NCBI GenBank assembly: GCA_037952775.1
Contig: JBANAY010000004.1
Coordinates: 11,904,001-11,968,000 of the forward strand
Length of the DNA stretch: 64,000 nt
Origin: Clonostachys chloroleuca
Lineage: Eukaryota; Ascomycota; Sordariomycetes; Hypocreales; Bionectriaceae
Reading direction: 5' to 3'
Shown here one piece after another: positions 1 through 64,000 of the stretch. The notes beneath the pieces are model-generated. The model was not told where the DNA came from, did not search any database, and worked only from the letters and a program-made list of their open reading frames with translations. A program made the position numbers and the translations under genes. Numbering within the stretch: position 1 is the stretch's first letter; each line of letters begins with the position of its first letter.

Positions 1-1475
1 CATAAAAAGTGCGCTACAAAACGCAATGCTCTTCACACCTCAGACCTCGTCTACGGCAATTCTGAATTCCCTGTTGCCTTGCTTGGCAGGCAAATGAAGC
101 AAGAACAAGAATTGCGGCTTTTGGCGAAGATCATGAGAGGACGGCTTGCGGTTGGCAGGATCGACGGCACCCGACTTTCCAGGAAGACTCGGAAAAAGGT
201 ACGAGGTGCTCTGACCTTACTGGATAATATCACTAGTGACAGGTGGTGGACGAGAGCTTGGACGTTCCAGGAGAACTACCGTAGTAGCACAAAAATGACA
301 TTGCTGATCCATCACCCGTCAAATTTGGAAAGTACTAAGGGGGAGTTTGCGGACGTGTTCGGGTACGTCCCTGGCGAATTGAGCATCCAGTCAACGAGCT
401 TCTTTAAGCACACGACCCTGCTTTGCCAAGCAGCCCTTGCTGCGGGACTGGAGAGTGATATGGTACATCGCATTCTTCATGCGGCTGGGAGGTACTCGAT
501 GCTCTTGCATGAATCAGAATCGATGACGTCCAGGATTATCGCCGACCTCCAATTCAAGGAGGTGACTGTGGAGTCTGATATCCTCGCCATTATCGCAAAC
601 TGTTGCACATATCCTGTGCGGCTGGATGTGAAGTCGCTTGACAAGGAAGATCTTTCCGTCAATATCCTTGCTTTGCGTCTTCTCAATGGAGAGGTTTTCA
701 ACAACGGCCGCGGCCGAAACCAAGATTTGACGCAGCCGAAACCCACGACGGAAAGCTTTTTCTTTCCGCAATTTGAGGCTCCCCCAAAGCATCGTAGACT
801 CACGTACAACAAGCATTGTCGATTCGATGCTGTTTACCTTACAAGTGCAGGGGTCAAAACTACCGGACATTTGTGGAAGCTAGGGAAGTTGATACGTACG
901 GACGAGCTGCTCCCTGATCCACTGCGTTTGAAGCCTTCGGAACCGACATTAGTCACGCGAGACCGTCTAAAGCAGCTGGTGAATGAATGTGCTGGAGGAC
1001 AACGATGCCCAATTTCTCGCAAAAAAAAATCGACCATTTCATCCGTTATAATGACTGGAACTTGCCTCTTAGACCGCTTACAACATCCAAATTCTCACAC
1101 CGCTGGGTATTAACAATGATTCAGGAAGTGATTGCTGCAATGAAAGATGGCAAAGTCCTTAGACTGGGGCGTTTGTACGACTCTCCTACCAATGCAACTC
1201 CTCAAATTTCTGCCCTATTTATCTGCAATCATGATGACCATCGGGAACCGTTCGGCCCATCGGATTACGTTTTTACCAGTTTACGTCCCAAGACCGTGGA
1301 TGACAAGCAAAGGAACTACAATGACTTGGACCGGCATGTCTCTATTCAAGTGGAAGTAGCAGGCCCCGCCGACCCGTTGCCTCGACTGTATTTCAAGCAG
1401 TGGATGCCAGGATCGTGTTTCTTCTCGGGATGTCCCAGGAGGAAGGTGGTGTTTCCTTGGCCAGATATATTATGA
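1..1475 (+). CDS. HET-domain (heterokaryon incompatibility) protein, 3' part, frameshifted
   Basis: The frame is open from base 1, so the N-terminus lies outside the window. The visible part carries the end of a HET-type region, with WWTRAWTFQENY (near bases 244-279) resembling the 'R.WT.QE' signature, followed by the long helical tail common in fungal HET proteins (ILAIIANCCTYP, LSVNILALRLLNGE). HET proteins act in non-self recognition and trigger cell death on incompatible fusion. The frame changes once, in or next to the A9 run at 1021-1029: the first frame ends at 1113, and the tail, including VIAAMKDGKVLRLGRLY, continues in the next frame to a TGA at 1473-1475. One missing A would restore a single frame. 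It may be a sequencing error or a real lesion; HET genes often decay. Family call from motifs only. Confidence 0.6.
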
Positions 1476-1872
1476 ATACAGCTCTACATTTGAGTAGGGT
1501 GTGTTGCATTATTTGCTCCCTTTACCTGCAGTCACGCGTGTAGTAGATTTTGTTGTAGTAACAAGTGTTTATGTGTTAGCCTCTGGTGCCTCTGGGTCAT
1601 GCGTGGCCGCCCTTTAAATACCCGTCAACGGCTTGTTACTAGACACGCCGAAATGTGCTGGGATACGGCGGAACTAAACCTCTTGGTCTTCTCACGGAGG
1701 CCATAAAGTGTCTGAACAATCTCCGTCAGGATTTATTGACCGGAGGGAGCTCTGACATTTCATATGGCCTGGATGGCGGCTTGGTCTCAGAGAAGATGAC
1801 ATCTGCCTAGCCCCTACTCTGCGGAAATGTACACCGTAGGTTTGGCAGCAAGGACAACGGCTTACCAAACTA

Positions 1873-2355
1873 TCAGTCCGGGTTCGCGCTGAGCCTTTCA
1901 CGCAAGTCTCGATACGGTTCGTACACTGAGGGGCTCATCGGCTCGACACCCGGGTCATGTCCTATCCAGTATGCCAACTCTAGCACAGGGCCTTCGTTCG
2001 TACTACCATTGCTAGGGCCTGCCTCGTATGATGCCGCCACGCGTAGTGGAGGGCCATGAATCCTTGGGCTACCCCCAAGAGGATGGCTTCGAGGCTTGGG
2101 ACGTCGTGGCGACGCAACTCTTTGTCCTGTTTGTGATACGCGAAGACGGCGCGCGATTCTTCTTCAACCGGCCACATGCAGATGTGTTCCGACTACGCCA
2201 TTGCTCTGCGGAGCTGCACGCCGGCGTGCGTCGGATTGTAGAGGACTGTGACTACGGTGTGCCGGGTCTTGCTCCGGATACAAGTCGGTGTAGTTGCGCA
2301 AGTTGGCTATCTTATACTGCACGTCGAGCGGCCCGGTTGCAACAAAGCGCCTCAT
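1873..2355 (-). pseudogene. Decayed coding remnant, function unknown
   Basis: On the minus strand, protein-like sequence runs from about 2355 down to a TGA at 1873-1875, but in pieces. One piece (about 2280-2070) contains HTVVTVLYNPTHAGV, one in-frame TAG, then VEEESRAVFAYHKQDKEL. After the C5 run at 2072-2076 the sense continues one base out of frame with VLELAYWIGHDPGVEP and ends SANPD. The upstream piece (2355-2270, RRFVATGPLDVQYKIANLRN) is in yet another frame. I do not recognise the family. The fragments could be one old gene, a mobile-element protein or an integrated mycovirus relic; nothing seen decides among these. Confidence 0.3.
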
Positions 2356-2690
2356 ATGGAGTCAAGCACTGTGACGTGGAGACGTGGAGCGCATTGCGGT
2401 GTTGACCTGTTCATCGGCATTGTTGCACGAGCATGCACTGTGAAAATAGCTTTGTGGATAGGATGGGCAGTATTTATAACCCACTTAAGTTTTAAACCAT
2501 GCTAAAATAAGATGCTCAGGTCTTTTTACTGCAATAGACGCAATAGCCATTTAACGACTGCCTCATAACGTACGCCACGGAGCTTCGTATAGAGAGCCAC
2601 CGCAACGAGGTATGGTACCCACTGACCCTGATAGAGCATCGAAATACTAGTGCACCTGTAAACCAAGAACGGAGAACTTACCAAGGATGC

Positions 2691-2830
2691 TTAAACAGAG
2701 CTCCGCCAACCCACAAGAGCATCCGCTACATCAGTGCATCTGCCATAAACCCGCCAAACCAGCGGGGCATCTACAGACCAGCAGGGCATCCGCCAAACCG
2801 TCAAGTTGGGACATCTGCCAAACTTAATTT
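2691..2830. repeat. Degenerate minisatellite
   Basis: Imperfect copies of GCATC(C/T)GCCAAACC with AGC/AGG GGGCATC spacers follow one another (GCATCCGCTACATC, GCATCTGCCATAAACC, GGGCATCTACAGACC, GGGCATCCGCCAAACC, GGACATCTGCCAAAC). Units are about 17-30 bp and strongly diverged. No function is suggested. Confidence 0.45.
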
Positions 2831-3084
2831 GCCCCACTCCCTGTTGTGTTGTCGCCTGCCAGAAAGACCCTGCTGAAGGCATCCACCATGGCGATCAACG
2901 CCCACCTAATAGTGAAAGGCTCATCTACGAATACACTTAATATACTAGTATTTTGTGGCAACCTACTGTCGTAAACAGTCATCAGAGCTTTAGTCTAGGC
3001 TTGAATGAGCCTCCGATAGCAAGGCTCAGAGTAGTAGCCGGATAACACTAGTGGGGTTTTATTATAGGACATACTTATGAAGAG

Positions 3085-3190
3085 TAGTCAGAGTAGCTCA
3101 ATAGAGCTGAATTGCTGCTTCATAAGGCGTTCATATAAAGTACACAGTGTAAAAAGGTCTGGAGGAGACCAAATTCAATCCTATTTCTTA
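3085..3190 (+). other. tRNA-like remnant (possible tRNA-Met pseudogene or SINE head)
   Basis: AGTAGCTCAATAGAGCTGA (3093-3111) resembles a D-arm/box A, GCTTCATAAGG (3117-3127) resembles an anticodon loop reading CAT, and CAAATTCAATCC (about 3170-3181) resembles a T-loop/box B with the conserved G of GTTC changed to A. I could not fold a complete acceptor stem. It is at best a decayed tRNA or a tRNA-derived short element. Confidence 0.2.
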
Positions 3191-3515
3191 CTCAGGAATC
3201 ATACCGAGTATCACATACCAATGCAACCCGATCACTGGAATGTGCATGCCTCCATAATTCTTCAATAACCGCCTGAGTACGCGGACGAACAGCTGTTCAC
3301 AAGACGACCCAAACAAATCAGGATCAAGTCTTATAGCGACTCAGAAACTCAAAGTTTATCTTTCTTCATAGCCCTGAGTCCTATACATAGTCTACCGAAC
3401 ATATAAGGGCAAGTTTAGCTCTGACCCACGACCACCTGTGCTCCCCGGTCGCTCGTTAGTTAGTCCATTCTCACACCACTGTAATTGCTTGGCATTGCTC
3501 CGACGGTCTGCAGCC

Positions 3516-4974
3516 ATGCATCACTTCCCATGGAAAATGACAGACAATGTCTACGAGCAAAAGCTCGGCTGCATTGAAGAATTTATGGACCAGACAGATA
3601 AATTAATACCTGGACCAAGACAGCACTTGAGTGCACATGGTTTCCTGCGACTTCAGTTCATGCCCTCTCGTGGAGGCTTGGAATACCGATTGAGGCGAGC
3701 GTGGCACATATTACGAGGAAGCGCTCCAGCACTCACAGCTGTTGTTTGCGACGGGAAAAAAGTATTATCTCAAATGGACAAAGTGGACATTGATGCATGG
3801 GCAGAAGAGTCTTTTATCAAGCATCAAGAGTCGACAACGATGGAGTCCATCTTGGCGGAATCACTTCGTCGAAAGTACATTACGTTGCATTTTCTACCTG
3901 GTGGCGAGGTTGGAAAGATTCTGCCTCGCCATCCAGGCCGGCCACGATCATTTCAGCGCACGCGAGATATATCGACTCTTTGACAAGTATCTCAGTATTC
4001 TTGTCAACGAAGACCTCACAGAAAACGAACCTGAACGTCTCCGCATACAGCAACTGCCCTTACAAATTGACGACATGATACCTGTGCCATACCCGCAGTC
4101 AGGGAACGACAGCCTTGTCGCTCGCGACTGGCTATCTATCTTGAGCGACGTCGGTCCATTAGCTATACCCAAGAATAGCAAGCACAACAAGCCGACACCG
4201 CTACGGACGGCGCGCTCAGCGGTCTCAGTTGGGCAAGAATCCAGTACTCAATTGGTCAGAGCTTGCCGTCAGCATAGCATCACCGTCACAGCCGCTTGGT
4301 TGGCAGCCATAACACTCACATTGGCTGACGTTACCACAGAGACTTGCAAAGGTCCGCTATCGGATAAGATGGCTTTGGCTGGGATGACCACACTTGATTC
4401 GCGATCTTGGAGGACTGACCAGTCATCGCCTGATGACGAGATTCTGGTCTGCAGCCGCTTCGCTTTAGCGCCGATCAAGCTTTATGCAAATGCTCCCTTC
4501 AGAGAAAACGCAAAAAAAGCGATGGACACCTACCATGGAGATGGCATTCTTCCAGAAAAAGGGGCCGCCTTGTCATCGGCAACCCAGCTACTCGCATGCA
4601 TGCTGCAGGAACACCCTGAGCTAAAATCTATAGTCACGGCTAACTATCGGCTCTTATTACTGAGCCTTGGTCTAAAACTCTGTGCCATCGAACGTATACC
4701 ATATCATACCAGCATCAACACCATACATTATTATACATTGCTGTCGCCAAGCTTTGTGGCCTTGGACTCAGAAAACGTCCCCGCCTGCCAATTCGGTCCG
4801 TCGTTCACTTCATTTGTAACTTCATATGTCTTGTGGACGAACACGTTGTTCCCCTCTGACATCTTCTTCTTGGGCTTAACAGTGACCCGGGCGTCTTTTG
4901 TGATAATATTCTCTTCGCTTCCGTTCGGCTTGGAGACGCTGTCTTCTCCGTTGACACTAGGTGCCATTTCGTAG
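3516..4974 (+). pseudogene. Condensation-like acyltransferase (Tri3/alcohol acetyltransferase type), broken
   Basis: The ATG at 3516 opens a frame starting MHHFPWKM, which runs to 3983. Around 3905-3920 the conserved sense moves by one base into the next frame, giving a GHDHFS stretch in the position of the acyltransferase HHxxxD motif, and continues towards 4974. The architecture resembles fungal acetyltransferases of the Tri3/alcohol O-acetyltransferase superfamily, some of which acylate trichothecene-type metabolites, but no biosynthetic cluster is visible here. The 3' end loses family-like sequence after about 4660 and runs into the 3' end of the convergent membrane-protein gene (4731), so the C-terminus looks truncated. 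One frameshift plus the lost tail suggest a pseudogene; a sequencing error could explain only the first. The substrate cannot be told. Confidence 0.45.
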
Positions 4975-6364
4975 GGACCCTGAGCTCCAACACTCAGTCC
5001 GGTGGTAGATGGTCCAGTTCCACTTCCGGTCCTGGCGCCATTGAGCCAGAAGTTCTTGCTGAAGAGCGGTCGAAGGATCGGGACGTTGACGGCGATGATC
5101 CCAACCAGAGTCTCTCGGACACCCCAACGATTGACAGTGAGGGCCGAAGGGTTGACAGACAAGGTTGAAACGATTCGGATGAGGGCTGCGGCGATAACGA
5201 AGATACCGGAGGACAGAAGAATGCCGATCACGAATTTCCTTCGCGGCATGTTAGCTTTGAGTTACAATCGGCGGGAGTTGGACGTACTGTCGAATGGGCA
5301 CACGCAATGTCCATAGCAGGGGTAACGGCACGTATAGGATGGCAGCGTCGGTTCTGAATAATCATTAGTCATTGCTCTCATCTCTATGCACAAGACGCAT
5401 GTCTAGAATGCTTACATCACGTTCAAAACTGTCATGACAAAGAAGTTCTGTGTCTTCAGAGTACATTTTCCTAATTTTTTGTAAGTGCGTTAAGATCAAC
5501 GCTCGTAATGGAAGAGATAACATACGTCCAGGATCCGGAACCACCCTATTAGATGAGGTCAGTATGAATGAACATCCCTGTGAAAATATTGTATCAACTT
5601 ACTGCCAATTCAAGTGGACAGGGAAGCATCCGAAAGTGATCTGCGTCACGTCAGCTTGATTTGCTCAGCTTGCTTCATGGTGGGGAATTCATACGGTTAG
5701 AAAGACAGCAACATATGAGACAATACAAGCAATGCCAATGTAATTTACCAGTCGCTGCTGTGAGAGACCCATTGTCATGCGCATGAAGAAACAAACCATG
5801 GTGCCCTTGAGACACCACACGAGAGTGGCGTAAGAGTACCATGCAACGAGCTCTTGTTTTGAGCCTTCAACAAGCTGCGATATCTCTCCTTCGGTAAGAA
5901 CTATAGTTTCAAGCTGGTTTAGTACTCAGACTGATTTTAGTTGCACATACCGGAGCGAAAAGAGAAGCCTTACCTCGCTGTGTCTGGATCACGGATCCCT
6001 CGACGTTTGTTGCCATGTAGTCTTTATTGGAGTCAGCCAAAGGAAATTCGGCGAGTCTAAAGTATTAAACATATACTTACAAACATTATGTACGGTGACT
6101 GCGTCAATAGTGTAGAGAGCCAGGACAAGCATGGCAAAGTAATCATCACCCTGAAGGCCCTTGAAGCCAACACTGCGGGCGCGGATGACATGACGAAGCA
6201 CCAAGATCAGGGTACCGATGCCATACAGAATCCATACTTCCTGAAGGAACTGTGTAAGTAAAAAGTCAGTGCCAGTCCCATTCGTTGGCTTGGCCGATCG
6301 AGCCTTTGCGAGTCGGAATCGATGCCGGTCGTACCGTTTCGTCAACCTCTCCCAGCACATACAT
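4731..6364 (-). CDS. SAT4/PTH11-like rhodopsin-domain integral membrane protein
   Basis: This is a multi-exon gene. The first exon (6335-6364, start MYVLGEVDET) splices to 6081-6249, which encodes TM1 (FLQEVWILYGIGTLILVLR) and the next helix (DDYFAMLVLALYTI). A short exon, 5974-6021, follows, then ELVAWYSYATLVWCLKGTMV and FFMRMTMGL between about 5745 and 5895, short exons near 5600-5660 (VTQITFGCFPVHLNW), PLPLLWTLRVPIRQ near 5285-5340, and the last exon from about 5247 down to the TAG at 4731. Pattern and order match the fungal seven-TM rhodopsin-like family found in PTH11-type receptors and SAT4-like proteins. The cytoplasmic tail is polar and ends KATKLGDSNV. Its ligand is unknown; no CFEM domain is seen. 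Exact middle splice sites are approximate. Confidence 0.65.
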
Positions 6365-8660
6365 CCTGGCGGTCCTTCTCTTTTGTGCGATGCGGTATGT
6401 GGTATGTGATAGATGTTTCGTGTTACACAGAAGTGTCGCGGAATGGAAATGAAACACTCCCCGTTAGCTACAAGTTGGAAACATCTCGGAAAATTAATGA
6501 ATAAATGAACTGCACAGCACAGCGACAGCGGACAGGGAGGTATAATAGAAATATAAACCCACAATCCTGCATCTTCATTCCGTAATTAGATTGCTTTGCT
6601 GGTAAAACTGGGGTCCAGACTCGCGGGTCATACGACCTAGCCGCCAGGAACACCTCAAACATCAAGGTGAATCAAGCTCCTCAGACTAGATGTGGTTCTT
6701 TAGAACTAGCTCTTTCAGAGTCTCGTAAAGACTCCACTCTTGGGTGAGATTCTGCAATACCAAGAGGACTAGAGGCTGCCGAAAATGTCATTGCGATCCA
6801 CGTCGCTCGCTCTACTTTATGGAAAAGGGTAAACTGATCGCCGGTTGATATATCCAGGCTTTGGAGGGGTAACATACTATCCGTCCATGAAAGCCCACTC
6901 CCAAGAGGCAAACTGAGGCCAACATCTGTGAGGAAAAAGATCCTATTCAGCGAGTTTCGGCATGATGGAGGAGTTCATGCCAAAGCTCAGACCCTCGCGG
7001 GACGCAATGGCCCCTGCCAAGAAGCCGAAGTGTAAGACGCTAACTGGCACTACAGACGGTGAACTACTGGTCTGTCTTAGCTATCAGTTCGGCTATGTAC
7101 GAGTCGGGAGCGGTCTAGATGGCTTGTCCCCGAGATTTATGTGTCATCGTGGTGGTGCGTGGTACAAGATCGAGCCGAAGCCCTAGCCCGCCCCTGTCTA
7201 TTCACGATCTAGCCCCGCGATGTGCGCATAAGTTCGGTGGGCCAAGTGGAATTTAGTACGGGTTACCTCCCGCACCCGATCGAACACCACTAAACCTAAG
7301 TCATTATTGGACATTTGGATCCGAATTATTGATTCCTAAGAAATGGCCGACGCCACAACAGAATTAAAGTATGGCATGTGCGCAGCTACGACGGCCAAGA
7401 TCGATTCTGTCCTTCCCTCGGGCTGACAGATTCCCGATGAACGAGGGAATTTTTTTCCCATATCTTCATTCAAGTTATGAGATTGGGGAGGCATGACTCG
7501 GGCTATTACTAGCCCGACTGCTAGGGCATCTCCATGTGGTAAGGTTGTCAATACTCTCCTTACCTGTAATGGAGTACCGATTTGAAGGATTTGTAGCTCA
7601 TCAGCTTAATGCTTTTCCGTGTTTTAGGCAGGTATCTTAGGGCATGCAGAGACGGTCAGTGGTCGTGTATTTTATTGAGACATGTTAGGTGAGAAGGTTA
7701 TTCCGATGATTGGGGCGACAACTATTTCGACCCATGGATCAATCAATATTTCTAAATTCACACCTTTAATCCACCTACACTTATTTGGAATGAAACTCAT
7801 AATAATTACGTGCTTTCAATTTTGAGCCCACGTGTTCAATGCTCTCGTCTTCTGTTTTTTCCTGAACGATGTATAGGGAGATTGATCGAGAGCAGGGGTA
7901 TAGGGTAGCCACTTCTTCAAATACTGATGTTTCCTCCCGGCGCTCGCCGTGCCATTTGTCTAAGATTTGTCTTACTTATGGACAGAATGAGAATCACGCA
8001 CCCAGAGCTGTGCGTTGTGGACGGACAGCTCACCGAATGCCGAAGGCCCGAGAGACGCCCGAGAACCAAGGCAGAAAGCTGCTGGTACGAGGTGGGCTCA
8101 CGGCTTCTCATCACCCTTGCCCATCTCCAAAATTTGTTTATATAGAGCCAGGGTGCCCAGAGGGCGATTTTAGACGTTTGATGATGCTTGATGCTTGATG
8201 CTTGAATCGGAGGTCAGCCGAGGCACATGATTTGTTATGTTGGCGGTGATCATGTCTAGGCTCCATATGACCCCTCAATGTAAGCTTCACTTTCAATGTT
8301 CCAGCTCCAGCAATTGGTGTCCTGTACGGCGATGCTTTGAATATTTTGACATGCTGTGTACAGTGCTATGATCAATTAAGGCCTTCTGGATGCTTGGATG
8401 ATCGCTGGTGCCCTGTACTAAAGCCGGTGAGGTTGAGTTCAGGAGCCTTATCTCTTATCATCACGACCCCCCATTCTGCCTTCCCAGACCGCCCAAGATC
8501 CCACACACATCCACACCAACCAGCGAACCATGTGACCGCAAGTCATCATCCAGCCAGGGTTTCAGATTGTCTTGTTCGGCCAGCGGCCTTACGTTCATGT
8601 GTGCTCAATTCATCTTATAGACGGACGGGAACTCACGCACTCGGGGATCTCTTCTCGTCA
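6365..8660. other. Intergenic interval, no gene supported
   Basis: About 2.3 kb upstream of both the membrane protein (leftward) and the Myb gene (rightward). Only short ORFs without motifs occur. A small direct repeat (GATGCTT three times) lies near 8183-8205. A partial TGACTCGG at 7494-7501 lacks the GTGA half of the cluster motif. The region is presumably the Myb promoter plus spacer. Confidence 0.5.
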
Positions 8661-10090
8661 ATGCCGACCGTATCCTCCCAGCTGGAGCCGTCGACCGCAA
8701 CGCACACGGGCCCCACCAGCTCGGCTCGACGAACACGGCGAAGTTGGACATCCTGGGAGGATCAGACCCTACGGTCTCGCGTTGCCCATTATGGCGATGC
8801 GAGGGGGGCCAACGGACGTTGGAAAGAGATTGCCTGTGGGATTCCTGGTCGTACGGCCAAGGTGGGATTGATCTCTTGATGCGCGATTATGCCGTAGCCC
8901 CAAGCCTGCACATATGTCATCGTTTCCATTCCTCCGTCTAACCAATTGATGTCTGATAGGATTGTCGCAAGCGGTGGTTTCACTCTCTAGACCCCTCTCT
9001 ACGAAAAGGGCGATGGACGCAAGACGAAGATCGAATTCTACTCGAAGCATACGCACGGCTAGGCCCATCATGGCACGAGATCGCGTCCCTCATCCCCGGG
9101 CGAAAGGACGACCAATGCTCCAAGCGATACAACGATATTCTAGATCCCTTGGCACAGAGGAGGCTGACGAGCTGGACGCCCGAAGAGGATAACATTCTGA
9201 GAGAAGGCGTGCGCAGTCTGGGTCATCGATGGGCGGCCATCTCTGCTCGACTTCCAGGGCGCCCGCCGCTCACCTGTCGCAACCGGTGGCGCAACCTGTC
9301 CAAGCAGCAGAGTAGCCCAGGCGCTTCGGACAACCAACTTGAACAAGCAAACGAGCCACTCATCTCGGAGAACGAACCCGTTGAGTCCCCCGAATCGCCG
9401 ACCGTTCCCACCGATCTCGACGTTGCTGGTGCAATGGACTTCCAAGACTCTGTAGGTTTGGGGTTTGAACATTTTGATCCCCTGGTGGTAAATGGGCTGG
9501 ATGTGCCCACGGACCCGAACCTCTTCAGTAGTCATATGGGTCATGTCTCGTCGCATGGGCATCCTCCAGATCTGAGACCTGGTCCGGGTAACCTGAATTC
9601 GTCGTTAATTCCTGTAAGTTCGGTAGGGAATGCCGCCGGCATCGGCATCCATGCACCGCCCAGTGAAGTTCACTTGCACCACCCCGGATCTCAGTTGCAC
9701 ACCCATACGCATTCCATAAATACATCATCAAGCCACCCAGAGCAAGCCATGGGAACTGCGTCACACGTGGGAGCGGTCTCGACAAGGATGTCACCTCACT
9801 TCCATGACACAGCGCAGCCCCTCGTCGACGATGCAGCGATCCAGTCGCAGTTGAGGGCTACCGAACAGGCTGCAGAGGAGGAGCTTGGACCTGACCAGCA
9901 AGCGGCCCCGGGAGATCCTCGAGACATCCTGGAATCTTCCCAGTCTCGCGCAGCAGAGCTTGAAGTAGAGCGACGGACAAATCTACCATCTTCGTCGACT
10001 CCCTCCGTCCATCTTCACCATCACCATCACCACCACCATCACTACCATCACCATCATCATCACCACCACTATCACCACTACCCTTTCTAA
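8661..10090 (+). CDS. Three-repeat Myb transcription factor, Bas1-like candidate regulator
   Basis: The start ATG at 8661 (MPTVSSQLEP) opens exon 1 (8661-8861); a 98-bp intron (8862-8959) joins AAG to GAT in phase 0; exon 2 runs to TAA at 10088-10090, giving 443 aa. Three tandem Myb repeats occupy about residues 27-77 (RSWTSWEDQ...DCRKRWFHSL), 83-128 (KGRWTQDEDRI...QCSKRYNDIL) and 135-180 (RLTSWTPEEDNIL...CRNRWRNL). The intron cuts the third helix of repeat 1. The middle is Pro/Ser/His-rich and low complexity; the last 30 residues are almost all His with a few Tyr, from a CAC/CAT run. Yeast Bas1 is a Myb protein that binds TGACTC and controls purine and one-carbon genes including GCV and SHM2. 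This gene abuts those enzymes, whose promoters carry a TGACTC-containing element, so it is the obvious candidate regulator (inference). It has no full motif copy upstream. Confidence 0.85.
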
Positions 10091-10165
10091 ACGCAAGGGG
10101 TGGGGTGTCTTTTCGTCACGTCCCCATAAATCTGGATGCTTTTACAGCAAGGGAAGTTATAAAGG

Positions 10166-10191
10166 GCTGTCACTGAGTACGGTGGCTCAAC
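10166..10191 (-). promoter_or_regulatory. Isolated near-copy of the cluster motif between convergent genes
   Basis: TCACTGAGTA at 10170-10179 differs by one base from the element TCACTGAGTC. The similarity extends: 10166-10191 matches 21712-21737 upstream of SHMT at 23 of 26 positions (GCTGTCACTGAGT, then GGTGG, then TCAAC). It lies 76 bp after the Myb stop and 268 bp beyond the T-protein stop, so it is not in an obvious promoter. It could be a relic of a rearrangement or a site acting on a terminator or antisense transcript. Confidence 0.45.
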
Positions 10192-10458
10192 GTCCCACCA
10201 GAGACAGCTCGGCGTTCTGAATTCAGTATTTTCTTCGTGTTTTTTTTTCTAACCCCTACTGATCTTTCTCAACAAGATCTCGGGAAGCATTGTCGGTTTA
10301 GCGTTATTGTGGAATTCTGGTTTACCACTCTCGGGTTTCATATGAAACTCAGCACTCTGGTAAAGAAACAAAAAGACAAACAAAACTTGGATGAAAGAAA
10401 ACCAAACCCGCGCAAGCCCATTGTTAAAAATTCGTGATATATCTACAACAACCCCCTT

Positions 10459-11795
10459 CTATGCATCGCCCTTGTAGTACTTGGCGGGTGTGAACGGCAT
10501 CTTGGTCACCGTAGCACTCCTCTTCTTCCCCCGCACGACGACGTCCACCTCGGTGCCGGCCTTGTGCAGCCCATCCTTGACGTAGCCCATGGCGATGTTC
10601 TTGCCCACCGTCGGGCTGGGCAGGCCGCTCGTGACGGTGCCGACCTTCTCGCCGTCCTTGTGGATCTCGGCGCCCTCGCGCGCGGGCGCCCCGTTGATGA
10701 CGAAGCCCACGCGGCGGCGGTCGACGCCCCTGCCGCCCTTGCTCTTGGGAGTCAGCTGGGCGTTGATGACCTCGGCGCCGTGGAACCCGCCGGAGGCGCG
10801 GCGCTCCTTGGGGATGATCCAGCTCAGCCCCGCCTCGACGGGGGTGGTGGTGTCGTCGAGGTCGTGGCCGTACAGGCACATTCCCGCCTCGAGGCGGAGG
10901 GAGTCGCGCGCGGCGAGGCCGGCGAGCTGGAGCCGCTCGGGACCCGCGCTCTGGAGGAGGTGCTGCGTGGCGAGGGGGTGCTCTCGAAGGCCGGGTAGGC
11001 TTTCCCGTTGAAGGAGAGCTCAAAGCCGTCCTCGCCTGTGTAGCCGCCGCGGCTGATGAGGACGGGGTGGGACTCCTCGCCGCCGGAGAGCTTGAGGTTG
11101 GCCCAGACGGCGTTGCCAAAGTACAGCTTGGAGAGGTCGACGGCGGAGGAGGGGGCGATGACCTCCTGGAGGACCTCGGCGCTGCGGGGGCCCTGGAGGG
11201 CGAGGAGCCCGGAGTTGTCGAGGGTGGTCCACTCCACGGAGCCGCCAAACTTGCCGAGCTCCTCGTCAAAGTACTTGAGGTCCTTCTCGAGGCAGGCGCC
11301 GTTGGTGACGACGTAGTACTCCTGCTCGCCGAGGCGGGTGACGACGGAGTCGTCGACGATGCCGCCGGTCTCGCGCCAGAGGAAGGTGGTCAGCTTGCTC
11401 TGCATGGAGCCCTGACCGCGCCAGTCCGAGGGGGTGACGGTCTCGAGGAAGGCGGCGGCGTCAGGCCCCTTGAAGATGTGCTGGACCATGTGGCTGACGT
11501 CGAAGAGGGAGGCATTGGTGCGGGTGAAGTGGTGGGATTCCTTGTGGGAAAGGGAGCCGTACTGGATGGGGAGGTGGTATCCGGCGAACGGGACGAGCTT
11601 GCCCTGGTTCGCGAGGTGAAAGTCGTACAAAGGAGTCTTCTTGAGCTCTTCTGAGGCGGCGGCGGCGGCGGAGTAGTGTCGCCGTGAGGAGGTGATGGGG
11701 GCGGGATGTGAGATGGAGCGGGAAGAGGAAGCCAGGCATCGGCCGGATGCTAATCGCGAGCGGAAAAGCGGCCTGGACACAGCAGAGAATGCCAT
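10459..11795 (-). CDS. GCV1: Glycine cleavage system T-protein (aminomethyltransferase), mitochondrial, apparent 1-nt frameshift
   Basis: The T-protein takes the aminomethyl group from lipoylated H-protein and, with tetrahydrofolate, releases ammonia and 5,10-methylene-THF. The ATG at 11795 starts a basic, Ser/Arg-rich mitochondrial presequence (MAFSAVSRPLFRSR...); the mature part follows with TPLYDFHLANQGKLVPFAGY, SLFDVSHMVQH, GYTGEDGFELSF, LEAGMCLYGHDLDD and TPVEAGLSWIIPK, all in family order, to the TAG at 10459. Length with one base added is 445 aa, as usual for eukaryotic T-proteins. The frame shifts once at the G5 run 10974-10978 (C5 on the coding strand): sense continues one base out of frame. 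No intron fits there. One more base in the run restores the gene, so a homopolymer undercall is likely. Two copies of the cluster motif lie 356-378 bp upstream. GC-rich with strong codon bias, like the other cluster enzymes. Confidence 0.92.
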
Positions 11796-12657
11796 GATGT
11801 GTGTTGGTGGTGAAGGTGAGGGAGAGGATGAGTTGGAGGCGTGTAAGCCGGGTCGTGATGACAGGCAAATCGCTGCTGGATGCCGCCCTGTTCTGAAGAT
11901 AAAAGTAAGAGAAATAATACAGATCTCGGAGGAGAGGTATCTACAAGGGATGAGGCTGGGGGAAGATGAAATGCCGATGTTTAGACCAGCTGATGTTCAT
12001 GAACGATGTTGACTGATGGTCGGATGGTAGCCGGTGCCTGGATACGGGGTAATATGCACTGCGACCAGCCGTGCCGGAATGTACACGGGAGCTTATCAGG
12101 CAATAATTTTACTGCTAGTCGCCCTCTTTGTTGGTGGTCGAAATTCGCTGTCACCGAGTCACATCACCGAGTCATCAACAATGTTCTTTGATGCAACTGT
12201 GGCCACCGCTGCGATTACGCCCGTCGGACGGACCAGGGGAGGCGTCTAGCCGCCCGTTAGGTAGAGATACGAAATACATTGCATTGTCCTAATTTTCATT
12301 TGATTGATCGCCTGTTGCGACAGCTTCTCCGAACCCCGGCCGCCGTTTCTCGGAGGCTCCATAGAATACCAACCACAAGTGATTTACAAGCTTCTTCCGT
12401 GGCTTCGACATGATGACATGGACATCAGGGTGCAGGAAAGTGCGGGGTGTAGATTGACCATCTGTTGGTACGTAGAGACTTAGAAGGGAGATCGTGTATG
12501 ACTTCACTTTATGTCGAGGTGGCATGCTGCCTTACATTGAGTTTGCAAAGTCACGGAAAGTTGGAACCAGCAGAGTCAATCCATTGAATACCAATTGCAT
12601 TCAGTAGCTACGCTTGCCTTAGTTGTAAATATTGTTTAAAGTCAATAAAGCCATCAC
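11796..12657. other. Upstream region of the T-protein gene
   Basis: This 862-bp gap separates the T-protein start from the stop of the serine dehydratase gene. It holds the motif pair at 12147-12173 and otherwise only short, motif-free ORFs. Both flanking genes are on the minus strand, so it is the T-protein promoter plus the dehydratase 3' region. Confidence 0.6.
12147..12173 (-). promoter_or_regulatory. Cluster motif pair upstream of the T-protein gene
   Basis: TCACCGAGTC occurs at 12151-12160 and again at 12164-12173, 13 bp apart; on the minus strand each reads GACTCGGTGA, preceded by T to give the TGACTC core. The first copy is preceded by GCTG, as at 10166 and 21712. They lie about 360 bp upstream of the T-protein ATG, in the direction of its transcription. 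Confidence 0.75.
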
Positions 12658-13740
12658 TTAGTATCCGTACTGTTCTTTCCATCGCATGAGCATCTCGACC
12701 GAGATGTCGTTGCCACCGCAGACCAGCAGCACAACCTTGGAGTCCCTGTCCAGCCTCTTACCAGTAAACTTCTCCAAGAGATTGTCTTCGCAGAGCCTGA
12801 CCGCAATGCCGGCTGTGAGCTCAACCAAGAGGCGCTCATACTTAGCCAGCATCCAGCAGCCCTTGGCCGCCTCGGCATCGCTCAAGACGCCGCTGACCAC
12901 CTGATCACGCTGGGCGTAGTCAAAGGTCTTCTGCGACACTGTTGCGACACCGAGGCTGCGCGCCTGCGACGTGATCTTCTCCAGAGTCACCAGCTGCCGC
13001 GCCTCGAGGGCCTGGTTGAGCGAGTCGGCCCCGGCCGTTTCCATGGCCAGCACCATGGTGCCGTCGCTCCAACCGAGCTGGTCAAGACTCTGCACGACGC
13101 CATTCATGAGTCCGCCGCCGCCGACACTGCAGACCACGATGTCGGGCTGCTCGTCGCTCAGCTGTGCGGCAATCTCCTGCATCACGGTGGCATTGCCGGC
13201 CCAGATGTCAGGGTGATCAAAGGGCGGCACATATACACCGTCTGGATCGGCGAGCAGGACGGTGGACTTGAGGTACCGGTCCGCGTCCATGACACTGTGC
13301 CCGTGCTGGATGATGCTGCTGGCACCCTCCTCTTCCAGCCTGGTAATGAGAGCTGGGCTGGCCGTAGTAGGTATCACGACGGAGGCCTCATACCCAAGGG
13401 ACTGGGCGGCAACGACACATGCTATGCCGGCGTTGCCTCCGGACGAGGCATAGAAGTGCGGCTTCTTTCCATCAGTGACATCGTGCTCTCGGATGCGACT
13501 GAGGAGATAGTTGCCGATGCCTCGAGACTTGAAAGAGCCGGAGGGTTGGAGGTTGTCTAGCTTAAGAAAGATTCTACTTCTACGATTTAGAACATGTATC
13601 TTCACATCGTGAACCCCCAAGATAGTTTGATATCATTGGAGGCCAGATCCTGGGGACACATACCATCCTGCGCTCTTTGAGAGCTGGGGAGACTCAATCA
13701 AGGGAGTTGCAACCCATGGCTGGCGGCGGGAGATTGTCAT
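12658..13740 (-). CDS. L-serine dehydratase / L-serine (threonine) ammonia-lyase, CHA1-like
   Basis: A PLP enzyme of fold type II that converts L-serine to pyruvate and ammonia (often threonine to 2-oxobutyrate too). Exon 1 (13664-13740) encodes MTISRRQPWVATPLIESPQL; an 87-bp intron (13577-13663) splits the Cys codon of AGC-RIFLKLD; exon 2 runs to TAA at 12658, giving 331 aa. The PLP lysine is K42 in LQPSGSFKSRG, the substrate loop is ASSGGNAG (about 69-76) and the phosphate-binding Gly-rich loop is SVGGGGLMNG (about 176-185). The protein lacks the C-terminal ACT domain of biosynthetic threonine deaminases, so a catabolic role is favoured. It is divergent from the P-protein gene and shares the 14179-14209 motif pair. 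In the cluster it would drain serine made from glycine. No clear mitochondrial presequence, so probably cytosolic. Confidence 0.9.
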
Positions 13741-14178
13741 ATTGGGGTGAAGTAAAGGTGGTTTTGTAAAATTTAGAAGGTAGAACAGTTGGAAGGAAAC
13801 TTCAGATGTTGGTCACAAGCTTGAACAGCTCTAACTTCCAGTCTACTTGCAAGCCGGAAGACCGCCCGAGCTTTACTCCTGGACGGTATTTATTATATTC
13901 CCATGTTGCAATTACACAATAAACAGGGCGACTACGCTAACTCAATACATTCTCTCATCGATCACGAGACGACTCCGAGTGAGATATCGTTGCGTAAAAA
14001 TCACCGAAAGGGGCATGGTGATGCTGCGCGGGACGCTGTGATACAGTCCATAGAGGTACAACACAATCTCGTCGCCCTCCATCTCAGACGAGAGGTGTGT
14101 GTCGTCCCCTGGTCTCCCCGGATCCCCAGCTCCCGACAATGGCCTCGAGATTGATACAAAGCGGTGCGTAGCGGCTCA

Positions 14179-14209
14179 GCACCGAGTCAGAGGAGGATTT
14201 CACCGAGTC
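14179..14209 (-). promoter_or_regulatory. Cluster motif pair in the divergent dehydratase/P-protein promoter
   Basis: GCACCGAGTC (14179-14188, one mismatch) and TCACCGAGTC (14200-14209) are 21 bp apart start to start, about two helical turns. On the minus strand they read TGACTCGGTG(C/A). They sit near the middle of the 888-bp intergenic region, 439 bp from the dehydratase ATG and 420 bp from the P-protein ATG, so one pair could serve both genes. The remainder of 13741-14628 shows no gene. Confidence 0.75.
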
Positions 14210-14628
14210 ATCGCCCCACCACGGAGCCACGCCGGCATGAGGCACGGCCGGGGATTGCCGGCAAGGATCGGCCAATAGCCTTTCCTAAGGTGATTTTCTA
14301 GCCTGTGCCGATGTCGAAGCGACCGGATGGAAAAAATTATGAGGGTCCCTTGCTGTAGTGTTCCAGAACAGGGGGCGAGATAACAAGCAGCCTACAGTGC
14401 ACTTGCATGGCGCTTATCATCTACCCATCATCCATCCCTCCTGATTCCAAAGTTTCTTTTCCAGAACACATCATTGTCTGACTTGTAGTTTTCCATCGCG
14501 TCATCTATCTTTCCAAGGGTGGGAAAGATAGTAATCCTTGTCTTGTGAACTTTTTCACTCGACTTCTTCACCTGTCATCACCCCGAGAGAACCACCCCAG
14601 AGGACATCTCGTTCCAAGTCAAGTCACA

Positions 14629-17600
14629 ATGCTGTCCAGCACCGCTCGACGACAGCTGTTGCAGCGACTTCCCGGGAAGGCTCCTCGTATTGCCTCCCGG
14701 GATGTTTTGTGCTATGCTGCCCACCAGAGCCCCCGTCTTCGCAGCGGGTTCGCCACACAGGCATACCGCCTGGGCCAGGTGAAGAGCTTCACCGAGACAG
14801 AGGCCTTTGCCAAGCTTCAACAACATGAGTCCTTTCCCCGAAGGCATCTCGGCGACGAGGCAGATGAGCACCAGGAGATGCTCAAGGCCCTCGTCCCCCC
14901 CGCCGCCTCCATGGAGGAGTTCATCAGCCAGACCATCCCAGAGCAGGTCCGGAGGAAATCTACTGGCCTGGATCTGGTGGAGCAGTGGAAGGCCGAGGAC
15001 CCCCTTACTCCCGTGCCTGCAAACGGGCGCTCGGAGCAGTTCGTGAGGGAGCAGATGAAGAAGCTTGGCGACCTGAACACCGTCGCCGAGTCCTACATTG
15101 GAGCTGGCTACTACGGTACCCAGGTCCCCGCCGTCATCCAGCGCAACATCCTCGAGAACCCAGCGTGGTACACCAGCTACACTCCATACCAGGCCGAGAT
15201 CAGTCAGGGCCGTCTCGAGTCCCTGCTCAACTTCCAGACCATGGTCGCCGACCTGACTGGCCTTGAGATCGCCAACGCCTCCGTCCTTGATGAGGCTACT
15301 GCCGCTGCCGAGGCCATGACCATGGCTTTTGCCAACGCCCCCAAGAGCGGAGGCAAGACCTTCGTTGTGTCCGAGAACTGCCACCCCCAGACTCTTGAGG
15401 TTCTCAAGTCCCGAGCGGAGGGATTCGGCATTGAGCTCGTCGTCGGTGACGTCCTCGCCAACGATTACGAACTCGTGAAGAAGGCCGGCAAGAGCCTCGT
15501 TGGTGTTCTTCTCCAGTACCCCGACACCCGTGGTGGTGTTTTCGACTACCAAGGCCTCTCTGACCTTGTCCACGAGGGCAAGGGTCTCGTTTGCGTCGCC
15601 ACGGATCTCCTGGCCCTCACTCAGCTCAAGGCGCCCGGCGAGTTCGGCGCCGACATTGCCCTCGGCAGCTCCCAGCGATTTGGTGTTCCTCTGGGATATG
15701 GAGGCCCCCACGCTGGATTCTTCGCCTGCTCCGAGAAGTACAAGCGCAAGATTCCTGGACGTATCGTCGGTGTTTCCAAGGATCGACTGGGCAACCCGGC
15801 CCTGCGCCTCGCTCTGCAGACTCGCGAGCAGCACATTCGCCGTGAGAAGGCCACCAGCAACATCTGCACCGCCCAGGCTCTGTTGGCCAACATGAGCGCC
15901 TTCTATGCCATCTACCACGGCCCCGAGGGTCTCAAGGCCATTGCCCAGGATGTTTGGGCTAAGACCCGTCTGGCACAGGATCTTATCACACGCCAGGGTG
16001 ACTTCAAGCTCTCCACCGCCGGTCTCCGCGACGATGGCTCCGTTCTCTTCGACACCTTGACCCTCAAGGGATCTTCGGATGCTGTTATTAACGCACACGA
16101 GAAGGCCTCTCTCCTCAACATCAACCTTCGCAAGATCAGTGAGACCGAGCTAGGCTTTTCCCTTCACGAGGGTGTCTCTCTGGAGAGCCTGGGCAAGCTT
16201 CTCAAGTGCTTCAATGTGGCTGAGCAGGATTTCAATGCCGCCGTCGAGAAGGGTCTGGACAGTGCTCTATACGCCAACTCGTCCATCCCCGCCAACCTCC
16301 AGCGCAAGACCGCCTTCCTCCAGAACCCCGTCTTCAACCAGCACCACTCCGAGACTAAGCTTCTGCGATACATCTACCACCTTGGAAACAAGGATCTCTC
16401 CCTCGTCCACTCCATGATCCCTCTCGGCTCCTGCACCATGAAGCTCAACGCCACCACCGAAATGCTCCCCGTCTCTCACCCCGGATTCTCCAACATCCAC
16501 CCTTTCGCCCCCGTTGAGCAGGCTCCTGGCTACCAGGCCATGCTCGCCTCCCTCCAGAAGAACCTGTCGACCATCACCGGCTTCGACGAGGTCAGCCTGC
16601 AGCCCAACTCCGGCGCCCAGGGTGAGTTCGCCGGCCTCCGCACCATCAAGGCCTACCACGAGAGCCGCGGCGAGGCGAACCGAAACATCTGCCTCATCCC
16701 CGTCTCCGCCCACGGCACCAACCCCGCAAGCGCCGCCATGGTCGGCATGAAGGTCGTCGCCATCAAGTGCGACGCCAAGACGGGCAACCTCGACATCGCC
16801 GACCTCAAGGCCAAGTGCGAGAAGTACGCCAAGGACATCGCCGCTGTCATGGTCACCTACCCCAGCACCTTTGGTGTCTTCGAGCCCGAGGTCAAGGAGG
16901 TCTGCCGCATCGTCCACGAGTACGGCGGCCAGGTCTACATGGACGGTGCCAACATGAACGCCCAGATCGGCCTCTGCAGCCCCGGCGACATCGGCGCCGA
17001 CGTCTGCCACCTCAACCTCCACAAGACCTTCTGCATCCCCCACGGCGGCGGCGGCCCGGGAGTAGGTCCCATCGGCGTCCGCAGCCACCTCGCCCCCTTC
17101 CTCCCCGGCCACCCGGAGGCAGATCCCCAGAACGGCGGAAAGGCGCGCGAGTCGACCGCCATCGCGCCCATCAGCGCGGCGCCCTGGGGTAGCGCGTCCA
17201 TCCTGCCCATCAGCCACGCCTACATCCTCATGATGGGCGGCCAGGGGCTCACCCGCCAGACGGGCGTCGCCCTCCTCAACGCCAACTACATCATGTCCCG
17301 CCTCCTCCCCCACTACAGCGTCGTCTACACCAACGACAACGGCCGCTGCGCGCACGAGTTCATCCTCGACATCCGCCCCTTCAAGGAGACCGCCGGCGTC
17401 GAGGCCGCCGACGTGGCCAAGCGCCTCCAGGACTACGGCTTCCACGCGCCCACCATGAGCTTCCCCGTCTCGGGCACCCTCATGATCGAGCCCACCGAGT
17501 CCGAGTCCCGCGAGGAGCTCGACCGCTTCTGCGACGCCCTCATCCAGATCCGCAGCGAGATTTCAGATATCGAGTCCGGCAAGGTGCCCAAGGTGGGCAA

Positions 17601-17802
17601 CCTGCTCAAGAACGCGCCGCACCCGCAGCAGGACCTGCTCGCGGCCGAGTGGGACAGGCCGTACACGCGCGAGGAGGCGGCGTACCCGCTGCCGTACCTG
17701 CGGGCCAAGAAGATGTGGCCGTCGGTGGCGCGGGTCGACGATGCGTACGGTGACACGAACCTCTACTGCACGTGCCCGTCTGTGGAGGAGCTTGCCGAGT
17801 AA
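14629..17802 (+). CDS. GCV2: Glycine cleavage system P-protein (glycine dehydrogenase, decarboxylating), mitochondrial
   Basis: The P-protein decarboxylates glycine and passes the aminomethyl group to the lipoyl arm of H-protein in the mitochondrial matrix. I start it at ATG 14629 (CACAATG context, presequence MLSSTARRQLLQRL); an in-frame ATG at 14545 is possible but gives a poorer presequence. One uninterrupted exon encodes 1057 aa, normal for eukaryotic P-proteins. The two homologous halves are visible: N-terminal half with YIGAGYYGTQVPAVIQRNIL and NPAWYTSYTPYQAEISQGRL; C-terminal half with HSMIPLGSCTMKLNATTEM, the PLP lysine (about K799) in HLNLHKTFCIPHGGGGPG, and ISAAPWGSASILPISHAYI. Strong GC3 bias suggests high expression and creates long meaningless antisense ORFs. 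The 3' flank is T-rich. Divergent from serine dehydratase, convergent with the H-protein gene. Confidence 0.97.
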   Translation: MLSSTARRQLLQRLPGKAPRIASRDVLCYAAHQSPRLRSGFATQAYRLGQVKSFTETEAFAKLQQHESFPRRHLGDEADEHQEMLKALVPPAASMEEFISQTIPEQVRRKSTGLDLVEQWKAEDPLTPVPANGRSEQFVREQMKKLGDLNTVAESYIGAGYYGTQVPAVIQRNILENPAWYTSYTPYQAEISQGRLESLLNFQTMVADLTGLEIANASVLDEATAAAEAMTMAFANAPKSGGKTFVVSENCHPQTLEVLKSRAEGFGIELVVGDVLANDYELVKKAGKSLVGVLLQYPDTRGGVFDYQGLSDLVHEGKGLVCVATDLLALTQLKAPGEFGADIALGSSQRFGVPLGYGGPHAGFFACSEKYKRKIPGRIVGVSKDRLGNPALRLALQTREQHIRREKATSNICTAQALLANMSAFYAIYHGPEGLKAIAQDVWAKTRLAQDLITRQGDFKLSTAGLRDDGSVLFDTLTLKGSSDAVINAHEKASLLNINLRKISETELGFSLHEGVSLESLGKLLKCFNVAEQDFNAAVEKGLDSALYANSSIPANLQRKTAFLQNPVFNQHHSETKLLRYIYHLGNKDLSLVHSMIPLGSCTMKLNATTEMLPVSHPGFSNIHPFAPVEQAPGYQAMLASLQKNLSTITGFDEVSLQPNSGAQGEFAGLRTIKAYHESRGEANRNICLIPVSAHGTNPASAAMVGMKVVAIKCDAKTGNLDIADLKAKCEKYAKDIAAVMVTYPSTFGVFEPEVKEVCRIVHEYGGQVYMDGANMNAQIGLCSPGDIGADVCHLNLHKTFCIPHGGGGPGVGPIGVRSHLAPFLPGHPEADPQNGGKARESTAIAPISAAPWGSASILPISHAYILMMGGQGLTRQTGVALLNANYIMSRLLPHYSVVYTNDNGRCAHEFILDIRPFKETAGVEAADVAKRLQDYGFHAPTMSFPVSGTLMIEPTESESREELDRFCDALIQIRSEISDIESGKVPKVGNLLKNAPHPQQDLLAAEWDRPYTREEAAYPLPYLRAKKMWPSVARVDDAYGDTNLYCTCPSVEELAE

Positions 17803-18134
17803 TAATTTAGATAGAAAGAAAGAGCGATTTGATTTTTTTTGGTTTCTTTTTACTTTGGTTACATGATGAGTGTTTTTTTTTTAAATTATTTGGGATTAAT
17901 TTTTAGAAGTGAAGGCCTTACTGGACTGCAAAATGGTGAAAAATGCAAGGTAGTCTTTATTCAACGAGGTCTACGATAGCGATGCATTGGGATTCAACAT
18001 ATCACAAGGCGAATAGAGGAAGGAGTTTATACTTTTTGATTTAAAAAAAAAATGATGATTTTTTCCAATAGACTTGACGGCTTTATATGAACAATTAAAA
18101 ATCTTTCAATTTTGAACAAACACAATATCAATTC
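17803..18134. other. Convergent 3' region of P- and H-protein genes
   Basis: A 332-bp AT-rich spacer with several T and A runs (for example near 17835-17845 and 17872-17885) lies between two convergent stops. It presumably contains both polyadenylation regions. No ORF or RNA gene seen. Confidence 0.5.
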
Positions 18135-18781
18135 CTAGTGATCCTCCTCGGCGAACTTGGTGTACGCCTCCAGGTCCATCAGCTCATTCACAGGAGCCAG
18201 GTCGGCGGCCTCGACCTTGATGAGCCATTGCTCGCCCTCGGGGTCCTTGCCGAGGTCGGCGGGCGTCTCGGCCACGGGGTCGTTGACGGCGACGACGCTG
18301 CCGTCGATGGGGGAGACGATGTCAGAGGCCGACTTGACCGACTCGACGGAGCCGAAGCTGTCGCCGCTGCCCACGTCGTCGCCCACCTCTGGGAGCTCGA
18401 CGTAGACGATGTCGCCGAGGGCCTCAGCGGCGTGCTTGGTGATGCCGATTGTGCCTTTGATGCTTAAGTTAGCTCAATTGGTCGGGGTCAGGTCAGTGAT
18501 GAGTGGTACTCACAGGTCTTGCCGTCGCTGGCGACGTCGATCCATTCGTGAGTCTCGGTAAAGCGCTTCTCAAGGCCTGACGTGGTGATGGTTCAGTATT
18601 TATTGTTCATGATGAAGTTGAAGTTTCTCTGGATCTTACGTTGTACTGATTGCGAGAAGCTCATGCGCTGTGAGATGGGCAGGGCCCTGCTTACGGGAGC
18701 AACCTTGACAGCTGCCGGCCTCCAGCATCGCGCCGTTCTCGAGGCAGAGGCAACAGCCTGGCGTGTGAAGAGAGTAGCCAT
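18135..18781 (-). CDS. GCV3: Glycine cleavage system H-protein (lipoyl carrier), mitochondrial
   Basis: H-protein carries the aminomethyl group between P- and T-proteins on a lipoylated lysine. Exon 1 (18640-18781) encodes a classic presequence, MATLFTRQAVASASRTAR...; intron 18577-18639; exon 2 (18514-18576) gives LEKRFTETHEWIDVASDG; intron 18455-18513 ends in AAG; exon 3 (18135-18454) continues TIGITKHAAEALGDIVYVEL to the TAG. The total is 174 aa, typical size. The lipoyl lysine is K109 in GSVESVKSASDIVSPIDG, and the fold's PE(V)GD and NDP landmarks are present. Five motif copies lie 268-416 bp upstream. It is the smallest of the three cleavage-system subunits in the cluster; the fourth (L-protein, lipoamide dehydrogenase) is shared with other complexes and is not in this window. 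Confidence 0.95.
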
Positions 18782-19048
18782 TGTGAATATGTGAGGGAAG
18801 GGATATGCGGAATATGGGACGTGTGTAAGAGAGCGAGTGATAGCAAATAGCGGGTTTATTACTGGCAAACTGCTGAGGAAAGGAAAATTGGGAGCAAGGC
18901 AGGAAACAGCTGGACAGGCGAGCTTAACTGCCCCCGACAATCGCAGCGGTACCTGGACTGCTCTCGAGCCAGCTAAGGAAATCTTCCTTATCTCGAGCTC
19001 GGATCGAAAACCGGCGGGCCGGTGGGCTGGAGTGGGCTTGTTCTCTTT

Positions 19049-19109
19049 GACTCGGTGATGGGCCGACCCACTTGGATAGAGGATGCGACTCTCCCCACAG
19101 ACTCGGTGA
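19049..19109 (+). promoter_or_regulatory. Two cluster motifs upstream of the H-protein gene
   Basis: GACTCGGTGA occurs at 19049-19058 (preceded by TT, giving TGACTC) and at 19100-19109 (preceded by A). They lie 268-328 bp upstream of the H-protein ATG, in the 813-bp gap (18782-19594) that separates it from the SHMT stop. That gap contains no gene. Confidence 0.75.
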
Positions 19110-19159
19110 TTTCTGGTCCCACCGATGCATGAGGCTGGGCCGGAGCGGATTCTGGGCTG

Positions 19160-19197
19160 GACTCAGTGAAGGGACTCAGTGAAGCTGGACTCAGTGA
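19160..19197 (+). promoter_or_regulatory. Triple array of the A-variant motif upstream of the H-protein gene
   Basis: GACTCAGTGA occurs three times, at 19160-19169, 19173-19182 and 19188-19197, with starts 13 and 15 bp apart. All three carry A where most other copies carry G. Each is preceded by G rather than T, so the strict TGACTC core is not complete here. The array is 379-416 bp from the H-protein ATG. Confidence 0.75.
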
Positions 19198-19594
19198 CAA
19201 TGGCAGGCAAAAGGTCTTTTTTCCCCGGTCCGTTATCTCGACTGCGCGGCACGCCGTAACCTAGGCTAAGCTTGAGTCAAATCTGTCGATTTTTTGTCAT
19301 GGGAGGCCGGTAATCGGACGCATTCGAGATCACTTGCGTTCAGTAGCTACAGGGAAGGTCAATGCAATTTGGGAGGCAAAGTCACGGCGGGAAAATCGCA
19401 TGTGTTTTGCGGCAACACAATGAGTAGACATTGTCAAGGTACTCAATTCATCGTCACTTGGCAATGGTAAGATCAAGGTAAAAGTGTAGAATAAACGCTG
19501 AAATTAAGTTTTGGTTTTTTCCATCTTCAAGAAAAAAAAACATCGATGAAAATATGGCTATAAACAAAATCATAAACTGTGTGATATCATTCCC

Positions 19595-21294
19595 CTACAG
19601 GACCCAGGGTTGATCAAACTGCCCAACCCATTCCTCAACCTCCTTCCGCAGAGTCTGGATCTCCTCAACCTGCTTGCCGTCGCCAAGGTGGCTCAGGAAG
19701 GCCTTGACCGTGGCGGGGTTCTTGACACCCTTGGCCTGCGCCTCGGACTTGGCTTCCTTGTCGACGGCGAGGGTTATGCCGATGCCGCGGTGGATGATGT
19801 CGGCGACGCGCTCAAAGTCGGTGGTGGTGAAGCCGCGGGTGGTCATGGCCGGGGTGCCCAGGCGCAGGCCGCCGGGCTTGAGGGCCGACTTGTCGCCGGG
19901 CACGGTGTTCTTGTTGCAGGCGATGCCGCACAGCTCGAGCACGCGCTCGACGCGGGCGCCGTCGACGCCCTTGGGCTTGAGGTCGACGAGGACGAGGTGG
20001 TTGTCGGTGCCGCCCGAGACGAGCGTGTAGCCGAGGGCGTCGGACAGCTGGGCGGCGAAGGCCTTGGAGTTGACGAGCACCTGCTTCTGGTACTCGGCGA
20101 ACTCGGGCGTCTTGGCCTGGCGGAGGGCGGTGGCCAGCGCGGTGATGGTGTGGTTGTGGGGTCCGCCCTGGTGGCCGGGGAAGACGGAGGCGTTGATGGG
20201 GCCCTCGAGGTCGTACTTGACCTCGTCGCCGTTCTTCTTAACGGAGCGGACGCCCTTGCGGAAGAAGATCATGGCGCCGCGGGGGCCGCGCAGGGTCTTG
20301 TGGGTGGTGGTGGTGACAATGTCGGCATACTCGAAGGGAGAGGGGAGGACGCCGGCAGCAACGAGACCGGAGATGTGGGCCATGTCGGCGAGGAGGTAGG
20401 CGCCGACCTCGTCTGCGATGGCGCGCATACGGGCGTAGTCTATGAGGCGCGAGTAGGCGGAGGTACCGGCGATGATGATCTTGGGGCGGTAGAGAAGAGC
20501 ATTTTGGCGCAGCTTCTCGTAGTCAATGAGGCCGGTCTTCTCGTCTAGGACGTACGGCAAGGTCTCAAAGTACTTGGAGACCATGGAGATCTTCTTGGTA
20601 GGGAGCTGGTAGCCGTGAGACAGGTGACCGCCCTGTGGAAGATCAAGACCCATGATGCGTTCATGGGTGTTGAGGAGAGCCGAGTAGGCGTAGAGGTTGG
20701 CGGGTGATCCAGACAGTGCTATCTTGCGTGTCAATAATTGTGCCTCTCAGCATTGATACAGAGAGCGAACTGACCTTGGACATTAACGCCCCATCGATCA
20801 GACTCGAGGCGGAAAGCTTCCAGAGCACGTTTCTGGCACAGTCTCTCGGCCTCGTCGATGTGCTCGTTACCTCCGTAGTATCTGGCTCCGGGGTATCCCT
20901 CAGAGTACTTGTTCTGCATGACACTGCCCAGAGCCTCGAGCACAGACTTGGATGTGAAGTTCTCAGAGGGAATGAGGTTGATGAAGTGCTGCTGCCTCTT
21001 CTCCTCCTGTACTGGGAGTCAGCGTTGTACTTGATTGCCCATGATGGCTTGCACTTACACGCTTGAGAATCGCATGAAGCTCAGGGTCATTCTCCAAGAG
21101 AGAGCCGCCCAGAAGCTGTTGAAAATATATTAGCGAATAATTACTTCCAAATATTTCATCTGCATAGGATTGCCTACAGTCTTGTCTGCTGATGAGAGCG
21201 ACGCGACTGAACGCGACCACTGATATCTATGGGCAGGCGAAAAGGCCTGTTGCAGGCGTCTGCCTGTGAGACCAACTGTGCGTGATCGAGACAT
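19595..21294 (-). CDS. Serine hydroxymethyltransferase, mitochondrial
   Basis: SHMT interconverts glycine plus methylene-THF with serine plus THF. Four exons fit exactly: 21178-21294 (presequence [18 protein letters not shown]...), 21059-21115 ([19 protein letters not shown]), 20775-21006 ([17 protein letters not shown]...[14 protein letters not shown]) and 19595-20718, giving 509 aa ending QFDQPWVL. Introns are 62, 52 and 56 bp. Family landmarks: [30 protein letters not shown], the PLP lysine about K276 in [13 protein letters not shown], and [14 protein letters not shown]. The basic presequence marks it as the mitochondrial isozyme (yeast SHM1 counterpart), which places it in the same compartment as the glycine cleavage system. 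Three motif copies lie upstream at 21638-21725. In the cluster it would build serine from glycine-derived one-carbon units. Confidence 0.96.
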
Positions 21295-21637
21295 GGCTGC
21301 GTTGATGTGGGATATGGCAGACTAGACACGATTGCAGTCGAAGGCTGATGTCAGACGGGAGAATGAACAAAGGAAGAAAAGGAAAGAAGTGTAAAGTTTG
21401 ACTGGGCTGGTATGAAGGTGTGACTGTGGTCGGGAGGAGCTGTCTAGTTGAGCTGCCCGTGTGTGCGCGGCTACTCTGGCGGCCCCGAGCAACGGAGCTT
21501 ATCCGGAAGCGACCCGATAACATCCATCTCTTCAATGGATGGCCGAGATCGAAGCGAGGGGCAAATTCTGCAGATCTGGCCGTATCGTTTCGTGGAGGCG
21601 TGCGCCCGCCCAGCCATGCAGTTTGTTTTCGTTGCTT

Positions 21638-21725
21638 GACTCGGTGACATTTGGCTGTGACTCGGTGAATAGTGCAGACGGAACGTGGAACAACACTAAA
21701 AAAACAGCGCCGCTGTCACTGAGTC
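21638..21725 (+). promoter_or_regulatory. Three cluster motifs upstream of SHMT
   Basis: GACTCGGTGA occurs at 21638-21647 and 21659-21668, again 21 bp apart, each preceded by T (TGACTC core). An inverted A-variant, TCACTGAGTC, follows at 21716-21725 inside the longer block shared with 10166-10191. They lie 344-431 bp upstream of the SHMT ATG. The rest of the 980-bp gap to 22274 contains no gene. Confidence 0.75.
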
Positions 21726-22274
21726 TGGTGGATCAACCGCCGCTCCTCAGGGAGGCCAGCCCCTGGAGTAGGGCCCGCCCGCCCAGGTAGGGGGCATTCA
21801 AGGTTCCGGTCACGCGCTGCCCCCCACTGTAGCCATCAATGGTTCGTCATCTCGGAATTGCAGCAATGGGACCTGTAGACCTGGAGGTTGGCGCGCATCT
21901 GGCATCAATCTCATCCTCAACACCATCGTCAGTAATTAAGCAAATCCCAGGATACTAGCGGCGACTACATGTAGGCTCTGCATGCGATCGATTAAGCTTG
22001 CTCTGTAACATATTATCGATTGAACTGCTTGCATCCCACCGCAGTATGTCACTGCCCGTGTCGTAATCAAGAAGCAATGGAGGACGGTAGGTGCTCGCCC
22101 AAAAAGGAGCAATATTCAAGTGTCGGTGTAACCAAACAGCATGTCGCCGGAAAAAAATAAACCCCCAAGACCCCATGTCCATCAAGGTCTGTCCAATATG
22201 GCTTCACGTGTTTCAACCTCGACAGATTTTTCATTGACGCGAAATCGGGAGCACCAATTGCAACTCTTCCCACC

Positions 22275-23090
22275 ATGAACCCGGCCGAAAAAACCTCAGA
22301 CGATGGCCTAGCCGTTATTCACGTCGCCTTGTTTCGAATGGCAACGAAATCTGTGGCGCATGCGTATAGAACCCTGGGCTACAAGACGCATCATGGCGAT
22401 GAGGACATCCTCGGAAACCCGTGGGAATCCATCGAGCGAGCAGCAGAAGCAACCTGGCCGTCGATCCCAGGCGCCAGACCCCAACCAAGGTTCACTCGCA
22501 AAGACTGGGATGAGCTCTGGGGATCCAAATATGATATCGTCACCGACATGGCCTGTCCATTTGTCGATCAGCTCATTGAGGCATATCCCAATGCCAAAGT
22601 CGTCATTGTTCAGCGGGACTTTGACAGCTGGTGGATAAGCTACAAAGTCGTTGTTTTGGACAAGCTCTTCACAGTCGGACAGACCGTCATGCTTTTTCTC
22701 GTGAGCCATGTCTTGAGATCACGATCCGCCCATGCTTTGACGAAAGTCAGCTACGGGCTTTTTGACGCCAGAAACATGTCTGAGATTGAGGCGAATGCAC
22801 GACACGGTTATGACCAATACTACAAAAAGATTCGGGACATGGTTCCGCCCGAGCGAAGGCTGGAGTACTCTATCGGCGACGGATGGGAGCCGCTGTGCGC
22901 GTTTCTGGGGAAAGACATCCCGGATGTACCATTCCCGCGTCTGAATGATAGGGCTGATAGAAAGAAGAGGCACAAGGAAGGAGAACACATGGTATACCTT
23001 CGAGCAGCTAAGAAGCTTGCTCCCTGGGTGGTTGGCCTCGCAGCGATTGTACTTCCGCTTTCGTACATGTATACGACGGCCAAGAAATAG
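22275..23090 (+). CDS. Sulfotransferase-like protein with C-terminal membrane anchor
   Basis: A single exon of 271 aa starts in a CACCATG context. The layout matches the fungal sulfotransferase family (Sulfotransfer_4 type): an N-terminal nucleotide-binding strand followed by TKSVAHAYRTLGYKTHHGDE, then AYPNAKVVIVQRDFDSWW, equivalent to the 3'-phosphate-binding region, then the C-terminal GWEPLCAFLGKDIPDVPFPR motif that is diagnostic of the family. The PAPS loop, normally RTGT, reads FRMATKSV here, so catalytic competence is uncertain. A hydrophobic stretch (WVVGLAAIVLPLSYMYT) closes the protein and probably anchors it in a membrane. It lies downstream of the glycine block without its own motif copy, so I do not count it in the regulon. 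Confidence 0.7.
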   Translation: MNPAEKTSDDGLAVIHVALFRMATKSVAHAYRTLGYKTHHGDEDILGNPWESIERAAEATWPSIPGARPQPRFTRKDWDELWGSKYDIVTDMACPFVDQLIEAYPNAKVVIVQRDFDSWWISYKVVVLDKLFTVGQTVMLFLVSHVLRSRSAHALTKVSYGLFDARNMSEIEANARHGYDQYYKKIRDMVPPERRLEYSIGDGWEPLCAFLGKDIPDVPFPRLNDRADRKKRHKEGEHMVYLRAAKKLAPWVVGLAAIVLPLSYMYTTAKK

Positions 23091-23194
23091 TCATCCTAGC
23101 AGGCAAGGAGGCCATGTCTGCTGCCGATACGCCTTCTCTACATATACCTATAGAAACGCAATATACCTATCCTTTTCAATTAGAGGGAAAGGTC

Positions 23195-23206
23195 GGGGGG
23201 GGGGGG
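23195..23206 (+). repeat. G12 homopolymer
   Basis: Twelve consecutive G lie in the 3' region shared by the convergent sulfotransferase-like and Zn2Cys6 genes. A second G12 tract occurs at 56504-56515. Confidence 0.9.
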
Positions 23207-23312
23207 AGGAAATGACGACTGCATTACATTTTTTATCATCATCGTAAACTCTGTGTCTTTCTATTATAGTTCCATATACCGAGAATCCGTGTCTCCTCCA
23301 AAGGCTTATAGT

Positions 23313-25037
23313 TCATGCTTCTGGTTTCGGCCTGAAAACCAGAAGTGCCCCCTGGGCAGTAGAAGGACCGACAGCCGGCCACGATGTGCCTTTCTGACCT
23401 GCCAAGCATTTATCGAGATCCAACTGTAGGAAATCAGCTGTTTTGTCACTATCCCAAAACCCTTCCCTTCGGCTACGTAACCGTAATAGAGCTATCGCCC
23501 GTTTCCGTACTTTGGTAACCGGACAAGATCCGTATACCACGACTAGTACAGGGATCAAATCCGCCTTAGTTGTGAAAACTCTTTGCGTTGGGTTCGTCAT
23601 TTTGAGCAACTCCTCCACCTGATCCATTAACCACATACATTTCTCTTCACCAATAACCGGGTCTTCGCCATATGGCTGTTTCATCATTTGAGCCCAGAGG
23701 TATCTCTGAAGCTTCAAGTTGAGGAGTTCATAGCTATGTGGCGGCCTGAGACTTTCGAGAGTTTTCTCGAAGCGGGCTTCCCATTTTCGGAAGCGCCTTC
23801 CAAGGCTCCGGAATGTCTCCTCGTTGATCTCCTTTAGTCGCTCCGGGAACGGCCCTTCAGAGTCGTCCTGGGTGCAGTGCATGTCTGAGAGAAACATATC
23901 AAGATGAGCCAATGCTTTCTCTGCCTCATCGAGACTCTCATAGGGCTTTGTGGGATCTTCGTACCCCTTTGCCAGTTCCGCATATGACGCAAGATCCGGT
24001 ATTATCTTGTCTTCGACAAACATGTTGACGACGGACCCAAGTCCCCGGAATACTGTTGCGATTTCGCGCAGCTTCCCTTCTAATTCGGGTGGTAGGTCGC
24101 GAACAGATGCGAGGAGTCGGCATCCGGCTGTGAGATGTCGTAAGGCTTCGGTCTGGGAGCCTTTCAGGGACTCGATGAATACAAAAAGCAGGCAGCATAT
24201 CAAGACCAGGATTGTATTCTCGGGTTTGGCCTGAGACATGAGAGGCACCAATCGTGTGATGGAGTTCGTGAATTGTTGAGTAACAACTGCCTGATATTTA
24301 GCTTCATGATTGATCCTTGAGGAGTTATCACTGAGGAAGAGCCAGTGGGTAGCTCCCAACGCAGTAACAGCATGCCGAACCAGCGGCTCATTTTGACTCA
24401 GGGCTGGGAGCGTTTTGAGCCAGAATCCGTTAATTCCAGGTGACGGATCAATTTCATTGAGAGTGTAGGTGAAAAAGTGGCTAAGACAACGCTGCTCAAG
24501 GATATTTTTGGTTGGCGGGAGTCTTGGTAGTAACGGGATTCCCGCATGTTGACCACTGATCAGCGTCAATGCTGTTGACTGCTGGCTCAGGGTAATATTA
24601 GGCTCGATCGACGTGGCAGGGCAGCTCTTCTTCTTTTTAGAAGTAGATTCTTTGGCTAAAGGAGAGTAGCCATCACATTTCCAGCCGCCTTCTGTACAGC
24701 GACGACAGAAAGGCTTCTGCTCATCGCACTTCTTCCGGCGAAATCTGAATTGTTTCTTTGTTAGATCAAGAAGAACTCACTGTACTGAGCATCTTGAACA
24801 GCCCCACTAATTAGAGAAGTGGAGATGAAATCTTACTTGCTGCGAGCCTGTCAGTTGACGATCTCCCATACGCACGTCTGTCACCGGTGAGCCTGGTTCT
24901 GAGATAATCACCGGCTTGGCAACTTACCAAGTGATGCAGCCTGTGCGAACTTTGGGGGCATATTTTCTAGTCTTGGGTTTCTTCACAGGCACTTGCCCAT
25001 CGAAGCCCTGCTTAGCAACATTACTCTCCCTGCTCAT
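23313..25037 (-). CDS. Zn2Cys6 fungal transcription factor with a 3-nt micro-exon
   Basis: Exon 1 (24928-25037) encodes MSRESNVAKQGFDGQ...VRTGCIT and breaks after TG of a Cys codon. Exon 3 starts at 24744 with CDE...FCRRC..GGWKCDGY completing the zinc cluster. Joining them directly makes a TGA stop; inserting CAA from 24837-24839, which is flanked by CAG and GTAAG, restores C-x2-C-x6-C and gives an exact 514-aa frame. The remainder is the usual helical fungal-TF region (from about SHFFTYTLNEIDPSPG onward), ending KPEA at TGA 23313. Target genes are unknown. It is convergent with the sulfotransferase-like gene. DNA-binding family certain; the micro-exon is inferred. Confidence 0.8.
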
Positions 25038-26089
25038 ATTATTTGGCAAGATGATCGGGGCCATTCGCAGAATGGCAGGCATTGAAGTTATTATATGACA
25101 TAAGGTATCAAGTGGAGTGGCTGGTGGATGAGTTTTTTTCTCTTGGTTTATGTACAGTGTTTACTAAGCTAACCTAGACCACGTATGGTACCTACACGTG
25201 ATTCCCGAAGCAACTCAAGCATCAATACATGCCTGATTAGCTGTTAGTGAGTTTTTGCCTCAGAGCTAACGAGGAGCAAAGTAATTGAATGCGATTGTAA
25301 ATGCGTTTCCGAAGGTCTAAGACAGATTGTGGGTGGTAAATCAGCTGATGACATATATTGGGCGTTTTCAAATGAATTTTGGGTACTCTTCTCTTGACAA
25401 TGTGCTCACGCGAGTTCCAAACATTAACCGTAATAAAAGGAAAAAGCCAATAGGACTATACTTGGTAAAAATCTACCAGGGATCTAGAAAATTGAATATG
25501 TTTTACCGGTGCTATGCCCTCACTTGGTGAGTTAAGTGTTTTAGAACCTGTAGCGCTGTATAAGGTGGCTATCTGCAAGGAGATAAAATTAGCATGGCGA
25601 TGTTAAAATAGGGTGTATATGAGAAGTTGGGGAGATCTCGTTGTATCTTTCTGGGTATTATTCTCTCCATGTGTACATGTCGTGATTCAAACGCCATGGA
25701 TTAAGTAGCCGAGCTCTGCTGACATAATCAAATTCGCCGTTACTTCTTTGTTAGGTAAAAATAATTGACATGCCAAGGCTAACTAACGCTCGCAAGGTCA
25801 TGACCTGATAAACAAACTCAAGACTGTTGCTGACCGTTCTATTCACCTTACGTCCTCAGTCCAAAAGCAGCAATCTGGGTATTGACAACAGATGGAAACC
25901 ACTCATTTCTTCCCCTATGTTTTCTCTTTAATGTTCTGGTTTAAGAGATCCTAATCATCGGTGCCTCGCCCCTTCTCTGTGCCGTGAATTCTTTTGATAC
26001 CGCAGACTCTCAAAATCACCCAACGTCTTTTTCTTTTCGGCTGCTATCGCATCCAACCTGTCTTCTATTAGCTATTTCAAGGCATCGAG
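25038..26089. other. Divergent promoter region, no gene supported
   Basis: About 1 kb of AT-rich DNA between the starts of the Zn2Cys6 gene and the hypothetical gene at 26090. Only motif-free short ORFs occur. Confidence 0.5.
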
Positions 26090-27331
26090 ATGGACGAAAA
26101 CCCTCCAGAGCAAGAGGTCAATGCCGAGTTTGATCCAGATCAATGCGCTCTCCTACACAATGAGCTCCTTGCCAGAGCAGTCGGTCACATTCCTGACGCC
26201 GCTGAGAACATGCAACAGAACTGCATCCAGATAGCTCTTGAGAATCCTCCAGGGTGGGCGGATACGGATGCATTGCAGAAGGGCGATATTGTTCGTTTCT
26301 TCTCCCAGTTGAATGTTTATGATCCACGGCACGCGCCATTCACAGCGGAGTTTAGACAGCCTGATGCAGTAGCATTCTGGAATCGGACATACGGAGAGAT
26401 GAACGATCCAGACATTATATTACTCTATCCTACCGCATATGATATCCAACAGGATGCCGGTTTATTTCTCGATCTTTTCACAAAGCGAGTGGCTTATGGT
26501 AATTTGGAATGTGTTAGCCTTCCTGCGAGCGATTCCGAGTCATGGGTACCACTCGAGTTTGCGCTTCTGAAATTATTGGAGATGTGGGATCGTGGAAAAT
26601 ACTATTGGATGGACGATAATAGAAGTTCAATATTGATACGGGGATTTACACCCGGAGATCTGGAAGAAACCCTTTCCGCTTGGGAGGGCTTACTGGAGGC
26701 TATCCAAACCCGCCTTGGTGATCCGGGTGAGGACAACTATCGCGATCCTTTGCCCACCAGTCTGATAAACCAATTTCGAATAAGCCCCTTCGCTAAGGCC
26801 TTTCTTACACGGGCCAAACGGCCAAGTTTCACTTTCGTTGGGCCGGGCATTACAGTCTTTACAGATGAAAGATTTGAAGCTGCCATGAACTCAGAGCTTC
26901 CCAACTCGGAACGAAGTCAGTTCATTAAGAGATTTCCCGATGATCCAGACCTCTATCCTTCTCTAATTCTTCCACTTGCCGATGAATCAGTGAGGCTTCA
27001 AACTCCTTTCAACATTCGCGAGAGGTATTTGGAGAGACTCACAATTTCACTCCTTCCCGGACTCTACACGGCAGTTGACGACAAGTTCGCGGACACTATT
27101 CAGCTTGTGACAGCCCAGGCAACTGATAGAGATATGGTTCATAACGTTCAAAGGCCATGGGGCATCGGTAGGGCGCCGCGGTTCGCAGAAATATTCGAGG
27201 TTTGGGCTGGCTATGTTATTGATGGAGTATGGGAGGTCGGTGTGGACGGGGTTTCAACTAACCATGGGTGGTTCACCGACGCAGAGACTAAAGTATATCG
27301 TGAGTTACACTTCATGGAAGACTCTATGTAG
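26090..27331 (+). CDS. Hypothetical fungal protein, 413 aa
   Basis: A single open frame begins at ATG 26090 (GAGATGG) and ends at TAG 27329-27331. The protein is acidic and soluble, without signal peptide, membrane segment or motif that I recognise; it is rich in Trp/Phe and Asp/Glu (for example LLEMWDRGKYYWMDD, EIFEVWAGYVIDGVWEVG). Even codon use over the full length and a long leader with no stop-rich stretches support a real gene. Function unknown. Confidence 0.65.
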   Translation: MDENPPEQEVNAEFDPDQCALLHNELLARAVGHIPDAAENMQQNCIQIALENPPGWADTDALQKGDIVRFFSQLNVYDPRHAPFTAEFRQPDAVAFWNRTYGEMNDPDIILLYPTAYDIQQDAGLFLDLFTKRVAYGNLECVSLPASDSESWVPLEFALLKLLEMWDRGKYYWMDDNRSSILIRGFTPGDLEETLSAWEGLLEAIQTRLGDPGEDNYRDPLPTSLINQFRISPFAKAFLTRAKRPSFTFVGPGITVFTDERFEAAMNSELPNSERSQFIKRFPDDPDLYPSLILPLADESVRLQTPFNIRERYLERLTISLLPGLYTAVDDKFADTIQLVTAQATDRDMVHNVQRPWGIGRAPRFAEIFEVWAGYVIDGVWEVGVDGVSTNHGWFTDAETKVYRELHFMEDSM

Positions 27332-27481
27332 AGGGACAGATTAAAAAAGGTAGAATCCTTGAAAACCGAATCTTAACTTGGGATGGTGAAATCATTACTA
27401 GTTGCATGGCTATCTATCCAGGCATTCCCTGTCTGGTATGGTTGTGATGTGTCCTCGTCGGGTTAAGTCAATGAAATCGCT

Positions 27482-28357
27482 CTATTCAATGTCTCCCGTA
27501 GTAAGAACCAAAATCTGATACTCTTTGTCTTCATGGAAGTCCTTGGCATCCCTCAGCCCGGCTCGACGAGCAAATTTGGCACACCATCCGTGCGCAGCTC
27601 CCAACTCCTCAACTAAATTTTCCAACGACAGTAACGAGACACTTTCCTCTGCGAGTTTTAAAGCTTCTAAATCCGTCTTCGGTACCTCTGAAAACACAGG
27701 CTTCTCATCCTTACGGCTGTAGAGCTCCAGGAGCTCTCTGATTTGCGCTACCCTTCGCCGCCTGATATCAATCACTTCAGCCTCTGGACCTTCGCATGCC
27801 GTGCATGCGCAACGAAACCCCCAATTCGCCAGCTCTTTTGCCCTACTTTCTCTAGAACACGCGACTTCAGTGTACGAGTCCGTGATTTCCTCTCCCTCGG
27901 TGATATCTCTCACCGCATAGACTTCCATTCCAGTCACTTCGTCGTAGACCCAGCACGTGTTCGGCACGCATGAGTGGTTCATGCGGCAAAACGTAGTGAA
28001 CAGCCCAACTTTCAGTCCACCAGAGATGGAAGCAGCGTTGGTGTAGAATTTGGCCAGCACGAGACCAGCATCCCAGTCGGTGCCGGGACATTTCTGGTTG
28101 TGGTAAGACTTGAAGTCTTGCAATTTCTTCGGGTTGTGATATAACTCCATCATCTCGTTCTGAGCCTCAACGGGTAGCTGGCCCATTTTGGTGATCACCC
28201 ATTTTTCTTCAGATTGCGTCTGAACTTCTTCCTTCGAGAGCATCAGGACGGGCTGTTCTTGGATGATGCGAGTGCCTGTCTTGATGGCCACCCTAGCAAA
28301 TAAGCCGTGGCCACCATCCGGTGACCTCTTCAGGGTATATAGTTGCGACCCGGGCAT
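27482..28357 (-). CDS. SET-domain protein (SMYD/SET5-like)
   Basis: One exon, 291 aa. The SET fold is visible: N-terminal GHGLFARVAIKTGTRIIQEQ, then the pseudoknot NHSCVPNT and EGEEITDSYTE, followed by a post-SET cysteine group (FRCACTACEGPEAE). SET proteins of this shape are lysine methyltransferases acting on histones or other proteins; the small size and absence of a MYND finger match many uncharacterised fungal members. The substrate cannot be predicted. Confidence 0.85.
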   Translation of the reverse strand: MPGSQLYTLKRSPDGGHGLFARVAIKTGTRIIQEQPVLMLSKEEVQTQSEEKWVITKMGQLPVEAQNEMMELYHNPKKLQDFKSYHNQKCPGTDWDAGLVLAKFYTNAASISGGLKVGLFTTFCRMNHSCVPNTCWVYDEVTGMEVYAVRDITEGEEITDSYTEVACSRESRAKELANWGFRCACTACEGPEAEVIDIRRRRVAQIRELLELYSRKDEKPVFSEVPKTDLEALKLAEESVSLLSLENLVEELGAAHGWCAKFARRAGLRDAKDFHEDKEYQILVLTTGDIE

Positions 28358-28769
28358 GGTGGGATACCGGTGAGATCTCCCTTTGACATTTTTAAGAGGC
28401 CTGCTCCCGGAGAGTTGGGTTGGGTTCTTGGCAACGAGATTGTGTCGAAGTCAAAATTGGGCAGTGAGGAAAATCTCCTCTGGTGGATCCACTTGCTAAA
28501 ACCCAGGCTTCGTTGCTGCTAGCCCACATCAGCACGCCTATTTGGAGCGACATCGCAGTCATCAATGATCATTCTGCACGAACATGGTGCATCAGGAAAA
28601 CCTTTCACCCGAAACATTCGGGATAAAAATTCTCACGGTTTGCTCATCTTTATTTGGCACGAGTTAAATTATATTAGTGTTGACACTTAGTGGAGATGCT
28701 TGCAAAACATAATCTAGGATTTTACTTGGTGTTGATACGACTTCAGGTCGATTGATATTTTGTTGTGTC
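28358..28769. other. Spacer between SET and NAD(P)-binding genes
   Basis: 412 bp. Both neighbours are on the minus strand, so this is the SET gene promoter plus the 3' end of the upstream gene. No feature recognised. Confidence 0.4.
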
Positions 28770-29587
28770 CTAGAGACCCGCTAGTTTTCTAAACACCGAG
28801 TTCTCCAAGATAGGGAAGTCTCCAATCATTTCGATTCCGGGGCCAGGTTTGAACTGCTCCCGATGTCTCCCCATGGCAGCCTCAGCCAAAAACCTGCCCA
28901 ACGGCTCAGTTGGGCTCGTGTGACTTGGGAACCAAGTGCGGGCAATAGGAGATAAGACAAATCTTGCAGCCTTGATCGGAAAGCTAGGTTCTGGGACGTA
29001 TGGTTGAATCTCAGTGTGAGCGGACGAATCCACGATGGCTGGGCGGACAGACAAGGCATGAAGCAAGGGGTTCTGCTTTCGCATCTCCGCCAAAGAGAGC
29101 TCGGTCTCTCCCTTCACTCGGGCAAAGGTGACTGAACGACTGGTTGGCTGGGAGGTTGCTCCGTTCCCGGATACATAAACAAAGTTGAATGGCTCATTGT
29201 TAGCCGGCAGGGCCTGGAATGCCTTTGCCGACTCAAGAGCCAAGGTTTTTGTGATTCTGACATACTCCCTGGTGTAAATTTAGCCTCCCATAGAGTCGTA
29301 TTTTCACTCCTTCGATTAACCACTTACTCTTTCCCGACTTGTGTTTGGCTAACTCCTAGTGCCCAGACACACCCCGTGGCGCCCTTCAACTGACTGATAA
29401 TTTCTGGGTCATATTTCTCAAAATTCTTGTTGATAATGACATGGACCCGGGGGTCTTTGGTATCCTCTGCAAGCTTGACTGGTCTTCGGCTGAGCACTGA
29501 TATTCTTGTAATGTCTTTCATCTTCATCATGGCATCAAGAACGCCAGAGCCAACATGGCCAGTGGCACCAGTTAAGATAAGATGCAT
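28770..29587 (-). CDS. NAD(P)-binding Rossmann protein (NmrA/epimerase-like)
   Basis: Exon 1 (29328-29587) starts MHLILTGATGHVGSGVLDAM, with the GxxGxxG dinucleotide-binding loop typical of atypical short-chain dehydrogenases. A 59-bp intron (29269-29327) splits a Glu codon; exon 2 (28770-29268) contains FNFVYVSGNGATSQP and LSVRPAIVDSS, to a total of 252 aa. The family includes NAD(P)H sensors and nucleoside-diphosphate-sugar epimerase-like enzymes. The YxxxK catalytic pair of classic SDRs is not evident, so a redox-sensor or unknown enzymatic role is possible. Confidence 0.75.
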
Positions 29588-29902
29588 GTTTAGATAGGAG
29601 AAGGACGAATCAATGGTCTGGTAAGGCAATCTGCAATTTCAATAGCCAGGCAAGATATGGGATCAATAGACCTTTAAATAACAAAAACTCCATCTCCTGC
29701 TGATGACGCTAAAGGTCTCGTATAACTTTTTGGGCGAACTCCGCGTCCCACTCCGCGTCTCACACCATCAGCTTACACCATCCACTACTGCGATTGGACA
29801 GCTTACACCACTCACTGCCGCCATTGGACGACTGGTAACCCCATGGAATTCAGCACCCAATTTCCATCTGAAGATGGCCGTAGAATGAAACGACTGCGTT
29901 AT
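29588..29902. other. Spacer 315 bp
   Basis: Lies between the NAD(P)-binding gene start and the stop of the secreted-protein gene. It contains two near-identical segments (CAGCTTACACCA at about 29769-29780 and 29799-29810, with ATTGGAC/ATTGGACG nearby). Nothing else recognised. Confidence 0.35.
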
Positions 29903-30529
29903 TCAAGGCGAGGGGGCCATGTTAGAGCTCTCGCGCCACTCCGCAATCTTAATAGAGCAGTCCGCTTGTTGCTCAACCACACCAAACGCAGCGTGCGATA
30001 CATTGTACAGTCGGTCTGCGTCGCCGTCAATGTAACCACCAGCCCAGCCAGTGATGTAAACGAAACCACCACGGTCGCTAGCATGGGGCACCGCGACAAC
30101 AGAGTAATAGCCGTGGCCCTAGTAAACCATTAGTGCCATAGAACTTATGGTAATATCAATAGAGGAACTCACGAATGTGCCAGCGTATTGGCCTTGGAGC
30201 TTGGGTAGGAAGCTACCGTAGGCCGCTCTCAGGGTGTTGAAGTCGAATTTGGTCGCGTTGAATGTCGCCGATAGATTGGGTGCGAATGATGCGTCGTAGG
30301 CGGCAGCCCATGTGTCACGGAAAGGGTAGAAGTCGTCGACAGCCTTTCCGATCCAGGCAGCCAACTCATCGCTAGCAACGTACCCATCGGGGTTACGGGG
30401 CTTGCAGTCGGTGCCAGCCGCTGAGCTTCCGAGGGCAAGCAGAGCTAGGAGGAGGGTCAGCCATGTGAAGCGAAGAACTGTTATAGCCAATGAGAGTTCT
30501 CACATACGGATGAAGGTAGACAGGTGCAT
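29903..30529 (-). CDS. Small secreted protein, unknown function
   Basis: The best model has three exons: 30508-30529 (MHLSTFI), 30173-30477 and 29903-30118, giving 180 aa. The N-terminus is a strong signal peptide (FTWLTLLLALLALGSSAAG), followed by TDCKPRNPDGYVASDELAAW, several N-glycosylation sequons (NLS, NAT, NVS) and a globular C-terminal half (GGFVYITGWAGGYIDGDADR). No in-frame ATG exists without the first intron, but that intron (30478-30507) would be only 30 nt, shorter than usual in fungi. The second intron (30119-30172) is 54 bp. Secretion is well supported; function is not recognised. Confidence 0.55.
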
Positions 30530-31170
30530 CTTGGGCACTGAGTTGGGTATCGTATATAGGATAGTGTTCGAGAGAGTCTTTGATGAGTGGCTCTCGTAAA
30601 GAAGCGAATAAGGAGCGCCGAGTACATTTTATACCTGTTATGTTCTCCGGGTATCCCGTGCGCCAACGGGCCGCCCGACAAGCCCGGTGCAGGTAGATGC
30701 CTCTGCTCGGACAGGTGCTTGGAATAATCGAGCGCAGACTTGTTTAGGAGCCGGATTCATCAGCCCTGGAGGCATATTGTGAAACACAGGGCTGCTAGCT
30801 TTAAGCGTATCCGCCCCGCTCAATTGACGCTTGCCACCCTTTTGAGCCACAATTGGGTCGGGAAGATGATCCTCCTTGGTATGGTTGTGGATATATACCA
30901 TGGTTTTAATGCTTCGCGCGCGCAACGGTTAGACCCGTGAACCTTGTCTATTTCTCTTGTATGCGAAAGAAGCGCGCGGTTAGTTAATTAAGAAAGCGAT
31001 GAAACTATGAATACACCGGGGCATTACTGTTCTCACCGATCGTATTACGTATCTCAGTTTCCGAACACTTATTCAGTCATAGAGCAGGCACCTAGGTATG
31101 CAAAGGAGGACGAGTCTAGACAAAGAACTGGGTCTATATAGCAAAAGTAAGGTTCGGCTGTCGTCCCACT
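30530..31170. other. Spacer upstream of secreted protein and tRNA
   Basis: 641 bp; contains the promoter of the secreted protein and the upstream flank of tRNA-Ala. No gene or clear motif found. Confidence 0.4.
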
Positions 31171-31259
31171 GGGGAAATGGTGTAGGGGCATCACGTTTGT
31201 TTTGCATGATCAAAAACATACACTACAAAAGGTCCGGGGTTCAAATCCCCGTTTCTCCA
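31171..31259 (+). tRNA. tRNA-Ala(UGC) with intron
   Basis: The acceptor stem GGGGAAA (31171-31177) pairs with TTTCTCC (31252-31258), discriminator A 31259. G3 faces U70, the hallmark identity pair of tRNA-Ala. The anticodon loop TTTGCAT (31201-31207) reads TGC at 31203-31205, with stem TTTGT/ACAAA interrupted by an intron of about 17 nt placed just after position 37, the canonical site. The T-arm CCGGGGTTCAAATCCCCG is perfect. Confidence 0.9.
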
Positions 31260-31603
31260 CTGAGCGTTTCTTTTTTGCATTTTCTCTCTACTATTAAATC
31301 TACTATAAACCTACAATACTAGATGAATAAACAACGTTCCAAGTGTCTTACTTTATTTACTGGAAGTTTCGAAACGTTGCTTCCGCTAGGAGATAGGCAT
31401 AATTTCGACAGGGAATTCGAGTATAATGGTGTAACACTATTCGCTACCTTGCTTAATCGGAAGGAGAACCATAGGAAAGGCCGAAGGCGGCTCTCTACCC
31501 AGCTTCTAGTGGTACATGATAGAAACATCCCCGATGAATATCAATACACCGCAACTGATCAACCCTCAGTACCTCTATCCATTGGAATATCCTCCATAGC
31601 ACC
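31260..31603. other. Spacer 344 bp between tRNA and lectin gene
   Basis: Short ORFs without motifs. A T6 tract begins 10 bp after the tRNA (31269-31274) and would serve as the Pol III terminator. Confidence 0.4.
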
Positions 31604-32033
31604 TTAACCGATAACAATGTTGAGCTCAAGCTTGTGACCCTGAGCAACCTTTGTATTCGACGGAGATGGTGCGATGTTCGACGCTATGAATGGACTGCGA
31701 AGTACGCTGAGCATCGCGGGCAGCGCAGCGCACAGGGCACATGCTGTCATAGTACTCGGGGAGAATCTTGACACAACTGGCGTTAGGCCAAGGGGCGTCC
31801 ACGATGTCGACCCAAGGCTTATAATTGTGGACGCCGAGGGCGATGAATAAAACCTCTTTTCCCTGCTCTGTCATGAACCGGAGCATGCCAGAGGTTCCAC
31901 TGCCGCCCATGGCCAGGGTCAGGACACCATTCTGATCGCTCCAGGTGCCATTTTGCCAGACGCCCTTCTCCACGATGTTGAAGTAGGCGTTGGTGTTGGT
32001 CTGATAGACACGGGTCTTGATCGAATAAGACAT
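31604..32033 (-). CDS. Fungal fruit-body-type lectin, apparent 1-nt frameshift near the C-terminus
   Basis: The ATG at 32033 starts MSYSIKTRVYQTNTNAYF, and GGSGTSGMLRF and ALGVHNYKPWVDIV follow, the signature order of the fungal fruit-body lectin family (PF07367; Agaricus and Xerocomus lectins), small soluble beta-sandwich proteins that bind galactose/GlcNAc-type glycans and are thought to act in defence. Read straight, the frame ends at TGA 31626 (135 aa). The family-typical hydrophobic C-terminal strand is present just downstream in the next frame, ending at TAA 31604; a one-base excess near 31645-31650 would account for this and gives the usual length of about 142 aa. No signal peptide, as in the family. 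Either a base-call error or a recently altered tail. Confidence 0.8.
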
Positions 32034-33522
32034 TCTGGATTGCGGTGATTCAGTACGAGTTATGGGTGTGTGTTCTAGTGGAAAATCTTACGTGGTTGAT
32101 ATGCCGAGACGAAGGAAAGTATGAATTGGCTCAAAGTCCTGGTTTGAATATCTGTACCAAGAGTGTTTGTTGGAGAGGTAAGGAAAACAAGAGAGATACC
32201 GAACAATGACACTGGATATTAATACTTTTTTGTCCCTACGTCCTGTGCCAAGGGCTCTCTTGCACTCGAACCACCCATGCAGAGGGACGGATCAATGCAT
32301 TCTGTGATTATCCAGTAGGCACCTGAGAAATCGCTCATGAGTCACCCTATGACAGCCGAACTGCAAATAACAGTCCTAAAAGGAAGCGTTTTAGCTCAGT
32401 TGCGCTACATGAAGTGGAAGATATAAGAATGTTGAGACAGAGTCTGGTAAGGATCAGCAGCCATGCATGGATTTAATGAAAACAGCCAGCTGAGAACCCT
32501 TTCATGCTATTATCTAAATTAGAAGACCTAGAATCTTTCAGTGCGTCTCAACTAAATTCTATCTTGGCGCGGATTTATCCCGGCCGTTTCTAGTCATATT
32601 ACAGGGGAGCAGTCGATTGATGGGATCAAAGCTGTACCGCGTGTTAATTCGGCTTGGGCCAGGGCCGGCAAGCTAGCCAGAGTCCCCTAGTCTTGCAGGC
32701 CGATGGCAAGTATAAGTCCGGTCGGTCTGGAAATGCTTTGAATATTGGCCATCTACGAGGGCTCTTGAAGAGAAGAGAAGTTCTGTAATTTCTTAAGCCT
32801 GCAAAGTGCTAAGCGATTTTTTACCCACTTCAACTTCAAAGCGGCAGACGGGGAGCCTGGTCCCGCATTTCCTTTATGCATATGCTCCCAATAAGGTCAT
32901 GGGGCTGTCTCTTGACCACATTTGCGAGTACGTAACTCAAGAAGATTCTAGATTATATGCTGTTCAGCATAGCTCGGGGGTGGCTAACCACAACATGAAG
33001 ATTTGTCTCTATGAAATGCCCACGAGAACGCCACCAGGGTGAAAATTGATGAATTTCTCTAATATTTGAACAGTTTCCACACTATTTGATATAAGGTGAG
33101 TTGTGACACAAAGCTCAGCATCACTCCGTCGTTTTTAGGATCCATATGACTAGTTACTGGAAGCATTCTAGGAACCTCAGTTAGAAATCCTCCAAAATCC
33201 TCTTAGTGAAAGGTTTTTCATGTGAGAATAGAATGTCAATGCGGCAGATGTGACCATTTGTAACCAGCTACAGGATCCGCTATGACATAGAGAACCTTAC
33301 TGGTTGTCTTCCGTCGCTTTGAAGATCATATCATGTGATCAATTAAGCGAAGAACTTTGTAGTCATATGTGCATGCACATGATTGACTCGGCTGTTGTTG
33401 GTTCCCCGTTGTCTCCTAGACCTTGCACGCATTGACGTTGCACCGGCTAACTTTCTTCATTTACCCCGCCTCCACCCTTTCGTATTCTTTGAACAAAAAA
33501 AACTCACATTATCACACACACA
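32034..33522. other. Intergenic 1.5 kb, no gene supported
   Basis: This interval separates the divergent lectin and iminopeptidase genes. A tRNA D-arm-like string (GTTTTAGCTCAGTTG, about 32388-32402) has no matching T-arm. ORF 32806-33042 has no family features. Confidence 0.45.
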
Positions 33523-34470
33523 ATGACCGAGGGGATCGTTCCGTTTCATGTTCCTAGCCTAGCCGAGCCTGCTCGTACCTGGTACAAGATCATCGGCGAT
33601 TTGCATTCCAAATCAACCCCATTAGTTGTCCTGCATGGGGGGGCCTGGAGCCTGTCACGACTACCTCCTGCCTCTGACGGATCTATCAGTACCACTTGTC
33701 TTTTATGACCAAATTGGCAATGGAAAGTCAACCCATCTATCTGAAAGGAATGGTGATGAGGACTTTTGGTCTGTGGACCTTTTCAAGAATGAGCTAAACA
33801 ACCTGCTCAAGCATCTTGGCCTGGATTCACGCCCGATTGATGTCTATGGACACTCTTGGGGCGGCATGCTCGCAGCCGAATGGGCAGTAACACAGTCGAG
33901 TTCTAACCTTCGACGTTTGATTATTTCGAACAGTCTTGCAAGCATGGATACCTGGCGTATTGGCATCACATCATTACGAAGGCAACTCCCCGAAGAAGTC
34001 CAGGTTGTGCTTGACGAAGCGGAGATCCCAGAATTTTGAAACTCCTGAATACGGCGCCGCTATTGAAGTCTTTTACAAGCGCCACCTGAGCCTTGCGCGG
34101 CCATATCCAGCTCCAGAGGTTGAGGCTGCATTGAATTGGTTTGAAGCAGATGGCACAACCTACGGGACAATGTAAGATGCGCCTCGTTTTCGCAAGAGCA
34201 TTGACTAAAGCATTATCTAGGTACGGGCCGAGCGAGCTTTCGATTACTGGCTCGCTTCGAAACTGGACAATAATACCGGAGCTACACAAGATTAAGGTGC
34301 CGACACTATTGATAAACGCGGTACATGATGAGGCACAGGATGTGACAATGCAGCCTTTCGCTGACAATATCAAGAATTCGAAATGGGTCAAACTGGACAA
34401 TGCGGCACACTTTTCACATGTTGATCAGCGGGGAGAGTACATCCAGCACATCCAGGCTTTTCTCGAGTGA
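33523..34470 (+). CDS. Proline iminopeptidase-like alpha/beta hydrolase, two apparent frameshifts
   Basis: The start MTEGIVPFHVPSLAEPARTW, oxyanion motif HGGPG (about 33634-33650), YDQIGNGKS, nucleophile elbow GHSWGG (about 33849-33866), and acid and His regions (LLINAVHDEAQD, LDNAAHFSHVD) define the S33 proline iminopeptidase family, which releases N-terminal residues from peptides or hydrolyses amides. A 49-bp intron (34172-34220) splits a Met codon. Conserved sense changes frame at the G7 run 33637-33643 and again at about 34020-34036, each by one extra base. With both removed the length is 298 aa, normal for the family. These may be base-call errors; two in one gene leave pseudogenisation possible. 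Confidence 0.75.
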
Positions 34471-35152
34471 CGATGCGGCATGTCTTTCGTACGTTGGGTC
34501 GTGTCCATAGGCTTCCAAGAGCTATCGATGACATTTCGAAAATCTCTATGTCTAGGTAGAATTATCATTTGATCTCGTGGTTTGCCTTTAAAATCTCAAA
34601 AGGATGGGGGAGAGCACAGATAGTTTCGAGGGCTCAACTTCGCTCCCACGATCCTGATCTGCCCAAACTACTAGGTAGCCTAGCTTTCCCGAAGAAATTT
34701 TTTGATGGAAAAAAGCAATAGTTACATTGGTGATGAGTTAGAATTGTGATTTCGTACAGATCATTCAACGCTGCCGCAGTGGATTTGCAATTTGACTCCT
34801 CACCTGAGCACCTTTTTGCCAAGGCATAAAGCAGGGCTGAATTCTCTCCAAGTAGGCTGCATGCATGCTTCTTACTCAGCTAAAAAGAAGTACTTATGAG
34901 GTATTCTATGTGGCACATGTACTTTCAAACGTTTCTATACTGCGGGAAAATCTAAGTAGTCCTTTACTATTTTAGACATGCTAACTACAACATGCGAATG
35001 CGCGTTTCCAAGAAAGAAGCTGCAAGAATGAATATAATATGCCGACCTGCCTCTCAAATAATTTTGTCTCCTTTTTATTCCTCCCAGTAACCCTATGTCC
35101 TTTCAATCTTTCCATATAAAGCAGCCTTCGTGTTTGATTCTTTCTGCCAATA
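34471..35152. other. Spacer upstream of the large kinase gene
   Basis: 682 bp, AT-rich. The minus-strand ORF at 34981-35496 overlaps the kinase N-terminus and has no family features. Confidence 0.4.
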
Positions 35153-38100
35153 ATGTTTGATGTCCAGCGACCATCACGTTTAACCTCAGAGCTCATCAGA
35201 ACATCAGTCCCAAGTCCCCATTCGGGGGTCGGCAGAGTCAAGCGTGCCATCACTACTGATGCTCCAGGTCCGCGAAAGAGTTCAGTCCCGATTAAGGCCA
35301 AGGGTCCTGGGTCCCTTACCCAGGCACCGCCCCAAAATATCCACGAGCATTCGTCAAAAGAAGATATTGGTTTTGACTCTTTCAATAATGTGGACGTAAT
35401 CAAGGATAATGGCGAGAAGCTCTTCCATTGCGACTTTCCCTCAAAGAGGCGAGCCATTAGCCTTCCGTCACTGAGCACGGGATATGATGTTAACACGCTG
35501 ATCCACTATATCCAAACAGCACTGAAAGAGGCCCGGATTGAACAGCCTTTAAACTTCCAGGGGGCTTCATCCCCCGAGACAGATTAGGGGAGATTTTGAC
35601 ACCCGAAAATGTTTACCTGATTATCCACACTTTAAAGTGCTGGAGTGAGGTCGAGGACAAGCATGCTATGGCACAAGATATTTGCTTTGGGGACGAGAGA
35701 GGCGCGCCACGATTAAAGATATTTGCCGTCTTATTATTGATGGATAGGACTGGAGATATCATCAAGTTCTTCGACGATGGAGTGTGCGACGATTGCCTAT
35801 TATTGGCAGGTTGGCCAAATTCATGTTCCATTCATGGGCGACATGACGTATTGGATCATTACACACCCGATGATCTTGAAACATTTATAGGTTGGCTTTG
35901 CATTCTTTCGGCACCATATATCAAGATGCGGAAAGACGTGCATTCTCACTACGTTTTACAGCATAGGTGTTGCCTGCCGGTGAAAGTTTGCAGAGTTTCC
36001 TCGAATGATACGGAAGAGCCTGTAGCCCAACAGGGAGGGTTTAGCAAAGTTTACAAGGTTCAAATCCCCAATTCGCAATACAACGACGAGCTTGATGATG
36101 TAAGTGACAGAGTTCTTTCTTCAATCTTGCAAAAGTTAAAAGTATTAACATCCGAATTTTAAATTACAGCGACAAAATCGGTACTTCGCCCTCAAAGAGC
36201 TAACCTCCGAGTCTGGTCAACGCGAGGCATTCAGAGCTGAACTTGAATTTTCATTATATTTGGCGCACCTAGGCGGAGAGAAGAACCATTTAAATAGACT
36301 TCTTGCCTCCTTTGAACACTATGTCAAAGGGGGCCAATCGCGATATTATCTTCTTTTCGACTGGGCGCATGGGGATTTGACCGATTTGTGGAGGTCGCAC
36401 AAAGCATCTAATGTGGATAGCAATCCCGAATCATGGATGGCAGAACAGTTCTATGGGCTCGCAGAAGCTCTGGAAGTCGTTCATAATGATAGGGTAGCTC
36501 AACTTCCAACTGGAAGGTCGGAAAACCGTCCGGAGAATGACCTGTCCGATGTCAAGCACATATATGGGAGGCACGGAGACGTCAAGCCAGGGAACATCCT
36601 CTACTTTGAGCACGCAGGTGAAAAGCCCCGCCTCGTTATTTCAGATTTTGGCCTCGCAAGATTTCACTCGAAACCCTCACGGCTTGGAGAAGATCCGAGA
36701 ACTTTAGCAAGAACAGAAACATACCGAGCACCTGAGTTCGACCTACCTGGTAGGTTAGTAACACCCGCTGCCGACATCTGGAGTCTGGGATGTGTTTATC
36801 TCGAATACATTACCTGGTACCTTCTGGGGACTGAGGCGGTTGAGGTCGAATTCTCCCAGGCAAGATTGGAGGGCTCCAACCTGGTGTCGACGGATTCGTT
36901 TTTCAGTATCGAAAAAGGAGAAAATGAACCTGATCGAGCTATCTTGAAACCTAAAGTTAGGCAATGGATCCATCGGCTAAAAGAAAATGATAATACGACG
37001 GTCTATCTAAAACAACTACTAGATATCATTGAGCATGAAATGCTTGACCTAGATGCCGCATCACGGATTAAAGCCAACGCATTAAGCAAAAAGTTCAAGG
37101 ATATCTCCAATAGTATTACCAAGCGCCCAATAGGCAACGAGTTGGCTTATGAAAGACTATACATGTTGTTCATAAAGGTGTGCGGAGAGAGAGATCGCTT
37201 GAAGAATGCCAATCAACAACTTCGACAAGTGCTATTTGACGCCAACAACACCATCGCAGACCAGCAGTCGGAGCTCGTGGAAGTACGGGGGAAAGAAATC
37301 ACAACAAGGAGGACTTTCTTCAAATGAAGGAGGATTACGAGGCTCTTCTTGCGTCGCAAGAGAGCTGGATAGAGAGATTCGTAGATCTCCAAGCTAAGTA
37401 TGATGGTCTGGCTTCTATATTCGCGACGCAAATACTCCCGACACCAACAAACAGTAACGGATCATCAGAACCGAGGCGAAGAGGAGCTTCAGGTGCTAGC
37501 ATCAAGAAGAAGTCCCGGAGACATGATGCTCTCCCTCTCCCTGGTCATGGAGATCACCAAAACCAATATGATGGTCTTGTTGCCAGGTACAGAACATCAC
37601 TTCCTACACCACCTCACAGCGAAGCCTCATCGACATCACGTCAAAGCAGAGTTTCTAGCTTTAGCTCAAGCCGGGATCACTGGGAGGATCGAGAGAGATT
37701 TCGTCAAGAGCACCGTCGTGAACGTCGAAGTCATAGTCAAGAAAAGGAAAGGTTGGCTAGGCGATTTGAGAAGAACGGCACCGAAAGCAAACGATCTCAA
37801 GCTTCGGCTCGCCGTAACAGTGTCGTTGGTTCCAAACGCAGCAGTCAGATACTTCCAACATCACCAAAACTTGATGTGCCCCCCCCTACGACTCAACATA
37901 CACATGAACAGCGTCCGGTTCCTGATCAGGTCAAGTATGATTCTCCGCAAAATGAATCAAGCCGTAAGTTTCTATTCGCTTTATCTCTGCTCTATATCCA
38001 CATACATGCATTTACTCAACGATCTTACTAGCCTCCTTATTCTACTCTACGCTGCCCCTTTTTATTGAGAATATCCTCCAGCACCTTCCAAGCGTTTTCA

Positions 38101-39173
38101 AAGAGTCTCCAGTTCCAAATGGCTTGGTGCGAACGAGGTGGAAATGTGTAAGTTGGTTGATGCAAGACTGACTTGATCTTATTAATAATTGTACTGACAC
38201 TTGTTACCTACCAGACCTGTGGAGCTGAGTTTTTCGACGATATTTTTGACAATGACATCCTCTCAACCGACTCAAGAGCAGAAAGGTTTCGGAAGGAAAG
38301 TACAGTCAATGTCAGGCAATTTGTCAACCAAACTACCCAGGCCATCCTATCACTTGGCCGCTCACTCTCTGAAGCGTTGCGGAAAATACTCTCAATCTCT
38401 GGACCTATTCTACCTACCAAGAATCCAGGACCAGTCAATATTACGCAGAGTATAACAACGAGCCCTTCAGCTACATTAAGTTCTATCTCTGCAGACCATC
38501 TATTACTTTGTGTTGAAAAGAGCTTCAACGAGACGATTTTGATCCAAAATGAGTTGGAAAGTATTGAAACGGACCGGCAACTGTTTCAGTTTTTACACTC
38601 TGCCTATTTCGAGCTATGGAACAAAAAACCATGGTTGACATTTCGCACAGTAGAATGCGTTTCTTTAACTAGGGTAAGATCTTATTTTCTCCTCACGACG
38701 TAATTACCAGTGTGACTAGATACTGACCTTATGCGTCTCCTTTTACGATACAGTTCAGCGTCGACATGAGCGGCTTTACAGATATCCACCCTCATCATAT
38801 TTCTTGCTCCGGCAACTGCATATGTCTTCCGCCTCGTGACAGGATCGATAATGAATACCGGTGTGGTCCAGCACCACATAAACGCCCTGAAACCACGCCC
38901 GTGATTGCGTCCAGTCGTCTTACACATTTTCTCAAGTCTCCCAGCTGCATTGACTCAAATCAAAAGAGCATACTGACGCAGCTGCCAAAACGGACTTGTG
39001 GACGCCTCGTTGCCTCGCCAGATGAGGAGGTTCTAGGTTGGGGTTTACACTTCAAGAGAGGGTGGCATACCAGTAGTGTTTATTTTGTTGCCCTGGTTTT
39101 CGTGCTGGCTGGCTTAGTATTTGGAATTTGCTGGTCGTCAGTGAAAGGGGATATACAAGGGGGTTTTCAATGA
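35153..39173 (+). CDS. Large fungal protein kinase with coiled coil and C-terminal membrane module, two apparent frameshifts
   Basis: The five exons are 35153-36099, 36170-37963, 38032-38147, 38215-38673 and 38754-39173, about 1245 aa after two one-base corrections, and all phases then fit. Order: polar N-terminus; TPENVYLIIHTLKCW; kinase domain with QGGFSKVYKV (Gly loop), YFALKEL (Lys), GRHGDVKPGNIL (HGD in place of HRD), ISDFGLARF, YRAPEF and DIWSLGCVYLE; a coiled coil (RDRLKNANQQLRQVL...DYEALLASQESW); a Ser/Arg-rich linker; then RTRWKCTCGAEFFDD and a tail with WGLHFKRGW, one membrane segment (SSVYFVALVFVLAGLVFGICW) and SSVKGDIQGGF. All catalytic residues are present. Frame breaks sit at G5 runs 35560-35564 and 37287-37291, one base missing each. 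The C-terminal module is familiar in fungal proteins near recognition domains, so a signalling role at a membrane is inferred. Confidence 0.75.
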
Positions 39174-39948
39174 CTCAGGTGTGGATATTCTTAGGGCCTT
39201 TTTTCATAGCATATATTGCAAATAACAGTTTATAGCTGTTGTTTAGCTTCCTAGACAAATATTCCGGCTTCTATTTATGGGTTAAATTCAACAGAAAAAA
39301 TGGCTAGGTCAGCCAAATAGTCGTAGGTCAAACCAGTTTATCACACAGTTGGGCTGAGATAGTTGGGCGCCGAGGATCATCCAGAAACCTTCAATTAGCG
39401 ATCACTCCCTATGCCTTGACTATATCTTTTCTGCCACCGATGCGTTAGACAAAGAGCAGAATTGACAGAATGGTTTGAATAACGAAGCCTTAATTTCAGC
39501 TCTTGAATTCTTGGCAACAAGTTAAAAATACTCATTTTTCCTCAGTGCTGATGGCTACCCTATATCGAAGGTCATCATTTAGCACGGAACAAATATAACA
39601 AAACTAAAAAAAACGGAGTGCTATGTAATTTTTTTCAAGAAAGAATGCGTAGTATTTTAACATAGAGTTTTATTTATATATTCAGCTTTAAAATAGGGAG
39701 CTAACGATTCAAATGTAGCTGGTTCATAGGTATGTTTTTAGAGGTTCGCATGTCGTCGATACATTTATATGGCTGAAAGAACAAAGAATACCTACAAACA
39801 CGCCTAACGATAGTGGCGGGTTGAGGCCCACAATTCGAAATTGACTAGCCGCAAAATGCCCATCTTCGCATTCGTGCAATTTATCCTATTTCGATCACAT
39901 CCAACGAGCCAGCGCGTCACGCACTTGGCCCAAACAGCGAGCGCCAGG
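39174..39948. other. AT-rich spacer upstream of F-box gene
   Basis: 775 bp, AT-rich with A and T runs. In-frame sequence continues upstream of the chosen F-box start to 39841, with an earlier ATG at 39856 that could be the true start. Confidence 0.4.
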
Positions 39949-41589
39949 ATGGACAGGCTGCCGCTGACATGCTGCCAGATCTGCGGCGTGGGATTCACCA
40001 TCGGCCGTCACAGGACGAGAGAGGAAGCTCTCGCCGGTACCGGCACGGGGCCATGCGACGACTTCTCTCGACACTCATGGAACAACTCCACAGGCTGCCA
40101 ACGAGGAGGGTGCAGCGTCATCGATAGAAGCTTCCGAAACTACGCGTCCCAAAGAACAATCTGCATTACCTGGGACAGCCCCGATGACAGTCCGGGCGCT
40201 GCAACACCCAGCCATATTGAGCCGATCCCGACCCTGGGCAACGACTCCATCGCCATGTGGACGATGGAGCATTTAGCAGGTCCAGACTGTCCATGTGAAG
40301 GTGCATATAATGGAAATTTCATATCCGCTGAGGAGATGCTCGGCTGCTGTACGTGTCAATGTCTGATACCAAAGCCGCAATTCACCATCCCCGAGCTTGA
40401 CGACGCAGACTTCGAGTCCAACTCGGATTTTATGCTCACCGGCCTTTCCGACAATATGCCCATTCGCAGCAGAGTTGGGCTCTTCTTCCCCGAACGCCAT
40501 GGTCTGGGTTCATGCATTGCCGCCAACTTTTTCACTAGCCCTGATTACGCCCACTTGACAGGCATGCCGTTCCACCCAACCTGTCTTGAGGTTTATAAAC
40601 GTGCCTCTATGCTGCGCTTTGGTCACGTAGACATGGAGGCACTGTATCATTGGTACTGTCTTGAGGCAGACTTCGAAACATTTGCCTCGTTCCCTCGAGA
40701 TGAGGCTGTCCGCCGAGGTACTGCTTGGGACCATGACCCCAGTATTCCGCAGCAGTGGAATCACTGCCGAGGAGATGAAGCATTGGTTGCTAACCCTGTC
40801 TTTGTTCCGGCGCTTCCCTCAATACTTGACAATGCAGCATGTCGTGGCGCATCCATGTCTAGCTTGGATGAAGACGCCACCGACATTAGCTCCCACGACT
40901 CAAACCAGGCAAGCGACATATTTGCTGTCCTTCCCTATGAGTTACGATTTATGGTTCTCTCACACCTTTCCCCAAAAGATATTGCCACACTTCGACTTGC
41001 GTCTCACACTTTCCGACAACTGCCTCAATCCTTCTTTCGCTATCTCCTTCGGAGGGAATGCCCCTGGCTGTGGGAGATTTGGTCAGATTTGAAATACTCG
41101 TTCTGGGCCTCAGAGAAGCCGGCTCCATTCACAGAAGACGGGATAGAGTGGCAAGAAAAAAGATTCAACTTCGAACAGAGCATTCCTGTTATTGGGCCGG
41201 GGAACAGCATACCGAAACCTTGTTCAACTTCGACCCGCGAGGGTGAACTGCCGTTACCAACTCCTGTGTATTTATTGTCCAGAGAAAAAACAGACTGGTA
41301 TAGGCTGTATTGCGATTTGACGAAAAATTGGGGGCGTCTTCGGGGATTGCAAAATCGAAAGCGCATCTGGAAAGACTGCCAGGAAATTCTTTATCGGATC
41401 CAGCGCTTCAAGGAAGCAGGGATCATCAGTCCAGAGATCAACACGACAGAAACACGTCGCCAGACAGCCGAAAGGTCAGAATTGGCGTTGAGGATCAACA
41501 GAGCGTGGCATAGGTATCGCATGCGTAGGCTGCCCCTCCAGACATTCAACTGGGAGGAATGGGCAACTGATTCAGAGGACGAGGAATAG
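39949..41589 (+). CDS. F-box protein with N-terminal Cys-rich region
   Basis: From ATG 39949 (MDRLPLTCCQICGVGF) a single exon encodes 546 aa. The N-terminal half has a CxxC pair and later CCTCQCLIPKPQ, a layout common in fungal F-box proteins. The F-box lies at about residues 325-365: DIFAVLPYELRFMVLSHLSPKDIATLRLAS, in pieces DIFAVLPYELRFMVLSHL and SPKDIATLRLAS. The C-terminal half is Trp/Arg-rich with DWYRLYCDLTKNWG. Such proteins link substrates to SCF ubiquitin ligases; the substrate is unknown. The tail is acidic (ATDSEDEE). Confidence 0.8.
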   Translation: MDRLPLTCCQICGVGFTIGRHRTREEALAGTGTGPCDDFSRHSWNNSTGCQRGGCSVIDRSFRNYASQRTICITWDSPDDSPGAATPSHIEPIPTLGNDSIAMWTMEHLAGPDCPCEGAYNGNFISAEEMLGCCTCQCLIPKPQFTIPELDDADFESNSDFMLTGLSDNMPIRSRVGLFFPERHGLGSCIAANFFTSPDYAHLTGMPFHPTCLEVYKRASMLRFGHVDMEALYHWYCLEADFETFASFPRDEAVRRGTAWDHDPSIPQQWNHCRGDEALVANPVFVPALPSILDNAACRGASMSSLDEDATDISSHDSNQASDIFAVLPYELRFMVLSHLSPKDIATLRLASHTFRQLPQSFFRYLLRRECPWLWEIWSDLKYSFWASEKPAPFTEDGIEWQEKRFNFEQSIPVIGPGNSIPKPCSTSTREGELPLPTPVYLLSREKTDWYRLYCDLTKNWGRLRGLQNRKRIWKDCQEILYRIQRFKEAGIISPEINTTETRRQTAERSELALRINRAWHRYRMRRLPLQTFNWEEWATDSEDEE

Positions 41590-42855
41590 TACTTGTCAAA
41601 TGAAACGTCCCCTTGCTGTATGCTGGAAGCAGATTCGAGAGTGTAGGTATACAGGATCCGGACCATGTTGAAAGATAGGTAGTCCTACATTATCTGGCAC
41701 ATGGACACCAAATCTATGCACAGAGTCTATTTTGCAAGGCTTGGTTTTATACTTTGCTTCTACCTTTTCTCATGATAAAGATGGGAAGAAAGAAACCGAC
41801 TTGGTGGAAATATAGCGATATTCTACCCACATAAAGTGTCCTGAAAGGTTATGTGGAAGTTGCCTCTTTGCTTGAGTTATTAATCGAGAAGGTGTGAAGT
41901 CCAAAGGGGATATTTTGTGCCAGGCCCTCGTTAATACCCTTTTTCCCCAATTAGTGGACATTTTGCGATTGGATGTCACCATGTGGATTCTATGGATCCT
42001 GTAGTCTAATACCTTCAAAAGCGAATGTTGAGGTTTCGATCGAAGAAAATGGGTTCAAAGCCGAAGGAAAAAATTACAGCATGAAAAAAGGAGGAGAGAT
42101 CTTGGTATCTGATGCATGGAGAAATTATCGCGGTGGTCCCGTTACCCGGTCAATACAAAAGTGCTAAGAAACGTTAATCAACTGTCGGTTTATTATGCTT
42201 ATAATGGAAGGCAGAGATAAAGGGGAAGGAACTGTTTGGCCAAGGGTAAATCTCTGGCGACCTCTTGGCGATGAATCCAAGGGGGAATATCGCCGAGGCT
42301 GAGGATATTCGATGATCCAGAAAAATTGGACGAGGCTGAGAACTTCTTCTTTCAGATCAAGACTTTCATTCACACTGCAAAACGGATCGTTTTTTAGATT
42401 CTCGCCGTGGTACTTCCAGAGGAATCGACCTAGAATGAATCGATTACGGTGGACAGTGGACACGTTAACGCAATCAATCTTAGTCAGGGGAAGGGAATAG
42501 GGGGATTGCTCATCTCCACCTGCCTCAAGATGGAGGTGCCGTTCTTATGTCATCTCCATTCTTCCTCGGCCGGGGACGGATCTTCCTTTTTGCCGGAAGG
42601 GTTCGCAATATCAAAAAAGCCCTCCTTGCCCACCAATTGGCATTCTAGCCCAGCTCTAGCCAATTTGCCCGCATCCATCTGGAGCTGTCACCAGCCACTT
42701 AGCTCAGCCATCCAACGGCGCAGCCCCCCTATAACCTGCTCCAGTCCGCTCTTTGTTTTTTTTTCTCGTGCTCCTTCCTAGAGACATACTTATCCTATTT
42801 GAAAGAGATCCCATCCTATCCCGCTCTTGCCACTCCCCACCCCCGGCTGCCCACC
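41590..42855. other. Intergenic 1.27 kb, promoter of the Sec14-type gene
   Basis: No gene seen. The last 200 bp are pyrimidine-rich (CCTCC, TTTTTTTTCTCGTGC near 42757-42772), typical of fungal promoters just before the ATG. Confidence 0.45.
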
Positions 42856-44036
42856 ATGGATCTGAACCCTAAGTACGACGACTATGATTTCCCCCACATA
42901 GCAGCTGAGAAGCAATCTGGCCATGCCGGACACTTGACCGATCAGCAGATTGCCCAGGTTCATCAGCTACGGATGATGCTAGAGGCCGAGGGCTATACTG
43001 AGCGCCTGGATACCCTGACTCTGGTATGCCCTCGGAAAGAAATGTCAACAAAAGGAAGGGCACGTGCTAAAGTTGGTTTGGACTTAGTTGCGATTCCTCC
43101 GTGCACGCAAGTTTGATGTCAACTTGGCCAAGCAGATGTAAGCGTGCCCAATATCTCATTTGACATGTGATCAAAATAGAGGAAGCCGAACTGACCCTTT
43201 GCAAGGTTCGTTGACTGTGAGAAGTGGCGAAAGGAGAGCAAGCTTGATGAGACCCTTCCCACCTGGGACTACCCTGAGAAGCCAGAGGTGGCCAAGTACT
43301 ACAAACAGTTCTACCACAAGACCGACAAGGTTTGAATAAGAATATTCTTGTAGATTGAAGACATGCACTCACACATTCTTTCTAGGATGGCCGTCCTTTG
43401 TACATTGAGACTCTCGGTGGAATTGACCTGAACGCCATGTACAAGATCACCACCGCTGAGCGCATGCTCACGAACCTGGCCGTCGAGTATGAGCGTGTCT
43501 CTGACCCTCGTCTCCCTGCCTGCTCTCGCAAGGCCGGCACCTTGCTTGAAACCAGCTGCAGCATCATGGATCTCAAGGGCGTCACATTGACCAAGGTCCC
43601 CTCGGTCTACAACTACGTCAGCCAGGTCACCGTCATCTCTCAAAACTACTACCCCGAGCGCCTGGGTAAGCTCTACCTGATCAACGCCCCTTGGGGATTC
43701 TCGACCGTCTGGAGCATCATCAAGGGCTGGCTGGATCCCGTCACTGTTTCCAAGATCCATATTTTGGGTTCTGGATACAAGAGCGAGGTCCTCAAGCAGG
43801 TTCCGGCTGAGAATCTGCCCAAGGAGTTTGGCGGTTCCTGCCAGTGCGAAGGCGGCTGCGAGAACTCCGACGCCGGCCCCTGGCACGATCCTGAATTCGT
43901 TAAGCCCGCCAAGTGGGAGAGGAAGCTTGCAGAGGCCAAGGCTGCTGAATCTACTAAGACCGCTGCCCCCGAGGCGACCCCAGCTGCTGATGCTGCTCCT
44001 GCGTCAGCTCTCGAGGAAATCAAGCAAGCTGCCTAA
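42856..44036 (+). CDS. Sec14-type phosphatidylinositol/phosphatidylcholine transfer protein
   Basis: The four exons are 42856-43023, 43088-43137, 43206-43329 and 43386-44036, giving 330 aa; all three introns (64, 68 and 56 bp) keep frame. The CRAL-TRIO N-domain (GYTERLDTLTLLRFLRARKF) and the lipid-binding domain (DGRPLYIETLGGIDLNAM, NYYPERLGKLYLINAPWGF, WLDPVTVSKIHILGSGYK, LPKEFGGSCQC) are textbook Sec14. The protein moves PI and PC and primes Golgi lipid signalling. The Ala/Pro/Glu-rich tail (KTAAPEATPAADAAPAS) is an unstructured extension beyond the yeast length. CCACCATGG start context. Probably an essential housekeeping gene. Confidence 0.93.
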
Positions 44037-45811
44037 TCTGCATTGATACCCTTTCACATCAACCACGCATGCCTATAGATTATCTCTTTCTTTGGATTGG
44101 TCTTTTATAGAAGAATACACAGATAAACGCACATGTCTACCTCATATTGAAAACGGGCTGGATTGTAGTAGAATACAGTATCATAGAGGACAAGGCACAT
44201 GTATATAGAAGCCTTCGGAGTTGGAAGACATTACCGCTCTCGCACTTTGCCGTACAGGGCAAGCGATGCAAAATATATCTGATATTAGATTGAAGCTCTG
44301 TGTATGAGTACAAAATGGCCAAAATCCTAAAGTAACCACGCATTGAAGACTGGGTGTAATTAATTGAGTTGAGTTGTCGGGCCCTGGTAGCTTTCATTGC
44401 TGTTGAACTTTATTCTCTTTCTCCTACGAAGACTGGGTTTTTGATAATTGGATAACGTGAACGCTGACGGCATTTTACAATGAGGCCATAAAAAGAGCTT
44501 GACGGATAGTGACCGTCGTCGCAATTCCACACGCCATACAGGCGTGGTGGAAGACTTCGGCATGTTTAATTATACACTCAGGAAGCTACACTCGATTAAA
44601 TGAATGACGATTTCACCTACATTAGTGCTATATGCCATCTTTAGGAACTCTTTTCTTGCCAAACTGTTGGAATGATTAACCTTTGGGAGAATGTGAGAGC
44701 ATTCCATTATGCTGCCAGTGGTAAAATGGCAATGACGGGACGGGTCAAATTAGTGTTGAGATTGCCTTGTCATGTTCTATTTGAACGCCTAACTGCCATT
44801 CGAGAAGAGTAGTGTCTTTGATTCTTGGTTTCTGCTTAGTGATTCGCAATCAGGATCTAGCCTGCCACTTTGGTGCCCAGAAGGGCATACAACTAAGAAC
44901 GAAGTCGTGATTATTTTGATTAGAAAACTGTAGGTACTCGGTGTAACGTGAGATCAAGCACAGCCGACGACAGCAGCTCGACAAAGTACCAACAACAATT
45001 GAGCTCTATATCCGCCCATATCCCCGATTGCGGAGATATATAAAGTCTGCTGTTGCATCTTAGTTCCTCGGGTAGCGTTACAGCAAACGCTGACACTGTG
45101 CCATCACATAAACGACCGGGGTGCAAATGCTACTTTTGTGTAGTATTGTGCCATCACACCTAGCGTTGTATCAGCTAGCTAAAAGACACGCAGCCCACTC
45201 GCCAGTATCCGTTGGTAGAAGCAAGTCAAATGGAACTTTGGTTTCCCGCGGTGTCTAGACGCGTATGCCCGAAGCCCACGAACCTTGCAATGGGATATGC
45301 TCCAATATGGCTGCATTCAGTTCAGTTCTCAACCCATCATTAGTCCCTGATCATTATTTATTCCATCTAAAAGCTACGAAAGAGAATGAGTTGAACTAGA
45401 AACGGGGGAGGCGGGAAATTGTACGATGCTTCGAGTGGATGAAGCTTGATATAATTAATATGCCTTCACCCCCTGTCCTTATATGTATCTTTGAAAATTA
45501 AACTGCACATAAAGACTCAGAGCTCGATCTCTGACGGAGACAGGGTAAAAGGAGAGTTGCACATTTATGCTACTGTAGTTCGGTCAACGGAATGACGTTT
45601 GGTTGAGTTTGATGAATTACATGTCGCCCACTTCAGCAAACAATCCCTACTCAACCTATGACCCATAGTTTGGAAGTCGATGATGCAAGAGCATAATGAC
45701 ACTGATTGTGTACTGAGAAGGCCTTCTGAAGTGGTTTGTTTGTGATATTTAAGCTATTAACTAATAAAATTTAGTTGCCTCTTTGGCTCATATGCAATTT
45801 TGCCTGTCCTT
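44037..45811. other. Intergenic 1.8 kb, no gene supported
   Basis: This interval is the 3' flank of the Sec14-type gene and the 3' flank of the convergent WD40 gene. Short ORFs only. A small inverted repeat CACGCC-ATACA-GGCGTG lies near 44529-44546. Confidence 0.45.
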
Positions 45812-47961
45812 TCACAGTCCAACAACACGTTCCAGCACATCGAAAATGAACGTGCTCCCATTCGCGTCTGAGATGACCAGCATTTTGCCGTCACTCGAAA
45901 ACGCCAGTGAGGTGACCTTGCCGAAGGCGTCTGCCTCATCGTCCTCGCCACCCCATCTCCTTATCCCATCCATAGACCACATTTCATGCCCCGTACTGGC
46001 GTCTAAAATCGTGACTTGATTCCTCCCATTCCTGGACGTGGTGCTGTACGCGACAAATCGGCAGTTGGGGCTGATGCAGCTTGTCGTGTTAGGGATGCCG
46101 TAGAGGTTAGTTGAACCTTTGGACAGGTCCCAGACGAAGACATAGCGGGTTGGGACGTCGATGGGAGCTAGTTTCCATTCTAGCTCCTGTGATCCCGGGA
46201 CGCTTTGCTTGTACGCACGCTGGCTCGGTGGGATCCAGATCGAGACCACTAGACTCTCAAACGTCTCCAACGCGCAGGGAATGGCCATCTCAAGTTCTGG
46301 ATAGAGCCATGGATCAACTGTCCCAATCGGCTGGTTGGATACCTCTCTGTAGTCCGATATGTCCCATGCTACTATAATTGATTCTCGTTTGGGTGGCGGG
46401 CGGCCTGCTCTGGCCGTACGAGGCCCCGAAGCCGCGATCAGAAGCGGGGATGTGGGCGAAACCGCAAGCTCAGGATATTGAGGAATGAAGGGTAGTCCGG
46501 CCTTGCAAAGATCAATGTTTCTCACCTTTGCAAAGGGCTTCTTGTGCTTTGTCGCAGCATAAAGGTCGATGACGTTGTCTTCACCCCTATACGCAGCCAA
46601 GGGAGTCCACCATCCGTCAAACGTCTCGAACCGACCCGTCACCCATCGGTCTGTATTATCAATCGTCTGGAGCTTCTTCCTCTCCTCCCAGTTCCATATT
46701 TCAAGGGTTCTGCCGAATCGAGAAGAAACGGCTGCCAACCTTGCGCTATCTGATATGACCACATGGCTACGGACAAGATATTCGCGAGATCTTGTCCCTG
46801 CCTCGATATAAGACGATATTTTGATCACCGAGAGTACATCATCGCGGATCACATCCCAGAACCGAATGGCCTTTTTACCTTCCTTGACGGCAATAGTGGC
46901 TCCAGAACTGGAAATATCAATCAAATTGACCTCTTCCCCCTTTCGCTTCTTGTCCAAAAGAAGCTGCTTGCGGTACATCACGTTGAACCCAACTTCTAAT
47001 CCGGTATTTGGTCGAGGCGGCCGCCTAGGAGTCTTTCTGGACGGTGGAGGCATCGTAGATTGTTGCGGGGACTGGGAGGTATAATATTGCTGGGGGGACT
47101 GGGAGGTATATTCGACGTGCGATGATCTACCCGAGCCTCCGACTCGTGAGGACCTGCCTGAAGATGGAGAGGAGACGTCAATATCGATTGGTGACTCACG
47201 ACGGCGTGAGGTAGGAAGGAAGTTGGGCGGGACAGGCGGCAACGGCCTGGCAGGAGCTGGGAAAGGATTTGCGTCCATTGGGGCAACCGAAGATCGCTTC
47301 CTGTGAACAGAGGCGTGGGTGGATGCTGTTGAGACGGACTGACTTCTGTTTCTACCGTCCGAGGGCGTCCTTTGTAGCGGTGAGATGGCTGGCGTATCGA
47401 GCGATGCTCTTGGATATTCCGTCAGCGGCCAGGGAGCATTGTGTTCACGGCTGTTGGAAGTGGATGGTCTTCGGGGCGTCTGTGGAGAGTACTGTTCATA
47501 GCATTGGAGAGACAATGGCGGTGCATCTTGACGCATCAGCTTCGTAGGAGGGGCTGTATTGAAGGTATAATCATTTTTGAGGCTAGAGTGGTTGCTTATT
47601 GGGGGGAAACTGAGTCAACGCTGTTCATCCGCGTCACACGATGCCTATTTGATGTATGTGAGATTCTAGACCATGACTATAGCTACAGCATGAGACGAGG
47701 AACGATAGTTTGGAATTATCAACCGCTAGAGGCGAAGGTGAATAGAGTTAAGAAATAGACCGAAAAGAGAGCAGCCACTTACGCCAGTTCGTCGATCGCG
47801 GTGTCAATTGAGTTAGCTCGCTCGGGCTCACTCTCGGTGTGTTTCTTCTTCTTTTTAATAATACGGTCTTTGAAGCTCGGCTGTCGGATTACATGTTTGC
47901 TCTTGCTGGTGTTCACAGTAGGGTTATGGCGCATTGCGCTGGCAGCGCCCATGAAATCCAT
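45812..47961 (-). CDS. WD40-like beta-propeller protein
   Basis: The main exon (45812 to about 47553) contains a Ser/Pro-rich N-terminal region with a duplicated YTSQSPQQ unit, then propeller blades: VKEGKKAIRFWDVIRDD, RLAAVSSRFGRTLEIWNW, RYVFVWDLSKGS, CRFVAYSTTSRNGRNQVTI and VTSLAFSSDGKMLVISDANG. An upstream exon (47783-47961) starts MDFMGAASAMRHNPTVN and ends at GTAAGT. Joining it to the CAG acceptor before 47553 misses by one base, so either the G4 run at 47550-47553 is miscounted, the splice differs, or translation starts at ATG 47536 (MRQDAPP). No enzymatic motif; likely a scaffold or adaptor. About 640 aa with the first exon, 574 without. Confidence 0.7.
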
Positions 47962-50211
47962 CAAGCCTACTGATTTCCCCAACAAGTTCACGGTTGGATT
48001 GGGCGGTGCAAGGATGGTCAATCGGGGCTGCAAGGGTCGTAGTAGTTTTGGCCGATATCGCAAGATGCTCACAGAGCAGGAATCATCACTGAAAGTCACA
48101 ACAGAAACAGAGAAACGGGAGAGACAGGATTGATAAACCAAGAAAAGAACCAACAGCTAGCTAGGTGTGTGTGTTGGGAGGCGGGCAGCGTTGTGACGAG
48201 ATATAACCAGCCCGGCCATATTATCACCAAGGCCTCGGCGGACCGACCACACCAACTCAATCACAGTTTGACAGCTATTGGCCGCTAGAAGCATGGCTTT
48301 CCGTGCCGCGAGCCTCCTTACTCGTCGAAAACCTCAGCCCCCCACCCACATTCACTCCTCAAAGCCAAGCCCACCCTCATGGTGGTGTTCTGCAGCAACG
48401 GTCCTGTCTCGATGGGGACGAGTAGACTGCCAAATGCAGGATGGTGCTCCAGCCAACCGACTGCTTGGAGGGGTACGCGACAAGGGATCCAGGATTGTGA
48501 TTTGGTCTCCCAGCGCGGTTGCTTTTCGTTCCCTCACACTAGAACTGGCCAGGGCAGCGAGGGAAGCTGATTCGTGTACGTTAGCCGCCAGGCCTGCGAC
48601 CATTCTCCTGGGTCATGGGCGAAGAGGCACGCGAGCAGTGATTGGCCAAGAGGATCTTTGCTTCGTCTGGTCGATTGACTGATTGATTGTCGAGTGATCC
48701 CCCGCATCCAACGGAGAGAAATGGAGCACTCTGGCCCAAGGACACACACATCTCGGAACACCCCATGCCGTTCTCCGTTTTTCCAGCCAGCCTAGAACCG
48801 TGCAGCGCATTTTTATTGACGACTTTCCCCATCGGTCCGTCGCCCCGCTCGCGAAGTTGCCTGATCACCGTGCTGGTGTGTGTGGTGCCTCGGGCTCTGT
48901 TAGTCGAGAGCTACCCTGCCTCCCCGATGTAACAGGCCGAAGCTAGGACAGCTCTCAGGGTTTGCGTGCTTATGTTGTCTCATCCCCTGCATGGGGAACT
49001 GGCTGTTTATTGACCGAACTTCGTGATACCCCGGCGGGGTTTCGCTTAGCGCTCCCACGCCAGCGCGGCACCGAAGAGCAACCCCTGTCGATGGTTCAGC
49101 TCCATGGACACCGTGAGGTTGGTGGCCTTCGTTTGAAACCCCCTCACTGGGATCTAGCTAGCAGGGTTTTCCTGGTCTCAGCGCTTCTCTGTCTTTCCAA
49201 AACAGAGGTGAGTGTAACCCTGACCAGCCTGATATCGACGGGTTCGAAGGACTAACCCACGTGTTCGTCGACATTGGCGGCGGAACGTGCATAATCAGCG
49301 TTTCGGCCGCCTGGCTTGGGACGGAGGAGCGTGGCAGTTTTCCCTTGCCTGTCGATCCTCGTGTGGGAAGCCTGGCGTAGCATTTGGGTGGCCTAGCCAC
49401 ATGGGCGAATCATGACGTTGCCTGGGACCGTCAACCGCCGCATTTCTACCCTTGGCCCTGTGACTTTAGCGCATCATTACGCTCAGGTGGTTTCGTCTCA
49501 AAGTCTGCGGCACTGTTCCTCTCCGTCAGTCCACATTGGCAGGGTTCGCCTAGCGAGCTCCCCCGTTTCCCGTTTGGAGGGTTGTAGTCACTACTCCGGG
49601 ACAATGAGGGGAACAATCAGCTGCATCAGGCCCTTGCCATATCACCTCGGGGAAGAAGATAGCCATGTCGGTTGCCTGTTTTGAAACAGATTGATATGTA
49701 TGTCAGATTCTTGCAGTCCAGGCACACCTTCGATTGGTCGATTTCATTTCTACAATGAGCGTGTAGAGCGCTTGTTAACGAAATGGGAGGGCAAATCGGT
49801 GCCGAAGATGGAACAATAGTTACCCCGAGGACTTTCTCCATCGTGTTGTGATACACTCTTATGTGGAATGTGGACAGCTTTTATTTCCTAATCTACAAGC
49901 AACAGCTAACAGTCGCGCCTATAGGAGGACGCGTTTTATCACTGCGAAGGCAGCTATGCTGATGAGTTTCGGCATTATGATGTTGATTAAGTGATAAGTT
50001 GAGTTTACTGTAGTGATATGCCTTGCTGTGATATATGTTTACCATGTTGTTCAAGAAAATGCAAGAAATATCAGTAAACCAACTCTTGATAACATAGTCG
50101 GATCTTCTAATCATACATGAATATTATGTTGCATTGTGATCTAAACATAAATTCGAGCTACATTCTCGAAACTCACTCGAGAGCTTTTTCCCCGTTTAAC
50201 TCCCCCCACAC
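47962..50211. other. Gene-poor interval 2.2 kb
   Basis: No gene is supported. The plus-strand ORF 48278-48682 starts near the WD40 promoter and has no family features. Several short GC-balanced ORFs between 48.3 and 49.7 kb read in both strands, as expected by chance. Confidence 0.4.
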
Positions 50212-50790
50212 TTATAATTCACAGGGCTGTGAGGTCTGTGCGAAATCCAGCAACCGCTTCGCAGCCGTCAGTCCGGTGATTGTATGAGTGTCACTGGTCG
50301 CGCTTCCAATGTGTGGAGTGTTCATTACCCCCAACTCCCACAGGCGACCATACCTGTCTTTCGTAAGTGGCATTTCTTCATCAATTAAAATTGTAGCAGA
50401 GAAATTGTGTCCTTACTGTTGGATGTCAGAGGCACGTGCGGCGTGATGATACGAGAATCCCTCAGGAGATCTTCAATGACAGAAACTCTCATGTGAGGAA
50501 TATCCAGCCACGCTTACGCATGAAGGAACGGGTCGTAATCAATAATGGCGAGTTTGAAAGCGTTGGGGGATATGCGGGCGACAGCCTTTTCCTACAGTGT
50601 CTGGCCACTCACTACGTGTCTCCTTTGGTACTATATATCCCCGAGACTGGCGCGAGATGATCGGGGCTATTTCCCTTCCTACAGCTCTCACAAGAGCTAG
50701 CACTAGCTCAAAAATGAAGCTAGATGGCCCCGGGTGCGTCCAGCATCTGGATACCATGTCTTGCGTATGCAAATGAACCAATGGCTTCAC
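50212..50790 (-). pseudogene. Decayed D-2-hydroxyacid dehydrogenase
   Basis: On the minus strand, fragments of one family appear in order but with stops and frame breaks: a helix ELVLALVRA near 50710, KLAIIDYDPF near 50540 (the cofactor domain 'YDP' strand), VSVIEDLLRDSRIITPHVPL near 50430-50490 (the HVPLT signature), then LIDEEMPLTKDRYGRLWEL and MNTPHIGSATSDTHTITGL down to TAA 50212-50214 (the catalytic His region PHIGSAT). The Rossmann GxGxxG is not found. The order identifies a glyoxylate/hydroxypyruvate reductase-like gene; its state indicates a relic. Confidence 0.55.
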
Positions 50791-51425
50791 CTTGCTTTCC
50801 GATGGCTCATTAGTTACTGATGCATCACAATCATCTAATGCTGCCAGAATTACCCCCTACTAGTATTCACTAGTCATTTGGCGCCAGTTTGCATGTTCTA
50901 GGTCTGCTGAGAAGATCGCATTGAAGCTATCACCCAAAAGATTCGACCGTACAATGGATTGAATTGAGTAGAAACGGCAGACTTGGAGGGCTTTGAGACT
51001 TTTCAAGTAATGTTTTCAATTTCAAGAAGATTTTTCAAATGTAAAAGGGGCTAGTGATGGTGGAGGAGATATTCCGGGCAGTGCATTTATCCTTATTAAT
51101 CCATTCCTCAGGGTAATGTTGTTCAACTCTGAGCGCACTACCTATGACCGGACTGTAACTTTTTCAGAGCGGCCAAGCCCCGACAATACAAACGGGGGCT
51201 CAAGCAGAAAGGCCGATATTATGACCAGATAGCCCATGGAAATCCGCCAGCGCGATATTGAGGCAGACTACGTCGGATCGTGTCCCCCTCTCTCCGAACT
51301 GAGGCCGCAAATGCCCGCACACTGATAAGCCCGACAGTTTCTTTCTCATGAAGAACTCTCAAGACGTCCCATCGTCTATGATCTCACTCTAGTCAGTATA
51401 TGCCCATTTCTGGAGTTTCCCCCTT
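50791..51425. other. Spacer between two pseudogenes
   Basis: 635 bp with short ORFs only; nothing recognised. Confidence 0.35.
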
Positions 51426-51956
51426 ATGGACGAGGAGGCAGCACCCCCGAGCTCGCGGCGGCGTGCATGCGAAGCGCTGCTTTAGCCGCAAATACAAAGT
51501 GGGTGCTATCCATTCTGGTAAACCTTCTCCGGGCTTCGTATGCCGATGAATCATTTCTAAGCGTGGTAAACTCCTGACGAAGTGCTCTTCCTATTTGAGC
51601 CATGGCGCAGAGTGTACAGGCCGAGTTCTACGAATCGACAGTCCCGATCAGACTCTAACCATCAAGAAAGCCACTTTGTTCCAGTAAGCGCTTTCCCCGG
51701 TAAACCTGGAACTCCAAAATGCGCATCACTTTTACCAAGATCATGTAACAGATATGTAGATTCTCTCAAAAACAAGATAAAGGACCTCAAACAAGGCAGC
51801 AATGCCTCCCCTCTTCAAGACGGCAAAGACGAGCCTCCTCAAATGTGGAAGTCGGTGGGAAGAGAGTACAGTGTACAGCTCTGGCGCAGCATATTGGCAA
51901 GCATAACAACCCCTATCCAGCCCCAGAAACATCTCTATCTGAGAAGCTATTGAGGA
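51426..51956 (+). pseudogene. Decayed Zn2Cys6 transcription factor
   Basis: From ATG 51426 (MDEEAAPPSSRRRACEA) the beginning of a zinc cluster is visible, but the frame breaks within it at the following bases and stops occur. Later pieces fit the rest of the domain: LSHGAECTGRVLR near 51590-51630 and the linker/dimerisation helix YVDSLKNKIKDLKQG near 51755-51800. The downstream regulatory region is not recognisable. At least two frame changes and one stop are needed to read it, which is more than the single-base pattern elsewhere, so I call it a true pseudogene. Confidence 0.5.
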
Positions 51957-54227
51957 ATTTCTTCTTAGGCCGGCTGTTGCTGAGCCGTGCACTGAGTTAG
52001 ACATCCTGCCTCGAAATACGCCCCTGCACAGTATGATGGTGGCAGCCCTCGCTCGTACCGGCCCGGGTCCCTCTACAGCCGCCGTTCTGCAGCGTCGCCG
52101 GTTGCTGAGTAGAATAGCCTTGCGTTCTGATGTAGAAAATATCCAATTGGATGTAGAGAGCACATCGACCTACACGAAACTCTTCGCAGATCAAGCGATA
52201 TTCTCACCTGAGTGTCGAGGAGAGGAAGCAATACGAAGTCTTGGCCAGCGCGGATTATACTTCTATGGCATTCTGCTAACGGAAATTCAGTCGGAAATCT
52301 CAACATATATCTTGGTGTAGCTATTCTTCAACTGTCTTGATGTGGGGGAGTACCGGCTACGGCTCCTACATCCAGAACCCAAACCGGCTGATGTGCCAGT
52401 ATAAATTAGATGGAACGCGGACTAGGGGTGACACTCCCGAACTCCCACATAATTGAATGCCAGGGTGAGCTAGGCAACGGCGCTGTGACAGTAAACGGAG
52501 GAATGCTCCATATCGATGAACTTTCCATGCATGCCAGCCATCATGCAGATGATAGAGTTTCATTTCCAGTCATCTACTTGAAAGACTTGACAGGACAAGC
52601 CTCTCCTGAAGGAATACGAGATCTGAAGGGAATTAAGACTGTAGGGGGGATGGAGGTAGGCATGATGGGCAGATACAGTCAATAATTTAGTATTCGTCAG
52701 AGCCAAAACAGCAATGAAGGCGGCAGAAAGTCAAGTCATTAACGATAAACTTGACTATTTATATTGAAAATTTGTGAGTGGCAATATTTTAAAAGCCTAT
52801 CTATGCGCATTATGCTTCAAGTCATTCTCGGACCGGGGCCGGTCCTCCTCAACGGACCGATCGATTCACCTCACGTCATTAAATTCATCGCGGATTAGGT
52901 CCGAAGCAATATTAACTATGGTCCATATATATATAGGGGTGGACTCCAAAATTACAGAGAAGAGGTCGAAAGACTATGTTCGACATGATTCAACAACGAT
53001 CCAGTTGGCACACAACGATGCCATTACGCAGGCAAGTGGGTGAAATAAAATGGCACACCAGAGCTCTTTTCGCGCAACGGAGGGATCTTTTTCCTTAACA
53101 CAATAATAAGGGAATGAAGAATAATTCTATGATATTTAGCTTGATATTATATTGTATTTATTATGAGATTAATTGTTTTGATATTGTGTTGAAATAACGT
53201 TGAGGTGTCTACCTAGATGTGCCATGTTTTATATGTCAGTCGCTTGATAGGGCACGGCAAAGGCTACCAACAGTCTTTCGATAAAATTAAACATAGCAAG
53301 TAGCAAAATGATGATATGATTTATAGCGCAAGAGTTTATTACTGCTTCTAATTCAGCTTACTTTATTGAATTCATCCATCCTAAGATGACAGGTTGGAAG
53401 CCAATGTTATAGCCTTCAATGTTTTTATGTTTCGATCCCCTCTGTGATCGATTAGACTGCCTGAGATTGACTGCGTAGAATAAGTCTCACACGACGTTTT
53501 TTGCAGACTGGAATAAAAACGCACCCAGAGGTCTCTGCTGTGCTACTTAATTAATACTCCAGAAACTGCCGTGTAGACGTGGCACATATAATTAAAACCA
53601 TCCCCTACCGCCTCCAATTTCCCGGCATTGGCATCCCCCCACGTAGTTATACCGTCCGCTAAACTTGATCAATGACTGGCGCGAGTTATAAATATTCTGA
53701 ATTGCCCCAAATAGACGCAATGGGTTTCCCGAAGGACTGGTCCTCGACCGGGACCGGACAAGTTCTTCGTCTGGTCGTTCGGGTTCCGCCGTTAAATCTC
53801 CCGAAATTGTGCTAACTGGAGGCCTATAACATTCCTTCACTAACTCTCTCTAGCAATGCATGAACCGTTTATGGCGTTTCACTTGGCAACTGAGAGATCA
53901 ACCCGGAGCTATACTCAAATCAGTGAAGCTCCTGTCGGGCTCATTCCAAGGGATTTTTCTGTAGCGAACACCTGGTTCGTCCGGGACCCGAGAAAGAGGT
54001 GCACGGTGCAGGTGAGTGGCGCCCCGGCATTATTATATCGTTGACAGCAAACCTGTGTCCAGGTCAACCAACATGGATACGAGTAAGGTTCCAAATTCCT
54101 TCAATATCAATAAGTGGAACGTGATCATGATAAATGAAAGTATAAATGCCCAATCTCTTCATGTTCTACTGCAAGTATAGCCACCATCATCATAACATTC
54201 TACTTCTTCTTTCCACCTACTCACAAA
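51957..54227. other. Gene-poor AT-rich interval 2.3 kb
   Basis: Contains AT-rich sequence (for example 53090-53180) and short ORFs without motifs. A 16-bp inverted repeat, GGACCGGGGCCGGTCC, lies near 52829-52844, with a related GACCGGGACCGG near 53747-53758. This could be old repeat sequence, but no element ends were found. Confidence 0.4.
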
Positions 54228-54608
54228 ATGCATCTCGTCAAGACCATCATCTCACTCTTCGCCCTCTCCGGCTTTGCTGCTGCTCAGATAGGCGGCGACT
54301 TCGATGCCGAGTACGGCCTTGCTCGCCGCGAGGTTCAAGACGCCCGGGACGGATACCTTGCTGCCCGTGACGAGTTCCTCATCGCCCGCGAGGAGTACAT
54401 TGAGAAGCGTGGCCTTTTGAAGGTAAATACTGCGATTTCACTGCTTCATCTCAATACCTTGGATTTTCTAACAAGCTTGCAGAAAAAGGGAAAGTGCTAT
54501 AAGGACGGCATTCAGAACTTGTGCGGGACCCCGGTCAAGGGTGGTGGAATGAGCCCATGCGGTATCTGCCCCCGTGGCTTTGAGGGAAAGTCGTGCCCTT
54601 GTCCGTAA
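54228..54608 (+). CDS. Small secreted cysteine-rich protein (effector-like)
   Basis: Two exons, 54228-54422 and 54483-54608, give 106 aa. Signal peptide MHLVKTIISLFALSGFAAAQ; then an acidic helical spacer with dibasic sites (LARREV, IEKRG) that could be Kex2 cut sites; then a compact tail after the intron with six cysteines (GKCYKD, NLCGT, SPCGICPRG, SCPCP). The intron falls exactly between the pro-like part and the Cys-rich part. The pattern (secreted, short, Cys-rich, in a gene-poor stretch) matches fungal effector or antimicrobial candidates; no family recognised. Confidence 0.65.
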   Translation: MHLVKTIISLFALSGFAAAQIGGDFDAEYGLARREVQDARDGYLAARDEFLIAREEYIEKRGLLKVNTAISLLHLNTLDFLTSLQKKGKCYKDGIQNLCGTPVKGGGMSPCGICPRGFEGKSCPCP

Positions 54609-55509
54609 ATGTTTTACTGGCTTATCGGAAACAGTGGGATAATATGGAACGAGCCCGTATTTTTAGGTAATTATAGACAATTACATCAAGGCAATCTGGT
54701 TTCCTCGTTGCTTTGGTTGAGCAAGCAAACTTGTAGATACATATTCGGGGATGTCGCTGAATCCCTGCCTAGGTTTACTCCGGGCCTGCCGGTGTAACAC
54801 GACGCTCAGGATGGTGATGCACCTGGCGAGCCCCGATCTCTTTGATCCAAATGGCTCCAGCTCAATCCACAGCTGATCGACCGATTTCATTGTTCCAGGA
54901 TCAAGTCAGAAGCGGTACACCTAACAAGCCATTCTTGACCCCAGGCACGCGACGTATATCACTCGCGCACCTCCCCAAGCTATAGAATATGGTGCAGTAG
55001 GTAAGATTCTCACCGGTTTTTTGTCTTTAATCTAGTTTTCCCAATGAGTCTACCAAATGGTAGGACCGAGTGATGAAGGAACATCCTCGGCCAGGGGCTC
55101 AGAGGGCACCCGGGCCATGGTCTACATTCCCACAGGTACTTGATTTCAATCGACACCAGTCTCAAGATCAGCAAACCTTAGACGAGTTGGTACGACCCTA
55201 TCTGCGGGGTATACCTGGTGTTCAAAAAATTCAAAGGCGGGGGAGGACAGCACTGCGGTTAAGTTCTCTCCGCCCGCCAACACAAGTCACGCATATTGGC
55301 TTTAGATTCTAGAAAGCCAACATTAGACCTTTGCATAGTAGAAGTTTTAGCATGTAAGACGTGTTTCTTCGTAGAAATAGAGCTAGTTCCAAGCTAGATA
55401 CAATCCCTTAATAATCATCAATAGTCGTTACGTCAATGCTGGGCACTTCTTCACGCGCCACGGCACTCCCATACGACAAGTACTATGTGTCCTATTGTGC
55501 CGGACTTAT
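54609..55509. other. Intergenic 0.9 kb
   Basis: 3' flanks of two convergent genes. The short ORF at 55070-55312 has no features. Nothing else recognised. Confidence 0.4.
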
Positions 55510-56193
55510 TCAGGCCCCAGCTGGAAGCCCACACAGGGCCAGAGTTACGGTGGTCATCTCTGGCTCGCCATTCAGGTCTCCAAGATACGCAGCTATGCCG
55601 TCTCCCACTGGAGCAACAGCCACAGCCGCCTCGTTAGGATCATGAAGAATCTCGGGGGCGATGTCATGCGCCTCGGTCGGTGAACTCGCGGTCGTCTGAT
55701 ACAACGCATGGTCTGGTCTGACGTTCTTGACGAACAGTGCCTTTTGGGTGTACTGCACAGGCAGCGCCACGGCGTCAGGTGAAGGTTCCCACACTTGGGG
55801 GTTCAGCGTGTGCGTTAGCCTATGGGTAAGCCGCTTGTACGAGCCTGCCTCCCAAGGCAGATCGATCTGATTGAAAAAGTTCTTGAGGTCGGGCGGATTC
55901 ACGCTAGACGCGAAGTGTCCCATGAAGATGCCCGTGCCGCCGTTGCGGATGTATCTGAAGACATGACTTCGGACCAGCAACTGCTCGTGCTTGATCAATG
56001 CCGGGTCGGTGACGATGACTGCTCTGGGCGGTGGGTCGTTTCCGAGAAAGCGCAAGGCTGAGTTGCTGGTTTTGGCGCGTTTGAACTTCGCGTCGGTCGA
56101 CAGCCTGGCCAATAGGCCTTCGAACATGTCGTCGAAGAAATCTTTGTGGCCCAAGGAGATGAGCAGAATACGGTTGTTCGTTGTGTCCGCCAT
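55510..56193 (-). CDS. Conserved fungal protein of unknown function
   Basis: A single exon of 227 aa from ATG 56193. The N-terminus RILLISLGHKDFFDDMFEGL, then PPRAVIVTDPALIKHEQ, YIRNGGTGIFMGHFASSVNP and a closing GDGIAAYLGDLNGEPEMTTV resemble a widespread fungal family with a class I glutamine-amidotransferase-like fold (beta strand, Gly-rich turn), but I see no catalytic Cys-His-Glu triad. Function unknown. It is transcribed in the same direction as the hybrid kinase downstream of it in coordinates. Confidence 0.65.
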   Translation of the reverse strand: MADTTNNRILLISLGHKDFFDDMFEGLLARLSTDAKFKRAKTSNSALRFLGNDPPPRAVIVTDPALIKHEQLLVRSHVFRYIRNGGTGIFMGHFASSVNPPDLKNFFNQIDLPWEAGSYKRLTHRLTHTLNPQVWEPSPDAVALPVQYTQKALFVKNVRPDHALYQTTASSPTEAHDIAPEILHDPNEAAVAVAPVGDGIAAYLGDLNGEPEMTTVTLALCGLPAGA

Positions 56194-56547
56194 GGTATGC
56201 GCTTGTTAGGGCAAAGAAACCAGATGTGTGGGTGGGAGAAATCTCGCGAGGGCGCGGGGTGGCCGTCGGTCCTACGGAGGGATAAACGCGGAAAAGTGAG
56301 GCTGTTACACTGCCAATAAAAAATCTCGCTGCTTACGCGGTGCCAAAGTCAAAATCGGGGGGCCTGTAACGTCGTCGTTTCTCATAAAGTGTGTGCGGGA
56401 CCGTGATAGGAAAAAGCAATTCGGGTACAAAGGTGAGTCAGACGACCGGACAATGTGCCAAACGATCGACCTCATTGCATGTGTGTCTGTTTGCTGTGTC
56501 CAAGGGGGGGGGGGGTAATACATGTAATTGGCAAAATCGAACATCAA
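56194..56547. other. Promoter region of the conserved fungal protein
   Basis: 354 bp between the conserved-protein ATG and the hybrid kinase stop; includes the G12 tract. Confidence 0.4.
56504..56515 (+). repeat. G12 homopolymer
   Basis: Twelve G in a row just beyond the hybrid kinase stop codon. Confidence 0.9.
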
Positions 56548-59500
56548 TCACTTCTTTAGCAAGCCTCTTGACTCGAGCAGGCCGCCTAGGGCCTTCCACT
56601 TCACAGGCTTGGTTAGGAACAAATCCATACCACTGCCGAACGCCTCTTTCTGAGCATCCTCGGATGCAAGACCCGAGAGCGCAATGATACAGGCCGGCTC
56701 AAGTCCGTTGAGCAATTCATGCGCCCTGATCCTCCTTGTCGCCTCGAATCCATCCATGACCGGCATGGATATATCCATCAAGATACAAGAATATGCGAGA
56801 GGAGACTTGGAGAAACAGTCCAACGCATCCTGGCCATCCATTGCAGTCTCATATTCCAGGCCTGACTTCTTCATGTACGCCGAAAGTACTTTTATGTTGA
56901 TGTAGTTGTCGTCGACAAGAAGAAATTTGGTGCGAAGAACTAAAGGCGCAGGCGAGGGCAAAGGCGAGGGCGACGCCTCGTCACCAGAGCTCAAGCCGAT
57001 TAGTGTATCACTAGAGCTTGTCGGTGCATCATGACGTGGGGAAGAAGGGCCAGAAAACACGCTTTCCATCTCCGTCTCGCTTGTGCTATCTCCCTTGCCA
57101 ATGGGGCTGCTTTCCACCACATCCGGTGAACTCTCACCCGACACGGTAACTTCAGGCACGGTGAAGCTGCTTGGTGTTCTCTTAGGGCCATCGGGTCGCT
57201 GAACCAGCAGAGGAGACGGCTTGGTAGTCGAACGCTTCTTCGTCGGACCCATCCAGCGCCGGTAGGCCAGTAACAGCGTTTTTGCCAGCTTACGAGGGCC
57301 GATTCTGGGGGTTTTGTGAGTAAATCATTGGCTGAGGTCGTGGCTGGGAAGAGTTTGAACTTACGGCTGTGATATAAACTCAAAGATGCCAAAATGGCCC
57401 TGTGAGTCAAAGGCTTCGGATTTGCGGTATGCTTCAAGCGCGTTCGAGCAAGTAACAATATTCGGAGCTGCGGCGAGTATCTTGATTTCATCGTGATCTT
57501 TGGGGATCGCGTCGTGTGCCCAAATGATGAGGTCGGGCATCACCTCCTTGTCCTCATCCCCTACAACCTCCATCTGAAGCCAGTGTGCACACACGTCCGT
57601 AATGTGGTTCTTATGGTCCTCCATTTTTTCGCGACTCTCGGGTTCGGGGCGACACATAATCTTGAATCGAAGTCCTTTTAAGTCTCGAACCCAACCCTCG
57701 AATTCCTTATCGTCGTCTGAGTAGAATTGTGCGACCTGTGGTTTGGCCACTGGTTCCAAAGGGAGCTCAACCGTCACCGTTGTGCCAACATCTACTTTAC
57801 TCTCAACTGCAATCCTGCCGGCAAGCTGCGTTGTGATACGTTTGACAAGACTTAGACCGAGGCCGGTTCCCGGTGCAAGATTGTCTTCCTGGCTGAAAGG
57901 CTTGAACAGTCCATGCCGTAAGTATTCGGGCCCAATACCTTTACCAGTGTCCTGTACCACGAATCTGACGGCGCGCTCGGACTTCTGTCCTCTGAAATGA
58001 ATGTTGTCTTGAGTGAGTGATACCCTGATTGACCCTTGATGAGTGTATTTCAATGCATTCCCGAATATATTCATGAGAATTCTCCGGAAAGCTCCTAGTT
58101 GCACGCAATACATCCAGTCGCAACTGGGGTCAATGTGCAGGAATACCACCACATTTGCAAACCGAAATTCCACGTCCTCGCTGTTCTTGAGTGAGACGTT
58201 TCTCCCCCTCTCTTTTCTCCCCAGATGTCTGAGGGGCAGCGGCTGCTTGCTTGGCGAATTATTTTGGAATGTAAATCCAGCAAATACGCTTTCAATAACT
58301 TCTTCTGCAAGACCATCCAACCTACAGTTGGAAAACAAATTCTTTTTGCCAAAATTTCTCCAGTCGACTCCCGCAACAGCTATGGGCGACGGCTCTATTT
58401 TGCGGGCCCTCTTTCTCATCGTGAAACTATTGACCTTTGAAAAATCGAGTAAGTGGTCAATAGTATCCAGGAGAGTGCGGGAGCATGTCTCGATGGTATG
58501 TGCTGTGTTGCCTTGAAAAACGTCCAGGTCGGTGTCAAGTAATAACTCGGAGCTTAATAAGATTCCATGAAGAGGAGACCGCAGCTCATGGGAAAGCGAT
58601 CCCAAGACATCAGATTTGGCTTTTTCGGCCCGCGATGTGTGGAAACGCAGGACTTCCGCCATGGCAAGCGTTCCAAAAGCTCGAAGAAATCCCAAGTCTC
58701 CGAGGATCGTCAATGCTCGGGAGGGATCTTCGGTGTAGATGAATCCTCCAGCATACCACCTCTCCTTCCTGGGATCCCAAATGGGTATAAACGCGACACT
58801 CCGGGCGTTTGGGAACGCTTGAAGGATCATGTTCCCTTCATTTCTGCGGCTCCATATATTCTTCCTCGGCTTATTCTTCTTCAGGTTTGCATGCCTCTCA
58901 GAGGGCGACCTCGGCTGCTCTGTCGCTTTTTGTGTGGGCGAGGAGACTGTCCGCTCATCCTCCGAGGAGTCGGAAGTCTGCAATTCGCCATCTTCGCCAA
59001 AGTTAAAAACCTTCCCCCTAGGGTACCGACGTAATAATTTGCCCAGAAACCGCTCGGCGATAACAGAGACAGGCCGCTTCACAACCAAACCATCCGCATT
59101 GGAGGCACCTGACGTCGAGTATCCAAGAAGGTCGCTTGTTTGGCCAGATGTCTCGTTGTTCTCGAGATCTTGGCTTTCTTCGCTGCTGCTGCTGCTGCTG
59201 GTAGACCTCAGCCCCATAGAGTCTGTCTCCCCCAGATTCAGTGAAGAATTTACTCTGTATGACTCCATCGAAGCATCAAAAAAGAAGCACCCATCTACTT
59301 GTACCGACTCTCTGATGATGGTAGCAGCCTTAGTGAAGATGCTTGTGGGACTCTTAGCCTTGGATGGCTGATATTGTTCTCCCTCCTCTCTTTCTCCCTC
59401 CCCTTCCTCATCCTCCTCAAACTCCTCCTTTGGATCAATACTCCTATCCTTGTCGAGCCTATACGTGACGGCTCTCGAGTCACGGCCAACCTCACATACA

Positions 59501-60323
59501 GAATACACAGCCCGCTTTCCTTCAATAAATGAGGCCAGGCCACGATTCATACGCTCGCTTCGCCCATAAAGATCGCATAGCCTCTGAGCCTCGAGGTGTC
59601 CCATGATGGTCTGTGAAATCTCTCTCAATCGTTCTGTATGATCATCGGTCCAAGGCTTGTTTGGAGTCGAGTCGATGACACAATATACACCAATGTTGAT
59701 TCCTCGTCGGGTTCGGATCGGTACGGCGGCGTAGAAGCGAGCCAGCGATCCAGGACGGCAGAAGGGCGAGGCAGAAAATCGAGGGTCGGTAGTAAGGTCT
59801 TGCGACAAGGTGATTGGGAGAAAGGCGGTTTCGTTCGGCTTCTGGGCAATTGGAGCCCCATGGGGGGGAGGATTGTTCATCAGAGACAGTTCGCAAACGC
59901 CATGGGCTCGAGGTATTGAGGTTCCGCATAACCAAAGAGGCTCGCGGCACTTGTCGCTTGGAAGGGATGAGTAGAGGGGCTGGCGGACAGTTGCTTCAGC
60001 GACGATGTGCTGGGCCGAGCTGTCGAATAGTGATACTAGCGATCGTTCGGTGCCGGTCTGGCAAGCGCCCAGCTGGGCGAGGGCAGTGAGGACAGCATCG
60101 CCCGAGGAGACCAGCTCGCGACTGGGGATGCCTTCACCGGAGTCGTTGAATCGGCTGGTGAGAGAAAGGGTGGGGTCGTACCTGGTCGCATTTCCAAGGT
60201 CAGCCTTTTGGGATCGTATTTCCAAGTGAGGGGACAGGTGGTAGTGGGGGAGGGGGCCAACTTGAAGGTTTCACGCTCTCGAACGCCTTCTGAGACCGCT
60301 TTGTGAGGCTTCACGCCGGGCAT
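56548..60323 (-). CDS. Hybrid histidine kinase (GAF-HisKA-HATPase-REC), apparent 1-nt frameshift
   Basis: From ATG 60323 (MPGVKPHKAVSEGVRERETF) to TAA at 56548, with one 60-bp intron (57305-57364) joining ISQP to IGPRKLAKTL, about 1238 aa. Order: GAF-like sensor (TALAQLGACQTGTERSLVSL ... ARFYAAVPIRTRRGINIGVY), acidic linker, H-box SHELRSPLHGILLSSELL (phospho-His about 579), N-box NIFGNALKYTHQGS, G-boxes DTGKGIGPEYL and GTGLGLSLVK, then receiver LLVDDNYINIKVL with phospho-Asp about 1164 in CILMDISMPVMDGFEA and LTKPVKW. It senses a stimulus and feeds the HOG-type phosphorelay; the stimulus is unknown. The first 25 or so codons are in a different frame from the rest; one base missing in either G5 run (60246-60250 or 60252-60256) explains it. 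Confidence 0.88.
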
Positions 60324-61784
60324 GATGGGAACCTGTCGCTTTCACGGCCTTGACAGGTTTTGGGGGAGAGGAGGCCGACGCTGCATTGCGACGGACGAAA
60401 TGCTGGCCCTCCTGCCTAGCTGCGAGTAGGGTTTACCTAAGACAGAAGGACTGGCTGGTCTTGACTCGATCTGATCATCCACAAGTATCTTTGATCTCGA
60501 TCCCGCGCTTCACTCTCCACTTATCGGGCCTGCCTTGTGCGGCGAGAGGAGCGGAGCGAGTGCTCCAGGGCCGTGGATCGCTGTGGCACAGTGGAGTGGT
60601 GGTGTGTTTTGGCGCTGTAGCCTCGACTCTTGGCCACGGTGTGCAGGGTTGAGGCATGCTCGCCTTCTCTTCCCGGGCTACAGGGCCAATCACACGCCCC
60701 GGATCGCTGCCCTTTGTCGCTCGCTCACCCACAATGTCCGGCGATCACAGTGCATCTAGGGCGTGATCCCCGTAGCTGACCGAGGCGAGAAATGCATGAC
60801 GCACCCGTGTCACTCGCTCTTTGCATGCCCACGCGTTGAGACCAGTGGCATTCGCGCATGAAGCTGATCTCAACAACTGTGTGTACATTTTGACATGCCC
60901 CAAGCGCGGATCCTAGCCGACAAGGCACCCTGCACCCGCACCTGCACCGTTGGCCACTATACCGATTAGTAATCCTCAATGCTACCTTTTCTCAATAGCG
61001 CCAACACTACGACCGACTCTCCTCTCCCCGTTCCAGACTCCCGGTGTTTCTAGCATTCGGGGGCAAGACTAGCCAGTTCCGTGCCTGGAATAAGCATGTC
61101 TGCGGATATTATTTTTTAGCCTTTCCCAGTTCCAGACTCTGATCCGTGGTCGAATGTGCCTTGATACGATCTTGACTCCGTGATCTCGAATTCGACACGC
61201 TCCACCTCGGGTCATGGGACTTGTCGATCTCCTTACCCATTTGCGCAACTTTGAACTCTAGCGTGAGCCCTGTCTCCGTTTTCATCGATCATCAGAGGGT
61301 CTCCGATCACCCACTTCGTATCTTGTCTGCCTGTTCAAATAAGAGTGGCGAAAACAAATTTAGATGTACTAGGTACCTAAACACAACAGCGAAGTGAGAG
61401 TCGTGTTGGAGTCTACATAACTTTATCTGAAAATATAACAACCTGGCCCTGTCTACATATCCTTGGGCAAGCTAGTATCCGAAATGATCCCCTCGTGATC
61501 CCCTCGTGATTGGCTCGTTTACAACAGCCCCAACGGGAAAGTTTCCATAAAGCGTATCCCGCCGTGAGCATTGCAACCACACTTGCATGCCTTAGCACAT
61601 CATTTTACAGGAATATATATATATTGAAATTACAGTTATTATACAGATACAGGGGTAAGCTACAACATGGCAATTGCTTCGCATTTCTCCAAGCGATTTG
61701 ATGCGGAACCTCCCGTTAAAAGGAGCTACCCTACACTCTCAACTCTTTGGAGAAGGTTCTTTTGTCTGCTCCCTGTGAATTCTT
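60324..61784. other. Intergenic 1.5 kb, hybrid kinase promoter
   Basis: Holds the long 5' region of the hybrid kinase; such genes commonly have long leaders. A duplicated 12-bp unit (GATCCCCTCGTG, about 61485-61509) and a TA run (61615-61624) are present. No gene seen. Confidence 0.45.
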
Positions 61785-64000
61785 CTAATGCCTCGTCATC
61801 TGTCTCACCAAATTTTGTAAACGTGACTTTAGGCGCTCAAGTTTCTGCATCACACGATCGCGCATGGAAACTCGTCCGTTGTGAGGGTCAGCTTCCTCCA
61901 TGTTTCTAGCCACGGGATCATTTCCAACAATTAAGTCCATTAGCCTCGTTCCCATGAAGTCAAGAGATCCCTTGAATCCATCGCTCTCGTTGCTGTGCGC
62001 GCTTCCAAGTCGTGTTTCCGCATTAGAAATGGTATCTGAAGGAGAGAGGAATCGACGGCTGTGCCTCTGCGTCGGCTGCGATACAGACCCTCGGTCGATT
62101 GTGGAAGCGGCCCTGCTGATGGTCGTGGTTTCCATGGACGTCCGCTCACTCGATTTGCCAGGGATTCCTAGTAGCTTTTGCGACAATATGTTTACGTCTA
62201 AGTCGTTGGCGTTGGCTTCATTATGCCCAGACTGGGCCAAAGACTCTAGTGGGAGCCTGCGAAGGTTTTCGAGGCGTTTCTCGGTCTGCTCTTCTTTTTA
62301 GTAGAATTCGACCTCTTTGGAGACCCGCTTGGCTTACATCGGATGTAAAAGGAGGGGGAAGTTGCCGGTGTCTATCTCGTCCAAAGGGTGATCGAGATGA
62401 TATTCGTTACTGACGAAGGAGGTTGCAAGAATATACTCCATCTCACTGCAGATCTTATCAATCTTGGATCGCTGGCCGGGCCTTTCCCTCAGCATATGGT
62501 TCTTGATTAGATCTATGAATAGACCAAGCTGTTCAGAGCAATGCGGCTGCTGGCGTAGAAAGTTACACCACTAGATAAGGGAATCAGTCCTTGTTCTTGC
62601 AATAGCGGAAACTGAGAACGTTTCGCAAGCGAAGAACCCACCTTTGGGACCGAGCTTTTTACACTAGGCCCTCTCTCTCCGTCTATGTTGAAGAATTTAT
62701 CCTCGACATGGTCATATTGTTTAGTGTCCTCCAATTTTCGTAGAGTTTGAAAGCCTTGAAGCATTTGAGGGTCATTACGTCTGTTGAACTTCTTAGAAAT
62801 GGCCTTGGATCCGAGCAAATGCCAAGTTATTAGTTCGAGATAAACGCAACCCAACGTCCACACGTCATACATTTGGTTGACCGGCTCCTCGCCGCCCATC
62901 CTAGTTTCGGGTGGCTGATAGGTTCGAGAGTACCCAACTTTAGAAGCCGTGCCCTGGTCAACAGAATTAGGGGAGTGGAATCTCATAAGAGTAAAGTCAG
63001 CAATGACGAGTCGATATCTGGTAGGGTCGGTAGTATCCTCGTCTCCCTCTTGAGAGCTAAAGCAAAGGATATTGAGTGGCTTGATATCTCCATGTCGACC
63101 CCGGTTCTGGCGACCTTTCCAACTGTTATGCCTGTGAACTTTCTGCAGAGCCTTGGCGAGGCCATGGCATTGGCCAAGCATCCAATCTAGCGACTCATGA
63201 GAGTCTGGCTGATTTGGGACATTTTTCCAGAACTGCTTAAGATTGTATCTAGCCCAGGGGAAGACCATGTAATATGTGGTTTCCGTTTCATAAGACATCA
63301 GTAGTGGAATGAGATGTATATGACCTGATTGGGATCCGCTAAATCGTTCTAGGGCTGCTCGCTCATGGTAAAAGTCGTTCTTTTTAGATTCGCGATCACG
63401 ATGAAATTTTTTCAACGCATAAAACGGCCCGGGGATTCCCCATCTCTATGTAACAGTCAGTCAATGCACGAAGTGCGGGGGCCATCTTATATCGCCAGTA
63501 CATGGAAGCGGCTTCTGTACCTCGTGCTCTTCACAATAGTAGTGATCATGGTGGAACAACACTTTCCAAACTCGCCCATGCGTTCCCGATCCTCCCTTAA
63601 CCTGCTCTTTGCATAAAAGAGGTATCGGTGTCTCGCCACTGAGCTTATAATGCTTGATTTTCTGGGAGTTAAAATGGAAAAAGGGAGCAAGGACCATATC
63701 CTGCTTTTCAACAAATGAATCTGCGTCCTTGTCGGTAAAACCTTCCAATCGAAACACTGCGTCCTCATCGGTAAACCCTTCCGGTTGAAACACCGCGTGA
63801 GTTCGTAAAAGAGGAAGCGACGAGTCGAACAACTTGTGACAACGAAATAACGTGATGTGCTGGGGCTTCTCTAACCGTAAGAGAAGCGCAAATATCCGGG
63901 CACGACTCGTCTGAAAGCTACTTCCCCATATTTGGTTGTACCATTCAAGAGGGTCTTCATCCGGAAACCAAAACTGCCTCATCTCTTCCAAATTCTCGCG
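61785..64000 (-). CDS. Second fungal HGD-type protein kinase, partial at the right edge
   Basis: The frame is open to the edge, so the N-terminus is outside. Exon segments: 63521-64000 (FWFPDEDPLEWYNQIWG, then KGGSGTHGRVWKVLF), 62642-63445 (YALKKFHRD, GRHGDIKPLNIL, IADFTLMRF, YQPPET, DVWTLGCVYLE) and 62334-62570 (WCNFLRQQPHCSEQLG...). Read straight it ends at TAA 62334. A polar, coiled-coil ORF without its own ATG (61785 to about 62275, RDRVMQKLERLKSRLQNLV) follows directly; adding one base to the G5 run 62354-62358 opens a GTAAGC donor and would splice it on as the last exon. The DFG motif is DFT and HRD is HGD, so activity is uncertain. Same family as the kinase at 35153. A 36-bp duplication encodes FQPEGFTDEDAV/FRLEGFTDKDAD. 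Confidence 0.7.

Follow-up and report, generated by a model that had tools for sequence, protein, structure and literature searches.

Genes of the locus

The window, a 64,000-nucleotide stretch of a Clonostachys chloroleuca contig, carries five neighbouring glycine and serine enzyme genes beside a gene for a Myb protein (Table 1). The reading frame of GCV1 shifts between about 10965 and 11007, and the spliced reading of the serine dehydratase shows 96% identity to a C. chloroleuca protein named L-serine ammonia-lyase. GCV2 is the sole GDC-P gene found in the genome, and SHM is one of the three SHMT loci found there. The adjoining Myb is a three-repeat Myb of the fungal Bas1 family: Pfam places three PF00249 stretches in tandem within it, and its predicted model aligns with c-Myb (1h88_C, residues 25-182). 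The protein is identical to C. chloroleuca V2G26_020249; among the best 120 of its 210 relatives, 15 are named BAS1 or Bas1p, names that are labels and not tests of function, and most of the others carry no informative name.

Table 1. Genes and element copies of the cluster, in window coordinates
Feature	Position	Strand	Details
Bas1-family Myb gene, candidate regulator	8661..10090	+	443 aa, three Myb repeats, one intron 8862-8959
GCV1, glycine cleavage T-protein	10459..11795	-	GCV_T, PF01571; stop codon 10459-10461
GCV1 promoter pair	12151..12173	-	two GACTCGGTGA (12151, 12164), 13 bp apart, 356-369 bp upstream of start codon
L-serine dehydratase (ammonia-lyase), PALP family	12658..13740	-	start and intron(s) as read in this analysis
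Serine dehydratase/GCV2 divergent promoter pair	14179..14209	-	GACTCGGTGC at 14179 (one mismatch), GACTCGGTGA at 14200; 21 bp apart
GCV2, glycine decarboxylase P-protein	14629..17802	+	1057 aa
GCV3, glycine cleavage H-protein	18135..18781	-	GCV_H, PF01597; introns
GCV3 promoter, five copies	19049..19197	+	GACTCGGTGA at 19049, 19100; GGACTCAGTGA at 19160, 19173, 19188
SHM, serine hydroxymethyltransferase	19595..21294	-	PF00464; introns
SHM promoter pair	21638..21668	+	two GACTCGGTGA, 21 bp apart
Third SHM promoter copy	21716..21725	-	GACTCAGTGA, orientation opposite to SHM pair

Copies, spelling and distribution of the element

A pattern scan of the 64-kb window for GACTCRGTGA (i.e. GACTC[A/G]GTGA) returned 11 exact copies, and the word at 14179, in which the last base is changed, constitutes a twelfth. 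All 12 fall in four upstream regions, namely those of GCV1, the divergent serine dehydratase and GCV2, GCV3, and SHM, and their distances to the start codons, as read in this analysis, range from 268 to 460 bp. The scan bears out the twelve positions given in an earlier note on this DNA, together with its claim that full copies are absent from the rest of the window (11 of 11 exact matches lie at those positions); its chance figure of 0.24 exact copies is correct for even base use. When up to one mismatch is allowed, the window yields 20 matches, whereas 100 dinucleotide shuffles of it average 7.95 (sd 2.87) and never exceed 15. Copies occur in either orientation, and a fixed helical phasing was rejected, the start-to-start spacings (13, 21, 51, 60, 13, 15, 21 and 57 bp) showing none.

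The base preceding GACTC is T in seven copies, G in three and A in two; the common core is therefore GACTCRGTGA and not a TGACTC-based word. The element had been described as containing or abutting TGACTC, which holds for the seven copies with T, all of which read TGACTCG, but not for the five with G or A in its place. On the right side, GTG is present in every copy and GTGA in 11 of the 12. Among exact copies, the preference for a preceding T is not significant (6 of 11 in the cluster versus 47 of 171 elsewhere, p = 0.08). Outside the GCV3 array the flanks of the copies are largely unrelated, and near-misses are rare, which together fit a strict protein-binding site. Could the copies instead be functionless debris of a short repeat or a duplicated promoter? 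The GCV3 triple (19160-19197) is tight and nearly identical and resembles a local tandem duplication, and a 21-bp spacing is common to the pairs at 14179/14200 and 21638/21659, which BLAST aligns across 31 bp at 81% (E = 0.003). However, between these two pairs only 5 of 11 spacer bases match, and the unrelated flanks outside the GCV3 array are joined by a word that is not repetitive genome-wide. Debris is thus very improbable and largely refuted as a reading of the whole set; the tight GGACTCAGTGA triple upstream of GCV3 may consist of local tandem duplicates.

Across the 59.4-Mb genome, GACTCRGTGA occurs in 182 exact copies, compared to 206 for the reversed control pattern, with 11 of the 182 in the cluster. 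The genome scan that had been proposed as a check thus reveals no enrichment of single copies, and finds close-set copies in the cluster only. Specifically, the ten smallest gaps between neighbours among all 182 places (13 bp to about 4.85 kb) all occur in the cluster, the next gap being 5,653 bp, and a pattern for tandem pairs (two GACTCNGTGA separated by 0-30 bp) is matched four times in the genome, always in the cluster, against none for its control. The longer word TGACTCRGTGA is present in 53 copies (45 for the control), of which the cluster holds six; none of the 47 outside copies has another exact one 300 bp or less away, seven have a one-mismatch word within that distance, and 19 fall in stop-free stretches of at least 200 codons. 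Insofar as single copies outside the cluster are no more frequent than the reversed control, chance coincidence might be entertained for the cluster as well, but the outside density predicts 0.028 copies per 9.6 kb where 11 are observed (Poisson tail 1.7e-25), and the gap and tandem-pair results refute it. The word was chosen after inspection, but a word survey agrees, and the probability that we leave to chance is negligible.

Since exact copies less than 5 kb apart are confined to the cluster, and singles elsewhere are at control level, the first half of the earlier term 'cluster-specific operator' is supported by the full genome list. The second half, 'operator', is the natural reading of a strict 10-bp core with mostly unrelated flanks, either orientation and a similar distance to the start codons, and is an inferred one. 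The other SHMT loci, the FTHFS and AICARFT loci and the lipoamide-dehydrogenase candidates all lack an exact copy within 25 kb; the nearest is 29.5 and 173 kb from the other two SHMT loci, 46 kb from FTHFS and 346 kb from AICARFT. Plain TGACTC does occur at one-carbon loci of this kind, with 17 sites in 31 kb of such sequence.

Candidate binders and the proposed switch

Because five neighbouring genes share close-set copies found nowhere else in the genome, a dedicated switch seems to control all five glycine and serine genes, and is probably operated by the adjoining Myb. Judged from sequence, GACTCRGTGA would be a strict putative 10-bp transcription factor site co-switching the five genes, with the cluster Myb as its likeliest binder, a reading to which we assign a probability of roughly two in three. 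Pairs or arrays of the element would act from about 270-460 bp ahead of the start codons, with the three tandem Myb repeats binding as a monomer over the asymmetric ~10-bp site, and paired sites may provide cooperative, glycine-responsive activation. Joint switching of the glycine cleavage T-, P- and H-proteins, SHMT and L-serine dehydratase would convert two glycine to serine and thence to pyruvate. The factor presumably binds the site and acts on transcription through it, and the signal would be glycine or one-carbon status. The region upstream of the Myb gene (7300-8660) has no element copy at up to one mismatch, and autoregulation via the element was rejected.

TGACTC is a core for bZIP factors as well as for Bas1, and a real cluster-wide operator could instead be bound by a bZIP protein (of Gcn4/CpcA or BIP1 type) that recognizes TGACTC(G). 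Magnaporthe BIP1 is reported to bind TGACTC promoter fragments, with a proposed extension CATGACTCG (PMC10833574). TGACTCG is spelled by 7 of the 12 copies, but the remaining five lack the T, so that TGACTC is not common to all copies as a BIP1-type site would have it, and the right side is near-invariant. GTGA is not a bZIP half site. The Gcn4/CpcA site TGASTCA (TGACTCA or TGAGTCA) is found in none of the 12, one TGAGTCA at 19273 lying outside the element copies; TGACTCA is present in 24 of the 47 outside TGACTCRGTGA copies and in no cluster copy, a weak test in that three of the four cluster copies with A may be tandem duplicates. A general-control factor would, in addition, leave confinement to one cluster unexplained, and we consider a bZIP binder unlikely.

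A second Bas1-type Myb is present at C1:744003-744561. This unlinked paralogue has 71% identity to the cluster Myb across most of the DNA-binding domain and keeps its R2 and R3 recognition-helix words, and could therefore bind the same site; furthermore, a one-mismatch copy, TGACTCGGTCA, occurs ~100 bp before its first matched exon. The paralogue, or both Mybs, might thus bind the element, with linkage of the cluster Myb being incidental, and of two Bas1-like Mybs in Aspergillus nidulans only basR is reported to be required by the orsellinic acid cluster (PMC6234034). Nevertheless, adjacency holds for the cluster Myb only, and catabolic gene clusters governed by a pathway regulator are already described in fungi (PMC4950302, PMC5746545); we consider binding by the paralogue, or by both Mybs, improbable as well. 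The cluster Myb, rather than the paralogue or a bZIP factor, would accordingly remain our candidate.

Several observations count against the proposed switch by the cluster Myb: the paralogue has the same R2 and R3 helix words, the upstream region of the cluster Myb is free of the element, and 5 of 12 copies have no T of TGACTC. Yeast Bas1 also governs purine genes, yet AICARFT has no exact copy within 300 kb.

The locus is best read as a one-carbon regulon of Bas1 type that has condensed into a single gene cluster, complete with a regulator and a candidate operator extended to 10 bp. More speculatively, and with the odds against it, a Bas1 duplicate may have settled beside the glycine cleavage genes and turned a dispersed yeast-style regulon into a self-contained, 'operon-like' cluster, its co-evolved private 10-bp operator being read by all three Myb repeats, so specific that the cluster is its sole paired target in 59 Mb, and spelled to avoid TGACTCA, the site of general amino-acid control. 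If the condensed regulon is real, it would connect a familiar regulon of yeast with physically clustered genes of a core mitochondrial pathway, and provide a Myb with an unusually long, exclusive target. It would also represent a compact regulatory rewiring, in which the enzymes and regulator family are kept, AICARFT is without a site and serine dehydratase is gained. What Bas1-like Mybs do in filamentous fungi was called completely unknown in 2018 (PMC6234034), and the cluster would offer a direct, cheap test of it.

Comparison with known regulons

Among the matches listed by literature searches on the exact 10-mers, on Bas1 and BasR, on glycine cleavage and gene clusters, and on Clonostachys, the element and cluster are unreported. 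One of the 10-mer strings occurs in 73 papers, and among the 40 of these that were listed no title deals with glycine genes or with a regulatory element of fungi; 'glycine' is absent from the main text of PMC3703260, PMC4256263 and PMC7530617. Clustered catabolic genes under one regulator resemble the GlcNAc/RON1 (PMC4950302) and nicotinate/HxnR (PMC5746545) systems, although RON1 (Ndt80-like) and HxnR (zinc finger) serve other pathways and are not Mybs. Magnaporthe oryzae BIP1 offers TGACTCG cores in a filamentous ascomycete, with EMSA and promoter mutation reported; unlike the presumed reader of the Clonostachys element, it is a bZIP of appressorium genes, and its extension is the one given above and not GTGA (PMC10833574). 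The two close Bas1-like Mybs of the Clonostachys genome parallel BasR (AN7174) and AN8377 of A. nidulans; BasR is known for secondary-metabolite cluster control, its BIRD region is reported absent, and a glycine cluster is not mentioned in the portion of the article cited (PMC6234034). In Candida albicans, basal expression of SHM2 and ADE3, two one-carbon genes, depends on Bas1/Grf10, but together with adenylate genes, and the cited excerpt mentions neither a cluster nor a 10-bp element (PMC5541157).

The principal likeness is to Saccharomyces cerevisiae, where Bas1 is linked to TGACTC and to glycine cleavage and SHMT genes (PMC3866871, PMC3789790), and Bas1p is described, in no further detail, as involved in modulating the folate pathway (PMC6531845). 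In both fungi GCV1, GCV2, GCV3 and an SHMT gene appear as a set alongside a Bas1-type Myb and a TGACTC-related site, these genes being co-regulated in yeast (PMC3789790, PMC3866871) and all having upstream element copies in Clonostachys. The yeast regulon, as presented in those sources, includes ADE17 and a listed site of 6 bp (PMC3789790, PMC3866871), whereas in Clonostachys AICARFT (ADE17-type) and the other one-carbon genes have no exact copy nearby, the distance being more than 25 kb for AICARFT, FTHFS and the other SHMT loci. In contrast to yeast, moreover, the Clonostachys genes are clustered with the Myb and carry a strict 10-mer in which the T of TGACTC is dispensable.

Copies of the element and the cluster genes

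The window holds 11 exact matches to GACTCRGTGA and a twelfth site that deviates at the last base alone, bearing out the earlier note's claim that copies stand upstream of all five enzyme genes. All 12 sites fall, in both orientations, inside the four upstream regions (GCV1, the divergent serine dehydratase/GCV2 region, GCV3 and SHM), at 356-369 bp (GCV1), 439-460 bp (dehydratase), 420-441 bp (GCV2), 268-407 bp (GCV3) and 344-422 bp (SHM) from start codons that, like the introns of the cluster genes, are predicted from sequence rather than taken from transcripts. Alignment of the 12 sites gives GACTC, A/G and GTG in 12/12 and the final A in 11/12, and agreement in the flanking columns reaches at most 8/12. 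Specifically, the four regions (3,547 bp) contain 11 exact, one one-mismatch and one two-mismatch copies; one-mismatch words occur at 0.155 per kb across 47 other loci (180,127 bp). Such an all-or-none pattern would fit the trace left by a demanding binding protein.

Three A copies upstream of GCV3 are probably duplicates of one another, in 13- and 15-bp units. In both the dehydratase/GCV2 pair and the SHM pair the copies stand 21 bp apart, and the two pairs match at 81% across 31 bp (E = 0.003), but only 5 positions agree in their 11-bp spacers. The remaining copies look independent in origin. Two further words, TTGC[A/G]TTCAGTAGCTAC and GCAAAGTCACGG, are shared, in opposite order, by the sequences immediately downstream of the serine dehydratase and SHM genes (window 12545-12611 and 19321-19387).

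Together, the five enzymes convert two glycines to serine, and serine to pyruvate and ammonia. The spliced window Myb is identical across 443 residues to Clonostachys chloroleuca V2G26_020249, which makes the source a filamentous ascomycete. GCV2 is the sole genome match to the P-protein family, and the GCV_T family matches GCV1, an 837-codon open frame at C3:6422491, which we take to be a dimethylglycine-dehydrogenase-like protein, and, weakly, C3:31852589, which we take to be IBA57-like. The GCV1 reading frame shifts inside the gene (window 10965-11007); since a genome search found no other close copy of the glycine-cleavage T-protein, a sequencing error is likely, and the change may instead be a real lesion. 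Two SHMT loci exist besides the cluster copy, and one of these presumably encodes the cytosolic form.

Genes of the glycine cluster, the adjoining gene and the other SHMT loci (window positions unless a contig is named)
Feature	Position	Strand	Remark
Three-repeat Myb	8661-10090	+	intron 8862-8959
GCV1, T-protein	10459-11795	-	
L-serine dehydratase, PALP family	about 12658-13740	-	
GCV2, P-protein	14629-17802	+	
GCV3, H-protein	18135-18781	-	
Serine hydroxymethyltransferase (SHM)	19595-21294	-	
Sulfotransferase-like protein	22275-23090	+	next gene after SHM
SHMT locus	C4:4635622-4636859		
Third SHMT locus	C3:3500585-3501886		weaker match to SHMT family

Distribution across the genome

The element is private to the cluster, and a scan of the 59.4-Mb genome (four contigs; window at C4:11904001-11968000) upholds the proposed cluster specificity: (i) exact copies genome-wide are no commoner than those of the reversed control pattern, 182 (92 + 90) versus 206, and (ii) the closest-spaced copies are all in the cluster, which holds the ten smallest neighbour gaps, ranging from 13 bp up to about 4.85 kb; the eleventh gap, 5,653 bp, separates two single copies. 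All 182 places were obtained by splitting the pattern on the preceding base (T, 53; G/C, 91; A, 38). The Poisson tail of 1.7e-25, calculated for 11 copies within 9,579 bp given the copy density outside the cluster, treats the word as fixed beforehand; its selection was addressed by a word survey, in which ACTCGGTG was the top 8-mer of the four upstream regions (8 copies, present in 4/4). Across 2,000 random sets, each of four equal-length pieces drawn from elsewhere in the window (coding DNA among them, two-letter words excluded), the highest count for a word common to all four pieces was 6, attained in 4 sets, which answers the worry that the word was selected after inspection. When the R position was left free to be any base, a search for tandem pairs gave four genome matches, all in the cluster, and 0 for the control. 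None of the 47 TGACTCRGTGA copies located elsewhere in the genome is accompanied by another exact copy within 300 bp; a one-mismatch word stands that close to 7 of them, and 19 fall inside stop-free stretches of at least 200 codons.

Related genes have no exact copy close by: the distance to the closest one is 29.5 and 173 kb for the other two SHMT loci, 46 kb for FTHFS, 346 kb for AICARFT, 67 kb for the long GCV_T paralogue and 57 kb for the second Bas1-like Myb gene; for the three best-matching lipoamide-dehydrogenase loci, whose matches are all below the family cut-off, it is at least 51 kb. One-mismatch words near these genes are about at background level: TGACTCGGTCA, about 100 bp before the first matched exon of the second Myb, could be a real site, GACTCTGTGA is situated roughly 1 kb ahead of one SHMT, and a few others are present. 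Plain TGACTC occurs 17 times (two overlapping) in 31 kb of related-gene loci, or 0.55 per kb against a background of 0.47, so these genes may be under weaker Bas1-type control through it.

Candidate readers of the site

Judged from this sequence pattern, GACTCRGTGA is almost certainly a real, if still putative, binding site (probability roughly 0.97). The neighbouring cluster Myb is the candidate for its main reader, and a fairly probable one. The second Bas1-like Myb, a three-repeat protein encoded at C1:744003-744561, could share the site; it shows 71% identity over the larger matched part of the DNA-binding domain, and is placed on a separate branch together with a C. rosea protein. The cluster Myb ends in a histidine-rich tail (window 10009-10087), and similar tails occur in the second Myb and in many members of an alignment of 21 Bas1-like relatives that spans Fusarium to Aspergillus, which suggests a conserved tail with a metal-binding or sensing role.

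General control and known Bas1 systems

The general-control core TGACTCA occurs in 0/12 cluster copies. Within the cluster, every copy with T before GACTC has G after it and all four A copies are without the T (p = 0.010), and among T-preceded copies TGACTCA is found in 0/7 in the cluster versus 24/47 outside (p = 0.013), although both tests are weakened by the probable tandem duplication of three of the four A copies. Given that probable duplication, the absence of TGACTCA hints, at most, at a separation of the cluster from cross-pathway control.

PMC3866871 gives TGACTC as the target of yeast Bas1, and PMC3789790 lists GCV1, GCV2, GCV3, SHM2 and ADE17 as the yeast one-carbon regulon, citing a study of how Bas1p regulates it; in Candida albicans, according to PMC5541157, basal SHM2 and ADE3 expression requires Bas1. 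Given these precedents, a link between a Bas1-type Myb and glycine cleavage genes is not new. What appears to be new is the arrangement, of which a search of open-access literature found no report: a gene cluster that includes a Bas1-type Myb of its own, an added serine dehydratase, a shared 10-bp site and confinement to one locus.
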